Below, in pieces: positions 1 to 48,227 of a stretch of DNA of 48,227 nucleotides. Within the stretch, counting starts at the first letter, position 1, and each line of letters starts with the position of its first letter. The position numbers were made by a program, and so were the translations under genes. The notes beneath the pieces are model-generated. The model saw only the letters and a program-made list of their open reading frames with translations. It was not told the DNA's origin and made no database searches. Origin of the DNA: an uncultured Mediterraneibacter sp. (GTDB taxonomy: Bacteria; Bacillota; Clostridia; Lachnospirales; Lachnospiraceae); NCBI GenBank assembly GCA_944377745.1, contig CALWFV010000025.1, forward strand, positions 1-48,227. Reading direction: 5' to 3'.

Positions 1-66
1 CTTAGAAATTTTCTCTTCAAAGAAATTTTCAAGGGTTGTTGTCTATTGTTCAGTTATCAAGGTTCC
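1..66 (-). promoter_or_regulatory. Stable-RNA leader with boxA-like antitermination element
   Basis: Read on the minus strand, 64 to 48 gives ACCTTGATAACTGAACA, which resembles the boxA-type element before 16S or 23S genes in Firmicutes. It is followed by an AT-rich stretch (36-1) with two GAAAATTTC copies that could form an imperfect stem. This matches a transcribed rrn leader immediately before a mature rRNA lying left of the window. Whether 16S or another stable RNA follows cannot be seen. Confidence 0.6.
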
Positions 67-93
67 TGTCGTTCTTTCTTTGCGACAGCTTTG

Positions 94-387
94 ATATTCT
101 ATCAAATCTCTTTCGCTTTGTCAAGAACTTTTTTATTTTTCTTTTCTGTCCTTTCCGCTTTCCTCTCGGTCAGCTTCAAGCGACAGCTTATATATGTTAT
201 CACATCAGCAGGACTTTGTCAACAACTTTTTTCATTTGTTTTTCCGTCCTTCCCAGTCCCTCCTTCCCGCTCCGTCCCCTCCGGTCGTTCCGCCTCCGCG
301 TCTCCGGTCATGGTCCTTTTCCTGCGGTCGTGAGTTCCTGTCCTCAGCGACAGGTGCTATCTTACCACTGCTGGAACTAATTGTCAA
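94..387 (-). promoter_or_regulatory. Three tandem rRNA-type promoters
   Basis: Three minus-strand sigma-A promoters, each TTGACA with a 17-bp spacer. The first has -35 at 382-387 and -10 TAAGAT at 359-364. The second has -35 at 217-222 and -10 TAACAT at 194-199. The third has -35 at 119-124 and -10 TAGAAT at 96-101. Each is preceded by an A-rich tract resembling an UP element. Each is followed 5 to 7 bases after the -10 by the same heptamer CTGTCGC (347-353, 180-186, 82-88), so the start region is repeated as well. Repeated near-consensus promoters with UP tracts are characteristic of rRNA operons. No protein gene lies to the left inside the window, so the driven RNA begins beyond base 1. Confidence 0.85.
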
Positions 388-511
388 TGTTTTTTCTATT
401 TTTTATTTATTTCAGACAATTCGCACAATTCTGACATTATTTCTTTGATAAAAAATCTGGCATGAATATGGAACTCACTATCATTTTATCTTCTCCTCCC
501 CTGCACACCTG

Positions 512-1969
512 TTATAATTTTCTCATATACTCCCAATCAATCGGATCCACAATGTGATACAGCGATGTTTCCCCGGTTTCATACCGTATAACCTCGAGAT
601 ATTTTCCAAACAGATTGAATTCTATACTATCTGACATATCTGTTCCCGAAATTACTGGTTCATTGCTGTTCAACAGCATCTCATCATACCTGTAGAGTAG
701 TCTGTCAGCACGGATTCCTGATATATATTCCAAAAGTTCTTCCTTATTTGTGATCTCCTTCTTCTCGCCCTTTTCAAAATCCCCTCTATAAAATGCTGAA
801 GTTATTTCAAAAGAGTCCTGTCCCAGAATATTTTCTACTGTATTGCGATCTGTTGAAAATGCAGTCTTACCGACACAAAAACAACTAAAAAACATTATAA
901 AGAACAGCAGCCCTGTTCCGATTCTTTTTTTCTTCTCATTCAGCGTTGCTCTCATCCTGTATCGAAGGCTTTGTGCAGAAGCCGAAAGACAGGTGGTAAA
1001 TCCTATCGTTCCCCCCGCTGTCGTCAGAAGAAGCTCAGCATATTTTTTTCTTTTGTGATCGTCTGCATCCTTCAGCACGATCTCATCACAGGACAGTTCC
1101 AGATCCGCTTCTGCCCTTTTTACAGCAATCCAGATAAAAGGCAGAAACCACCCCAGTGCAGTACAGAACTTCAGAAAAAATTTCGTATGCGTATCGTTGC
1201 GCTGGATATGATGCAGTTCATGCAAAAAGATAAGCTCTGCTTCTTCTTCCGTATAAGATCTTTCCGGAAGACAGGTAATCTTGTTCCTTTTGCGCATACC
1301 TATGGAAAATGGTGTTTTGATCACACTGCAGTACCACAGTCTGATCGGAATATTCAAGCCCATTTCTTCCTTTAGCATCTCCCATTTTTCTGTGAGTTCT
1401 CCTTCCGTTACCGGGCGGGAATGTTTTTTGATCCTGATGGCAAACAACAGATGGGATGCTGTCTGGGCTCCCATTATAACGATCATTCCTGTCACCCAGA
1501 CACAGACCGCAGCCCTCATAACTCCTCCCGGAATATAGATTACCGCTGCCGGAGGACGGACTGCCAGCGTCACGTTCATCTGCGGCTGATAAAAAAGGAA
1601 TACCGGTATCAGCCATAAAGTAGCGCACATTCTGGCGGTGAAATATTTTCTCAGGATCGGCAGGAGAAACAGGAGCAGTATAAAATAGATACAGGTAAAC
1701 AAATAGATATTACTCACAAAACCGATCAGATTTAACAGCCCCTGTCCTTCTCTGTTCAATACTGTTACAGACATGACTGCATATATGGCGATAGGTACCG
1801 GGAACACGATCGGATCGATCCATACCGTAGTCTCAGATCTGCTCTCACTGAGGATGCCTCTCTGGCCGTTTTCCGCTTTCCACGAAGACCGAAAGCCGGC
1901 TGCAAGCATAGCTCCCAAAAACAGCGCCCAGACTATCTTAAAAAAATAAGCAACAGTCAATTCACTCAT
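512..1969 (-). CDS. BlaR1-type M56 membrane metalloprotease without PBP sensor domain
   Basis: Polytopic membrane protein of 485 residues. It has N-terminal helices (about residues 5-25, 55-75, 85-105, 115-130, 150-175), a cytoplasmic zinc-protease segment with HELHH (H250, E251, H254) and a downstream ELSCDE motif (291-296), then another helix near 355-370. In the BlaR1/MecR1 family this protease leads to destruction of the partner BlaI-type repressor. The C-terminal outside part is only about 110 residues and shows none of the transpeptidase-like SxxK, SxN or KTG motifs of BlaR1, so a beta-lactam trigger is not supported. It begins directly after the repressor stop codon and shares its promoter. 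The signal sensed is unknown. Confidence 0.85.
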   Translation of the reverse strand: MSELTVAYFFKIVWALFLGAMLAAGFRSSWKAENGQRGILSESRSETTVWIDPIVFPVPIAIYAVMSVTVLNREGQGLLNLIGFVSNIYLFTCIYFILLLFLLPILRKYFTARMCATLWLIPVFLFYQPQMNVTLAVRPPAAVIYIPGGVMRAAVCVWVTGMIVIMGAQTASHLLFAIRIKKHSRPVTEGELTEKWEMLKEEMGLNIPIRLWYCSVIKTPFSIGMRKRNKITCLPERSYTEEEAELIFLHELHHIQRNDTHTKFFLKFCTALGWFLPFIWIAVKRAEADLELSCDEIVLKDADDHKRKKYAELLLTTAGGTIGFTTCLSASAQSLRYRMRATLNEKKKRIGTGLLFFIMFFSCFCVGKTAFSTDRNTVENILGQDSFEITSAFYRGDFEKGEKKEITNKEELLEYISGIRADRLLYRYDEMLLNSNEPVISGTDMSDSIEFNLFGKYLEVIRYETGETSLYHIVDPIDWEYMRKL

Positions 1970-2350
1970 CTACAGTTCCCCCTTTTCAAGAAGCTGTCTC
2001 AGTTCTTCCAGTTCCTCCTTTTTTATGCCGCTGTTACACAATGCCGTAGCAAATCCTGCAACAGAGCCATGAAAAAGCCTGTCAAGAAACAATCTGCTTT
2101 CCGCCGCGAGATATTCCTTTTCCGTGATCAAGGGTTCATACAGATTTGTACGGCCATCTTTTTTCAATGAGAGAAATCCTTTCTCACAAAGCCGTGTCAG
2201 CAGAGTCAGGATTGTAGTAGGCGCAAGAGGGTGATCGTTCCGAAGAGCATTTTCTACTGTAATTCTGGAAACCGGGGCCGTCTCCTTCCATATGATCTGC
2301 ATGATCTCAAGTTCACTTTCTGGAAGCCGTTTCATTTCTTTCTTATTCAT
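1970..2350 (-). CDS. BlaI/MecI-family transcriptional repressor
   Basis: Winged-helix repressor of about 126 residues. It opens MNKKEMKRLPESELEIMQII, followed by the PTTILTLLTRL recognition-helix region and a C-terminal dimerisation helix rich in Glu and Lys, as usual for BlaI/MecI. The ATG at 2350 is chosen over a TTG three codons earlier because AGAGGT at 2361-2366 lies 10 bases from the ATG but only 1 base from the TTG. Its stop codon abuts the M56 start, giving the standard repressor-protease operon. The large inverted repeat over its promoter is its likely operator. Confidence 0.9.
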   Translation of the reverse strand: MNKKEMKRLPESELEIMQIIWKETAPVSRITVENALRNDHPLAPTTILTLLTRLCEKGFLSLKKDGRTNLYEPLITEKEYLAAESRLFLDRLFHGSVAGFATALCNSGIKKEELEELRQLLEKGEL

Positions 2351-2370
2351 ACTAATCAAAACCTCTTTTT

Positions 2371-2415
2371 CTACTTTTGTAGAATAATTATATTCTACAA
2401 AAGTAGAAATGTCAA
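2371..2415 (-). promoter_or_regulatory. blaI-type promoter with nested 36-bp operator
   Basis: Minus-strand promoter with TTGACA (2410-2415), a 17-bp spacer and TATAAT (2387-2392). A perfect inverted repeat with 16-bp arms (2371-2386 and 2391-2406, four central bases) fills the spacer, the -10 and the start region. Each arm contains its own dyad CTAC-N4-GTAG, so two repressor dimers could sit side by side, as BlaI/MecI proteins do on TACA/TGTA dyads. This predicts tight autorepression of the repressor-protease operon. Confidence 0.85.
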
Positions 2416-2439
2416 GACACTTGAAAGATTATAGAATAT

Positions 2440-2484
2440 GGAAAAGGAATGCGTCCGTTTCAGTTCCGGACACATTCCTTTTCC
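2440..2484 (-). terminator. Terminator after the cobalt operon
   Basis: Inverted repeat with 18-bp arms at 2440-2457 and 2467-2484 (one non-Watson-Crick position), 19 bases past the histidine phosphatase stop codon. The following minus-strand sequence lacks a long T run, so it may act as a stem-protected 3' end or a weak intrinsic terminator. It separates the cobalt operon from the blaI promoter. Confidence 0.55.
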
Positions 2485-2502
2485 ACCCTTTTATCCATTT
2501 CT

Positions 2503-3045
2503 TTAACAGAATTCATATCTTTTTAATTCACAGTTTTTGATCCCGAATCTGGCAAATTCCTCATTCGTCATATCCGTAAAATAGGACTGCACCGCCCGCG
2601 CCACACCATTGTGCGCTACGATGAGATACACTTTTCCATCTGATTCCTTTTTGATATCATCAAGGAGATTATAGATTCTCTGGCAGAAACGGATCATGGA
2701 TTCTCCGCCTTCATAACTGTCTGCAAAGCAGGTCTTTGCATGCTGGAACTCTTCGCCGTTTCTGGGCGTGGACTCATACTTTCCGAAATTCTGTTCCTTC
2801 AGCCTTGGTTCCACGCGCATGGGTATCCCGGTGACTTCTGATATATGGCGTGCAGTGTTCTCTGCCCTGATCAGCGGGGAGCAGATGATCTCATCGATAT
2901 GCACGTTTTCTTCAAGAATCTTTTTCCCCAGTTCCCGTGCCTGCTGATGTCCTTTTTCCGTCAGTTCGATATCTGTCGCTCCGCAGATCTTATTTTCCAC
3001 ATTCCATACCGTCTGCCCGTGACGGGCGAAATAAAAGTGTCCCAT
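2503..3045 (-). CDS. Histidine phosphatase family protein (possible alpha-ribazole phosphatase)
   Basis: Phosphoglycerate-mutase-like protein of 180 residues. The phosphohistidine motif ARHGQT is at residues 8-13, a conserved Arg/Glu segment (PRLKEQNFGKYES) follows, and the second catalytic His is in VAHNGVARAV near residue 144. It is the last gene of the cobalt/cobalamin operon and its start overlaps the cbiK stop (both at 3045). In such a setting a CobC-type role, removing phosphate from alpha-ribazole phosphate or cobalamin phosphate, is plausible. The family is broad, however, and the sequence alone cannot separate CobC from other small-molecule phosphatases. Confidence 0.8.
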   Translation of the reverse strand: MGHFYFARHGQTVWNVENKICGATDIELTEKGHQQARELGKKILEENVHIDEIICSPLIRAENTARHISEVTGIPMRVEPRLKEQNFGKYESTPRNGEEFQHAKTCFADSYEGGESMIRFCQRIYNLLDDIKKESDGKVYLIVAHNGVARAVQSYFTDMTNEEFARFGIKNCELKRYEFC

Positions 3046-3812
3046 TACATTGCCTCCTCTATATGCTCCAGAAAGATCTTACGTATCCCTGAGAATTCGC
3101 CAAGACCTTTCATGATCACACGAACCTCATACCCTTCCTCTTCCAGCTCGCTTTTCCAGGAGTCCTCTTCTCCCGCCATATCATTTTTTGCATGGTCTCC
3201 CGCCACCAGCATGAACGGCATGAGAGCGACTTTTTTCTTTCCCGCGATCTTCAGCTTTGCCATCACATTTTTAAGTTCCGGAAAACTCTCCACAGTCCCT
3301 ACAAGAACCTGGTTATAGCCCAGGGCATGGAACGTATATTCCAGTGTCGGGTAGGCGGAATTGGCATGGTGATCCGTGCCATGCCCCATAAGGACGAGCA
3401 TCTCCCCTTCCGAAAGTTCCGTTTCTGCCATCACCGCATGGATAGATTTTTTATAATCGTCCACGCTGCTGAGGAGAGGCTTACCCACGCGTATTCTCCG
3501 GAAAAGGCTCATGTACTCCATCAGGTCCTCCATCATCCGGTCATTCTCGATCCCGTTGATGATGTGGGTGGGCTGAACGATCACTTCATCGATTCCGTCT
3601 TCAGACATGCGCTGCAGCGCTTCCGTTACCGTATCAATGTGGATCTGTTCTGTCCGTTTCAATTTCCGTATGATCATCCCGCTTGTAAAGGCGCGGTATA
3701 CCCCTGCATCCGGAAACCGATCCGCAATCTCTTTCTCAATGACCGCGATCGTCTTCTCCAGAGTGTCCAGATGGCTCGTCCCGAAACTCACCACGAGGAT
3801 TCCTTTTTTCAT
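3045..3812 (-). CDS. Sirohydrochlorin cobaltochelatase CbiK
   Basis: Inserts Co2+ into sirohydrochlorin, the first committed step of anaerobic cobalamin synthesis. It is a class II chelatase of about 255 residues with the N-terminal ILVVSFGTSH motif, the metal-ligand region MGHGTDHHAN near residue 143, and a second histidine site in MLVAGDHAKNDM near residue 204. Both catalytic histidines are present. ATG at 3812 is preferred over the adjacent GTG because AGGAG lies 9 bases upstream and the ATG overlaps the cbiO stop as TGATG, indicating translational coupling. Its position directly after the cobalt transporter genes fits delivery of imported cobalt to the chelatase. Confidence 0.93.
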   Translation of the reverse strand: MKKGILVVSFGTSHLDTLEKTIAVIEKEIADRFPDAGVYRAFTSGMIIRKLKRTEQIHIDTVTEALQRMSEDGIDEVIVQPTHIINGIENDRMMEDLMEYMSLFRRIRVGKPLLSSVDDYKKSIHAVMAETELSEGEMLVLMGHGTDHHANSAYPTLEYTFHALGYNQVLVGTVESFPELKNVMAKLKIAGKKKVALMPFMLVAGDHAKNDMAGEEDSWKSELEEEGYEVRVIMKGLGEFSGIRKIFLEHIEEAM

Positions 3813-4654
3813 CACAAAAGTCTCCTTTCCAGTTCTTCCATTGTTCTGGGTACCTCCCCTTGTGAAGATACCATTCCCTTTTCCTTCATTTTTTCATATA
3901 ATCTCAGCACCGCCGGCATCTCAAGATTCGTCTTTTCCAATACCTTCCGGTCAGCGCAGACTTCCAGAGGCATGCCTTTTTTCAGCACTCTCCCTTCATG
4001 CATCAGCACAATCTCATCCGCCCAGCCAAAAGCATAATCCATATCATGGGTGGCCATCAGTACGGTGATTCCTCTCTCCGTCAGTTTTTCCACAATCTTC
4101 CGGACAATCTTCGTGTGCTTCGGATCCAGAGACGCAGCCGGCTCATCCAGGATCATGACCTCCGGATCCATGACAAGAATATCCGCAATGGCGACCAGCT
4201 TCTTCTGCCCGCCGCTTAAAGCATGGGCAGGACGGTCCTGAAAGGAGCTGATCCCCAGTTCCCGGATCACCTGCTCCACCTTGTTCCGGGCTGTCTCTTC
4301 ATCTGCGCCGAGATTCAGGATACCAAAAGAAATCTCCTGATATACACTGGCAGAAAAAAGCTGGTCATCCGGTTCCTGGAACACGATCCCCACTCTGCGC
4401 CGCACATCCAGAAGTCCCTTTCTTGTATAGGCAATGGGCGTTCCATCTATCAGCACTCTTCCTTTTCCCGGTCTCCGGATACCGTTCAGACACAGAAAAA
4501 AAGTGGACTTTCCCGAACCGTTTCCGCCCATGAACGCCACCTTCTGCCCCCGGCGGATCTTCAGATTCAGGTCATCCAGGGCCGGTTTCTCATTTCCATC
4601 ATAAGCATAGGAAAGATGTTCCGCTTCGATGACCCATTCATTATTCTGTTTCAT
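3812..4654 (-). CDS. Cobalt ECF transporter ATPase CbiO
   Basis: Energising ATPase of the CbiMNQO cobalt importer, on the cytoplasmic face. Motifs seen are Walker A GGNGSGKST (about residues 44-52), a Q-loop in FQEPDDQLF, signature LSGGQKK, Walker B VMILDEPAASLD and the H-loop ATHD. Length (about 280 residues) is normal. The ATG at 4654 is chosen because it overlaps the cbiQ stop as ATGA and has GGAG nine bases upstream. An earlier in-frame ATG at 4669 lies inside cbiQ and has no ribosome site. Confidence 0.94.
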   Translation of the reverse strand: MKQNNEWVIEAEHLSYAYDGNEKPALDDLNLKIRRGQKVAFMGGNGSGKSTFFLCLNGIRRPGKGRVLIDGTPIAYTRKGLLDVRRRVGIVFQEPDDQLFSASVYQEISFGILNLGADEETARNKVEQVIRELGISSFQDRPAHALSGGQKKLVAIADILVMDPEVMILDEPAASLDPKHTKIVRKIVEKLTERGITVLMATHDMDYAFGWADEIVLMHEGRVLKKGMPLEVCADRKVLEKTNLEMPAVLRLYEKMKEKGMVSSQGEVPRTMEELERRLL

Positions 4655-5424
4655 CCTATTATACTCCATATCGTTATCAATAAAAGCAGGCTTTCAAAAA
4701 GGACAATCCACATGATCTCCTTTTTCTTTACCGGCTGTTCCTGTGAAAGCACACGTATCGTCCCGTCATAGCATCTGGACTCCAGGGCATCATAAAGCGC
4801 ATTGGAACGCCTGATCGACTGCACAAAGAGTGCAGATGCCATCGCTCCGAAAGAGCGGATTTTTGTTCTGTAATCCCGGTTTCCAAGCCTTGACTCCTGT
4901 GCCGTCATGATCGCGGACGCCGTCTCAAGGAGCAGAAAGATAAACCGGTAGATCAACATCATCAACTCGATGAGAAGAGCCGGAAGACGCATCTTTCTGA
5001 GTACCTCCAGAATATCTGTCATTGTTGTATTCAAAGAAAGGAAATACAGGCAGCTCACCGCTGAAAGCGCTGTGATCCAGAGCCGGCACACATGGATCAG
5101 AGACTCCCTGCTTCCTGTAAGATACCATCTTCCTATCTGAAATGCAAAGGCGTCCATCGGTACCCTGGAGAACTCGATCAGTATCGCAACAGTCCCAAGG
5201 AGCAGAAACACCGCCGGAACAAGCAACAGTTTTATATAATGGGAAAGAGGAATCCTCCCCTTTCCCACAGTCAGAATACCATTTGTCAGAAAAACCAGAA
5301 ACGCCACCACAGCCGAAGAGCTTGCGATGCAGAACACGAGAGACAGTACGGCATACACGAACTTCTCCGCTGCATTCACATACCGCAGCCCGGACTGGTA
5401 GCAGAGTTTATCTATGAGGATCAT
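4651..5424 (-). CDS. Cobalt ECF transporter permease CbiQ
   Basis: Transmembrane T-component of 257 residues. It has hydrophobic helices near residues 23-48, 62-83, 105-130 and 232-255, and the cytoplasmic coupling region with the characteristic segments ESRLGNRDYRT and RSNALYDALESRCY that contact the CbiO ATPase. It overlaps the end of cbiN by 17 bases and the start of cbiO by 4, so the transporter genes form one tightly coupled unit. Confidence 0.92.
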   Translation of the reverse strand: MILIDKLCYQSGLRYVNAAEKFVYAVLSLVFCIASSSAVVAFLVFLTNGILTVGKGRIPLSHYIKLLLVPAVFLLLGTVAILIEFSRVPMDAFAFQIGRWYLTGSRESLIHVCRLWITALSAVSCLYFLSLNTTMTDILEVLRKMRLPALLIELMMLIYRFIFLLLETASAIMTAQESRLGNRDYRTKIRSFGAMASALFVQSIRRSNALYDALESRCYDGTIRVLSQEQPVKKKEIMWIVLFESLLLLITIWSIIG

Positions 5425-5740
5425 CTGTATCCTCCATCGCTTTCATCCATTTCTTCCGCTCCACAAAACGCCCCATGAAAAAAGCGATCACTCCGACTCC
5501 GATCCCGGTCTGCACACAGAAGATCAGACTCTCCACTTCCCCGGGAAGTTCTCCGCCAAGGGCTGTTTCCAGAACAGGGGTAAACCAGGGCGTATATTCT
5601 CCCTGGATTTCCTCGACCATGACGCTCCCCGCGTCATCCGATCCCCCGAACTCCGCATTCCTCAATGCAAACAGAGGCACTGCCGCGATCAGTACAGCGA
5701 CCGCCAGAAGAATAATAACTGTCTTTGTATTTTTCGACAT
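5408..5740 (-). CDS. Cobalt transporter auxiliary subunit CbiN
   Basis: Small two-helix membrane protein of about 110 residues. Helix 1 is VIILLAVAVLIAAVPLFAL, followed by an outside loop with the family motif GSDDAG and the YTPWFTPVLE segment. Helix 2 is near residues 78-93 and the tail is basic. In CbiMNQO systems CbiN assists metal loading of CbiM. The start at 5740 is one base after the cbiM stop and has AAGGAGG 9 bases upstream. The longer frame upstream lies within cbiM and is not used. Confidence 0.92.
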   Translation of the reverse strand: MSKNTKTVIILLAVAVLIAAVPLFALRNAEFGGSDDAGSVMVEEIQGEYTPWFTPVLETALGGELPGEVESLIFCVQTGIGVGVIAFFMGRFVERKKWMKAMEDTDDPHR

Positions 5741-5741
5741 C

Positions 5742-6497
5742 TTATTTCGCCTCCTTTTCCCTGAGAAATCCGATGCTCTTAAGCTCCGGCACAGCATAAG
5801 TCTCCAACCCGATAACGATCACCACTGTAAGGATCCCCTCAATAACTGCAAGGGGAAGCTGCGTGGGGGCAAAAACACCCAGGAATTTCAGTGTGGAAGC
5901 CCCCACACCGCCCGCCTCCGAAGGATAGGCAAGAGCAAGCTGGATACTGGTGACACAGTATGTAAACAGATCTCCCAGAAACGCCGCCAGGAAGATACTT
6001 ACCCGACTGTTTACCTTCAGTTTTCTGCACAGGTGATACAAACCGAAAGAAACGAAAGGTCCTGCGATCGCCATAGAAAATGTATTTGCTCCCAGTGTGG
6101 TCAGTCCTCCGTGAGCAAGAAGAACTGCCTGAAAAAGAAGTACAATAATCCCGAGCACACTCACTGCCGCCGGTCCAAGAAGAATCGCTCCCAGTCCGGT
6201 CCCGGTCATATGGGAACAGCTTCCTGTAACGGACGGGATTTTCAGCGAGGAGATCACAAAGATAAACGCTCCCGCCATCGCGATCAGCGTCATGTTTCTT
6301 CTGTTTTCCCTTATCCTGTTTTTCAGTGAAATAAATCCTGCGATCAGAAACGGCAGGCAGATGACTCCCCATGCCACGCAGTATCCTACCGGCAGGTAGC
6401 CCTCCATGATATGCATCGCATTGGATGCAGGTGCGACGGCGAACACCGCGGCAAGCGCGATGGATGCCTTCAATAAGATTTTTTCTTTTTTTGTCAT
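5742..6497 (-). CDS. Cobalt transporter substrate-binding membrane subunit CbiM
   Basis: S-component of the cobalt ECF transporter, 251 residues. An N-terminal signal sequence ends in APASNA, after which the mature protein would start MHIMEGYLP. The exposed N-terminal Met-His is the known metal-binding feature of CbiM. Several further helices follow, and the conserved GSCSHMTGTGLG loop is near residue 90. It is the first gene downstream of the cobalamin riboswitch, with ribosome site AGGAGAGG before the ATG. Confidence 0.94.
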   Translation of the reverse strand: MTKKEKILLKASIALAAVFAVAPASNAMHIMEGYLPVGYCVAWGVICLPFLIAGFISLKNRIRENRRNMTLIAMAGAFIFVISSLKIPSVTGSCSHMTGTGLGAILLGPAAVSVLGIIVLLFQAVLLAHGGLTTLGANTFSMAIAGPFVSFGLYHLCRKLKVNSRVSIFLAAFLGDLFTYCVTSIQLALAYPSEAGGVGASTLKFLGVFAPTQLPLAVIEGILTVVIVIGLETYAVPELKSIGFLREKEAK

Positions 6498-6517
6498 GCT
6501 TTTCCTCTCCTTTTTGT

Positions 6518-6585
6518 GACATTTTCTGCAGCCTCAGCCATTCCATGCTGATCTGCTGTTCCTTACAGCCACAAAAGAAAATGTC
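6518..6585 (-). promoter_or_regulatory. Hairpin before cbiM start (riboswitch expression platform)
   Basis: Minus-strand inverted repeat with perfect 10-bp outer arms GACATTTTCT (6585-6576 complement pairing with 6527-6518) and an inner helix joining CAGC/TCAGC segments to GCTGA/GCTG. It ends seven bases before the AGGAGAGG of cbiM and has no T tract. This points to translational rather than transcriptional control. It lies directly downstream of the cobalamin aptamer. Confidence 0.6.
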
Positions 6586-6677
6586 CTGATGTGACTGCCG
6601 AATACCTCCCAGGTGCCACAAAAACGAAAGAATCTGCAGCATACCCGGTCATATTCCCGTAACCCCAATCTGAAAGT

Positions 6678-6874
6678 GAATATTCTGGCTCAGGGATCAA
6701 CACGTCTGTCCCGCCTTCCCACAGGCTCTCTCGCCCGCAGTGGCTTCTGCTCTGCAGAATGGAACGCCGCTCCTCCAATACAGCAACGGGTATTGCGCAG
6801 GATTCTCACCTGACTTCCTCTGATCTCTCAGATGTATGCATGGGCGAGTACAGTTAGCACCATACTCAATACTC
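6678..6874 (-). ncRNA. Cobalamin riboswitch aptamer
   Basis: The minus strand shows the class features in order: closing stem strand GAGTATT (6874-6868) pairing with AATATTC (6684-6678), the B12-box-like block GGAAGTCAGGTGAGAATCC, then AAGCCACTGCGG, GTGGGAAGGCGG and the late GAGCCAGAATATTC element. These match the cobalamin (AdoCbl) riboswitch consensus. The aptamer starts inside the cobO stop codon, so it is intercistronic: cobO lies upstream of it and cbiM-N-Q-O-K plus the phosphatase downstream. Ligand binding is expected to shut off cobalt uptake and chelation. Confidence 0.9.
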
Positions 6875-7387
6875 TATCCCTTTTCTCGCCCGGATCCCCC
6901 GGTCAAAGGGATGCTTGATCTTGCGGATCTCCGATACATAATCGGCAAGTTCCACAAGAGCCTGATCCGGATCCCGCCCGGTCAGGACGACTTCCAGATG
7001 GTCCGGTTTCTCCCGAAGGAAACGAAGAGCTTCATCATGTTCTATCAGTCCATAGCGATACGCGGCCATAAACTCATCAATGATAAGAACATCCCAGGAG
7101 CCTTTTGATATTTCCTCTGATATAAGATTCCAGAGTTCCGCGTACATCTTCCACACTTCTTTCTGCTCCTCTTCGCTCAGCGTCTGAAAGAAACCGTATG
7201 ACTTTTCCAGATGAAGGACTCTGATCCTGGGGATCTCATCCAGTATTTTCAGTTCCCCGGAAAACTCATTCTTCAGAAACCGGGTGAACAGGACATTCAT
7301 TCCGCTTCCCGCCGCACGCACGGCAAGCCCGATTGCCGCCGACGTTTTTCCTTTTCCGTCTCCGCAGTAAATATGGATCAGCCCCAT
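6866..7387 (-). CDS. Cob(I)alamin adenosyltransferase (CobO/BtuR family)
   Basis: Transfers the 5'-deoxyadenosyl group of ATP to cob(I)alamin or cobyrinate, making the form sensed by the riboswitch just downstream. It is about 173 residues with P-loop GDGKGKTS at residues 9-16, the VLIIDEF Walker-B-like segment and the VLTGRDP motif, as in CobA/CobO/BtuR. ATG at 7387 is preferred over a GTG three codons upstream because GGAGG sits 8 bases from the ATG but only 2 bases from the GTG. It has its own promoter at 7417-7445. Confidence 0.92.
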   Translation of the reverse strand: MGLIHIYCGDGKGKTSAAIGLAVRAAGSGMNVLFTRFLKNEFSGELKILDEIPRIRVLHLEKSYGFFQTLSEEEQKEVWKMYAELWNLISEEISKGSWDVLIIDEFMAAYRYGLIEHDEALRFLREKPDHLEVVLTGRDPDQALVELADYVSEIRKIKHPFDRGIRARKGIEY

Positions 7388-7416
7388 TTCCGGCACCTCC
7401 CTGTAAAGTCTTCTTT

Positions 7417-7445
7417 ATCTTAGCACAGTATACTCTGATTTACAA
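7417..7445 (-). promoter_or_regulatory. cobO promoter
   Basis: Minus-strand TTGTAA (7440-7445), 17-bp spacer and TAAGAT (7417-7422), 30 bases before the cobO ATG. It is the only recognisable promoter for the cobalt operon. None was seen between cobO and the riboswitch, so the riboswitch is probably transcribed from here or from within cobO. Confidence 0.65.
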
Positions 7446-7604
7446 CAGCCGCCCGCGGGGTGCTTCGGGGTTCTGTACTTGTGTATCTGCCATTGCAATC
7501 CTGCGCTTTTTACTCATGTATCCCTTTCCTCCCTGGCGTATGATAGAACCATAGATTAAACAAATGCCGTTTTTCGGTGTATGTATAAAGGAGGAAACAA
7601 GATC

Positions 7605-8372
7605 ATGAAACCAGTTTTAGAAGCAAAACAGCTTTCAAAAAGATATCCCGGCAGTTCCGCTCCCGCGCTGGACAGTGTGACATTTTCTGTAGACCGGGGT
7701 GAATTCGTGGGAATCATGGGTGCTTCCGGTTCGGGCAAAACCACCCTTCTCAATGTCCTGTCCACCATAGACCGTCCTACTTCCGGGGAAATCCTGATCA
7801 GCGGCGTAAGCCTTGGAACGCTGAACGACGACAGAGGAGCAGATTTTCGGAAAGATCGTCTGGGCTTTATCTTCCAGGAATATTTCCTTCTTGACAGCCT
7901 CACCATCCGGGAAAATATCTCCGTACCTCTTGCGCTGAAGAAAATTCCCGCCAAAAGGATTGCCTCCGCAGTACAGCGGCTCGCGGAACGGTTCGGCATC
8001 GCCGCACAGCTTGACAAATATCCTTCCGAACTTTCCGGCGGTCAGCGGCAGAGAGCTTCCGCAGCCAGAGCCATCATAAAACGGCCGGATATCCTGTTTG
8101 CCGATGAGCCCACGGGCGCTCTCGACTCCGCTTCTTCCACGGAACTGCTGAATACTCTGAGCGAAGCGAACCGTAAACTCCAGACCACGATCCTTATGGT
8201 CACACATGACGCCTATGCCGCCAGCTTTGCGGACCGCATTCTGATCTTCCGGGACGGTCATATTGTAAGCGAACTGTTCCGCAGCGGAGACCGGCAGGAT
8301 TTCTATCACGATATCACCTTGGAAACCGCAAGACTGGACCGGCTGAGAACGCAGCCGCGAGAACATGTATAA
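7605..8372 (+). CDS. BceA-like ABC transporter ATPase
   Basis: ATPase of 255 residues in the MacB/BceA class used for antimicrobial-peptide resistance or envelope release. Motifs seen are Walker A GASGSGKTT (about 37-45), Q-loop FIFQEYFLLD, signature LSGGQRQR, Walker B ILFADEPTGALD and H-loop VTHD. ATG at 7605 follows AAAGGAGG at 7588-7594 by ten bases. Its partner permease starts 237 bases downstream, unusually far for this pair, because a structured repeat sits between them. Confidence 0.88.
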   Translation: MKPVLEAKQLSKRYPGSSAPALDSVTFSVDRGEFVGIMGASGSGKTTLLNVLSTIDRPTSGEILISGVSLGTLNDDRGADFRKDRLGFIFQEYFLLDSLTIRENISVPLALKKIPAKRIASAVQRLAERFGIAAQLDKYPSELSGGQRQRASAARAIIKRPDILFADEPTGALDSASSTELLNTLSEANRKLQTTILMVTHDAYAASFADRILIFRDGHIVSELFRSGDRQDFYHDITLETARLDRLRTQPREHV

Positions 8373-8395
8373 GTAATATAAGTAAATCAAAAAGA

Positions 8396-8591
8396 TTCCA
8401 GCTGTGCGGTTAGTTGATTCAAGAATCATCCAAACCACTTATCCATTCGCAAAATCGTGCTAACGCACTCCTGCGTCTGCTGACGCATCCGCTTTTTGCT
8501 CATTGATAAGTGGGTTGCTGATCCGATAATCCATTGGCATTGCAATAAATTGCATGCAATGGATTATCGGATCGCAACCGCACAGTTGGAG
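8396..8591 (-). repeat. Structured intergenic element E1 (long hairpin plus tandem-GA stem-loop)
   Basis: Nested inverted repeats fill the gap between the ATPase and permease genes. Outer arms are at 8396-8411 and 8576-8591 (16 pairs, two G-T). Inside, 8520-8536 pairs perfectly with 8557-8573 (17 bp). Next to it 8435-8443 pairs with 8505-8513, enclosing a stem of 8449-8454 with 8494-8499, which encloses two small hairpins at 8457-8468 and 8472-8487. On the minus strand the main stem carries AATGAG opposite CGAAT, giving tandem G-A/A-G pairs. The same order and motif recur at 16966-17202 and 22605-22766. It carries no coding frame of note. Confidence 0.75.
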
Positions 8592-8608
8592 AAGATTGGA
8601 GACTTCCT

Positions 8609-10651
8609 ATGAATATATTAACCATATCCCTGAAAAATATACGAAAAAATCTTTCCTTTTACGCTCTGTACCTTTTTTCCGCCGCTTTCGTCATCACCGT
8701 ATTCTTTTCCTTTCTCTCTTTCTCCATGAACGATATCATTGTGGAGAAGATTTCCTCTGACGGACGTGTAGAATCCATGTGCAGGACGATCTCGATCTTC
8801 CTGATGGCTTTCGTCATCTTTTACATGACGTATTCCAACCGCTTCTTTCTACGCCGACGAAGCGAAGAACTGGGCATCTACGCCCTGCTGGGATACCGGA
8901 GGAATTCTATTCTTGCCCTGCTGTGCTGTGAAAATGTCTTTCTCTGCGCAGGAGCTTTGCTTCTTGGACTCTTCTTCGGATCCTGCCTCCATCGCGGAAT
9001 CGTTCTCGCCGTGACTGCTCTGCTGGACTTGTATATAGATCCTTCCGGCATCCCCTTTTTTGCTCCCCGTGCCGCAGTATACACGGCAGGATTTCTCCTT
9101 GTGATCATCCTGCTGCTCTCTGTTTCCAACGCTTCTCTCCTCCTCCGAACTCCTCTCATCGGACTGGTCCGTTCCAGGAAAAAGGCAGAGAAGAAAATGA
9201 AATTCCGCCGTCTCCCGGCTGCAGCCGGACTTGCGATGACCGGGGCAGGATATCTTCTTTCACTGGATATCATCCGAGGTGAGGATTCCATCTGGATCAC
9301 TTCCGGTTTCTACCTCACCGGTATGATCACCCTTTTTCTCTTGGTCTGCGGGACAGTGCTTTTTATCTTCGCTTTCCTCCCCTTTCTTCTTGATAAGGAC
9401 AGGCAAAACGCAGACCGGTTTTATACGCCGGACCGGATCATTTTAATCCCCGGTTTTATCTACCGGATCCGCTCCGGAGCGAGAACGCTGATCATGCTTA
9501 CTCTGCTGTCTGCCGCTGCGCTCACTGTTTCAAGCGTTATGGCACTCTCTCTGTATTACCCTGTGGCTGCGCTCTCGCGGATCACACCCTCAGAAATCGA
9601 ATTCCGGGTTACAGAGAAGGATGAGATATCCGAGGCAAGAGCTCTCGTCATGCGGTATTCCTCTGATCCCGGAGCAGCCTCTTTCCTTGAGACTGATATT
9701 TATACTGTAAGCTCTGGTTCACCGGAGGCACTCCTGCCGCCTGAATACAGTCTGGGAACAGCACAGGAGAATTCCAAAAGCGGCGAAACCCTGAGGGATC
9801 CCGGATTCGAGTGCATTTCCCTGAGCAGTCACCGCGCTCTCCTGCTGGCGCAGGGACGTAAAAAAGCCGCAGAACAGCTCCCCACACTAAAAGACGACGA
9901 ATGCATCCTGATCAGATACGAGCCAGACCGGGACAGTTCTTCTGAGGCAGGCAGGACGTATTCTCTTCAGCTAGACAGTGAAGAAATCCCCGTAACTGTA
10001 AAGGAGACCAGCATGGATAATTCCGTTTCTTTTGCAAACAGTGTGGGAACTCTGATCGTCAGTGATGATCTCTTTCAGAAAATAAGCGGCTCAGATCTTC
10101 CCTGCCGGAGCATCCTCAGCATCAACGGAAACGGGGTCAAAGACAATGAACGCCTGTACAGCGCACTGGATCAGCTGCTTGACGGAAGTCCTTACCTTCA
10201 GGGGCATTCCCACCGTCAGAGAGAACTGCTCTCTGTGAACAGTTCCACCTTTCTGCTCATCGGATTTCTGGTGGTGCTGTTCTTTATCGCCTCCGGAAGC
10301 ATCCTGTATTTCAACAATCTGACCGCGGTATCAGACAGCAAAAGCGATTACAGGATCCTCTGGAAAATGGGCTATTCCCGGAAAAGGATACGCCGGATCA
10401 TCCGCAGACAGGTACTTGTCTTTTTTGCCATTCCTTTTCTTTTCGGCCTTGTGGACTGTATGTTCGCCTCTCTTGTCTACAAAAACGCGCTGATGCAGAA
10501 TCTTCTGGGAAATTCTCCTCTCCTGTATCTGCCGGTGCTTCTTGCAGTGTTGTTGACCGGAGTGATATATTTGATATACTGGTTGATCACCGTGCGCGCC
10601 TGCTGCCGGGCGGTCTTCACAGATTCTGGAACCGGGAGGGTTGAACCATGA
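8609..10651 (+). CDS. BceB-like FtsX-family ABC permease
   Basis: Membrane permease of 680 residues with the layout of BceB/VraG proteins: helix 1 at about 17-40, a paired block near 60-175, two helices near 205-255, a large outside domain (about 310-550) and three C-terminal helices (about 550-575, 610-635, 640-665). With the ATPase upstream it should move or release peptide antibiotics or lipid-linked targets, and it may signal to the kinase. ATG at 8609 has GGAG 8 bases before. The stop overlaps the kinase start as ATGA. Substrate is not determinable from sequence. Confidence 0.85.
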   Translation: MNILTISLKNIRKNLSFYALYLFSAAFVITVFFSFLSFSMNDIIVEKISSDGRVESMCRTISIFLMAFVIFYMTYSNRFFLRRRSEELGIYALLGYRRNSILALLCCENVFLCAGALLLGLFFGSCLHRGIVLAVTALLDLYIDPSGIPFFAPRAAVYTAGFLLVIILLLSVSNASLLLRTPLIGLVRSRKKAEKKMKFRRLPAAAGLAMTGAGYLLSLDIIRGEDSIWITSGFYLTGMITLFLLVCGTVLFIFAFLPFLLDKDRQNADRFYTPDRIILIPGFIYRIRSGARTLIMLTLLSAAALTVSSVMALSLYYPVAALSRITPSEIEFRVTEKDEISEARALVMRYSSDPGAASFLETDIYTVSSGSPEALLPPEYSLGTAQENSKSGETLRDPGFECISLSSHRALLLAQGRKKAAEQLPTLKDDECILIRYEPDRDSSSEAGRTYSLQLDSEEIPVTVKETSMDNSVSFANSVGTLIVSDDLFQKISGSDLPCRSILSINGNGVKDNERLYSALDQLLDGSPYLQGHSHRQRELLSVNSSTFLLIGFLVVLFFIASGSILYFNNLTAVSDSKSDYRILWKMGYSRKRIRRIIRRQVLVFFAIPFLFGLVDCMFASLVYKNALMQNLLGNSPLLYLPVLLAVLLTGVIYLIYWLITVRACCRAVFTDSGTGRVEP

Positions 10652-12213
10652 AACTGCTGACCACCAAACTGCTCTTTTTTGTAAACCATGCAGGAATGCT
10701 CCTTTATGTGTGTTTTTTTCTCTCCCAGGGGTTCCTGTCCGGCAGCGCCGGCCGGAATCCCTCGGAGGTCGTACCGTTTGCCCTGACCACTTTGATCCTG
10801 GGTGATATCGTCTATATCAACTCGAGGAATCTGAAAGGCAGCCGGGTCCTCACCCTGTTCTGTGCTCTGCTCGCCCTGGATGGCTGGTATATCCTGCTGG
10901 CTCCGGAGTACCGGCATATGCCCTCCTTCCTCTTCCTCGTCCTGGGACCAGTGATCGGATATCTGTCCGCCCGGTTTCTTCTGTATTTTTTATTTCAGGG
11001 CAGCGGATACCGGTTCCGGAAGATGGCAGACTTCCTTCTCGCATTTTTCGTTCTGGCCGCCATCCTCGTGCTTTGCTTTTCCCGCCGCACCTACAGTCTT
11101 CTCTATGGCATCCAGTTCTGCGGCACCCCTGCGATCCTTATCTTCCTGCTGCTCTTCCATCGAAAGCGGGTGCTGTTTGTATTGAAAAGCGAGCGGCGTC
11201 CTCTGCTCGCATCCGCGGGAGCCACTCTGTGCCTGTTTTTCCTGTACTGCAGGTTTGCAGCAGACAGGGAAGGCGCGCTGGAAAACTTCGGGATCTACCT
11301 GCCGGTTCTGCTTTTCTTTCTGAGCGTTCACGGCATCGCTCTGAAGGAGAAAGGACCCACTCCGTTTCTGTCCCTCCTGAACAGAAAACAGATTGCGTCC
11401 CTGACCATCTCGTCGCTTCTCCTCTGTGGAGCCATGTCCGCCCTTACCAGAGCCGGGATCGGAGGATTCTTTGCACTGGCGGATCTGTTCACCTGTCTGG
11501 TCTTCCTGTGCGGCATCTGCATTGATCAGAGTCTCCGGCAGCGGAGTGAGCCGGATCCTTACTCCGCTGCCCTCGACCGTCTGAGGGAAGAGGAAAAACT
11601 CAGGGAAGAATTTGCAGACTATCTCCACGATAACGTACTCCAGGATCTTCACGCCGTCCGGAATCTCCTGAACTGTCCCGACCGTCCTGAGATGCTGGAA
11701 CTGGCCTCAGATACCCTGGACAGTCTGAATTCCCGGATCCGGAAACAGATGCAGGACTACCATCCTGTCCTCCGCCAGGGACTGACTCCCCGGGAAAACT
11801 ATGCCATGCTCATAGAAACGGTTTCCGCGGCTTTTCCCGGACGGAAAATCCAGATCCATTTTGACTGCCCGGATGACCTTTTTCTCGTGGCACCCTATGA
11901 CATGCTGATCTTCCGGATCATCCGGGAACTGCTTACCAACATATACAAGCATTCCGACGGGGATCAGGCCAAGATATCTCTGTCTCAGGGAAAAAACAGG
12001 ATTCGTCTGTCTGCAGGCGACAACGGAAGTTTTTCTCCGCCGGACTCTGAACTTTCTTCTCCGGAGGGACACAAAGGGCTTATCTCCATACAGGATCGCA
12101 TTTCTTCACTTGGAGGCACCGTATCAGTCTGTTCCTGCGTCTCTTCAGGTTTTGAAATACGAATTGAACTTCCCATGAAAGGAGAGAATTCTTATGAACA
12201 TTTTACTGGTTGA
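10648..12213 (+). CDS. NarL-type sensor histidine kinase
   Basis: Membrane histidine kinase of 521 residues. It has about nine predicted helices in residues 1-295, a short coiled linker, a HisKA_3 dimerisation box EFADYLHDNVLQDLH with phospho-acceptor H327, then a HATPase with N-box ELLTNIYKHSDGD and a G-rich lid GDNGSF...GHKGL. The long multi-helix sensor lacks an obvious periplasmic domain and could sense within the membrane or through the adjacent permease. Its 3' end overlaps the response regulator start by 20 bases. Confidence 0.87.
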   Translation: MKLLTTKLLFFVNHAGMLLYVCFFLSQGFLSGSAGRNPSEVVPFALTTLILGDIVYINSRNLKGSRVLTLFCALLALDGWYILLAPEYRHMPSFLFLVLGPVIGYLSARFLLYFLFQGSGYRFRKMADFLLAFFVLAAILVLCFSRRTYSLLYGIQFCGTPAILIFLLLFHRKRVLFVLKSERRPLLASAGATLCLFFLYCRFAADREGALENFGIYLPVLLFFLSVHGIALKEKGPTPFLSLLNRKQIASLTISSLLLCGAMSALTRAGIGGFFALADLFTCLVFLCGICIDQSLRQRSEPDPYSAALDRLREEEKLREEFADYLHDNVLQDLHAVRNLLNCPDRPEMLELASDTLDSLNSRIRKQMQDYHPVLRQGLTPRENYAMLIETVSAAFPGRKIQIHFDCPDDLFLVAPYDMLIFRIIRELLTNIYKHSDGDQAKISLSQGKNRIRLSAGDNGSFSPPDSELSSPEGHKGLISIQDRISSLGGTVSVCSCVSSGFEIRIELPMKGENSYEHFTG

Positions 12214-12805
12214 CGACCACATTCTCTTTGCTGCCAGCCTTTCGGCTGCCCTGGAGGGATACGATGAAATCGAACATTTCATCTCTGTACAAGATACGAA
12301 AAATCTGGAAGAACTAATAGGGAGCAACAGGATTGACATTGTCCTCATGGATATAAATCTTGGAAAGAACAGCGGCTCTGACGGGCTGGAAGCCGCCGCA
12401 TCTCTGCTCGCTCGCCATCCTGGCCTGAAAATCATAATCCTGACCGGATATGATCTCCCTGTATACCGCTATGAAGCAAGAAAAAAGAGTCTCAGCGGAT
12501 TTCTGAACAAAAGTATCCGGCCTGAGACCCTTGTAAAAGCACTGGCTGATGTTTATAGTGGAAAGACCTGTTTCCCGACAGAAAAGGACTATGCTGTTCC
12601 TGAGGAGCTGACTGACGCAGAGAAGAAGATCCTTTCCCTGCTCTGCAGCGGGAAAAAGCGAAGGGATATCGCTGCAGAACTTTTCATCAGCGAGAGGACT
12701 CTCTCCAACCATATCCAGCATATCTTTGAAAAGCTGGGCGTCTCCTCAACAGTGGAGGCTGTAACAAAAGCAATACAGGCGGGATATATCCCGCCTGTGA
12801 TGTAA
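12194..12805 (+). CDS. NarL/LuxR-family response regulator
   Basis: Regulator of 203 residues. The receiver domain has the acidic pair D7-D8, phospho-acceptor D53 in VLMDINLG, T84 and K106 (FLNKS). The C-terminal LuxR-type helix-turn-helix is at about residues 138-200, with DIAAELFISERTLSNHIQHI. It is the cognate partner of the overlapping kinase and the likely regulator of the ABC operon. Its last codons lie in a 22-bp palindrome that also serves as a terminator stem. Confidence 0.9.
   Translation: MNILLVDDHILFAASLSAALEGYDEIEHFISVQDTKNLEELIGSNRIDIVLMDINLGKNSGSDGLEAAASLLARHPGLKIIILTGYDLPVYRYEARKKSLSGFLNKSIRPETLVKALADVYSGKTCFPTEKDYAVPEELTDAEKKILSLLCSGKKRRDIAAELFISERTLSNHIQHIFEKLGVSSTVEAVTKAIQAGYIPPVM
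12776..12797 (+). terminator. Terminator stem inside the response-regulator 3' end
   Basis: Perfect 22-bp palindrome with 11-bp arms (GGCGGGATAT core) overlapping the last codons of the response regulator, followed by a T-rich stretch (12812-12827). It lies between convergent genes (regulator and cobK), so it could end transcription from both sides. Confidence 0.6.
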
Positions 12806-12814
12806 GGATACTGA

Positions 12815-13609
12815 TTATTTCTTTTTACCTGCATTAAAGTGTTCCATCATTCTGGTCACATCCCCCAGTGTTTCTCCCTCTTCCTCCGGACGTCCCACAA
12901 CAACGAGCACTGCCCCTGTCTCCCGGGCAGCCTTTACCTTTTCCTCAAATCCGCCTGCTTTTCCCGACTCTTTTGAGACAAAATATGTTGCTTCTGTCTG
13001 ATGCAGCAGAGCCACATTCATCTCGGCAGAAAAAGGTCCCTGCATGGCGATCAGGTTACGTCCTTTAAATCCCAGCCGTACACTCTCCTCCACCGCTTCT
13101 CTGGTAGACAGGACACGGGCAAAACAGCGCTTTTCATATCCTTCGATGGCAGTATAGAGATGGAGTTCCTTACTTCCCGTAGCGATCAGAATATTCCCCT
13201 GAGTATGTCGGAGATATTCCACTGCCTCCTGCACGGAACCGGTAATAACAATATTTTCCCCTTCGCCGTCTTCACAAACATCAGACTTTTTCCCGCCCTC
13301 TCTCAGACAGCGGATATACTGTGTATCTGCATTCAGACAGGCTGCTCTGATATTTTTTGTTACTTCCACCGCAAACGGATGAGTTGCATCGATCACAAGA
13401 CGGATATCATGATCTTTCACGAAATCTTCTATCTCTGTTTCATCCATTCGACCGGAGATACATTCGATTCCTTTCAGATTTCCGAGAATACTTTTTCCAT
13501 ATTCAGTTGCAGTGCTCACATAACAGTTTATATCATGCTCTGATGCATATTCCGCAAGCTTTCTCCCTTCTGTTGTCCCTGCAAAGATCAGGATTCCCGG
13601 TCTTGTCAT
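12815..13609 (-). CDS. Cobalt-precorrin-6A reductase (CobK/CbiJ)
   Basis: Reduces the macrocycle of (cobalt-)precorrin-6A with a nicotinamide cofactor. It is 264 residues with the family signatures ILIFAGTTEGRKLAEY at the N-terminus, VIDATHPFAVEVTKN (about 72-86) and the C-terminal FVSKESGKAGGFEEKVKAA. It is not within the main cobalt operon. Its ATG overlaps the stop of the upstream Rpn-family gene as ATGA, so its translation depends on that unrelated gene. Confidence 0.92.
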   Translation of the reverse strand: MTRPGILIFAGTTEGRKLAEYASEHDINCYVSTATEYGKSILGNLKGIECISGRMDETEIEDFVKDHDIRLVIDATHPFAVEVTKNIRAACLNADTQYIRCLREGGKKSDVCEDGEGENIVITGSVQEAVEYLRHTQGNILIATGSKELHLYTAIEGYEKRCFARVLSTREAVEESVRLGFKGRNLIAMQGPFSAEMNVALLHQTEATYFVSKESGKAGGFEEKVKAARETGAVLVVVGRPEEEGETLGDVTRMMEHFNAGKKK

Positions 13610-14748
13610 AACTCTTTCCCTGCCGCAGCTTCCAGGCGGGCCTGTTCGATCTCTGTTTCTGTTCCTCCCGTGAACTTTTTGATCTCCTTTACAGTCATAC
13701 CGCCCTCAAGCATTTTTACGATAATAGCGTTTTTTTCCTGTCTGCGTCCTTCTTTGAGCCCTTTTTCTCGTCCTTCTGCCTGTCCTTCCGCCCGTCCTTC
13801 TTCGAGCCCTTCTGCTCGTCCTTCCGCTCGTCCTTCCGCTCGTCCTTCTTCGAACCCTATTTTTCTTCCTATTTGTCTTCCATCTTTAATCCCTTTTGCC
13901 ATCCCTTCCCTGACCGCATCTGCATACCATTCTTCCATTGCCTGACACATATTGATCTTTTCCTCCTTCTCCATTACCGGTATCTCTTTCAGCATGGTTT
14001 CTGACTGAAGAAATACTCTTACAGCCTGGTAGGTCTCTACATCTACGTTTTCAAAATAATTTCTGTTTTCCTGTATGTATTTCTGAAGCTTCTCTTTTTC
14101 ACCTCTACATTTTAACATTCCAAACACCTGTTGTAAATCTGTATGAAACTGCTCTAAATGCTCCATATTTCCCGCATCGATCAGATTGATCCGATAATTC
14201 GGTATGTATTTTTCCAGGATTTTTTCATCTTTTAATTCTTCATTTAGCCTGAACATATCATAAAGATCCACGGCTCCGTCCCACTTTTTCACATCATAGT
14301 AAAATACAAGAGTGATGATCGGGAATATCCTGTCGTCTTTTCCAAACCGTGAAAGATACTCTGCTCCGGTCAGCTTTCTCGTCTGCTGTCCGTTCCCTCT
14401 CTCTTTTTTCCGCTGTTGCCACAAAAGCCGGATCTGTTCCGTATAAGATATTCCATCCTGTGTCATGTTTCTTACAGGCATAGCATAATGAATCTCGTTC
14501 TGCGCTTCACATGCAAGAACAGCCAGATTCAGCCCCTTCTTCCACCGTTTGACAACGTCCCGGTGCCTCTGCATTCCCTTGCTCTTCGCTCTTTTATCAG
14601 TAACAATAATATCTGTTTCTCTGTCCATGTTTTCAAGTTCTTCCGGTCTGACGACCTGTCGTCCGCCGAAGATCATGCCATTAAACAGATCCGCAAAACG
14701 CTCATTGTCGCTGAGCCAGTTTTTCACAGCAATGTCCGCTTTTCCCAT
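13606..14748 (-). CDS. Rpn-family PD-(D/E)XK nuclease/transposase-like protein
   Basis: Protein of 380 residues in the recombination-promoting nuclease (YhgA/Rpn) family. The N-terminal half carries the restriction-fold region with DIIVTDKR and VLACEAQNEIHYAMPVRNM, corresponding to the conserved ENQ...YAMPVR segment. The C-terminal part (about 290-340) is a run of EGRA-like four-residue repeats, followed by an EIKKFTGG-type short helical tail. Family members promote recombination and some act in phage defence. It is preceded by AAAGGAGGAAC and is translationally coupled to cobK, which is unusual for a mobile-type gene. Confidence 0.82.
   Translation of the reverse strand: MGKADIAVKNWLSDNERFADLFNGMIFGGRQVVRPEELENMDRETDIIVTDKRAKSKGMQRHRDVVKRWKKGLNLAVLACEAQNEIHYAMPVRNMTQDGISYTEQIRLLWQQRKKERGNGQQTRKLTGAEYLSRFGKDDRIFPIITLVFYYDVKKWDGAVDLYDMFRLNEELKDEKILEKYIPNYRINLIDAGNMEHLEQFHTDLQQVFGMLKCRGEKEKLQKYIQENRNYFENVDVETYQAVRVFLQSETMLKEIPVMEKEEKINMCQAMEEWYADAVREGMAKGIKDGRQIGRKIGFEEGRAEGRAEGRAEGLEEGRAEGQAEGREKGLKEGRRQEKNAIIVKMLEGGMTVKEIKKFTGGTETEIEQARLEAAAGKEL
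13745..13852 (-). repeat. Nine tandem 12-bp coding repeats in the Rpn-family gene
   Basis: Nine consecutive 12-bp units (consensus CGTCCTTCCGCT on the plus strand) run without interruption and encode EGRA-type tetrapeptides. Two neighbouring units (13817-13828 and 13829-13840) are identical. Because the unit is a multiple of three, slippage changes length but keeps frame and the coupling to cobK. Confidence 0.9.
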
Positions 14749-15065
14749 AAAGTTCCTCCTTTGTAAGTTATAATTTCATCAAAATATGGTATCTCCGGCT
14801 GAATTGCCATGATAAATTGAGATATGACACGAAAACCGTGTTACTTTCCAGATATATGAATTTATAGAAAAACTTAATCTGGGATTTTGATGTAAAATAA
14901 TCATACCACCCGCCTCTCATTTTTGCAATCCTGTTCCCGGGTATGGATATAACCTGTAATAGCATGTTTTCTTTGATATTTCTGTAAATCTGCCCGAGAA
15001 TTATCAATTTTTTTTAAAATTTTCTTTATTTTTTAACAAAAACTTTATTTTTATTTGTTTTTCGC
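14749..15065. other. Gene-free stretch upstream of the Rpn-family gene and amt
   Basis: AT-rich. It holds the Rpn ribosome site (GGAGG near 14755-14760). The 79-codon minus-strand frame at 14768-15007 has no convincing ribosome site or family signature and is not called. The segment 15010-15065 is a long T/A-rich tract just upstream of the amt promoter and could act as an UP element. Confidence 0.5.
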
Positions 15066-15163
15066 TTGATTTTTATTTTTTATTCTGCTACACTAAGCCA
15101 CAAGACAAAGACGTCTGATGATGAGGCAAAAGAAACGCCCTCACCCATCAGGCGTCTTTTCTT
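15066..15163 (+). promoter_or_regulatory. amt promoter and leader attenuator
   Basis: Promoter TTGATT (15066-15071), 17-bp spacer, TACACT (15089-15094). About ten bases after the expected start is a long hairpin with 13-bp arms at 15108-15120 and 15146-15158 (one G-T pair). It is extended by an inner TGAGGC/GCC-TCA helix and followed by TTTTCTT. No plus-strand gene ends here, so this is a leader terminator. In Clostridia, nitrogen genes are often controlled by antitermination at such leaders. The regulator is not visible in this window. Confidence 0.7.
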
Positions 15164-15240
15164 GTTTACGGTCTTTTTCCTGTTGACGTACGGCGGCAGA
15201 TAAAAGTCCGGAAATCCAAAGGTACATGGGAGGTATTTTT

Positions 15241-16479
15241 ATGGACACAGGAAACACTGGATTTATAATGATCTGCGCGGCGCTCGTATTTATTATGACG
15301 CCGGGACTTGCTTTTTTCTATGGCGGTCTTGTCAGGAGGAAAAATGTTGTTAACACGATGATGGCCTGCGTGGCGATCATGGGACTTTCCGTATTTATGT
15401 GGACGCTCTTCGGTTATTCACTTGCTTTCGGAACGGACCACGGCGGAGTCATCGGAGGCTTTGACTGGCTTGCATTAAACGGCGTAGGCTGGGATGCCGG
15501 TCCTTATTCCGACAGTATCCCGCATCTTGTATATGCCGGATTCCAGATGATGTTTGCTATGATCACACCGGCGCTGATCACCGGCGCGGTCGTAGGAAGA
15601 ATGAAATTCAAGGCACTGTTTGCTTTTATTGCACTCTGGTCGATCATCGTTTATTATCCGATGGCACATATGGTATGGGGTCAGGGCGGATTCCTGGCTG
15701 CGATCGGTTCTGTTGACTTCGCCGGAGGAAACGTAGTACATATCAGTTCCGGTGTAAGCGCACTTGTACTTGCTATCTATCTTGGTCAGAGACGTGGATA
15801 CAACAAAGCAACTTACCGCATACACAACATTCCGTTCGTTGTGATCGGTGCTTCTCTTCTCTGGTTCGGATGGTATGGCTTCAATGCCGGAAGCGCACTT
15901 GCAGCCGATGGACTTGCAGCTCACGCATTCATGACAACATCCATTTCAGCGGCAACGGCTCTGCTTTCCTGGATGCTCATCGATACAGTCAAAGACGGAA
16001 AACCGACGCTGGTAGGCGCCTGCACAGGTCTTGTAGTCGGACTTGTGGCGATCACACCGGGAGCAGGTTTTGTCCCGATCTGGGCATCCTTCATCATCGG
16101 CGCGCTTGTAAGCCCGATCTGTTATACAATGATGAATATCATCAAACAGAAACTGAAGATCGATGACTCTCTCGACGCATTCGGCTGCCACGGTATCGGC
16201 GGTATCTGGGGAGGAATCGCAACAGGACTCTTCGGTCAGAGTTCCATCAACTCCGTTGCTCAGTGGGATGGTCTCGTATTCGGTGAGACAAGACTGTTTG
16301 TTGCTCAGATCATCAGTATCCTTGTAACGATCGCTGTCGCAGTAGTCGGCTCCCTGATCTGTATCGGAATCATCCGGATCTTCACGAAGCTCCGTGTCGA
16401 TGAGAAGGATGAGATCGTTGGACTGGATGCTTCACAGCACGGCGAGAATTCTTACCCGTCCTTCAACGGTTTTGACTAA
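15241..16479 (+). CDS. Ammonium transporter Amt
   Basis: Ammonium channel of 412 residues and about 11 helices. The twin pore histidines are H167 (GGNVVHISSG) and H317 (FGCHGIGGIWGG), and the N-terminal FFYGGLVRRKN motif is present. ATG at 15241 is chosen because GGGAGG at 15228-15233 lies 7 bases before it. An in-frame ATG at 15226 overlaps that ribosome site. It is followed by a PII gene, the standard amt-glnK pair, in which PII blocks the pore under nitrogen excess. Confidence 0.95.
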   Translation: MDTGNTGFIMICAALVFIMTPGLAFFYGGLVRRKNVVNTMMACVAIMGLSVFMWTLFGYSLAFGTDHGGVIGGFDWLALNGVGWDAGPYSDSIPHLVYAGFQMMFAMITPALITGAVVGRMKFKALFAFIALWSIIVYYPMAHMVWGQGGFLAAIGSVDFAGGNVVHISSGVSALVLAIYLGQRRGYNKATYRIHNIPFVVIGASLLWFGWYGFNAGSALAADGLAAHAFMTTSISAATALLSWMLIDTVKDGKPTLVGACTGLVVGLVAITPGAGFVPIWASFIIGALVSPICYTMMNIIKQKLKIDDSLDAFGCHGIGGIWGGIATGLFGQSSINSVAQWDGLVFGETRLFVAQIISILVTIAVAVVGSLICIGIIRIFTKLRVDEKDEIVGLDASQHGENSYPSFNGFD

Positions 16480-16525
16480 ATAGAAATATTCTGGTATAAA
16501 GGTGAAAGGATAGGAGGAACAGACT

Positions 16526-16882
16526 ATGTTGATTAAAATAGAAGCAATCGTCAGGGAAGAAAAATATGAGGAGATTAAAGAGGCCCTCAACAAGATCCAG
16601 GTAAACGGCATCACCGTGGCTCAGATCATGGGATGCGGCGTACAGCGCGGATACAAGGAGATCGTCCGTGGATCCGAGGTTGACCTTTTCCTTCAGCCTA
16701 AGATCAAATTCGAGATTGTTGTCTCTTCCGAGGAATGGGAGAAAAAAGTCATTGACACGATCCAGAAAACCGCATATACCGGCGAGGTCGGAGACGGTAA
16801 GATCTTCAGCTATGAGATTCGCAGCGCAATGAGGATCCGTACGAAAGAGACCGGATACGACGCTCTCCAGTCTGAATTCTGA
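16526..16882 (+). CDS. PII signal protein (GlnK/GlnB family)
   Basis: Trimeric nitrogen/energy sensor of 118 residues, expected to bind 2-oxoglutarate and ATP/ADP and to control the Amt channel encoded just upstream. The T-loop is GCGVQRGYKEIVRGSEVDLF (37-56). The residue matching the uridylylated Tyr51 of enterobacterial PII is Val47, so that modification cannot occur. The B-loop TGEVGDGKIF and C-terminal RIRTKETG are present. AGGAGG lies eight bases before the ATG. Confidence 0.93.
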   Translation: MLIKIEAIVREEKYEEIKEALNKIQVNGITVAQIMGCGVQRGYKEIVRGSEVDLFLQPKIKFEIVVSSEEWEKKVIDTIQKTAYTGEVGDGKIFSYEIRSAMRIRTKETGYDALQSEF

Positions 16883-16901
16883 TTCTGACATACAAGTTTA
16901 T

Positions 16902-16949
16902 AAAAGAGGCGCAGGATGTGAAACTGATCCACATCCTGCGCCTCTTTTC
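16902..16949 (+). terminator. glnK terminator
   Basis: Strong hairpin with fully complementary arms at 16902-16920 and 16930-16948, a nine-base loop and a CTTTTCTTC tail. It is probably active in both directions. It lies just before structured element E3. Confidence 0.88.
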
Positions 16950-16965
16950 TTCATTTATGATGCCA

Positions 16966-17202
16966 GGGTCAAAAGGTCTAAGCCCACATGAGCTTGCTCA
17001 TAAGTGGGTGAAAGACCTTGGGACCCGCCCCGATATGAGCATAAAAGTGGGATGTATATCCCACGATATGCGAATATTGGGGCGGATTGTGGGGCGCTGA
17101 ACGTCCGGTGGACGTTCGCTTAGCGCCGACCGAAGCGGAAGCGAAGACCGCGGAGCACGGAGCAATCCGCGGGCATCATAGTTGGGGGCTTTTGCCCCCA
17201 AC
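16966..17202 (+). repeat. Structured intergenic element E3, the largest copy
   Basis: A chain of hairpins fills the gap between glnK and the next permease. First is a long hairpin (16966-16979 with 17013-17026) capped by the perfect stem 16983-16993 / 16996-17008. Second is the stem 17025-17036 with 17074-17085, holding ATGAG opposite CGAAT (tandem G-A pairs) and ending in GTGGGAT/ATCCCAC (17047-17064). Third is 17093-17098 with 17122-17127 around GAACGTCC/GGACGTTC. Fourth is CCGCGGA/TCCGCGG (17148-17172). Last is GTTGGGGGC-TTTT-GCCCCCAAC (17181-17202). An alternative pairing joins GCGGATTG (17082-17089) with CAATCCGC (17163-17170). No protein frame is supported. Confidence 0.8.
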
Positions 17203-17216
17203 ATCATATTATTTAT

Positions 17217-18485
17217 TCACCCTCTTTTCCTGCACCATCCCGTAACTGTGAGAGGGATAAAAAGAATGACTTCGATCAGAGCCGCCGCCATCATAAGATA
17301 TGGCGTCCAGATTACCTGGTCTCCGATGAAAGCAAACTTTGCATCTATCACAGAATAGGTAAAGCTGTTCAACATCCCCGTCCCCCCGGAGGGAAGGATA
17401 CTGCAGATCCAGTATCTCGCATTTCCGTCAAAGATCCTATAGCACACCATCGGAAGCAGGAAAAAGACAAAGGCCGCAATCGCCGAGGCAAACACGCTTT
17501 TCATCCGCCCGGACAGAAACAGAGTAAAGCAGACTGTCGCAAGCAGTGTGATATATCCGGCTGCCGAGATGAGCAGTTCCAGCCCTCCTACGGTGACAGG
17601 AAGGAATACCGCCGCTGAAACCGTGATCTGCACTGACGACTTCAGACTCTCCCATCCATTCAGGCTGTTCATGACCAGAAGGAACAGGGCGATCCCTGCC
17701 ATATACATAACCGTCACCACAGTCACACCCGCCAGGATTCGGACTGACGCGAGCCGGCGTTTCCCGAGTTTTGTACACTTGATGATCTGGTCTGCCTGGG
17801 TCTGCCGGTCGCTGGCAAACAGCGGTACCATCAGGATCATGCCGATCAGAACAAGAAAGAGAACGCAGAGTCCAGTATACTCTATGGCATTCGTACTGAT
17901 GTATGGATAATAGGAGAACGGCATCTTTACTTTATCGTAAAGCATTTCCGCCTGCGCAACCGCGCTGTCCACCTTCGCCCCGTGTCCGTTTTCCAGATAG
18001 ATCAGATCTCTCACATGCTGTCTGCACTGCTCATAAAAGTCCTGCGCGTCTGCTTCGGTCAGCTCCTCCATCCCCGGTGCGATCCCGGTATTGGGATCCG
18101 CATTTACTTCCTGCATCCTGGTCAGCAGACGGTTGATCGCAAATACATATCTGTAGGAATCCACCGTTGTCACTCTCTCATCATAGATACCGTTGGGAAG
18201 CCCTCCCTCATAGCGGGAGGCAAACTCGTCATACTGTCTCACCGCGTCGGCAAGCTTTTCTTCCGTGATCTCTCCCTGATACTGCCCCTGTCGTTCCTGT
18301 ATCATCCGGATCGCCTCCCGCCCTGTCAGCGTCACCTCCTTCCCACTCTCATTCTCGTAGACATATGCCACAAATGTACATGGAAAATAAGCCAGTACTG
18401 CTGAGAGCAGGATTGCCGCCGCCAACAGGATCTGTACGGATCTGGTCTTCAGTATCCTCTTTAATTCAGCCTGATACAATCTCAT
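17217..18485 (-). CDS. ABC-2 type permease, cassette 1
   Basis: Permease of 422 residues with an N-terminal helix (15-37), a roughly 170-residue outside domain rich in acidic and Tyr residues, then five or six C-terminal helices from about 205. This is the common layout of ABC-2 permeases paired with NatA/EcfA-like ATPases in Clostridia. It starts directly after the ATPase stop. Same length class, topology and gene order as the permease at 37071-38270. Substrate unknown. Export or membrane repair is inferred from the ECF sigma gene in the same operon. Confidence 0.82.
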   Translation of the reverse strand: MRLYQAELKRILKTRSVQILLAAAILLSAVLAYFPCTFVAYVYENESGKEVTLTGREAIRMIQERQGQYQGEITEEKLADAVRQYDEFASRYEGGLPNGIYDERVTTVDSYRYVFAINRLLTRMQEVNADPNTGIAPGMEELTEADAQDFYEQCRQHVRDLIYLENGHGAKVDSAVAQAEMLYDKVKMPFSYYPYISTNAIEYTGLCVLFLVLIGMILMVPLFASDRQTQADQIIKCTKLGKRRLASVRILAGVTVVTVMYMAGIALFLLVMNSLNGWESLKSSVQITVSAAVFLPVTVGGLELLISAAGYITLLATVCFTLFLSGRMKSVFASAIAAFVFFLLPMVCYRIFDGNARYWICSILPSGGTGMLNSFTYSVIDAKFAFIGDQVIWTPYLMMAAALIEVILFIPLTVTGWCRKRG

Positions 18486-19364
18486 CTATCTCACCTCTCC
18501 TTCCTTCGGGAACAGCCACAGATAGAGATCCTCAAGCCGCGGCTCACATTCCCTGGAATTCTCTGTCAGCGGGCGCTCAGACAGATAGCGCACAGAAACG
18601 GTCTGGTCCCCTTCATTTCGGATGCTGACGATCCGCGTCTCTCTCTCATAACTGCACAAGTCATGCTCCGGGATCACCGCTGACCATACCTTGTGCTCCA
18701 TCTCCCTGACCAGTTCCTCTGTCGTGCCCGACGCAATAATCTTCCCGTCCTTCATAACCGCGTTGCGGGATGCGATATACTCCACGTCCGATACGATATG
18801 GGTGGAGATCAGGACGATCCGGTCCGAGGCGAACTCGGAGAGAAGATTCCGGAACTTCACCCTCTCTCCCGGATCCAGCCCGCTGGTAGGTTCATCCAGG
18901 ATGAGTACCTCCGGATCATTCAGGAGTGCCTGTACGATCCCTACACGCCGCTTTGTTCCACCGGAAAGTTTCGTGATCTTCTTGCGACGCACATCCGAGA
19001 GGCCGAATACAGGGAGAAGCTTCTCGATCTTTCCCGCTGCCTCTTTCCGGGACATCCCTTTCAGGGACGCGATATAATCCAGATAATCCCATACGGTAAA
19101 CTCCGGGTAGAACCCGAATTCCTGTGGCAGATATCCGAAAAGATCTCTGTACTTTTCTCCCAGAGCTCCTATCTCGATCCCGTCGTACGTCACGGTTCCC
19201 TCCGTAGGTCTGCTCAGCCCTGCGATCATCCGCATCAGAGTGGTTTTCCCCGCTCCGTTGGCTCCCAGCAGTCCCCATACCCCCGGTGTGATCGTCAGAT
19301 TCACATGATCCACCGCGGTCTTGTCTTTAAACTGTTTGGTCAGTCCTTTTATGCCAAGTTCCAT
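18486..19364 (-). CDS. ABC transporter ATPase, cassette 1
   Basis: ATPase of 292 residues with Walker A GANGAGKTTL, Q-loop GYLPQEFGFYP, signature LSGGTKRR, Walker B VLILDEPTSGLD and H-loop STHIVSDVE. The roughly 80-residue C-terminal domain is variable. ATG at 19364 is chosen because GGAGGAGG lies just upstream; the longer frame overlaps the preceding gene. It closely resembles the ATPase at 38257-39147, sharing GAGKTTLMRMI and STHIVSDVE exactly. Confidence 0.88.
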   Translation of the reverse strand: MELGIKGLTKQFKDKTAVDHVNLTITPGVWGLLGANGAGKTTLMRMIAGLSRPTEGTVTYDGIEIGALGEKYRDLFGYLPQEFGFYPEFTVWDYLDYIASLKGMSRKEAAGKIEKLLPVFGLSDVRRKKITKLSGGTKRRVGIVQALLNDPEVLILDEPTSGLDPGERVKFRNLLSEFASDRIVLISTHIVSDVEYIASRNAVMKDGKIIASGTTEELVREMEHKVWSAVIPEHDLCSYERETRIVSIRNEGDQTVSVRYLSERPLTENSRECEPRLEDLYLWLFPKEGEVR

Positions 19365-20158
19365 CTGTTTTCCTCCTCCTTTTTCCATGTCCATATCTGG
19401 TATCCCCATACAAGGATCATCACTGCGCACAGGCTCCATACGACAGGGCTTCCCGGCTCATATCCGGCCTCCTGAGAAATCCTGCTCCACCCCAAAGAAA
19501 CCGCCAGCAACACGGCCCCTGCTGCGCTGCTGTCACGGAGCAGAAAGGCCGTCCTTCCCCTCCGGAGGAAATGAAGGATACAGCTTCCCAAAAGCAGGAA
19601 AGGAAATATCAGATAGGCTCCCACTTCCTCTGTCTCGGCCGCAGTCTGCAGAAGAGCTGCCCCCGCCACGCCTGCGACCATGAGGACTGCTCCTCCCCCG
19701 ATCAGGAGCAGTTGTGCTGCACGCAGATGCATCATAGAAAACCTTGCTGCTGCCTCCACCTCAGCCATTTTCCACCGATACGACCGAAACAGAAATGGCA
19801 CGCTGCTCCATGCAGAAAGGATTCCCGCCGCACACAGGAAATTCTGGAATCTGTTGTAGAGAAACAGATCCACAGTCCCCTCCTCAGTCCGGAAAAGCGC
19901 ATGGTACACCGCCATGATCCCCAGAAAAAGCAATGCCTGCCAGAGCCAGACCATCCAGCCGGTATACCGGACCTGGCGAAGGAGCAGTCCCCAAAAACTC
20001 AGAGACCGTTTTCTTCCCAACGCATTTCTGTATGCCTGAACGGAGAGCAGTGCCGTCCGATCCACTTTTTCCTTCTCAGCCACAGTTATCATTTTCTCTT
20101 TTCTCAATCCCTCTTTCAGCCAGACCTCCGCCTGTTTCCTTTTCATGAATCCGTTCAT
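19349..20158 (-). CDS. Six-helix membrane protein of sigma/ABC cassette 1 (possible anti-sigma)
   Basis: Protein of 269 residues: a charged N-terminal cytoplasmic part of about 70 residues, then about six helices (78-93, 108-125, 152-170, 180-200, 212-228, 238-255). No known family motif was recognised. Its start overlaps the sigma gene stop as ATGA and its end overlaps the ATPase start by 16 bases. A protein with the same layout occupies the same place at 39138-39893. Membrane position immediately after an ECF sigma gene suggests sequestration of that sigma factor. This is inference. Confidence 0.6.
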   Translation of the reverse strand: MNGFMKRKQAEVWLKEGLRKEKMITVAEKEKVDRTALLSVQAYRNALGRKRSLSFWGLLLRQVRYTGWMVWLWQALLFLGIMAVYHALFRTEEGTVDLFLYNRFQNFLCAAGILSAWSSVPFLFRSYRWKMAEVEAAARFSMMHLRAAQLLLIGGGAVLMVAGVAGAALLQTAAETEEVGAYLIFPFLLLGSCILHFLRRGRTAFLLRDSSAAGAVLLAVSLGWSRISQEAGYEPGSPVVWSLCAVMILVWGYQIWTWKKEEENRWNLA

Positions 20159-20730
20159 TCTGCCCTGCCTCCCTTGCGGATTTCTTTTTCGCCTGATCTG
20201 TTTCCTTCTTTCGCTGTATCTCCCTCCTGTTCCATCTCTGTCCTCAGCAGCTTCAGCGCCCGCCGAAGCCTGGACTGGACGGTCCGAAGGGGGAGCCCCA
20301 TGGTCTCTGCGATCTCTCTCAGCTTTAATTCCTGGGAGAACCGGAGGAATACGATTTCTCCCAGCTCCGGCGGAATTTTCCGTATGATCCGCAGGAAATC
20401 CTCCTGCTCCTCAGTCTTTCTCATGCCGCTTTCTTCCTGTGCCACATCCTCCGGGATCGGATCCCACCGCTTTTTTCTCATCATATCAATACAGGTATTT
20501 CCCGCAACTTTATAAAGGAAAGCACGGAACCGCCCTCTGTGCCGGTAATCATCAAAGTACCTGAACACCTTCAGAAAGGTCTCCTGTACGGCGTCCTCCG
20601 CCAGATACCGGTCCGGAAGCCGGAACATGCAGTATCTCAGGATATCTTCATAGTACAGTCCCACCAGTTCGCTAACTCCGCTTTCATCACCGTTTTTCAG
20701 TTTCTCAAATATTTCATCTTCGCGCGTCAA
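20155..20730 (-). CDS. ECF-type RNA polymerase sigma factor, cassette 1
   Basis: Sigma factor of 191 residues. Region 2 has YYEDILRYCMFRLPDRYLAEDAVQETFLKVF (about 26-57) and the AFLYKVAGNTCIDMMRKKR core-binding/-10 part. Region 4 has LKLREIAETMGLPLRTVQSRLRRALKLL (about 133-160). The start codon is TTG at 20728-20730, supported by GGAG at 20741-20744, ten bases upstream. It is the first gene of the cassette. A CGTT-N-TAT box upstream is shared with the second cassette. Confidence 0.88.
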   Translation of the reverse strand: MTREDEIFEKLKNGDESGVSELVGLYYEDILRYCMFRLPDRYLAEDAVQETFLKVFRYFDDYRHRGRFRAFLYKVAGNTCIDMMRKKRWDPIPEDVAQEESGMRKTEEQEDFLRIIRKIPPELGEIVFLRFSQELKLREIAETMGLPLRTVQSRLRRALKLLRTEMEQEGDTAKEGNRSGEKEIRKGGRAE

Positions 20731-20824
20731 ATTATTTTTCCTCCGTAAAGAGCACTCTCTATATAATAGAACGATCCGGATTGCTGAAAATGATCACAAT
20801 ATCAGTAATTTTTCTGATGATCCT

Positions 20825-20870
20825 GCTCGTGCAAACACGGCAGTTACTTGCCGGGATTATCACACAAAAA
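20825..20870 (-). repeat. GCACGAGC terminator-associated repeat, copy A
   Basis: On the minus strand it reads TTTTTGTGTGATA, then a CGGCA...TGCCG hairpin, then GTG-TTT-GCAC and GAGC. The same string with purine/pyrimidine transitions is found at 36951-36996. Both begin at the T run after a hairpin. Confidence 0.65.
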
Positions 20871-20902
20871 GGTACTGCCGGAACGTTCTCGCTTCCTGAC
20901 AG
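20866..20902 (-). terminator. Possible cbiG terminator
   Basis: Minus-strand hairpin CTGTC-A-GGAA paired with TTCCGGCAG (20893-20902 with 20875-20883), followed four bases later by TTTTT (20870-20866). A second small stem GCGGA/TCCGC at 20953-20971 lies closer to cbiG. Either may end the Lrp-cbiG transcript. Confidence 0.45.
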
Positions 20903-20988
20903 CACCCATTTTTCTCTCATCCTTCATTATATATTCTTGTATTCTTCATAAAGCGGACGAACAGCATCCGCCCCCTAAACATACCTTA

Positions 20989-22080
20989 CTATAGATTCAG
21001 CCTCAGCGGCCGCCTCACCAGCGCCGCTGTCATGGAATCCCTGATGCATTTTCCCTGGATCAGTTTTCCTTCCGGACAGCATGTAAGGGCAGCCCTCTCA
21101 CACACGTTATCAACTCCTGTCGTCTTCTCCACAAAGTCCGAAGACGAGGTAACGCACGGGATCTCTTTGAGGACCTCCGCCGGATAGGTGACAAAGGGGA
21201 TCCCCAGTTCCCGGGCAAGACTGTAGATCGCTGTTTCTTCCTTTTTCAGATCGATGCTGGCGATCCCCTCCACCTGATCCAGACTGAGACCATTTTCCTC
21301 CAGAACGCTTTCAAGTCCGCTCCGCAGAGTTTCTATCCTTATCCCCTTCCGACAGCCGATTCCGGCGATGACATTTCCCGGTTTCAGGAGAAGGACTCCG
21401 CCCTGTTCATCGCACTTTCGCCCGGCACTCTTTCCCCGGCCATCATCTCCGTCCGCAACAAGGATCCCATACCGGTATGAAAAAGCCTCCTCGGTTTCCT
21501 CGCACAGGACCAGCTCCTCCGGGATCGCACCTTCGATCCGGCAGTCCGGATACGCCACACAGAACGCAATCTTCTCTCCCTCCAGAACTGCCGCCGAGAT
21601 TTCCTTTGCCATCTGACGGTCTGTGATACGCAGCCCGTTTTTCTCCGCGAACACATCCACCGCAAATTTCTTCTGCACGTCCGTGGCAGTGGTGTGGACC
21701 GCCTCCGCTCCTGTCATCTTTGCGATCTCATCCGCTATCTTCACTGCGCCGCCCACATGTCCGGACAGAATGGGGATCACGTATCTCCCCTTTTCATCCA
21801 TCACCAGAACAGGGGAATCCGTAAACTTGTCCTTCACAAAAGGAGCGATATACCGGACCGCGATCCCTGCAGCGCCGATAAAGATAAAGGTGCTCTGTCC
21901 CCAGCTTCCGCCAATGATCTCACTGATCTTCCCGAAAGCCGGTTCGATCCCGTTCTCAGCAAACTTCTCCGGCGCATAGCCGATGCATTTTTCCCCTTTT
22001 TTCCGCATCCTCCCACACAGATTTCTGTTCAGTCCGGTTCCCGTCCGCGTGAAGCTGAATACGATGATCTCTCCTGACAT
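20989..22080 (-). CDS. Cobalt-precorrin 5A hydrolase CbiG
   Basis: Opens the delta-lactone of cobalt-precorrin-5A with loss of acetaldehyde in the anaerobic cobalamin route. It is 363 residues: an N-terminal domain with FIGAAGIAVRYIAPFVKDKF (about 68-87) and the PILSGHVGGA motif (about 103-112), then the C-terminal CobE/GbiG domain with IAGIGCRKGI and GIPFVTYPAEVL. All regions are present at full length. It follows the Lrp-type gene by 38 bases and is likely in the same transcript, away from the main cobalt operon. Confidence 0.93.
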   Translation of the reverse strand: MSGEIIVFSFTRTGTGLNRNLCGRMRKKGEKCIGYAPEKFAENGIEPAFGKISEIIGGSWGQSTFIFIGAAGIAVRYIAPFVKDKFTDSPVLVMDEKGRYVIPILSGHVGGAVKIADEIAKMTGAEAVHTTATDVQKKFAVDVFAEKNGLRITDRQMAKEISAAVLEGEKIAFCVAYPDCRIEGAIPEELVLCEETEEAFSYRYGILVADGDDGRGKSAGRKCDEQGGVLLLKPGNVIAGIGCRKGIRIETLRSGLESVLEENGLSLDQVEGIASIDLKKEETAIYSLARELGIPFVTYPAEVLKEIPCVTSSSDFVEKTTGVDNVCERAALTCCPEGKLIQGKCIRDSMTAALVRRPLRLNL

Positions 22081-22118
22081 ATCCTCTTCCTCCTGGTTTC
22101 TGTCTACTTCCTTTTCCT

Positions 22119-22577
22119 CTATAGTCTGAGTCCCTTGATATCCTTGATCCTGGAAAGTATCGTATTACAGGTACATTCCACCACTCCGGGAAGGCGGTCC
22201 ACCGTATCATAAATCAGCTTCTCCATCTCCTCGTTGGATGATGCGACCGCATGGACATGGAGCCTGCTCTTTCCCGTGACACGGTAGATCTGGGTAATCG
22301 TATCATTTTTCTCCAGGATCTCCGCCACGTCCATCAGAGTATCCGGCTTTGTCTCGATCTCAAAATAACAGGACACTGCACCGCTGATCCGCTGCGGGTT
22401 AATGATCGTCGTATATTCCTCTATGATTCCTTTCTGCTCCAGAGCCTGGACCCGCATCTTCACTGCCACCCGGGAGATACCGACCTGCTGTCCGATCTCG
22501 GAATACGACATCCTCGCATTCCGGATCAGAAGTGCCACGATCTTCTGGTCCAGTTCGTCAAGTCCGTCCAAAAACAT
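22119..22577 (-). CDS. Lrp/AsnC-family transcriptional regulator
   Basis: Regulator of 152 residues. An N-terminal helix-turn-helix (LDELDQKIVALLIRNARMSY...GISRVAVKMRVQALEQKGII, about 6-53) is followed by a RAM-type effector domain (about 68-145, ending in CTCNTILSRIKDIKGLRL). AGGAGG lies nine bases before the ATG. It is upstream of cbiG in the same direction, so it may regulate cobalamin synthesis or simply be co-transcribed. Effector unknown. Confidence 0.88.
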   Translation of the reverse strand: MFLDGLDELDQKIVALLIRNARMSYSEIGQQVGISRVAVKMRVQALEQKGIIEEYTTIINPQRISGAVSCYFEIETKPDTLMDVAEILEKNDTITQIYRVTGKSRLHVHAVASSNEEMEKLIYDTVDRLPGVVECTCNTILSRIKDIKGLRL

Positions 22578-22604
22578 TATCCAGCGCCTCCTTTTTTCTG
22601 TTTT

Positions 22605-22766
22605 CCTGTTGACGTTCAGTCCGCGCTATTCGTAAAACCGCACTTCGTGCTTACCGCGGCTTCCGCCGCTGTTTTACTCATCAACAGGCGCTCAGCTTGT
22701 CAGGGATGGGAAAGGCTGATCCTTATGCAAGCATAAATCAGCCTTTCCCATCCCTGACGGCTGAAC
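22605..22766 (-). repeat. Structured intergenic element E2 in the Lrp-cbiG leader
   Basis: On the minus strand: a perfect 22-bp inverted repeat (22737-22758 with 22699-22720) capped by TTATGC-AA-GCATAA, then a stem 22681-22688 with 22605-22612. Inside the latter, GTAAAAC (22632-22638) pairs with GTTTTAC (22671-22677) around two GC hairpins (22640-22650 and 22656-22669). The joint between the stems is ATGAG opposite CGAAT, giving the tandem G-A motif seen in E1 and E3. GTTCAG (22614-22619) can also pair with CTGAAC (22761-22766). The element would form most of the 5' leader of the Lrp gene. Confidence 0.75.
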
Positions 22767-22777
22767 TGTTATCTGAC

Positions 22778-22828
22778 ATTATACTTTGTTTTCTTCCGGT
22801 TGACAATCGTTCTCTCTGAGTTTATCAT
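22778..22828. promoter_or_regulatory. Divergent promoters with overlapping -35 boxes
   Basis: Plus strand: TTGACA (22800-22805), 17-bp spacer, TATCAT (22823-22828), driving the MATE gene. Minus strand: TTGTCA (22801-22806), 17-bp spacer, TATAAT (22778-22783), driving Lrp-cbiG. The two -35 boxes share five bases, so only one polymerase can engage at a time. Confidence 0.8.
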
Positions 22829-22868
22829 ATATTACGAATGTTAAGTTAATAATTACTAAAAGAAAGAT

Positions 22869-24230
22869 ATGATAAAAATGGAAAATGAACTGACCCGCGG
22901 ACCTGTCATGAAGACCCTGCTTCGTTTTGCTGTCCCGATGATCCTGGGTGATCTTCTTCAGCAGTGCTACAATATCGCGGATACCCTGATCGTAGGGCGA
23001 TTCCTGGGCGCGGATGCGCTGGCGGCGGTAGGATCCGCCTTCTCCCTGATGACCTTCCTGACTTCCATTATCCTGGGGCTCGCCATGGGGAGCGGCACTG
23101 TCTTCTCCATCCGCTTCGGTCAGAAGGATGATCAGGGGCTGAAAGAAGGGATCCTTGCTTCTTTCACACTCCTTGGGATTGTGACAGTAGTGCTCAATAT
23201 CCTGATCTTCGCCGGAATCGACTGGATCATCTGGTTTCTCCGCACGCCCGGCGAACTGGTGGAACTGATGAAAGAATATCTGATCGTGATCTTTACAGGA
23301 CTGATCGGCATTTTCCTCTATAACTTCTTCGCCTCACTCCTTCGCTCCCTGGGGAATTCTGTGGTACCGCTGATCTTCCTCGCGGTCTCCGCCGTACTCA
23401 ACATCATCCTTGACCTCTGGTTTGTCGCCGGACTTGGACGGGGAGTTGCCGGCGCCGCTGAGGCAACGGTCATCTCCCAGTACGTATCCGGGATCGGCAT
23501 CACCATCTATAGCCGGATCCGGTTTCCCGGGCTGCTCCGGAAAGATAAAGATGTGCCGCTGCGATTCAGCCGGATCCGGGAGATCACAAGCTTTTCCGGA
23601 CTGACCTGCATGCAGCAGTCCATCATGAACCTGGGGATCCTTGCGGTACAGGGACTGGTCAACAGCTTCGGCACAACGATCATGGCTGCTTTCGCCGCCG
23701 CAGTAAAGATTGATGCTTTCGCCTATCTTCCCGTACAGGATTTCGGCAACGCGTTTTCCATCTTCATTGCCCAGAACTACGGTGCGGGAAAGAATGACCG
23801 GATCCGGAAAGGCATCCGCTGTGCCGTGGCTGCTTCTGTCCTGTTCAGCCTGGCTGTCTCTTTCCTTGTCTTTGTCTTCGCCGGTCCGCTGATGGGGCTG
23901 TTCATTGACTCCGGAGAGGCATCCGTCATCGCGGAAGGAACCCGTTATCTGCGCATTGAAGGCTCATTTTACGCCCTCATCGGGATCCTGTTCCTGCTCT
24001 ACGGCCTCTATCGTGCCATCGGCAATCCGGGAATGTCCGTCATTCTGACCGTCGTCTCTCTCGGCACCCGGGTCGCTCTGGCGTATGCACTCTCTGCGGT
24101 TCCCGCATTCGGTGTCGTCGGAATCTGGTGGTCCGTTCCCATCGGCTGGTTCCTTGCGGATGCCCTGGGAGCCGGATACTATTTTATCCTATACAGGAAG
24201 CGCTCTGTCTGCCCTTCCGGGACAGATTGA
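22869..24230 (+). CDS. MATE family efflux transporter
   Basis: Twelve-helix cation-coupled exporter of 453 residues. It has the MATE start LLRFAVPMILGDLLQQCYNIADTLIVGRFLGADALAAVG, repeated in the second half from LTCMQQSIMNLG, and the conserved QNYGAGKNDRIRKG. Typical substrates are drugs and cationic metabolites. The start may be 22869 or the second ATG at 22878; only a weak AGAAAG ribosome site is visible. Its 3' end overlaps the convergent GH18 gene by 47 bases. Confidence 0.92.
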   Translation: MIKMENELTRGPVMKTLLRFAVPMILGDLLQQCYNIADTLIVGRFLGADALAAVGSAFSLMTFLTSIILGLAMGSGTVFSIRFGQKDDQGLKEGILASFTLLGIVTVVLNILIFAGIDWIIWFLRTPGELVELMKEYLIVIFTGLIGIFLYNFFASLLRSLGNSVVPLIFLAVSAVLNIILDLWFVAGLGRGVAGAAEATVISQYVSGIGITIYSRIRFPGLLRKDKDVPLRFSRIREITSFSGLTCMQQSIMNLGILAVQGLVNSFGTTIMAAFAAAVKIDAFAYLPVQDFGNAFSIFIAQNYGAGKNDRIRKGIRCAVAASVLFSLAVSFLVFVFAGPLMGLFIDSGEASVIAEGTRYLRIEGSFYALIGILFLLYGLYRAIGNPGMSVILTVVSLGTRVALAYALSAVPAFGVVGIWWSVPIGWFLADALGAGYYFILYRKRSVCPSGTD

Positions 24231-25209
24231 ACCCCTTCGGGAATTCCTGCATTAGATTCCAGTACCTTACCCCTGACAGACCGAACTCCCTGGCCAGATT
24301 CCATTTTGCCGCGATACTCCGGGCATCCTCAAACCACACGATATGCTCCGCACCTCCTGTCAGATAGGTAAACCAGGGGCTCTGCGCGATTTCGGCATAT
24401 CGGACGACCGCTCCATTTTCTGCCGCTGTCTCCTCCGCCTCCCTGGTTCCCACTCTTCCTGCGCGGGTGATCCCGCGTTCGTACGGCAGTGCCCAGTCGT
24501 ACCCGTAGTTTGGTATCCCAAGGATCAGCTTTTCCGCCGGAATCTTTGTCACTGCATACTCCACCACCTGACGCACTTTATCAAGAGGAGCCACCGCCAT
24601 GGGCGGTCCATAGATATATCCCCACTCATATGTTTTCAGGAACACCTGGTCCGCATTTTCTCCCAGAAGTCCATAATCCGTCCCCTCCACATTCAGTCCC
24701 TTCTGCGAATCCGAAGTCTTAGGCGCCACAGCCACAGAAACGCTGCACCCCTTCTCACCCAGTCTTTCCCTCACCCTTCCCACAAACTCTGCATACCGCA
24801 CGCGGTCCGCAGGAAGAACATTTTCAAAGTCAATGTCCACCCCTTTGTACCCCTGTTCTTCTGTCAGAGCGGACAGCTGTGCGATGATCCGGTCCTGGAT
24901 CAGTCTGTTTTCCAGGATCACCCTGACAAGCTGATTGTGAAAGGCACCTTCTGAAAAGGGAGTCAGGACAAGAACCGGTCTCACGTGATTCTCCTCTGCC
25001 ATCCGGACTATCCACCGATCGTTTCCGGAAGGAAGGACCAGATTCCCCTCAAAGGTAAAGCCACAGGAAAAAACAAGCAGTTCTCCCAGCATGGCAATCG
25101 CCCTCTCCAGCAGAGAAGGCTCGATATATGAATATACGTAACCGCCTGCGGTCATTTCTCCCGCAGAACGGCTTTCCCTTTCTTCTGATCTATGATTCAA
25201 GATTGTCAC
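24184..25209 (-). CDS. GH18 glycoside hydrolase
   Basis: TIM-barrel hydrolase of about 341 residues, YaaH/SleL-like in the catalytic domain. The GH18 motif is GYKGVDIDFENV with D125, D127 and acid/base E129. Further family segments are VAVAPKT, VFLKTYEWGY, LILGIPNYGYDW and GVRYWNL. No signal peptide, LysM or anchor is visible, so as written it would be cytosolic. It is last in the c-di-GMP polysaccharide run, 45 bases after the membrane protein, so cleavage of the operon's own polymer is possible. The start is uncertain: GTG 25209 or TTG 25200 after GGGGG. Confidence 0.78.
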   Translation of the reverse strand: MTILNHRSEERESRSAGEMTAGGYVYSYIEPSLLERAIAMLGELLVFSCGFTFEGNLVLPSGNDRWIVRMAEENHVRPVLVLTPFSEGAFHNQLVRVILENRLIQDRIIAQLSALTEEQGYKGVDIDFENVLPADRVRYAEFVGRVRERLGEKGCSVSVAVAPKTSDSQKGLNVEGTDYGLLGENADQVFLKTYEWGYIYGPPMAVAPLDKVRQVVEYAVTKIPAEKLILGIPNYGYDWALPYERGITRAGRVGTREAEETAAENGAVVRYAEIAQSPWFTYLTGGAEHIVWFEDARSIAAKWNLAREFGLSGVRYWNLMQEFPKGFNLSRKGRQSASCIG

Positions 25210-25254
25210 CCCCGTGCAGAAAGCATATGCTCTCCGGGAGGAATTTATGACTTT

Positions 25255-27045
25255 TTATCTCTGAACGCGGACAGGATACTCAGCCGCCTCCGGGTCGAGG
25301 ATGATCACCCGGTCATATTTCCCATCCGTCTCCTCAAGCAGCTCCCCGTCCGTTCCATCTGTCACATCCACATCCTTCGCCCAGAGAAAATACCGGCACA
25401 CATAGCGGACCTCTCCGTCCGAAACCTGACCTTCCCGGTCCGAAGCGACAACGAGATAGCTTTTCTCATCCATCTCTGTTCCTTCATACCAGTGGTCTCC
25501 CACGATTCTCTCCACCCTGCCGGGAAGGGTGTTCGCGTAATCCTGCTGAATGCTCCTCAATCCGTTGACCTCTGAATAAAGAAAATTCACTGCCACCAGG
25601 AAAGTTCCCAGAACCCCGTACTGATATCTCCGTTTCGCCGCAGGAGAAGAGTATGCCCGGTACGGTCCTCTCTCGTCGATGCTCACGGCAAAGGATCTTT
25701 CCATATCCGTCACTGTCACCATGAGCAGCATCCCGGCCCCCAGCACCATGATGCTGCAGGCATACCGCTCAAATCCTGCCAGGCGCAGCGCCTCCTCCGC
25801 GGGCATGGTATAGAGGTACATATACAGCATTCCCACATGATAGAGAAGGGCCACTATGTCCGCTATGACAAGTGCCTTCCCCAGATTCCACCGGCGTTTC
25901 ATCTTGAACCGGGCAAAGAGGACCGCGGCCAGTGACAGCACATTGCAGAGGAGAAAGACCTGAACGGCACGCTCTCCGGGATCCAGCGCCATCCGGATAA
26001 AATCCCTGATCACGGTGTCGTACAGCACTTCGCCCACCGGAGCACCTTCGCTTCCTCCGTCTCCAATCTCGAATTTTCCCGTAAATCCAGCCAGATCCGT
26101 CTCCAGATGATACCGCCATGCCAGGAACGGAAGAGCCATACCGATGACCAGGAACACTGCGTGCAGGAGCCACCGGATCATCTTTTCTGATATAGTCTTC
26201 TCCTGTCTGAAAATCTTCCAGAGAGCATATACTCCGGCAATCCCAGCAAAGAACAGACCTGTGCTCTTCACGATCCCGGTATAACCGAGAAGAAGGATCT
26301 GCAGGATGCACAGCTTTCCCTTTTCCTCCCCGCAACGATAACTGACCGCAAAGGACGCCATGGACAGAAGGGGCAGGAGAAAATCGACCAGAAGGCTGTT
26401 GATCCGGATCGTCAGGTTCAGATAGGACAGAACCGCACATCCCATTCCCAGAAAGGAATAGAGAAGGAAACGGCGCTTCTCCCTGACAATGCCGAAGACA
26501 GAAAAGAAACAGGCAAAGATCAGGCTGTTCTGGGCAAGCAGCATGACTCCCTGGGAATGTCCGGCATATCTGCATATATAGTAGATAAAAAGGCTGCTCC
26601 CCGGCGGATAGTCCCGAAAATGGATCAGTTCTGTGTCCGCACCCGGAAGCTGATCTGCGGAAAGCAGATATTTCACGATCAGGGCCCAGTGGGAGAAATT
26701 GTCATAATGGACGAATTTCAGGCTCAGTGTCAGCCGGGCAAACACAACGATCCCTGCGGCGAAACAGACTCCGAAAAGACTCAGTCCCGGAAGATAGATC
26801 TTTTTCCGGCATAGTAAAACGAGAAAAGATACCGCTCCCGCAAGTCCTCCCAGCAACAGAAGGCCGGCCGTCTGCTTCAGGACTCCCGCAAGCGCGCCCC
26901 AGAACAGTACAAGCCCCATTCCTGTCATGGAGACAATGGGCGCAAACCATATCTTCACTTTGCCGAACCGGAAGACCACGAAAAAGTATCCCCACATGGA
27001 CAGGCAGAGCGCCGCAGTTCCCAGTATTTTTCCTGTCAGTTCCAT
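25255..27045 (-). CDS. Polytopic membrane protein, GT-C-like (polysaccharide operon)
   Basis: Protein of 596 residues with about twelve helices, then a soluble C-terminal tail of about 85 residues (510-596). An early outside loop contains HYDNFSHWALIVKYLL (about 114-129) and FRDYPPGSSLFIYY (about 143-156), resembling the acidic and Pro-rich loops of lipid-linked-sugar GT-C glycosyltransferases. No exact family was recognised. AAGGAG lies 12 bases before the ATG, just after the PilZ glycosyltransferase stop. A role in modifying, polymerising or exporting the polymer is inferred from context. Confidence 0.65.
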   Translation of the reverse strand: MELTGKILGTAALCLSMWGYFFVVFRFGKVKIWFAPIVSMTGMGLVLFWGALAGVLKQTAGLLLLGGLAGAVSFLVLLCRKKIYLPGLSLFGVCFAAGIVVFARLTLSLKFVHYDNFSHWALIVKYLLSADQLPGADTELIHFRDYPPGSSLFIYYICRYAGHSQGVMLLAQNSLIFACFFSVFGIVREKRRFLLYSFLGMGCAVLSYLNLTIRINSLLVDFLLPLLSMASFAVSYRCGEEKGKLCILQILLLGYTGIVKSTGLFFAGIAGVYALWKIFRQEKTISEKMIRWLLHAVFLVIGMALPFLAWRYHLETDLAGFTGKFEIGDGGSEGAPVGEVLYDTVIRDFIRMALDPGERAVQVFLLCNVLSLAAVLFARFKMKRRWNLGKALVIADIVALLYHVGMLYMYLYTMPAEEALRLAGFERYACSIMVLGAGMLLMVTVTDMERSFAVSIDERGPYRAYSSPAAKRRYQYGVLGTFLVAVNFLYSEVNGLRSIQQDYANTLPGRVERIVGDHWYEGTEMDEKSYLVVASDREGQVSDGEVRYVCRYFLWAKDVDVTDGTDGELLEETDGKYDRVIILDPEAAEYPVRVQR

Positions 27046-27063
27046 TCGTTTCCCTGTCTCCTT

Positions 27064-28956
27064 TCACATTTCTCTTCTTTTTCCCCAGCGCAGCTCAATG
27101 TTCCGGCGCAGCTCATCATATATGGTCATCCACGGATCGATCTCCCTGGGCAGTGAATGTTCCCTGTCGTGAATGATCTGAAGCCAGTTTCGTCTGTCCT
27201 CTTCCGTCTCCGGAGTGACCACTGCCGCACTGTGTTCTTCTCCGCTGTACACACACTCTGCCTTCAGGGAGGCCCGATAATACCGGGTGGTGACAAGCAC
27301 CCGGAACCGGTCGCCTTTCGACAGCGAGACCGGTTCCGGGAACCTGAGGGCGATTCCCGCCTCGGAAACGTCAACCGTCTTTCCGCTGTGCCGTTCTCCC
27401 CGGAACCAGACTTCCGCCTCTTCTTCCGCACCGATCCGGTCCGAGATCCTCCTGGACTCCCTGCCGAGCATAAAAAACACCGCATATAAAAGTCCTGTCA
27501 GATTATAGCTCAGCCAGAACAGGATCACGCTGCTGTACACAAGAGCCATCCCGTATTTTCCCCGTGCAAAATGTAAAATCGCCGCCACTGTCAGCAGGAT
27601 CAGCACTCCGTGGGGGATCAGATACCGCGAGGAAGCGGTCCTCACCTTCCGTTTCTTTTTATCCGTAACCCTGAATTTTTTCCGGTGTATACCTATGGAT
27701 TCCAGAAAAACCGGGACGATCAGATAAGGCGCCAGGATCGTATCGATGATCTGGCTCCACCGCACATTTCGGATATTTGTGCTGAGATATTCCATAGATA
27801 CCCGATAGATCAGGTGGGAGGGCAGCCAGAACAGAAGGAGTTCCCAGAATCCGCATTCTACCAGCCGGAATCCGAACAGAGCAAAGAGGATCGGAGCAAG
27901 GATAAAGATCATCCTGCACAGGAAGGACCACCAGTACAGGTAGGCGTTCAGGTAGGACAGCCTGGCCGCCGGGGACAGTTCTCTTGAAAACACCGCCCCT
28001 GTATTCTGGATGCTCTGGATCACGCCTCTCGCCCATCGGACTCTCTGCCCGATCATGCTCTCTACCGTGGTCGTGGACAGGCCCGCGGCAAGCACCTCTG
28101 ACGATGCATAGGTGATATACCCAGCTTTCTGAAGCCGGAGACTGGTCTCGAAATCTTCCGTCACCGTATCGTATGGAAATCCGCCGATCTCCTCCAGCGC
28201 CGCGCGAAGGATCACCGTATTGCTTCCCGTGTACGCCGCAGCGTTGGCTGCGTTTCTCAGGACATTGACCTCCCGGGAAAAGAAATCCTGCTCATTGGGG
28301 ATGCCCTTTTCCGAGAACAGATTAAACTGGAACAGATCCTGATTATAGAAGCTCTGAGGGGTCTGGACCAGTCCCATACGGATATCCCGTGTCAGGAAGT
28401 ACGGCACCGTCTTTATCAGGAACTCTCTCCTGGGTATCATGTCCGCGTCAAATGTGGCGATCAGAGGAGAGGCCGTATGTGCAAGGGCATTGTTGTAATT
28501 TCCGGACTTGGCATGCCGGTTTTCGGAAAGTCCCAGATACCCGACTCCCAGATGTCCTGCCAGCTCCCGGATCTCTTTCCGGTCTCCGTCGTCGCAGACA
28601 TAGATGTGTACTTTTTCTTTGTCCGGATACTCCAGAAAGGTACAGGCGTTGATGGTCTTATACAGAAGTTCAGCGGACTCATTGTGTGTAGCGATGAACA
28701 CATCCACATCCGGAAATCTCTCCGGAGGAACATCCGGGAGAGGGATCTCGTGAGCGGAGCTTTTCATCCTGCCGATCATCAGTTCCGCCATTCCCAGAGT
28801 GGTCACTGTCTCCGCCAGGACCAGAGCGATCCCCGCTGCCGCCTGAAGGATCCCCTCCGACCAGGGGATCGTAAAAAAGATCCTCCAGATCAGGTAAACC
28901 GAGGAAGAAAGGATAGATGCCGTAAACCAGCGGTTCCTCTTTCTCTCATCCCCCAT
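27064..28956 (-). CDS. BcsA-like processive glycosyltransferase with C-terminal PilZ domain
   Basis: Membrane GT2 synthase of 631 residues. Two N-terminal helices (about 12-55) precede a catalytic domain with DDG (122-124), DAD (170-172), TED (266-268) and QRVRW (304-308), the full set for a processive polysaccharide synthase. Helices follow at about 345-490. The C-terminal PilZ domain has RRISDR (502-507) and DVSEAG (529-534), matching RxxxR and (D/N)xSxxG, so binding of c-di-GMP is expected. ATG 28956 overlaps the previous gene by 11 bases; the longer TTG start lacks a ribosome site. No BcsB-like partner is present, and the polymer is unknown. Confidence 0.88.
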   Translation of the reverse strand: MGDERKRNRWFTASILSSSVYLIWRIFFTIPWSEGILQAAAGIALVLAETVTTLGMAELMIGRMKSSAHEIPLPDVPPERFPDVDVFIATHNESAELLYKTINACTFLEYPDKEKVHIYVCDDGDRKEIRELAGHLGVGYLGLSENRHAKSGNYNNALAHTASPLIATFDADMIPRREFLIKTVPYFLTRDIRMGLVQTPQSFYNQDLFQFNLFSEKGIPNEQDFFSREVNVLRNAANAAAYTGSNTVILRAALEEIGGFPYDTVTEDFETSLRLQKAGYITYASSEVLAAGLSTTTVESMIGQRVRWARGVIQSIQNTGAVFSRELSPAARLSYLNAYLYWWSFLCRMIFILAPILFALFGFRLVECGFWELLLFWLPSHLIYRVSMEYLSTNIRNVRWSQIIDTILAPYLIVPVFLESIGIHRKKFRVTDKKKRKVRTASSRYLIPHGVLILLTVAAILHFARGKYGMALVYSSVILFWLSYNLTGLLYAVFFMLGRESRRISDRIGAEEEAEVWFRGERHSGKTVDVSEAGIALRFPEPVSLSKGDRFRVLVTTRYYRASLKAECVYSGEEHSAAVVTPETEEDRRNWLQIIHDREHSLPREIDPWMTIYDELRRNIELRWGKRREM

Positions 28957-30079
28957 GCCGTCCGCCTGCCTTTCTCTGCCCGGGAAAGACCCGGCTTCTC
29001 TGGAGGCGCCAGGATACAATAAAAAGCACGGTATCGCAGAAGATCTTTGCCGCGGTCGGATCTGCCCGAAACAGCGCCGAGACCGCGGACACTGACACCG
29101 CAGACGCCGCCGTAATGCCGATACAGAGGATCAGATATCGTCGAATACTGATCCACCCTTTTCCCCTGCCGAAAACCCAGTATCTGTTCAGCGTAAAGTT
29201 CACGGACGCGGAGAGGATACGCGCTCCTGCAGTGGCCGCCGCAATATGCCAGAATCGTTCCTGCTGTCCGGTCACTCCTGTCGTCTTTTCGATGAGCCAG
29301 AACAGGAAAAGATCAAGGAGGGCGCACAGCAGAGAGGACAGGCCAAATCGCAGCGGTTCCCGGAAGAGAGCCCCGAGAACGGCAGCGCTGTCCCTGACCG
29401 GATGAAAATGAGTACCTTCATTTTTGTCAATATAGACCGTGTCGATCTTCTCCACTCTGACGGGGATCCCCCGGGACACACATGTGAGAAGGACGTTGAT
29501 CTCATACTCGAACCGCTCTCCGGGAATCTCCAGCATCAGATCCAGGAGACTGTCATCAAATGCCCTCAGTCCTGTCTGGGTATCGCTTAAATATCTCCCG
29601 CTGATCAGTTGGAACACCGCGGATGATACCCGGTTTCCCAGCCGGGATTTCCACGGGACACCGCTTTCCGAAAAATTCCTTCCGCCCAGGATCAGCGTAC
29701 CCGGGCAGCATCTTGCGCGTTCCAGCACCGTCGATCCGTTCTCGGCCGAGTGCTGCCCGTCACTGTCAAGACACAGGATGACAGCAACAGGTTTTCTTGT
29801 CTCTGAAATCCCGCCAGCCGCTTCCATTTCCGCTTCGATGCAATGCCGCACATATGCAAATCCGGTCTTCAGTGCCCTGCCCTTTCCCAGGTTTGCTCCG
29901 TGATGCAGCACAGTACATCCGCCTGTTTCACCGACCCGGTCAAATATCTCCCGATAATCTGTCCCTGACCCGTCGTCAACGACCACGATCTGTGCCGGTA
30001 TCTTTTTTCGAAGTTTCTCTACTCTCTTATCAAACTCCTGATCCGGCTCCAGAGTCGGGATAATGATATAGTTTTTCAT
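28946..30079 (-). CDS. GT2 glycosyltransferase fused to GtrA-like membrane domain
   Basis: Protein of 377 residues. The N-terminal half is a DPM1/GtrB-type transferase with VVVDDGSG (D35, D36), GANLGKGRALKTGF and a metal-binding LCLDSDGQH. The C-terminal half (about 245-370) has four helices with SVNFTLNRYWVFG, the GtrA signature. Such pairs make and flip polyprenyl-phosphate sugars; here both are in one chain. The ATGA overlap with the GGDEF gene and the overlap with the PilZ synthase show tight coupling. It probably supplies lipid-linked sugar to the pathway. Confidence 0.86.
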   Translation of the reverse strand: MKNYIIIPTLEPDQEFDKRVEKLRKKIPAQIVVVDDGSGTDYREIFDRVGETGGCTVLHHGANLGKGRALKTGFAYVRHCIEAEMEAAGGISETRKPVAVILCLDSDGQHSAENGSTVLERARCCPGTLILGGRNFSESGVPWKSRLGNRVSSAVFQLISGRYLSDTQTGLRAFDDSLLDLMLEIPGERFEYEINVLLTCVSRGIPVRVEKIDTVYIDKNEGTHFHPVRDSAAVLGALFREPLRFGLSSLLCALLDLFLFWLIEKTTGVTGQQERFWHIAAATAGARILSASVNFTLNRYWVFGRGKGWISIRRYLILCIGITAASAVSVSAVSALFRADPTAAKIFCDTVLFIVSWRLQRSRVFPGQRKAGGRHGG

Positions 30080-31812
30080 CTTTTATCACTCTCCCCTGTT
30101 CCGTCTGCCTTTTCTTCCTTCAATATCCTGCTTCTGGGGCAGTCTTCCCGGCATCCGATGCATTCTCTCCTCATGCAGTCGATCTTCCTGTCATTGATAT
30201 AAAACCGGTCCTTTCCAAGATATTTTGAAATATACAGCGCCGTATCCGCGCACCGGTACAGCTTTTCATAATCCCGTATCGTCCCGTCCACAAAAACAGC
30301 GCCGATGCTGGCGGAAACTCTGTACTTCTCATAATCCGTTTTCAGAACGGACCGGATCTCCCCGAGGAGCGAGGAAAACTTCTCCTCCAGTTTCCCTGCG
30401 GAGACCGGATTGGGGATCAGGACTATGAACTCGTCTCCGCCCAGCCGTCCGATCACATCATCCCTTCGAAAAGCTGAGGAAAGACATTCTCCAAACTCTC
30501 TTAAGACCCTGTCTCCCTCCGGGTGCCCTTCCGAGTCATTGATCCTCTTGAAGTTGTCCAGGTCAAACAGGATCAGGACACCTTCCGGATGCTCTCTCTT
30601 TAAAAATTCCTCTGCACGGCGGTCGAACCCGTTTCTGTTATACAGACCTGTGAGACGGTCAAACTCGGCCTCCGTCCTTGCAGCAGACAACTGTCCTTCC
30701 ATCCGGTATATCCCCCGGGATTTTTCTACATATTCCTGCTCCAGCTTAAAGATCATATCCGCCAGAGGGCGGAGTTCCGGTATCTCGCTGGCCTCCGCTT
30801 CCGGATCCCGCTCTCCCCGCAGGATACCGTAGATTCCGTCTCTGATCTGCTCGAAATGCTGGAAAAAATATTTCTTCAGATAGAAACGGACCAGCAGGAT
30901 CGTCAGGACACTGATCGCGCCGATCGCCGCCATACCGATCCAGAATGTGAGCAGAACGTTGGAGACCACCCGTTCCAGCCCGGAAAACGCTACAAGATAC
31001 ATGCCGTCCAGTTCCCGTATCACGGCATTCTGATACGCGCCGTTTGTATCGAGAAGGACGGGCATCTCCTTCGGCAGTCCCTCCAGATAATCCAGAAGCT
31101 GCTCCCCCTCTTCCACGTCTCTGAAACCGATTTCCTGCCGGTTGTTCTCCGTGATCCCGAATATCGTCCCGCTCACCTTTCCCACAGCAAAAATGCTGGT
31201 TTCGTATTCTGTCGTCGCCTGTCTCAAAATAGAGCTGACCATCTCTTTCCCGCTTATCAGATCCGCACGGACCGGATCAGCGTCGATCCGTACCGCCGCA
31301 AAGCTGTCAGAATCTGAACCGTAAACCACATAAAAGTACTTCGGACGTTCCCGGAATTCCGGGTCATCTATACGTACCGCACAGGTCGTCTGATCCGTCC
31401 CCGACGGCTCGCGGATCTCTGTCATCACGCCTTTCTCTTCCCGGGTATCCAGCAGTTCCTCATTCGTACTTACAAAAATCTTTCCCGAAGGATCAATAAG
31501 GGAAATGTCTCCTGTCCCCATGAGTCCCTTCAAGACCTCCAGTCCCGCAGTCCCGGTCAGTGTCGCATCATGAGAGAGGATATATTCCACTGTCTGTGCC
31601 TGGTTCGCATACTCTTCTGACAGACTGCCCAGCATTTCTTCGTATTTTTCATAAGTATGCTCCAGATTTCCTTCTACGCTGATCAGAAGCTGAGACAGAT
31701 ACCTTCCGTTCTCCGCCCTCCCTCTGGCATAAAGGGTAACTCCGTAGATACCGACAAACAGAAGAGCAGAGATCAGAAAGGTGACTGCCAGCTTCCGGTA
31801 CAGCCGGTTCAT
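30076..31812 (-). CDS. Membrane diguanylate cyclase (GGDEF) with extracytoplasmic sensor
   Basis: Protein of 578 residues. Helix 1 (8-28), a sensor domain of about 255 residues outside the membrane (Cache-like layout), helix 2 (286-310), a HAMP-like linker and coiled coil (315-380), then a GGDEF domain with DRLTGLYNRNGF, LILFDLDNFKRIND and GGDEF at 458-462. The inhibitory I-site RxxD is present (R449-D452), so product feedback is expected. The tail has four cysteines, C546, C551, C554 and C558, spaced as a possible metal or Fe-S site. It makes c-di-GMP for the PilZ synthase encoded downstream. Confidence 0.92.
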   Translation of the reverse strand: MNRLYRKLAVTFLISALLFVGIYGVTLYARGRAENGRYLSQLLISVEGNLEHTYEKYEEMLGSLSEEYANQAQTVEYILSHDATLTGTAGLEVLKGLMGTGDISLIDPSGKIFVSTNEELLDTREEKGVMTEIREPSGTDQTTCAVRIDDPEFRERPKYFYVVYGSDSDSFAAVRIDADPVRADLISGKEMVSSILRQATTEYETSIFAVGKVSGTIFGITENNRQEIGFRDVEEGEQLLDYLEGLPKEMPVLLDTNGAYQNAVIRELDGMYLVAFSGLERVVSNVLLTFWIGMAAIGAISVLTILLVRFYLKKYFFQHFEQIRDGIYGILRGERDPEAEASEIPELRPLADMIFKLEQEYVEKSRGIYRMEGQLSAARTEAEFDRLTGLYNRNGFDRRAEEFLKREHPEGVLILFDLDNFKRINDSEGHPEGDRVLREFGECLSSAFRRDDVIGRLGGDEFIVLIPNPVSAGKLEEKFSSLLGEIRSVLKTDYEKYRVSASIGAVFVDGTIRDYEKLYRCADTALYISKYLGKDRFYINDRKIDCMRRECIGCREDCPRSRILKEEKADGTGESDKR

Positions 31813-32660
31813 ATCATTTCCTCCCCGCAGCCGGTTCTGTCATTTTCCCGGAAAGGAACATATCCTGCCTCCGGATTCCTTCTCTGTATCAGATACATTT
31901 CTTTTGTGAGCGGTCTGGAATAATAATACCCCTGTGCAATACAGCAGCCATGTTGGAGGAGGAACTGTGTCTGTTTCCTGTTTTCCACCCCTTCCGCAAC
32001 CACTTCCAGCCCCAGTTCTTTCGCCATCGCAATGGTAGACGCAAGAATCACATCCGCTTTCGGATCGCCGATCCGGCTCACAAAGAACCTGTCCAGCTTC
32101 AGGATATCAAAACGGATCTCATGGAGCAGCTTCAATGTAGAGCTTCCCATCCCATAGTCGTCCATGGCGATCTGAAATCCTTTTTTCCGAAGATATCTGA
32201 CCAGCCGTGACATTCCGTCATCGCCACCATCCTCAGGACCCGCCGCAGTCTCTGTGATCTCAAAGGAAAGTTCCCCTTTCCCGATCCCGTATTCTTCTGT
32301 GATCTCCCGGAACACTCCCATGATCTCGCGCCGTCCTGCATGCATTCGGGACAGATTGACCGACACAGGACAGAAACTGACTTTCCGTTGTTTTGCGTCC
32401 CGGATATCCCCGCACACGATCCGCAGGACCTCCTCATCCAGCAGGGGCATCAGCCCCTTTTTCTCCAACGCAGGCACAAACAGATCCGGAGGTATCATTT
32501 CCCCGTTCTTTGTCTGCCATCGCACCAGAGCCTCGGCTCCACGGATCCCTCCGGTCCGCATATCCACCTGGGGCTGGTACCAGACAGAGAATTCTCTGTT
32601 TTCCAGTGCCTTTTGGAACCCCTTCTCTATTTCTGTTCCGGATAAAATTTCTGGTGACAT
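31809..32660 (-). CDS. EAL-domain c-di-GMP phosphodiesterase
   Basis: Stand-alone soluble EAL protein of 283 residues. All catalytic signatures are present: EAL (E43), VNLS (N102), FEITET (E134), MDDYGMG (D167, D168), LKLDR (K188), AEGVE (E223) and AQGYYYSRP (Q243). It should hydrolyse c-di-GMP to pGpG. It is first in the polysaccharide run and overlaps the GGDEF gene by four bases, so synthesis and breakdown are co-expressed. Its ribosome site GGAG (32668-32671) lies inside a hairpin arm. Confidence 0.92.
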   Translation of the reverse strand: MSPEILSGTEIEKGFQKALENREFSVWYQPQVDMRTGGIRGAEALVRWQTKNGEMIPPDLFVPALEKKGLMPLLDEEVLRIVCGDIRDAKQRKVSFCPVSVNLSRMHAGRREIMGVFREITEEYGIGKGELSFEITETAAGPEDGGDDGMSRLVRYLRKKGFQIAMDDYGMGSSTLKLLHEIRFDILKLDRFFVSRIGDPKADVILASTIAMAKELGLEVVAEGVENRKQTQFLLQHGCCIAQGYYYSRPLTKEMYLIQRRNPEAGYVPFRENDRTGCGEEMI

Positions 32661-32666
32661 AACAAA

Positions 32667-32720
32667 ACTCCGCCTTTCTACCGTATCCCTGTATGATCTA
32701 GGATACCTGAAAGGCGGAGT
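32667..32720 (-). promoter_or_regulatory. Hairpin covering the EAL gene ribosome site
   Basis: Twelve-base perfect arms at 32667-32678 and 32709-32720, extended by GTATCC (32683-32688) with GGATAC (32701-32706). On the minus strand the second arm ends GGCGGAGT-TTTG and contains the EAL gene GGAG. It can act as the terminator of the ABC exporter operon upstream, or hold the ribosome site closed. No other promoter for the EAL run was recognised nearby. Confidence 0.65.
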
Positions 32721-32768
32721 CTTTATACTTTATTGCATTCCATTATTTTATTTCTATCTTTTGTTTTT

Positions 32769-34640
32769 TTATGCGAACTGGCTGTTGTAAAGCTCCGCAT
32801 ATGCTCCCTTCGCCCTCAGCAGCTCCCGGTGATTCCCCTTTTCAATGATATCTCCGTTCTGCATGACGAGGATCAGATCCGCATCCACGATCGTGGACAG
32901 CCTGTGGGCGATGACAAAACTGGTACGTCCTTTCATGAGCTCACCCATCGCTTTCCCGATCTCCATCTCCGTGCGGGTGTCCACGCTGGAGGTCGCCTCG
33001 TCAAGGATCAACACCGCCGGATCGCAGAGCATGACCCTGGCAATGGTGAGAAGCTGTCTCTGTCCTGCGGAGATATTGTCCGCATCCCCGCCAAGCACCG
33101 TATCATAGCCTTTCGGAAGAGTCCGTATGAAGAAGTCCGCCCGTGCCGCCTTTGCCGCCGCGACGATCTCCTCCCGGGAGGCGTCCGGTCTTCCATAGGC
33201 GATATTCTCCGCAATGGTCCCCTCAAACAGCCAGGTATCCTGAAGCACCATTCCGAAATTATTCCGCAGTCCCTCATAGGACATCTGAGCCGTCGGGATC
33301 CCATCCAGAGTGATCCGTCCGCTGTTTACCTCGTAAAAACGCATCAGCAGGTTGATCAGCGTAGTCTTGCCTGCCCCGGTACTCCCCACGATGGCGATCT
33401 TCTGCCCCGGTTCTGCTGTGAAGCTGATGTCTCTCATGAGAATCTTATCCGGCGAGTAACCGAACCTCACATTCTGAAATTCCACTCTTCCTTCCGCCCC
33501 TTTTCCCGCAGCTTCCTGCATCTCATGCGCCACAGTTGCCATCCCCGCTGTCACGACAGGCTTTTCCGGATCCGGCAGGATTTCTTTCTCATCCAGAAGT
33601 TCAAAGATCCGTTCTACGGAAGCGATGGACGACTGAAGTGAGTTGATCATATACGCCGCCTCAGTCAAAGGCTCCGACGCCTGATACACATACTGGAAGA
33701 ATGCCTGAAAGGTTCCCACCGTCATCACCCCGTCCAACAGAAGTTTTCCCGCGAAGACGGCGATCGCCGCCTGTCCCAGACGGTTCACCAGCCGGATAAA
33801 GGGGTTCACCACATTCATCATGAAATCCGCCTTCCGCGATGTGTCCGCCAGTTCCCGCACGACATCCCGCATCTCCTGAGCGCTCTTCTCCTCCCGGTTA
33901 AAGGAGCGGATCACCGTGCGCCCGCTGTAGGACTCCTCCACCTGTCCCGTCACCCGGCTCACCGCCTGCTGCCTCAGTGTCGCATAGCGCAGCGTCTTCG
34001 CAGCAAACAGCTTCGTGGAAAACATGGAGAGCAGCGTGAACAGGAGGAAGACCAGGGTCAGTCCGATATGGAAGCGGAACATCATGATCAGCGATCCAAC
34101 CACCATCCCCACCGCGGTAAACAGCTTTAAAAGCCCGGTCTGCAATACTTCCGACATCTTATCCAGATCGTTGGTGGCACGGCTCAGCACCTCCCCCGGC
34201 TTATGGCTGTCAAAAAAGGACAGGGGAAGCCGTTCCAGTTTCCGGCTGATCTGAGTCCGGAGTTCCAGGCTCAGCCGCTCCGCAAAACTCGCCATCACGA
34301 AGCTCTGGAAGGTATAGAGGATCCCTGTCGCCGTGTAGATCCCCAGCAGGATCATGATCTCCCTCCCGCCCTGCTCCCAGGTCACGCGAAACGCTGTTCC
34401 CTCCTCTATCGCCGAGCGGATCTCCCGCCAGAGCAGGTCCACGATCCCGGCGCTGTAGACCGGCGCTGCCACGGAGAGCACGGTGTAAAACACGACAGAG
34501 ACTGCCACGATCACCAGACGGAGACGCTGTCTTCCCATGGCTTTCCACAGCCGCCGCACCGTTGTCATGGCGTTGGACGGCAGGGCAAATTCCATCTCGC
34601 CCTCGAAAACACTCACTTCATTTTCCTTATTCTCAGCCAA
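32769..34640 (-). CDS. ABC exporter half-transporter B (canonical ATP site)
   Basis: Exporter of 623 residues with six helices (about 32-320) and a nucleotide-binding domain with Walker A GSTGAGKTT, signature ISAGQRQL, Walker B VLILDEATSSVD (catalytic Glu present) and H-loop IAHRLS. The start is TTG at 34640, supported by AGGAGG eight bases upstream, and it overlaps the partner's stop by 8 bases. With the partner it forms a heterodimeric multidrug-type exporter of the BmrCD/TM287-288 kind. Substrate unknown. Confidence 0.88.
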   Translation of the reverse strand: MAENKENEVSVFEGEMEFALPSNAMTTVRRLWKAMGRQRLRLVIVAVSVVFYTVLSVAAPVYSAGIVDLLWREIRSAIEEGTAFRVTWEQGGREIMILLGIYTATGILYTFQSFVMASFAERLSLELRTQISRKLERLPLSFFDSHKPGEVLSRATNDLDKMSEVLQTGLLKLFTAVGMVVGSLIMMFRFHIGLTLVFLLFTLLSMFSTKLFAAKTLRYATLRQQAVSRVTGQVEESYSGRTVIRSFNREEKSAQEMRDVVRELADTSRKADFMMNVVNPFIRLVNRLGQAAIAVFAGKLLLDGVMTVGTFQAFFQYVYQASEPLTEAAYMINSLQSSIASVERIFELLDEKEILPDPEKPVVTAGMATVAHEMQEAAGKGAEGRVEFQNVRFGYSPDKILMRDISFTAEPGQKIAIVGSTGAGKTTLINLLMRFYEVNSGRITLDGIPTAQMSYEGLRNNFGMVLQDTWLFEGTIAENIAYGRPDASREEIVAAAKAARADFFIRTLPKGYDTVLGGDADNISAGQRQLLTIARVMLCDPAVLILDEATSSVDTRTEMEIGKAMGELMKGRTSFVIAHRLSTIVDADLILVMQNGDIIEKGNHRELLRAKGAYAELYNSQFA

Positions 34641-36399
34641 CTTCCCCGCCTCCTTTCATCTGTGACCTTGCGATTTCCCGGTATACCGGGCAGTTTTCCA
34701 GCAGGTCCCCATGTCTGCCAATACCGGCGATTCTGCCCTCGTCCAGGACGATGATCTGGTCCGCATTCAGGATCGTATTGATCCGCTGGGCGATGATCAG
34801 CACTGCCGCATCCGTCACTTCTTCCTTCAGCGCTTTCCGGAGCGCCGCGTCTGTCTTGAAATCCAGAGCAGAAAAGCTGTCGTCGAAGATATACAGATCT
34901 GCTTTCTTCATCAATGCCCGGGCAATGGATAGCCGCTGCTTCTGTCCGCCGGAGTAGTTGGTCCCGCCCTGTGCCACATGGGCGTCCAGCCCGTTTGCGA
35001 GACTGCTGACAAAATCCGCCTGCGCTACGGAAAGGATCCGGCGCATCTCTTCCTCAGACGCATCTTCTTTTCCATAACAGAGATTGTCTGCGATGGTTCC
35101 GGAAAAGAGCCACGCCTTCTGAGGCACATAGGAGATACGGCTCCTCAGTTCTTTCTGAGAAATATCCCGCACATCGGCTCCTCCTACAGAAACTGTCCCC
35201 TCCGTCACGTCGTGGAATCGCAGGAGAAGCCTGGCAATGGTGGATTTTCCGCTTCCGGTCCCGCCGATTACTGCCGTCGTCTCTCCCTTCCTGCATGTGA
35301 AATTCAGGTCTGTCAGAGCATTTTCATCCGCATCCGGGAAACGGAAAGTGACATTGGAAAAGCTGGCTGCTTCCCGTCCGGTATCCGCCGGGCATCCTGC
35401 CTCTTTGTCTTCCGTATTCCCTGCGGGGTCGATCCTTCCCTCCCCGTCGCGGATCTCTGGCTCTTTCTCCAGCACTTCCCGGATTCGCCCGATGCATACT
35501 CTTGCTCTTGGAAGAAGAATGATCACCATCTGCGCCATGATGATGTAGAACAGGATGAGGATGGAATACTCCGTCAGAGCGGTGATATCCCCAATCTCCA
35601 TATATCCCGCGCCGATCCGGTCGCCCCCGATCCACAGGATGGCGACAATACAGATGTTGATGACAAAAAACGCCATGCTCTCAAGCCCTGCGAACAGAAG
35701 GTTTGCACTGACCGCTGTCTGGGCATAGTCCTCGAAGGACTTCCGCATCCGCTTCTCCTCGTCCTTCTCTTTATTAAAAGCACGGATCACCCTCACCCCG
35801 GTCAGATTTTCCCGGAGAACCACATTCATCCGGTCAAGGAGACGTTGGAGCCGCCCAAAGATCTCGGACGCCTTCCGGGTCACAAGGAGCGCCAGCACGA
35901 TGAGCAGCGCCGTCACTCCGATGAGCAGGAAGCCCATCACCGTGTCAATGGCAAACGCCATTCCCACGCCCATGATACACACTGCCGGCACGGGCAGTAC
36001 CATCTGGATGCACCACACCACGGACTGCTGGATGATATTGATGTCGTTCAGTGTCCGGGTGATCATGGAACCGGTACCGAACTGCTCGAAATCGTGGGCG
36101 GAGAAAGTGAGAGATTTTTCATAGACGGTATTCCTCATATCCTCCCCGATCTTTGCCGACAGATCCGCGCACAGCCAGCTTCCCAGCAGCGCGCCTGCTC
36201 CGGAAAAGACCGTGACCGCCAGCATGGCGATTCCCTTCCCGATCATATAGTCAAGGCTCCCGCTTTCCACACCGATGTTGATCATATCCGCGGTAAGCCT
36301 TGGCACAAGAAGTCCTCCCGCCACGTCAAGGAGCATGGCGAGGATCGTGAACAAACAGAGCCATCTGTATGGTTTTAGAAAATGAAGGATCAGCTTCAT
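34633..36399 (-). CDS. ABC exporter half-transporter A (degenerate ATP site)
   Basis: Exporter of 588 residues with six helices (about 15-305) and a nucleotide-binding domain with Walker A GGTGSGKST, signature YSGGQKQR and Walker B LYIFDDSFSALD, in which the catalytic Glu is replaced by Asp. That is the hallmark of the non-hydrolysing site in heterodimeric exporters. ATG 36399 overlaps the MarR stop as ATGA and has GGAGG seven bases upstream. The longer upstream frame lies in marR and is not used. Confidence 0.9.
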   Translation of the reverse strand: MKLILHFLKPYRWLCLFTILAMLLDVAGGLLVPRLTADMINIGVESGSLDYMIGKGIAMLAVTVFSGAGALLGSWLCADLSAKIGEDMRNTVYEKSLTFSAHDFEQFGTGSMITRTLNDINIIQQSVVWCIQMVLPVPAVCIMGVGMAFAIDTVMGFLLIGVTALLIVLALLVTRKASEIFGRLQRLLDRMNVVLRENLTGVRVIRAFNKEKDEEKRMRKSFEDYAQTAVSANLLFAGLESMAFFVINICIVAILWIGGDRIGAGYMEIGDITALTEYSILILFYIIMAQMVIILLPRARVCIGRIREVLEKEPEIRDGEGRIDPAGNTEDKEAGCPADTGREAASFSNVTFRFPDADENALTDLNFTCRKGETTAVIGGTGSGKSTIARLLLRFHDVTEGTVSVGGADVRDISQKELRSRISYVPQKAWLFSGTIADNLCYGKEDASEEEMRRILSVAQADFVSSLANGLDAHVAQGGTNYSGGQKQRLSIARALMKKADLYIFDDSFSALDFKTDAALRKALKEEVTDAAVLIIAQRINTILNADQIIVLDEGRIAGIGRHGDLLENCPVYREIARSQMKGGGEVG

Positions 36400-36845
36400 G
36401 TCAGCACCTCCAGAAGTTCCTTTTCTTTTTTGCCGAACAGGTCCACGTATTTCTGAGAAAGGCGGATGAACTCCGCTCGTTCGTCCGGTTCCATTTCCAG
36501 AAACGCCCTGTTTTCCATGTCCACCACAGGACGGATCTTCTGCTCTACAAACTGTCTTCCCTTTTCCGTGAGGCAGATATGCTTGTCCCTTCCACTCTTC
36601 TCCAGATAGAGAAAGCCCTTCTTCTCCAGATTGCGCACGGAAGAACTGATCGTCTGCTTGCTTACATACGCTTCCCTGCAGATGTCTTTCTGAAGGCACC
36701 CGTCTCCCAGCGTACAGACCACATACAGCACAGCAAGAGCACTGTCCGATACCCCGATCGCCAGCGCGATCTCATGATAAATGTCGTCCAGTTCTTTATA
36801 CAGGCGATTAAACTGCTGCACCTCATTTTCCTGATGGATTTTCAT
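36396..36845 (-). CDS. MarR-family regulator of the ABC exporter
   Basis: Winged-helix repressor of about 149 residues. The recognition region is KDICREAYVSKQTISSSVRNLEKKGFL and the wing YLEKSGRDKHICLTEKG (about 52-95), flanked by dimerisation helices. It is first gene in marR-ABC-ABC, overlapping the next by four bases. The second of two adjacent ATGs (36845) is preferred for its six-base spacing from GGGAGG. A dyad over its promoter indicates autoregulation released by a drug-like ligand. Confidence 0.9.
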   Translation of the reverse strand: MKIHQENEVQQFNRLYKELDDIYHEIALAIGVSDSALAVLYVVCTLGDGCLQKDICREAYVSKQTISSSVRNLEKKGFLYLEKSGRDKHICLTEKGRQFVEQKIRPVVDMENRAFLEMEPDERAEFIRLSQKYVDLFGKKEKELLEVLT

Positions 36846-36857
36846 CATAAACCTCCC

Positions 36858-36907
36858 TTAGTCTGATTTCGTACTGAGAGTATAGTATGAAATCGGACTA
36901 AAGTCAA
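36858..36907 (-). promoter_or_regulatory. marR promoter and operator
   Basis: Minus-strand TTGACT (36902-36907), 17-bp spacer, TATACT (36879-36884). Inverted arms at 36858-36870 and 36889-36901 (12 of 13 bases complementary) flank the -10 box, one arm lying in the spacer and the other at the start site. A bound MarR dimer would block polymerase. Confidence 0.85.
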
Positions 36908-36910
36908 GGA

Positions 36911-36997
36911 TGTCCACTGGACATCCAGCGCCGTTGCCCATCGGATGCCCGCTCGTGCAAGCACGGCGGTCGCCCTCTGGGCGTATCGCGCAAAAAA
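36911..36997 (-). repeat. GCACGAGC terminator-associated repeat, copy B
   Basis: On the minus strand it begins at the terminator T run (36997-36992) as TTTTTTGCGCGATACGCCC, then forms a CGCCC/GGGCG hairpin and a GTGC-TT-GCAC hairpin followed by GAGC. It ends with a perfect GGATGTCC/GGACATCC stem (36908-36926). It matches copy A at 20825-20870, mostly differing by transitions. Confidence 0.65.
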
Positions 36998-37045
36998 TCC
37001 GCGGATGAGATCGCCTCTCTGACAGAGGATATCATTCTCCGCGGA
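36992..37045 (-). terminator. Terminator of sigma/ABC cassette 2
   Basis: Imperfect inverted repeat 36998-37018 / 37024-37045 with CCGCGGA ends, followed on the minus strand by TTTTTT (36997-36992), 26 bases beyond the permease stop codon. A clear intrinsic terminator. Confidence 0.82.
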
Positions 37046-37070
37046 CTGAAAGTGCTGAACCGGTAAGTCT

Positions 37071-38270
37071 TTATCTCCGCTTCAGCCCATATCTCCGATA
37101 GCACTGATAGATCACCGGAAGGAACACCGCCGCCACAAGAGTATAGAACAGCATGACAAACGGGATCTGCCGGAACACCATGCTTCCGATCTGATAGATG
37201 TAAGGATCCCTTGCACAGTTCAATATATTCAGGAGCTGATCCGGCGTGAGCTGGAAAAAGGTACCAAAGGGCATCGCTCTTCCGATAAATGGCGAGACAC
37301 AGAACAGGATAAACGGGATACAGACCGCAATGTTCGCCGAGTGGGTCTTCGCTGACACCAGCATGGCAACAGATGCAGAGAGCAGGCTGGCGATATATCC
37401 GCACACCAGAATGATCAGGTATAGCTGCCCGAAGGTCATGTTGTAAATACAGTAAGGCGAATCAACCTGATACGGTGTATTGAATCCGCTCACTCCCATC
37501 ACGGCGAAGGAGATGCCGGAGAGCAGCGCCATCCCCACCCAGTAGATCACCGTCGCCATGAGCAGTCCGGTCAGTACCTTGCTGCGCACGGCTCTCGTCC
37601 TGCTGTACCTGCAGGAGAAGAACACCGCGTCCGCCCGCAGGGAGAATTCATCGGAGAAGATTCCTGCCGCCAGGAATCCGATCAGCACCACAAGTATTAT
37701 CCCATAGGTGGTGGCATATAAACGCATGTTATCCCACGAATCTGCCGGTTCATAGTAAAAGGGGGTATCCGTCTTCTCATACTGAGTTCTTAAGAACTCC
37801 TGCTTTTCCGGGGTATCCCCATACTTCTGAATGAGCTGCTCTATATACTGCTCCCGGATGGAATAGATATCTTTTGCCTGATCTGTCGTAATTCCAAGGA
37901 GCGCATCCGGTGCATATCCCTCATCTCCTCCAAGTATGCTGTCCACCATCTGTGTAATATCCGAGTACGCCTGAATACGCTCTCCATATACAGTATCCGG
38001 CACATCGTCCGGATAGTCACGCGCGATTTTCTGACGGTCCGCCACGATCTGCGCGATCACGTCCCCGGTAAGTTCCCCTTTCCACTGTTTTTTATCCTGC
38101 GTCAGTCTCCGTATCGCATCAGGGGTCTCATGGTTGACTCCGTCACTGTCTACATACCACTCACTTGTCACTGCGAACACGCTCATCACAACGCCGATAA
38201 GCACTGCCACGGCGAGCAGGAGACGGTTCATCCGTTTTGTAAATATCCTTTTTAACTCATACTTCACCAT
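37071..38270 (-). CDS. ABC-2 type permease, cassette 2
   Basis: Permease of about 399 residues: an N-terminal helix (about 15-36), an outside domain of about 160 residues (Asp/Tyr/Gln rich) and five or six helices from about 185, the same layout as the permease at 17217-18485. The start at 38270 (second of two adjacent ATGs) has GAGG six bases upstream and overlaps the ATPase by 14 bases. Last gene of the cassette, followed by a terminator. Substrate unknown. Confidence 0.8.
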   Translation of the reverse strand: MVKYELKRIFTKRMNRLLLAVAVLIGVVMSVFAVTSEWYVDSDGVNHETPDAIRRLTQDKKQWKGELTGDVIAQIVADRQKIARDYPDDVPDTVYGERIQAYSDITQMVDSILGGDEGYAPDALLGITTDQAKDIYSIREQYIEQLIQKYGDTPEKQEFLRTQYEKTDTPFYYEPADSWDNMRLYATTYGIILVVLIGFLAAGIFSDEFSLRADAVFFSCRYSRTRAVRSKVLTGLLMATVIYWVGMALLSGISFAVMGVSGFNTPYQVDSPYCIYNMTFGQLYLIILVCGYIASLLSASVAMLVSAKTHSANIAVCIPFILFCVSPFIGRAMPFGTFFQLTPDQLLNILNCARDPYIYQIGSMVFRQIPFVMLFYTLVAAVFLPVIYQCYRRYGLKRR

Positions 38271-39147
38271 CATGTTCCTCACCCGCTTTCTCTCCAAAAT
38301 AGAGTAAAAATGCATCCTCCAGCGTTGCCTCCTCCATGACGGCGCCTTCCGCCGGAGAGCGCTTTGCAAGGATACGAAGTTCAGCCCCGCCGGGGACAGT
38401 CTTCACATTGGAGACCAGATATTTACTGAGATAACGGTCCGCTTCCTTTCTCGGGACCGTACAGCTCCACACCGCCTGATCCATGGAAGAGACGATCTCC
38501 TCCGCGGTTCCGTTCATGAAGAACTTCCCGTCCTTCATAAGCAGGATGTCGTTGGCGATAAATTCCACATCCGATACGATGTGGGTGGACAACAGCACCA
38601 GCCGGTCCTCCGCAAGCTCACTGATCAGGTTCCGGAACCGGATCCTCTCATTAGGGTCCAGTCCCGCGGTGGGTTCATCCAGGATCAGGATCTGCGGATC
38701 ATTCAGCATAGCCTGGGCAATCCCCACTCTGCGCTGCATTCCCCCGGAGAGATTCCTCATCTTCCGCTTTTTCATTTTCCGGAGTCCCACCTGATCCAGA
38801 AGCGTCTCTGTCCGCTTCTTCGCAGTCATCGGACGCAGTCCTTTGATGGATGAGATATACATCATATAATCCTGTACCGTAAAATCCGGATAGAATCCGA
38901 AATCCTGAGGCAGATACCCGAGTACTTTCCGGTATGACGCATCCATCTTGAAAATGTCTTTTCCGTTCCATGTGACGGAGCCCTCCGTGGGCTTCAGCAG
39001 GGTACAGATCATACGCATCAGCGTGGTCTTTCCCGCCCCGTTTACTCCCAGCAGTCCGTAAACTCCCTGTCCCATCGAACAGGAGACATGATCCACAGCA
39101 CGGAAATCTTTAAAATCTTTTGTCAGTCCTTTTATCTTTAATTCCAT
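38257..39147 (-). CDS. ABC transporter ATPase, cassette 2
   Basis: ATPase of 296 residues with Walker A GVNGAGKTTL, Q-loop GYLPQDFGFYP, signature LSGGMQRR, Walker B ILILDEPTAGLD and H-loop STHIVSDVE, then a variable C-terminal domain. GGGAGG lies ten bases before the ATG. It is clearly paralogous to the ATPase at 18486-19364 through the whole nucleotide-binding domain, with divergence concentrated in the last 90 residues. Confidence 0.88.
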   Translation of the reverse strand: MELKIKGLTKDFKDFRAVDHVSCSMGQGVYGLLGVNGAGKTTLMRMICTLLKPTEGSVTWNGKDIFKMDASYRKVLGYLPQDFGFYPDFTVQDYMMYISSIKGLRPMTAKKRTETLLDQVGLRKMKKRKMRNLSGGMQRRVGIAQAMLNDPQILILDEPTAGLDPNERIRFRNLISELAEDRLVLLSTHIVSDVEFIANDILLMKDGKFFMNGTAEEIVSSMDQAVWSCTVPRKEADRYLSKYLVSNVKTVPGGAELRILAKRSPAEGAVMEEATLEDAFLLYFGEKAGEEHDGEV

Positions 39148-39893
39148 GAACGATTTACCTCCCAGATTGATTCACAGTCTTTCTGCGCCTTCCTGACGCA
39201 CCAGACCAGATAGGCAAAAGAGCAGATCAGAAGCCCTGCCCAGACAGGCACCGCGATCTTCTCATAGATCCGGTCCTGCCCCAGTATCATCATCCAGACC
39301 GCTGCCCACGCCAGGCAAATGATGCCTGCCAGGTATTCCATCTCCGCCCTCCTGCTGCACAGGACCCGGAAACAGATACAGCAGGAAATGTTGAACGGAA
39401 CGACAAAGTTGATGATGAACGTCCCCAGAGAAAGCTGAGCTGTCCATACTGCCGCCATATAGAACAGAGTCAGCAGCAGAAGGTCTGCCATTCCAAGCAG
39501 CAGGATCCGCGCCGAATAAATCTGACGCAGGGAATAAAAGGAAGTTCCCTCAATCTCCATCGAAGAAGTCCTGCGGTTCTTCCAGAGCTCCGGGATGACC
39601 AGGATCACAAAAAGCGAAGCCCCCGCCCCCAGTGTTCTCTGCGCGTAGATTCCTTCTGAGTCATTGAGCAGATACAGCAGGATTGCCAGCACCAGCCCCT
39701 GGAGGATCCACCACTGTTTCCCGATATATCTGAACTGCTGATAGAGGAATTCTGCGTAGGTCATCAAACGGTCCTCCTGCTTTATAAACGCATCCTCCGA
39801 GCTCCGGATCGTCTCCAGGATCGAGGACTCTTTTATGCAATTTTTCTGTACAGTCTCTGTATACTCCTGTATTTTCTTTTCAAAAGGTTCCAT
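39138..39893 (-). CDS. Six-helix membrane protein of sigma/ABC cassette 2 (possible anti-sigma)
   Basis: Protein of 251 residues: about 68 charged cytoplasmic residues with a YAEFLYQQFRYIGKQWW amphipathic end, then six helices (about 63-77, 84-100, 125-150, 155-175, 187-205, 213-232). It overlaps the sigma stop by one base (TAATG) and the ATPase by ten. It has the same layout as 19349-20158 but low sequence similarity. No family motif recognised. An anti-sigma role is inferred only from position and topology. Confidence 0.6.
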   Translation of the reverse strand: MEPFEKKIQEYTETVQKNCIKESSILETIRSSEDAFIKQEDRLMTYAEFLYQQFRYIGKQWWILQGLVLAILLYLLNDSEGIYAQRTLGAGASLFVILVIPELWKNRRTSSMEIEGTSFYSLRQIYSARILLLGMADLLLLTLFYMAAVWTAQLSLGTFIINFVVPFNISCCICFRVLCSRRAEMEYLAGIICLAWAAVWMMILGQDRIYEKIAVPVWAGLLICSFAYLVWCVRKAQKDCESIWEVNRSWN

Positions 39894-40432
39894 TACGATT
39901 CCTCCTTTCGCTCCAAAGATACATCACTCAGATATTCTCCCAACAGTTTCTTCGCCCGGTTCACCCGGTATTTTACCAGGGACACCTTGATATCCAGAAG
40001 TTTCGCGATCTCCCTCTGCTTCAAGTTCTGAAAAAAGAAGAGGATCGCAGTCTCACGCAGTTCTTCCGGCAGCCGGGCAACGGCATTCTCCACATCCATC
40101 CGTATTTCCGCCGATCCCATATCCTGATCTTCCTCCGCCTTCTCGGGGACCTCTTCCACATACTGCTCTCTTGCCTTTCTATAGTAATCTTTGCAGGCGT
40201 TGGAGGCGATGGCATACAGGAAAGCGGAACACTTTCCCCGGTGCTGATACCGTTCAAAAGACTGGAAAAACTTCAGGAAGGTTTCCTGGGTCAGATCCTC
40301 GGCATCTCCCCGGTCCCGGATATGAAGGAGACAGTACTGGAAGATCTTCGGGTAATATTTCCGGACAAAACTCTCGATCGCCCTGTCGTCTCCGTTTTTC
40401 ATTTTCTGTATCAGAAAAAAATCCGAATCCAT
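39893..40432 (-). CDS. ECF-type RNA polymerase sigma factor, cassette 2
   Basis: Sigma factor of 179 residues. Region 2 has YYPKIFQYCLLHIRDRGDAEDLTQETFLKFF and SAFLYAIASNACKDYYRK. Region 4 has LKQREIAKLLDIKVSLVKYRVNRAKKLL. AAGGAGG lies five bases before the ATG. It is paralogous to the sigma factor at 20155-20730 in length, order and region motifs. It probably directs its own operon in response to an envelope signal relayed by the next gene. Confidence 0.88.
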   Translation of the reverse strand: MDSDFFLIQKMKNGDDRAIESFVRKYYPKIFQYCLLHIRDRGDAEDLTQETFLKFFQSFERYQHRGKCSAFLYAIASNACKDYYRKAREQYVEEVPEKAEEDQDMGSAEIRMDVENAVARLPEELRETAILFFFQNLKQREIAKLLDIKVSLVKYRVNRAKKLLGEYLSDVSLERKEES

Positions 40433-40610
40433 CTTGTCCTCCTTTCGTTTCTGCTTATGAAGTCAACTTCTATAATATACAACGCGCGGGAATAAGAAAA
40501 GGTTAGTGAAAGCTGTAAATTTTATAAATAATTTTTAGGAGCTAATCACCGGAAGTGTGTGCGGTCGTCAAGGTCTGGGAGAAACTCGCACTTTAGCTCG
40601 TCGCCGTCGC
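40433..40610. other. Gene-free stretch upstream of the cassette 2 sigma gene
   Basis: It contains the sigma gene leader with the CGTT-G-TAT box (minus strand, about 40474-40486) and, next to the following terminator, a GC-rich stretch (40561-40610) reading TTTTTTGCGACGGCGACGAG on the minus strand. That start resembles the terminator-associated repeat at 36911-36997. No coding frame is supported. Confidence 0.45.
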
Positions 40611-40656
40611 AAAAAACAGGCAGGAAGCGGTTTCTTAAATATCACCGTTTCCTGCC
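40611..40656 (-). terminator. Terminator after the Rpn pseudogene
   Basis: Thirteen-base arms at 40619-40631 and 40644-40656 (one G-T pair), followed on the minus strand by TTTTTT (40616-40611). Fifteen bases past the pseudogene stop. Confidence 0.85.
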
Positions 40657-40670
40657 CGTTTTCCTTCACC

Positions 40671-41203
40671 TTATGTCTGCTCCATCTCTCTACGGATTGA
40701 TTCGATCTCCTCCTCATTTAATCCGCTTGCTTCTTTGATCATCTTAATGTCTGCGCCTGCCTTTAAGAATGCAAAGATCATTTCACGCTTTCCCTGCCTC
40801 AATCCTTCTGTTCTGCCTCTGCTATCCGCTTCTTTCAACTCTTCCGCAAACAGTTCGTTTAATGCATCACACATTTTCTTTTCCACCTCCATCTGTTCCC
40901 AGTTTGCCCTTGTGATCAGATTCATCACAGCAGTATAATCTTTTGATTTCCTGTGTTTCTCATATTCTCTCATCAGCTTTCGGATCTCTTCGCCTGCTCG
41001 AAGATCAGTCCGCATGCTTTGGATCCAGTAGTTTTCTTCATCTGAACATCCTGCAATTTTTTAATGATAAGTACATCCATCTGCAGAGGCTTTTTACTCA
41101 GCAGATGTTCTTCATGCATCTCCAGATATTGCATCTCATCCTGCAGTGTGATACGCAGCGCGGCGCCAAAGGCCGGATGCCATTGTAGTTTTGTTTTTTC
41201 CAT
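40671..41203 (-). pseudogene. Internally deleted Rpn-family nuclease gene
   Basis: The first frame (41203 to 40973) opens MEKTKLQWHPAFGAALRITL, the usual N-terminus of a Lachnospiraceae Rpn/YhgA-type protein, and runs to about VQMKK. The second frame, shifted, continues EENYWIQSMRTDLRAGEE and carries the family C-terminus to 40671 (MCDALNELFAEEL, GRTEGLRQGKREM). The middle catalytic part is missing. The junction lies near 41030-41043, so a deletion plus frameshift removed the nuclease core. It is not functional as a nuclease; the C-terminal frame could still be made from ATG 41015. Confidence 0.82.
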
Positions 41204-41507
41204 TTAGTCTCCCTTAAGTATAATACATCTTGTTTCCATGTCGCAATGTTAAATTCAGATCATTCTTACTTCGCTTATCTCTGCAATGGCATCACCCCTG
41301 TCACTTTTTCCATCTCTCACTTCTGTGAAAATTCCCTGATATACGGGTCTGAAATAATGATGATAATTTCTGCGGTCTGATCGAGCTGAACGCTCTCCGC
41401 ATCGGATAATGACAGGATACCACATTTTTTACCAAATGTGATCCACAATTTATAAAAAATAATCACTGACAGAATTACCGTTCACATCTTGCAGAATCAA
41501 AAAGTTC
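41204..41507. other. Gene-free stretch before the di-heme membrane protein
   Basis: AT-rich intergenic DNA. It holds CACATTT/AAATGTG (about 41419-41438), a short hairpin of unknown role, and no frame with a ribosome site. Minus-strand promoter elements for the pseudogene were not recognised. Confidence 0.4.
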
Positions 41508-41553
41508 TTTACTTGAGAATCGTTTTCATGTATTATTGTTAGTTGTTTCTAAC
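41508..41553 (+). promoter_or_regulatory. Promoter with Fur-like box and second dyad
   Basis: TTTACT (41508-41513), 17-bp spacer, TATTAT (41531-41536). The spacer contains TGAGAATCGTTTTCA (41514-41528), matching 12 of 15 positions of the Fur 7-1-7 consensus TGATAATnATTATCA. A second dyad GTTAG-N6-CTAAC (41538-41553) covers the start region. Iron-linked repression of the downstream membrane protein is predicted. Confidence 0.65.
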
Positions 41554-41579
41554 TATAAGATATACAAAGGAGAACTTTT

Positions 41580-41942
41580 ATGACTATTCTGAACCTGTTT
41601 ATGATCCTTATTTCCTTTGCACTGCTCCTGCTGTGTATGCTTGCTCCGCTGAGAAAGAGTGCCGCGGCACAGAAGCACCCTTCTCTGAAGATGCTCCTCA
41701 GACCGCATGCAGTTTACGGAGTGCTCCTCCTGATCGTCTCACTCGTTCATGGCATCCTCTCTGGAAATAAACCGGCGATGATGAGCGGAAAAGTGGCATG
41801 GCTCTGCCTGCTCATACTTCTGATCCTGTCTCTGTTTAAAAAACGGATGAATCCCGGAGCATGGCTGAGGCTTCACAGGATCTTTGCTGTCCTTTTCTGT
41901 GTGCTCATCGTGATCCATATTGTTTCCAGCCGGTTTCTCTAA
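41580..41942 (+). CDS. Four-helix di-heme b-type membrane protein (ferric-reductase-like)
   Basis: Short protein of 120 residues with four helices (about 3-22, 42-61, 72-88, 99-117). Two helices each carry a His pair with identical spacing, H43-x13-H57 and H99-x13-H113, the arrangement that binds two stacked b-hemes in ferric reductases and cytochrome b. No flavin domain is present. AAAGGAGA is seven bases before the ATG. With a Fur-like box at its promoter and a ferredoxin pair downstream, a role in moving electrons across the membrane, for example to Fe3+, is plausible but unproven. Confidence 0.68.
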   Translation: MTILNLFMILISFALLLLCMLAPLRKSAAAQKHPSLKMLLRPHAVYGVLLLIVSLVHGILSGNKPAMMSGKVAWLCLLILLILSLFKKRMNPGAWLRLHRIFAVLFCVLIVIHIVSSRFL

Positions 41943-41993
41943 TTCCCTTTTCACAGGGCATTCCTCCGTCCTCAAACGATTCGTTGTCTGTTT

Positions 41994-42035
41994 TGTGATT
42001 TCATCACAGAAAGGGACGGATTTCAGATGTATAAT
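41994..42035 (+). promoter_or_regulatory. Ferredoxin promoter with Crp/Fnr-like palindrome
   Basis: Extended -10 TGTATAAT (TATAAT at 42030-42035) without a good -35. A perfect dyad TGTGAT-TTC-ATCACA (41994-42008) sits at the place of the -35 box. This suggests control by a Crp/Fnr-type protein bound around -35 to -40. The regulator is not in this window. Confidence 0.6.
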
Positions 42036-42073
42036 TGTCCGGTAATATCAATCAATCTGGAGGAAAAATCATC

Positions 42074-42283
42074 ATGTCTTCAATTCGGAAAAAACGGAAA
42101 GCTTTCGTGGAGCAGGCAGACTGTGTAGCCTGCGGCTGCTGCGTGAAAGTCTGTCCCCTTGGAGCGATCCGGATCATCAGCGGGATCATGGCTCAGGTGG
42201 ATATGGAGAAATGCGTCGGATGCGGGAAATGTGCAAAAGAATGTCCGGCAAGTGTGATCGCGGTCAAGGAGGTGACAGCATGA
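42074..42283 (+). CDS. 2[4Fe-4S] ferredoxin
   Basis: Bacterial ferredoxin of 69 residues with two complete CxxCxxCxxxCP clusters: C17, C20, C23, C27 and C47, C50, C53, C57. An N-terminal basic stretch (SIRKKRKA) precedes them. ATG 42074 follows GGAGG. The upstream extension of the frame has no ribosome site. It overlaps the next gene as ATGA, so it likely passes electrons to or from that membrane protein. Confidence 0.9.
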   Translation: MSSIRKKRKAFVEQADCVACGCCVKVCPLGAIRIISGIMAQVDMEKCVGCGKCAKECPASVIAVKEVTA

Positions 42284-42852
42284 AAAAGCAATGGTATGAT
42301 TACTTATGGATCCTTTCTCTCACTTATCTGATTCTGGGCTTTTTCAATATTATGTTCGCATGGCTGGGACTGATCTGCTTTTTTGTCCCTCTGCTCATCT
42401 CACTGATAAAGGGCACAAAGGGGTATTGTAACCGCTACTGCGGAAGAGGTCAGTTGTTCGGTCTGCTGGGCGGCACCTTCGGGCTTTCCCGCAAAAAAGA
42501 TATTCCAAAGTGGATGAAAAGCAAATGGTTCCGGTACGGATTTTTGATCTTCTTTTTCGCAATGTTCTTCCTGATGCTGTGGAATACTTATCTGGTATTT
42601 GCGGGAGCCCGGGACCTGAAAGAGGTCGTAACGCTGCTGTGGACCTTTAAAGTACCGTGGCATTGGGCTTACCACGGTACATTGATCCATCCCGGCGCAG
42701 CTCAGTTTGCTTTCGGTTTTTACAGTGTAATGCTTACCTCCACAGTGCTTGGTCTGATCACCATGGTACTGTTCAAGCCCCGAAGCTGGTGCGTCTACTG
42801 CCCTATGGGGACCATGACGCAGATCATCTGCAAAATAAAGGATAAGAAATAA
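42280..42852 (+). CDS. NapH/NosR-like Fe-S membrane protein
   Basis: Protein of 190 residues with about four helices (8-28, 30-45, 85-108, 145-165). Two cytoplasmic cysteine motifs, YCNRYCGRGQLF (C50, C54) and WCVYCPMG (C171, C174), are typical of the 4Fe-4S_5 domain of NapH/RnfH/CcoG-type quinol or ferredoxin electron-transfer subunits. It is shorter than NapH. AAGGAGG before ATG 42280 lies within the ferredoxin gene. It forms a unit with the ferredoxin. Confidence 0.82.
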   Translation: MKKQWYDYLWILSLTYLILGFFNIMFAWLGLICFFVPLLISLIKGTKGYCNRYCGRGQLFGLLGGTFGLSRKKDIPKWMKSKWFRYGFLIFFFAMFFLMLWNTYLVFAGARDLKEVVTLLWTFKVPWHWAYHGTLIHPGAAQFAFGFYSVMLTSTVLGLITMVLFKPRSWCVYCPMGTMTQIICKIKDKK

Positions 42853-42897
42853 TGATCTGAAACCTGTTTCAGCAATCTTCCTGCAAGACCGTCGTCA

Positions 42898-45531
42898 TCA
42901 GGTCACATTGGCTTTCAGCCGCTCCACCACGCTCTCCCGCTCTGTCCTCCAAAACAGGATCAGAGGCACCGCAGTACAGATCACAAGCAGAAGTGCGATA
43001 CACACTGCAGTTTCCGCCGCAGGATACCGGAATACGAAATAGACGATCTTTTCATCCATGACCGCACCGAATGCATACAGCGCTCCGGTTCCGGCGGTCA
43101 GCAGGAGAACGGTGACGATCAGGCTGTAAAACACACCTTCCAGGAGAAGCATCCGCTTAAGCTGCCGCCTGGTCAGTCCGATACTCTCCAGCACGGCAAA
43201 CTCCTTTCTACGCATGGCAAGTCCGGTCAGTGTGACATTTACATAATTTACCAGTCCCATCAGGATCAGAAGGATGCACAGAGCTCCCATAGCGGTCCGG
43301 CTGGAAGAGATATAATCTTTTCTGGCTGCCAGTTCGTCCGATTTCGCATACATGTTCAGGCTTCCCAGCTTCACTTCATTGCTGCTCTCACTGATCAGCC
43401 CATGAGCGCGGTTATAATCCGCAGTGATCCCCGACAGCGTCGCTTTCATTGTGGGTTCATACTCCGGGGCTGCTTCCAGCTCGATCTCAAAGGTCTGCTC
43501 TGTCAGACCCAGTTTCTGAAAGCCCTCCTCTCCTGCGAGAAAATAAATGATACCCGGTCCGATCGCCGTATTGTTCAGATCCGGAAGCCCGCTCTTCAGA
43601 CAATCCAGATATCCTGCGAACCGCATTGTCTGCGCCCCGTTTCCATCCAGGTCTGTAAGAGTCAGTTCCTTTCCGATATCCTCTCTGCCTTTCTCCTCCT
43701 CGATCCGGGACAGCCCGCGGTAGTGCAGGAAGATCAGCCCTTCCCCTTTCCTCACGCTCTCCACATCCAGATCAAGTTTTTCTTCCTCAGCAAACTCTTC
43801 GAGCTGTGCCAGCCACTCATCACTCACTGCCTGCACCACAAAAGAACTTGTCTCTGCCTCACTCCCGGTAGTTCCCACAAAAACCTGTATTGCCTCTTCA
43901 TCCAGAGAGATCCTCCCATATCCGCCCCTTGCGATCCGGCTTCCGGTAACTCCTCTCATATTCAGGATCTGCTCCTGAATCTCCTGCGGAAAAAAGATCT
44001 GGTCAGAATGATACGCGTCTACAGACATGGCGTTCATCATCACCTCAACGCTGAAGTCCGGTCTCTCGTAGTTGATCCGGTTCGTCTCATCGGTCCCCCG
44101 GGTCAATACCACCGCCCCCAGAGAGACCGTGATCCCCAACAGGAGGGAAACTACTGTGACGAGGAAACGTTTCCGGACCCGGAACAGGTTTCTCCACGCC
44201 ATCAGGACAATCCCGCCTCTGTCATCTTCGATCCCTTCCTCCTGAATTTTCTGTCTGCGATTTTTCTGTCCTGAGTACCTCTTTCCTTCCTCTGCAAGTT
44301 TTCCGCCGGATTTCTTTCCATCCATCCTGCGTACATGCCGGACAATCTGCCCGGTATACTTCACTGCCTCTACCGGGGACATTCCCGCCGCCCGGTTCAC
44401 CGCCAGCGCCGCGCTGACGAAAGTGACCGCCGCGCCGAAGCAGACCGCCGGCAGGAGCAGCCAGGGGCGGAACGCGATCATCGCCGACGCATCTCCCAGC
44501 CCGTGGAGATACATTCCGGAAAGCAGTCCGGGGATCACAGTCACTGTAATAACGCTCCCCACAGCGGTGCCTGCCAGGCAGCCCCATAATACTGTATAAG
44601 CTGTCTGCCGGAACACGATACGCTCAAGCTGCGCCTTCGTCGCACCCATGGTTTTTAAGAGCCCGTACTGCCTGATATCCCGGCTGATGGAGATATGCAT
44701 CACATTGTAGAGCAGCATTCCCGCGCCTGCCAGTATGAGCAGGGCTAGGAACGCCGCTGTCCCGAAGCCTCCCGTCATGTCATATACTGCCTGCCATGTA
44801 AATGAATTTCCGCCGAGGAACTGCTGGCTGTCATCACGCATGGTGACGTCAGTATACAGCCGCTGCATGATATCCTCGTCTGTGATTCCATCGTCCTGCC
44901 GGATCAGCAGGATCGTCGACTGGTCCGTATCCACATCCAGAGTATCATGAAACTCCTTCGAAAAATATCCGGCAGGGACCGTGATCGTGGGATCCATATA
45001 TTCTGTATAAAATCCGGACAGCCGGAAGACGCCCTCTGTCTCACTTCCGTCTGTAAGCCGGATCCGATCCCGGATCTCCATACCCACCTCCGGATCAGTG
45101 ATCCCCATGCCGTTCAGCGCACGCATGGACAGCATGATCTCATCTTTCTCTTCAGGGTATGTCCCGTGGATATCCGAGTAGGCGGGTTTCTGCATGATCT
45201 CCCACGTCGTCTTATCCATCACCTCACAACTGTACTCTTCCGTGTATCCGAATACCACGTCAAAACCGGTGTCTCTTATGTAGGGAAGAGCGTCGATTTC
45301 TTCCTTCTGAGCCTCATTTGCCCGCTCCAGCATGGTGTATGCCGCTGTGCCGGCGTTCCGTGTATACAGCAGACAGTCCGTCGCGATCTTTCCAATGGCA
45401 AGGCTGAACACGCAGAACAGCATCATCACCGTAAACGCCACGGCAGTGATCAGGATCCGGTTCCTGCTCCGGTTTGCCCGGTAACTCTCCCGCGCCAGCA
45501 TGCGGATGACTTCTCTGTTGTTATTCCTCAT
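42898..45531 (-). CDS. FtsX/MacB-type ABC permease, large
   Basis: Permease of about 877 residues with two FtsX repeats. Helix 1 is at about 25-48, outside domain 1 at 50-250, three helices at about 250-380, a Lys-rich cytoplasmic linker (about 400-445), a second N-terminal helix (about 455-477), outside domain 2 (480-745) and three final helices. Two MacB-like periplasmic modules in one chain are usual in Firmicute lipoprotein or peptide exporters. The overlapping GTG at 45540 is an alternative start; the ATG at 45531 has a weak AAGG upstream. It acts with the ATPase at 45537-46199. Confidence 0.85.
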   Translation of the reverse strand: MRNNNREVIRMLARESYRANRSRNRILITAVAFTVMMLFCVFSLAIGKIATDCLLYTRNAGTAAYTMLERANEAQKEEIDALPYIRDTGFDVVFGYTEEYSCEVMDKTTWEIMQKPAYSDIHGTYPEEKDEIMLSMRALNGMGITDPEVGMEIRDRIRLTDGSETEGVFRLSGFYTEYMDPTITVPAGYFSKEFHDTLDVDTDQSTILLIRQDDGITDEDIMQRLYTDVTMRDDSQQFLGGNSFTWQAVYDMTGGFGTAAFLALLILAGAGMLLYNVMHISISRDIRQYGLLKTMGATKAQLERIVFRQTAYTVLWGCLAGTAVGSVITVTVIPGLLSGMYLHGLGDASAMIAFRPWLLLPAVCFGAAVTFVSAALAVNRAAGMSPVEAVKYTGQIVRHVRRMDGKKSGGKLAEEGKRYSGQKNRRQKIQEEGIEDDRGGIVLMAWRNLFRVRKRFLVTVVSLLLGITVSLGAVVLTRGTDETNRINYERPDFSVEVMMNAMSVDAYHSDQIFFPQEIQEQILNMRGVTGSRIARGGYGRISLDEEAIQVFVGTTGSEAETSSFVVQAVSDEWLAQLEEFAEEEKLDLDVESVRKGEGLIFLHYRGLSRIEEEKGREDIGKELTLTDLDGNGAQTMRFAGYLDCLKSGLPDLNNTAIGPGIIYFLAGEEGFQKLGLTEQTFEIELEAAPEYEPTMKATLSGITADYNRAHGLISESSNEVKLGSLNMYAKSDELAARKDYISSSRTAMGALCILLILMGLVNYVNVTLTGLAMRRKEFAVLESIGLTRRQLKRMLLLEGVFYSLIVTVLLLTAGTGALYAFGAVMDEKIVYFVFRYPAAETAVCIALLLVICTAVPLILFWRTERESVVERLKANVT

Positions 45532-45536
45532 GCCGT

Positions 45537-46199
45537 TCACCTTACCTTTCCATCCTCGATCCGGATCATCCGGTCCGCCATCTGGGCGATCTCCTCATTG
45601 TGGGTCACTACGACGATAGTCTGGTTAAAGGCAGCGGCGCTGGATCTGAGAAGTCCCACCACTTCTGTTCCGGTCACGGAATCCAGATTGCCGGTGGGCT
45701 CGTCCGCGAGGATGACCGCAGGCTTGGTGCTGAGCGCTCTGGCGATGGCGACTCTCTGCTGCTGTCCACCGGAGAGCATTTCCGGCAGATCACTCAGTTT
45801 CTCTCTGAGCCCCAGACTGTCAACGATCCGGTTCAGAAACGCCTTGTCTATCCCCATCCCGTCCAGCTTCAGAGGAAGAGTGATATTCTCCTTTACGCTT
45901 AAGATCGGCATCAGATTATAGTTCTGAAACACAAACCCGATGTTTCTCCTGCGAAACACTGTCAGTTCCTCTCCCTTCATTCCGCCCAGCCGCTTCCCCC
46001 GGACAATAACATCCCCTTCTGTCGGATCATCAAGACCTCCCAGCATGTTCAGAAGAGTGGTCTTTCCGCTCCCGGAGGAACCGATGATCGCGACGAATTC
46101 TCCCTCTTCAATCGAAATGGAAACTCCGTCGAGAGCGCGCACTTCTCCCGACGGAGTCTGATAGATCTTCCTTAAGTTTTCTGTCCTTAATACTTCCAT
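45537..46199 (-). CDS. MacB/LolD-type ABC transporter ATPase
   Basis: Compact ATPase of 220 residues with Walker A GSSGSGKTT, Q-loop FVFQNYNLMP, signature LSGGQQQR, Walker B VILADEPTGNLD and H-loop VTHNEE. This LolD/MacB class couples to FtsX-fold permeases that extrude rather than import. It precedes the large permease, whose GTG alternative start overlaps its stop codon. Its promoter region has a TGTAAG direct repeat. Confidence 0.9.
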   Translation of the reverse strand: MEVLRTENLRKIYQTPSGEVRALDGVSISIEEGEFVAIIGSSGSGKTTLLNMLGGLDDPTEGDVIVRGKRLGGMKGEELTVFRRRNIGFVFQNYNLMPILSVKENITLPLKLDGMGIDKAFLNRIVDSLGLREKLSDLPEMLSGGQQQRVAIARALSTKPAVILADEPTGNLDSVTGTEVVGLLRSSAAAFNQTIVVVTHNEEIAQMADRMIRIEDGKVR

Positions 46200-46230
46200 A
46201 AGATACCCCCTGTGATGTTTTCTTATTTCC

Positions 46231-46263
46231 AGTCTAACAGGGAATACTTACAAACTGCTTACA
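46231..46263 (-). promoter_or_regulatory. ATPase promoter with TGTAAG direct repeat
   Basis: Minus-strand direct repeat TGTAAG-N5-TGTAAG (46263-46258 and 46252-46247; 11-bp period) overlaps the expected -35 position of a TAGACT -10 (46231-46236). Direct repeats on one helix turn are typical OmpR-family response-regulator sites, in keeping with the histidine kinase encoded next door. Confidence 0.5.
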
Positions 46264-46375
46264 GTTTCCCGTTTCGTTCATCGCCGGGGTGGCGGTTGCT
46301 TTCTGTGGCTGCTTTCTGCTGCTTCCATACATTACTTCCGCATATTAGTACATTATTAGTTCATTAATTCGTTCG

Positions 46376-47311
46376 TTAGTCCACTGGCAGATAAATCCCC
46401 ACTGAGAGTCCCGGTTCCAGACGCTTCACCTTCATAAAACCGCCGTGTCTCTGCACGATCTCCCGGGAAAGGTAAAGTCCAAGCCCGAACCCGTTCTGTC
46501 CGTTTACATGCTTTCCTCTGTAGAAACGCCGGAAGATCAGGTTCTCCTCCCCCTCCTCGATCCCGGTTCCCTCATCTCTCACCTCGATCCGGAAAAACAT
46601 CTCGTTTTTCACTGTACTCACATAGATCGTACTGCCTTCCGGGGAATATTTGATGCTGTTGTCCAGCAGGTTGAACACCGCCTCCCCCAGCCACTGGGGA
46701 TCGTGGAGAACGGCTGATCCCGCTTCTTTCCCCTTCTCCCGGCCTGACGTTTTCTTCGTCCGGCCGCTCTCCCCGCTCATGGTAAGACGTATCTCGATCT
46801 GTTTTTCATCCGCGGCCTTTTTTGCCTGAAGGATACTGCCGAGAAGAGTTCCTTCCATATCCCGGGAATCTTTCCGAATCTGTATGATCCCGTTTTCCAG
46901 GCGGGCCATTCTGATAAAGCTTTCTGTCAAAAACCGGATCTTTTCCTCCGATTCTGCGATCGCCCGGATATAATATGCCTGGTCTTCCATGCGGATACTC
47001 TCACTGGTCCCCGTCCGGCGTTCAAGATCCGCTTTCAGCAGAGACAGATAGCTTTCCATATTTGCAAGAGGCGTCCTGAGCTGGTGCGCCGTGTCCGCGA
47101 TCAGCCCCCGTATCTCTTCCCGTTCTTGCAGGAGAGCCTGTTCGCTTCCCCGCATCTTATCGTTCAGGCGCAGGATCTGGCTCCGGATCTTTGACGGAAG
47201 AGTGTCCTCGCTGACGCGGTCAAGGGCGGGTTCCTCTCCATTGATCAGGCTCTCCAGTGACGCAGAGAGTTCTTCCATCTCTTTTCTGCTCTTGGATAAA
47301 TTCTGAAACAT
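46376..47311 (-). CDS. Histidine kinase lacking membrane sensor region
   Basis: Kinase of 311 residues. An N-terminal coiled segment (1-65), a HisKA box IADTAHQLRTPLANMES with H76, and a HATPase with N-box VFNLLDNSIKYSP, G1 RDEGTGI and G2 GFGLGLYLS. No transmembrane segment, which most kinases of this type have, is present. An in-frame stop (TGA) lies just before the ATG, so this is the real start, with GAGGAG upstream. No response regulator gene is adjacent. The ABC transporter on its left with a regulator-type direct repeat is the likely target. Confidence 0.85.
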   Translation of the reverse strand: MFQNLSKSRKEMEELSASLESLINGEEPALDRVSEDTLPSKIRSQILRLNDKMRGSEQALLQEREEIRGLIADTAHQLRTPLANMESYLSLLKADLERRTGTSESIRMEDQAYYIRAIAESEEKIRFLTESFIRMARLENGIIQIRKDSRDMEGTLLGSILQAKKAADEKQIEIRLTMSGESGRTKKTSGREKGKEAGSAVLHDPQWLGEAVFNLLDNSIKYSPEGSTIYVSTVKNEMFFRIEVRDEGTGIEEGEENLIFRRFYRGKHVNGQNGFGLGLYLSREIVQRHGGFMKVKRLEPGLSVGIYLPVD

Positions 47312-47336
47312 GTCTCACTCCTCGAACTTTTTATAT

Positions 47337-47879
47337 CTACATCTCCAAATCCATAATATAATACATCGGAATACATTCCTGATCCGAATCTTCTATGGCA
47401 AAATTCATGTCTTCCTCCAGATTTTCAAAACCATTTCTCAAATAAAGGCTGTATCCTTCTTTTGTGGAGTTTAAGGTAACAAAAGCAAATCCGACACATT
47501 CTCTGCGCATATTTTCAATTCTTTCCAGACAATCATCAAGCAGAAGGTCTGATAAATTTACTTTCACACCATCATTCGTAACTGTCTGAAGTACTCCATG
47601 AAATTTCTCGTCCAGAGCGAAACAGTTAATATGTACTGCACCACCTATCTTACGAATAATTCCGTCGTCGTTTTCTTCGATATAGCCTGTACCTAAGTTG
47701 TAATATCCGATGATCATTTTGTTGTCTGATGACAGAAATATATACGTCTTTCCAAATCCGTCATCCAATGAAATGGGATCGCATAAAAATCGATCCAGAT
47801 AAGAATTGCCTGAATGAAATGATGATGCCAGTTTTTACAAACTGGCATCATACGGAACAACATTTATTCTACTGTTCAT
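47337..47879 (-). pseudogene. GNAT acetyltransferase (toxin-like) with in-frame stop
   Basis: Frame from ATG 47879 (GGAG upstream) reads MNSRINVVPYDASL, then TAA at 47835-47837, then continues in the same frame as KLASSFHSGNSYLDRFL and on to 47337. The continuation has the GNAT toxin-type features: SGNSYLDRFL, GKTYIFLSSDNKMIIGYYNL, a central region and a C-terminal YSLYLRNGFENL. The stop interrupts the N-terminal domain, so the protein is probably not made at full length; restart at a TTG near 47768 would remove it. The stop lies inside a perfect 13-bp-arm inverted repeat (47821-47850). TA-type GNATs acetylate tRNA, but activity here is not supported. Confidence 0.75.
47821..47850 (-). repeat. 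Perfect inverted repeat holding the GNAT stop codon
   Basis: Arms of 13 bases (47822-47834 and 47838-47850 region, GATGCCAGTTT core) with a 3-4 base loop. The TAA stop codon is in the loop/arm boundary. It could also act as a terminator stem after the small upstream gene. Confidence 0.65.
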
Positions 47880-47881
47880 TA

Positions 47882-48055
47882 TTACTCCTTCGTAATCTTT
47901 ATCTTTGCTTCGTGAGTCGAAGGATTGACATCGATACTGAATTTATGCGAACGAATAAATGCTTTTCTTGATCTTGCCTCAGGTGTAAGTTTCTTCTTCG
48001 CAGACAAACTCTTTTTCGCTATAAACGGTCTGTCTGATATGCATGCGTAATTCAT
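47882..48055 (-). CDS. Small basic protein upstream of GNAT gene (antitoxin position)
   Basis: Protein of 57 residues, opening MNYACISDRPFIAKKSLSAK, Lys/Arg-rich in the middle and ending KFSIDVNPSTHEAKIKITKE. AAGGAGG lies six bases before the ATG and it has its own consensus promoter. It ends two bases before the GNAT ATG, the usual arrangement of an antitoxin followed by its toxin. No DUF1778/RHH signature is obvious, so the antitoxin role is by position only. Confidence 0.6.
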   Translation of the reverse strand: MNYACISDRPFIAKKSLSAKKKLTPEARSRKAFIRSHKFSIDVNPSTHEAKIKITKE

Positions 48056-48084
48056 GATGTTCCTCCTTCCTTTTATTTTTTTCA

Positions 48085-48113
48085 ATTATAGCATTTGCAG
48101 AAATTATTGTAAA
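48085..48113 (-). promoter_or_regulatory. Promoter of the small-protein/GNAT pair
   Basis: Minus-strand TTTACA (48108-48113), 17-bp spacer, TATAAT (48085-48090), 30 bases before the small gene's ATG. Confidence 0.8.
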
Positions 48114-48227
48114 GAAAGAATGCTGTCCCCTATTAGTTTGCCTCTCCCTGCGTTACTTTTCACACCCACGCCAGCTATAAGATTCTTTATTCAATCTGCT
48201 GAAAATGAAAAAAATTTTATCCACAGT

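Follow-up and report, generated by a model that had tools for sequence, protein, structure and literature searches.

Three hairpin elements of a Mediterraneibacter genome, probably MITEs that differ in their ends and are related in their folded cores

We examined three hairpin elements, E1, E2 and E3, in a 48,227-nt stretch of DNA from an uncultured Mediterraneibacter sp. (the window, meaning that whole stretch), and conclude, with a probability of roughly 0.8, that they are MITEs, small non-autonomous transposable elements, moved in trans by different DDE transposases and with a related folded core between their ends. Across their families we observed terminal repeats, target duplications, covariation, relatedness of the core, ends in common with elements that encode a transposase, and relatives in which copies are missing. 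E3 was already known as RF01699 (Clostridiales-1); added here are the E1 and E2 families, which lie outside Rfam 15, and a rereading of Clostridiales-1, for which mobility is the best reading. Numbers with L, G, and C are our own handles for loci, genomes, and contigs.

The three elements and their core

A sequence-only reading of the window had described three AUGAG/CGAAU hairpins as a new family of related, folded, covarying elements with the same order of hairpins. We built a covariance model, CM R1, from 25 E2-type hairpins, the window copy among them and no E1 or E3 sequence included; the hairpins were gathered by BLAST of window positions 22100 to 23300 within the genus, an end pattern, and a hairpin pattern run over the loci, and were then aligned. 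CM R1 recovered all three hairpins where they had been placed (Table 1). The element limits originally given were too short: the whole elements measure 249 bp (E3), 192 bp (E1), and about 169 bp (E2), contain no transposase gene, and have many dispersed copies. The order of hairpins is as described, except that E2 has no third one. Two sub-hairpins within hairpin 2 are common to E1 and E2. The hairpin 1 cap GCUUGC is frequent in Clostridiales-1 and E2-type elements, and hairpin 1 of E1 is without it. The window also contains a cobalamin riboswitch (6658 to 6870, minus strand, 60.5 bits).

Table 1. Positions in the window of the three elements and their parts
Feature	Position	Strand	Evidence
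E1, CCAACTGTGCGG-type ends, 192 bp	8398..8589	-	RF01699 sub-threshold, 33.3 bits; empty site in G348; ends
E1 hairpin 2, AUGAG/CGAAU core	8435..8513	-	CM R1 (E2-built), 28.4 bits, E 2e-5
E1 target duplication, left copy AAAAGATT	8390..8397	.	Both sides identical in G305 orthologue (L184)
E1 target duplication, right copy AGAAGATT, one base changed	8590..8597	.	Window sequence
E3, whole Clostridiales-1 element with its tail hairpin past the Rfam model	16958..17206	+	RF01699, 117.5 bits at 16958-17178; ends TGATG..CATCA from other copies
E3 hairpin 2, AUGAG/CGAAU core	17027..17083	+	CM R1 (E2-built), 12.2 bits, E 0.82; RF01699 alignment of relatives
Extra module in E3 hairpin 3, limits approximate, also separate elsewhere in the genome	17093..17150	+	Query 128-185 matches at C48, C1, C42; absent in L009-L012
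E2, degenerate GTAACAGTTCAGCC-type ends, limits approximate	22608..22776	-	E2-type repeats in many genomes of the genus (query 515-672); intact copies elsewhere
E2 hairpin 2, AUGAG/CGAAU core, 5-nt bulge, two sub-hairpins	22623..22691	-	CM R1, E 6e-23 (48 kb searched); hairpin alignment

The claim of novelty has to be divided. E3 scores over the curated RF01699 cut-off of 48 bits and is a member of that existing family by score, whereas E1 stays under the cut-off and the window E2 was not matched, and both are new as far as Rfam 15 goes. Clostridiales-1 (Weinberg et al., 2010, PMC2864571) is catalogued as an sRNA with no assigned function. RF01699 has 13 matches at E of 0.001 or below in the source genome, 7 of them over the cut-off and E1 among the remainder. 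Across the family, sampled at one genome per genus, matches were found in 161 of 299 genomes (over the cut-off in 130), and in none of 14 control genomes; at most nine candidates were scored per genome, which makes the copy numbers lower bounds. The elements are thus multi-copy, and copies found elsewhere by CM R1 and BLAST show that they are not confined to the three loci of the window. Contigs with a Clostridiales-1 end, in the best 80 of at least 119, come largely from Lachnospiraceae and other Clostridia, plus one Coriobacteriales assembly. In one high-copy genome (G027), several contigs start inside a Clostridiales-1 element, near base 60, as if repeats had broken the assembly; at another locus (L050) the third hairpin and flanking bases appear to be tandemly repeated downstream of the Clostridiales-1 match.

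Relatedness was assessed from both directions. On 25 other element-bearing loci CM R1 gave 12 matches, every one on the second hairpin: six at the six E1 loci, and six at the 19 Clostridiales-1 loci. Because the other 13 of those 19 went unmatched, E3 is the weakest link by this model; judged by such scores, the relatedness of E1 and E2 is secure, and that of E3 weaker. In the reverse direction, the RF01699 model gives E1 copies scores of 31.7 to 39 bits, and it scores two E2-type copies at 36.6 and 28.6 bits; all of these are below the cut-off, and relatedness is supported from this side too. Together with the pairing counts below, these scores bear out the description of the three elements as related, folded, and covarying.

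To characterize the core, we read 75 Clostridiales-1 elements picked by Rfam score and left out one (L035) as misplaced. The remaining 74 carry AUGAG/CGAAU (63), AUGAA/UGAAU (9), or AUGAG/UGAAU (2); therefore, the tandem G-A pairs are constant and the adjoining pair covaries. Of 44 profile-picked copies, 33 show the first or the second of these forms and the other 11 have a different or misaligned core, and in 21 E2-type copies found by BLAST the 5′ strand is AUGAG in 20 and AUGCG in one, with CGAAU opposite in all 21. Over the E2-type hairpin, 98.4% of cells are paired, with the reservation that the search pattern itself required pairing in two stems; in the two sub-hairpins, where the pattern required none, 99.2 and 98.0% are paired. 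The hairpin has 22 double-changed cells versus 4.5 in shuffles, which meets the objection that covariation might be lacking, and "further pair types" are not above shuffles (8 versus 8.7). In Clostridiales-1, pairing is almost complete, and by several types of pair, in the proximal and middle stems of H2 and in the stem of H3, and the distal parts of H1 and H2 vary too much in length for good scoring on that alignment. In a kink-turn, a 3-nt bulge directly adjoins tandem G-A pairs. Neither hairpin type has this arrangement: the E3-type has no bulge, and the E2-type has a one-sided bulge of 5 nt that adjoins the core, with an A-U and a U-A pair between it and the G-A pairs.

Ends, target duplications, and candidate transposases

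Aligned Clostridiales-1 copies start with TGATG and finish with CATCA after a tail hairpin that lies outside the Rfam model, and their outer bases form an inverted repeat. Among the 75 elements read, 45 were testable, in that both ends could be set by a fixed rule (left end shifted out by 3 bases where TGA precedes). Exact direct repeats lie immediately outside the ends in 26 of the 45 (18 of 5 bp and 8 of 6 bp); 2,000 flank shuffles gave 1.7 exact duplications on average and 7 at most. All 18 repeats of 5 bp have T as first and A as last base. The window copy of E3 is without an exact duplication (ATTTA/TATTA), which we count against the reading. In three genomes (G305, G312, and G348) the E3 flanks are 20 to 22 bases apart, as opposed to about 260, and the element is absent; these junctions are too diverged for a base-exact comparison, which also counts against it. 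A literature search, mostly outside subscription papers, returned no description of Clostridiales-1 as mobile. Minimal elements of 36 to 40 bp, with little beyond the two terminal repeats, were seen at two places (L066:1493-1532 and G328:C36:9916-9951).

A scan with the Clostridiales-1 end TGATGTTGGGGTCAAAAGG found at least 119 loci. At one among the matches listed (L543), this end flanks both sides of a 1.8-kb stretch encoding a 551-aa protein with Pfam domains DUF772 and DDE_Tnp_1_6, both over their cut-offs. We term it "IS1182-type" because IS1182, its best NCBIfam match, scores 128 bits against a cut-off of 270. The contig starts 4 bases before the element, and these are compatible with a 5-bp duplication, TAATT. 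Homologues at 1e-80 occur at nine places in 8 of the 299 genomes, and six of these eight genomes have RF01699, which, against 161 of 299 overall, counts against the pairing. Paired ends were found at five of the nine places: exact duplications flank three (TCAATA in L554, TGACA in L555, and TATAA in L556), and the other two (L557 and L562) have the ends and no matching duplication. These two, and the four places where no end pair was found, are likewise counted against it.

Other candidates were rejected. None of 30 IstB loci had Clostridiales-1 ends at 2 or fewer mismatches, which removes IS21 as a partner. One end pair (L064) proved to be two solo elements around a 129-aa ORF that is DtxR-like by eye; by eye, no transposase lies between the ends in L481, L518, and L525, nor in L067, where the ends belong to two separate elements. 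The end-pair search over the loci in the study gave no additional insertion sequence. Scans of viral contigs for the ends gave 3 matches with an 18-mer, 34 with a 15-mer, and at least 120 with a 14-mer.

For E2, the query from its region matched 54 of 58 congeneric genomes, a figure that includes the flanking genes; matches to the element itself (query 515 to 672) make up much of that list. Intact copies span GTAACAGTTCAGCC to GGCTGAACTGTTAC. An exact 8-bp duplication flanks 4 of 27 E2-type rows, two of which are one place, versus a mean of 0.16 and a maximum of 2 in 5,000 shuffles; the window copy, with its degenerate ends, is not among the four, which counts against the reading. IS66 elements generally have ends starting GTAA and an 8-bp duplication. 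One of 30 IS66 loci (L226) has E2-type ends, around a 485-aa IS66-type transposase (PF03050 at 75.5 bits, over the cut-off; NCBIfam IS66 at 145.6 bits, under the cut-off of 180), with CGAAAAAA on both sides of the element. That just 1 of 30 does so is counted against the assignment, as is the absence of PF03050 from 9 of the 12 genomes picked for E2-type copies; it was found in the other 3, and in 20 of the 58 congeneric genomes. Since PF03050 occurs in 3 of 12 such hosts and the L226 transposase has no close relatives in the 299 family genomes (best, 34% identity), E2-type elements in many hosts look stranded or served by another enzyme. A further E2-type element (L226:1-147), with ends like those of this insertion sequence, lies immediately next to it. 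Another locus (L203), where two GTAACAGTTCAGCC-type ends stand 1.7 kb apart, was rejected as two solo elements; the 466-aa ORF between the ends is not transposase-like by eye.

For E1, AAAAGATT flanks the element on both sides in G305 (L184), and G348 (L185) has a single AAAAGATT and no E1, that is, an empty site. Among other copies, one (L019) has a duplication matching at 7 of 8 bases, and three (L018, L021, and L186) have no clear match. No partner insertion sequence with E1 ends was found among the loci examined, which counts against the reading.

The insertion sequences themselves are without the core, and the core is not derived from them. CM R1 found no core at the IS1182-type loci L543, L554 to L557, and L562, its sole match in L226 was the separate neighboring E2-type element, and RF01699 had no match in L226, L543, or L554 to L557. 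Loose core-like strings, unscored, occur in some IS1182-type stretches.

The hairpin 3 module of E3 (Table 1) has a similar counterpart in hairpin 3 of L015, from the same genome, and of L071 and L073, from another genus. Certain Clostridiales-1 elements, from two genera, thus contain within hairpin 3 an extra hairpin module of the form GGCGCT..AGCGCC followed by a GACCGAAGCGG-like sequence. A further repeat family with the same module outside Clostridiales-1 lies mid-locus in L060 to L063 (C48, C1, C42, and C40 of the source genome), and L060, L061, and L063 have no convincing Rfam match. Because the module occurs both within and apart from E3-type elements, such elements exchange parts, and part exchange is one way for the core to change ends.

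Alternative readings

Rfam gives RF01699 the type "Gene; sRNA", the covariation is strong, and Weinberg et al. (PMC2864571) regard the family as likely RNA and not cis-regulatory, all of which would suit small RNA genes that, with their relatives, became multi-copy by ordinary duplication. We regard this as very improbable, given terminal repeats with 5- to 6-bp duplications, ends in common with IS1182-type elements, flanks that are conserved where the element has been lost, and its placement in both orientations relative to genes (++ in 24, -- in 18, -+ in 18, +- in 10, and 4 not called; the bias is not significant). Nor do we give much credence to the idea that the three are mutually unrelated MITE families, whose cores match between E3 and E1/E2 by convergence or chance. 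The E value of 0.82 for E3 and the 13 unmatched Clostridiales-1 loci are what such a coincidence would leave behind, yet CM R1 gave no fourth match in the 48-kb window at E up to 10 and missed none of the E1 loci, RF01699 in turn scores both E1 and E2-type copies, and the hairpin order is alike.

The core might act as a DNA hairpin, as a cruciform or as a single strand at replication, that is recognized in transposition. In the profile-picked set, departures from Watson-Crick pairing are about equally G-U (23) and A-C (20), which, like the lack of a significant orientation bias, leans toward DNA and away from a role as RNA. The Rfam-picked set leans the other way, with 59 G-U versus 19 A-C, though 23 of the 59 fall at one position and the picking favors G-U. 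The involvement of two unrelated transposase types, whose insertion sequences are free of the core, argues further against the DNA hairpin; the core is therefore unlikely to be the recognition site of one transposase, and a host DNA-binding factor is what this account could still invoke. On balance we consider it unlikely, and tentatively favor, at somewhat less than even odds, contact of the core with a host factor at the RNA level.

Proposed role and comparison with known systems

Taken together, the features expected of MITEs are largely present. E1, E2, and E3 are short, dispersed, and free of transposase genes; terminal inverted repeats with duplications of a fixed type are seen at the family level, the window copies of E3 and E2 being without an exact one; and an autonomous partner with the same ends was found for Clostridiales-1 (IS1182-type) and E2 (IS66-type), not for E1. 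We propose that an IS1182-type enzyme would cut and join the E3/Clostridiales-1 ends TGATG..GGGTCAAA in trans with a 5- to 6-bp duplication, that an IS66-type enzyme would do so at the GTAACAGTTCAGCC ends of E2-type elements with an 8-bp duplication, and that a third, putative enzyme would act on the CCAACTGTGCGG ends of E1, again with an 8-bp duplication. Between all three types of ends lies the related core, 5′-AUGAR opposite 5′-YGAAU, of an origin outside the insertion sequences. Once transcribed, the core may meet a host RNA-handling factor, which would make insertions tolerable to the host or help the copies to spread; its persistence across the families suggests such help in spread or tolerance. 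The assignment of these enzymes and the action of the core upon transcription are both predictions from sequence. As a bolder and rather doubtful possibility, the folded RNA core could be a portable host-interacting module that was mounted separately on at least three unrelated transposon ends (IS1182-type, IS66-type, and a third). If true, a selfish structured RNA would change vehicles in bacteria, comparable to eukaryotic SINE RNAs on borrowed machinery.

If an "sRNA" present in 161 of 299 sampled genomes is reread as a family of transposons, for which there is a candidate partner enzyme, the annotation of its matches changes. Two families related to it, neither of them in Rfam, have a related core within other transposon ends. 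This allows one to ask directly how a conserved fold serves a mobile element that encodes no protein, and to do so in gut bacteria of a major group.

Compared with Clostridiales-1 RNAs as catalogued, E3 is a member by score with a like three-hairpin fold, and E1 and some E2-type copies score below the cut-off; the difference is that we read the family as a mobile element, with a tail hairpin and then terminal repeats that lie past the Rfam model. Clostridiales-1 ends and their 5- to 6-bp duplications are as in IS1182-type elements, and thus as in IS1182-type MITEs, whereas the interior is a covarying fold not derived from the insertion sequence. E2-type elements likewise resemble IS66-family MITEs in ends that start GTAA and in the 8-bp duplication, as in the L226 element, and differ in a folded core whose origin is not the insertion sequence. 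The suggestion that the elements are recognized by a transposase holds in part: the common ends indicate DDE transposases of the IS1182 and IS66 types, which duplicate their targets, and not a TnpA(REP)-like hairpin enzyme. REP elements are moved by TnpA(REP)/RAYT, a Y1 transposase partner, and leave no target duplication, and judged by the duplications that are present, the E1, E2, and E3 families are not of this kind. With REP/RAYT, BOX, ERIC, and Correia elements they have in common that they are short, non-coding, intergenic, multi-copy, and folded; none of those is known to have one covarying core across the ends of different transposase families.
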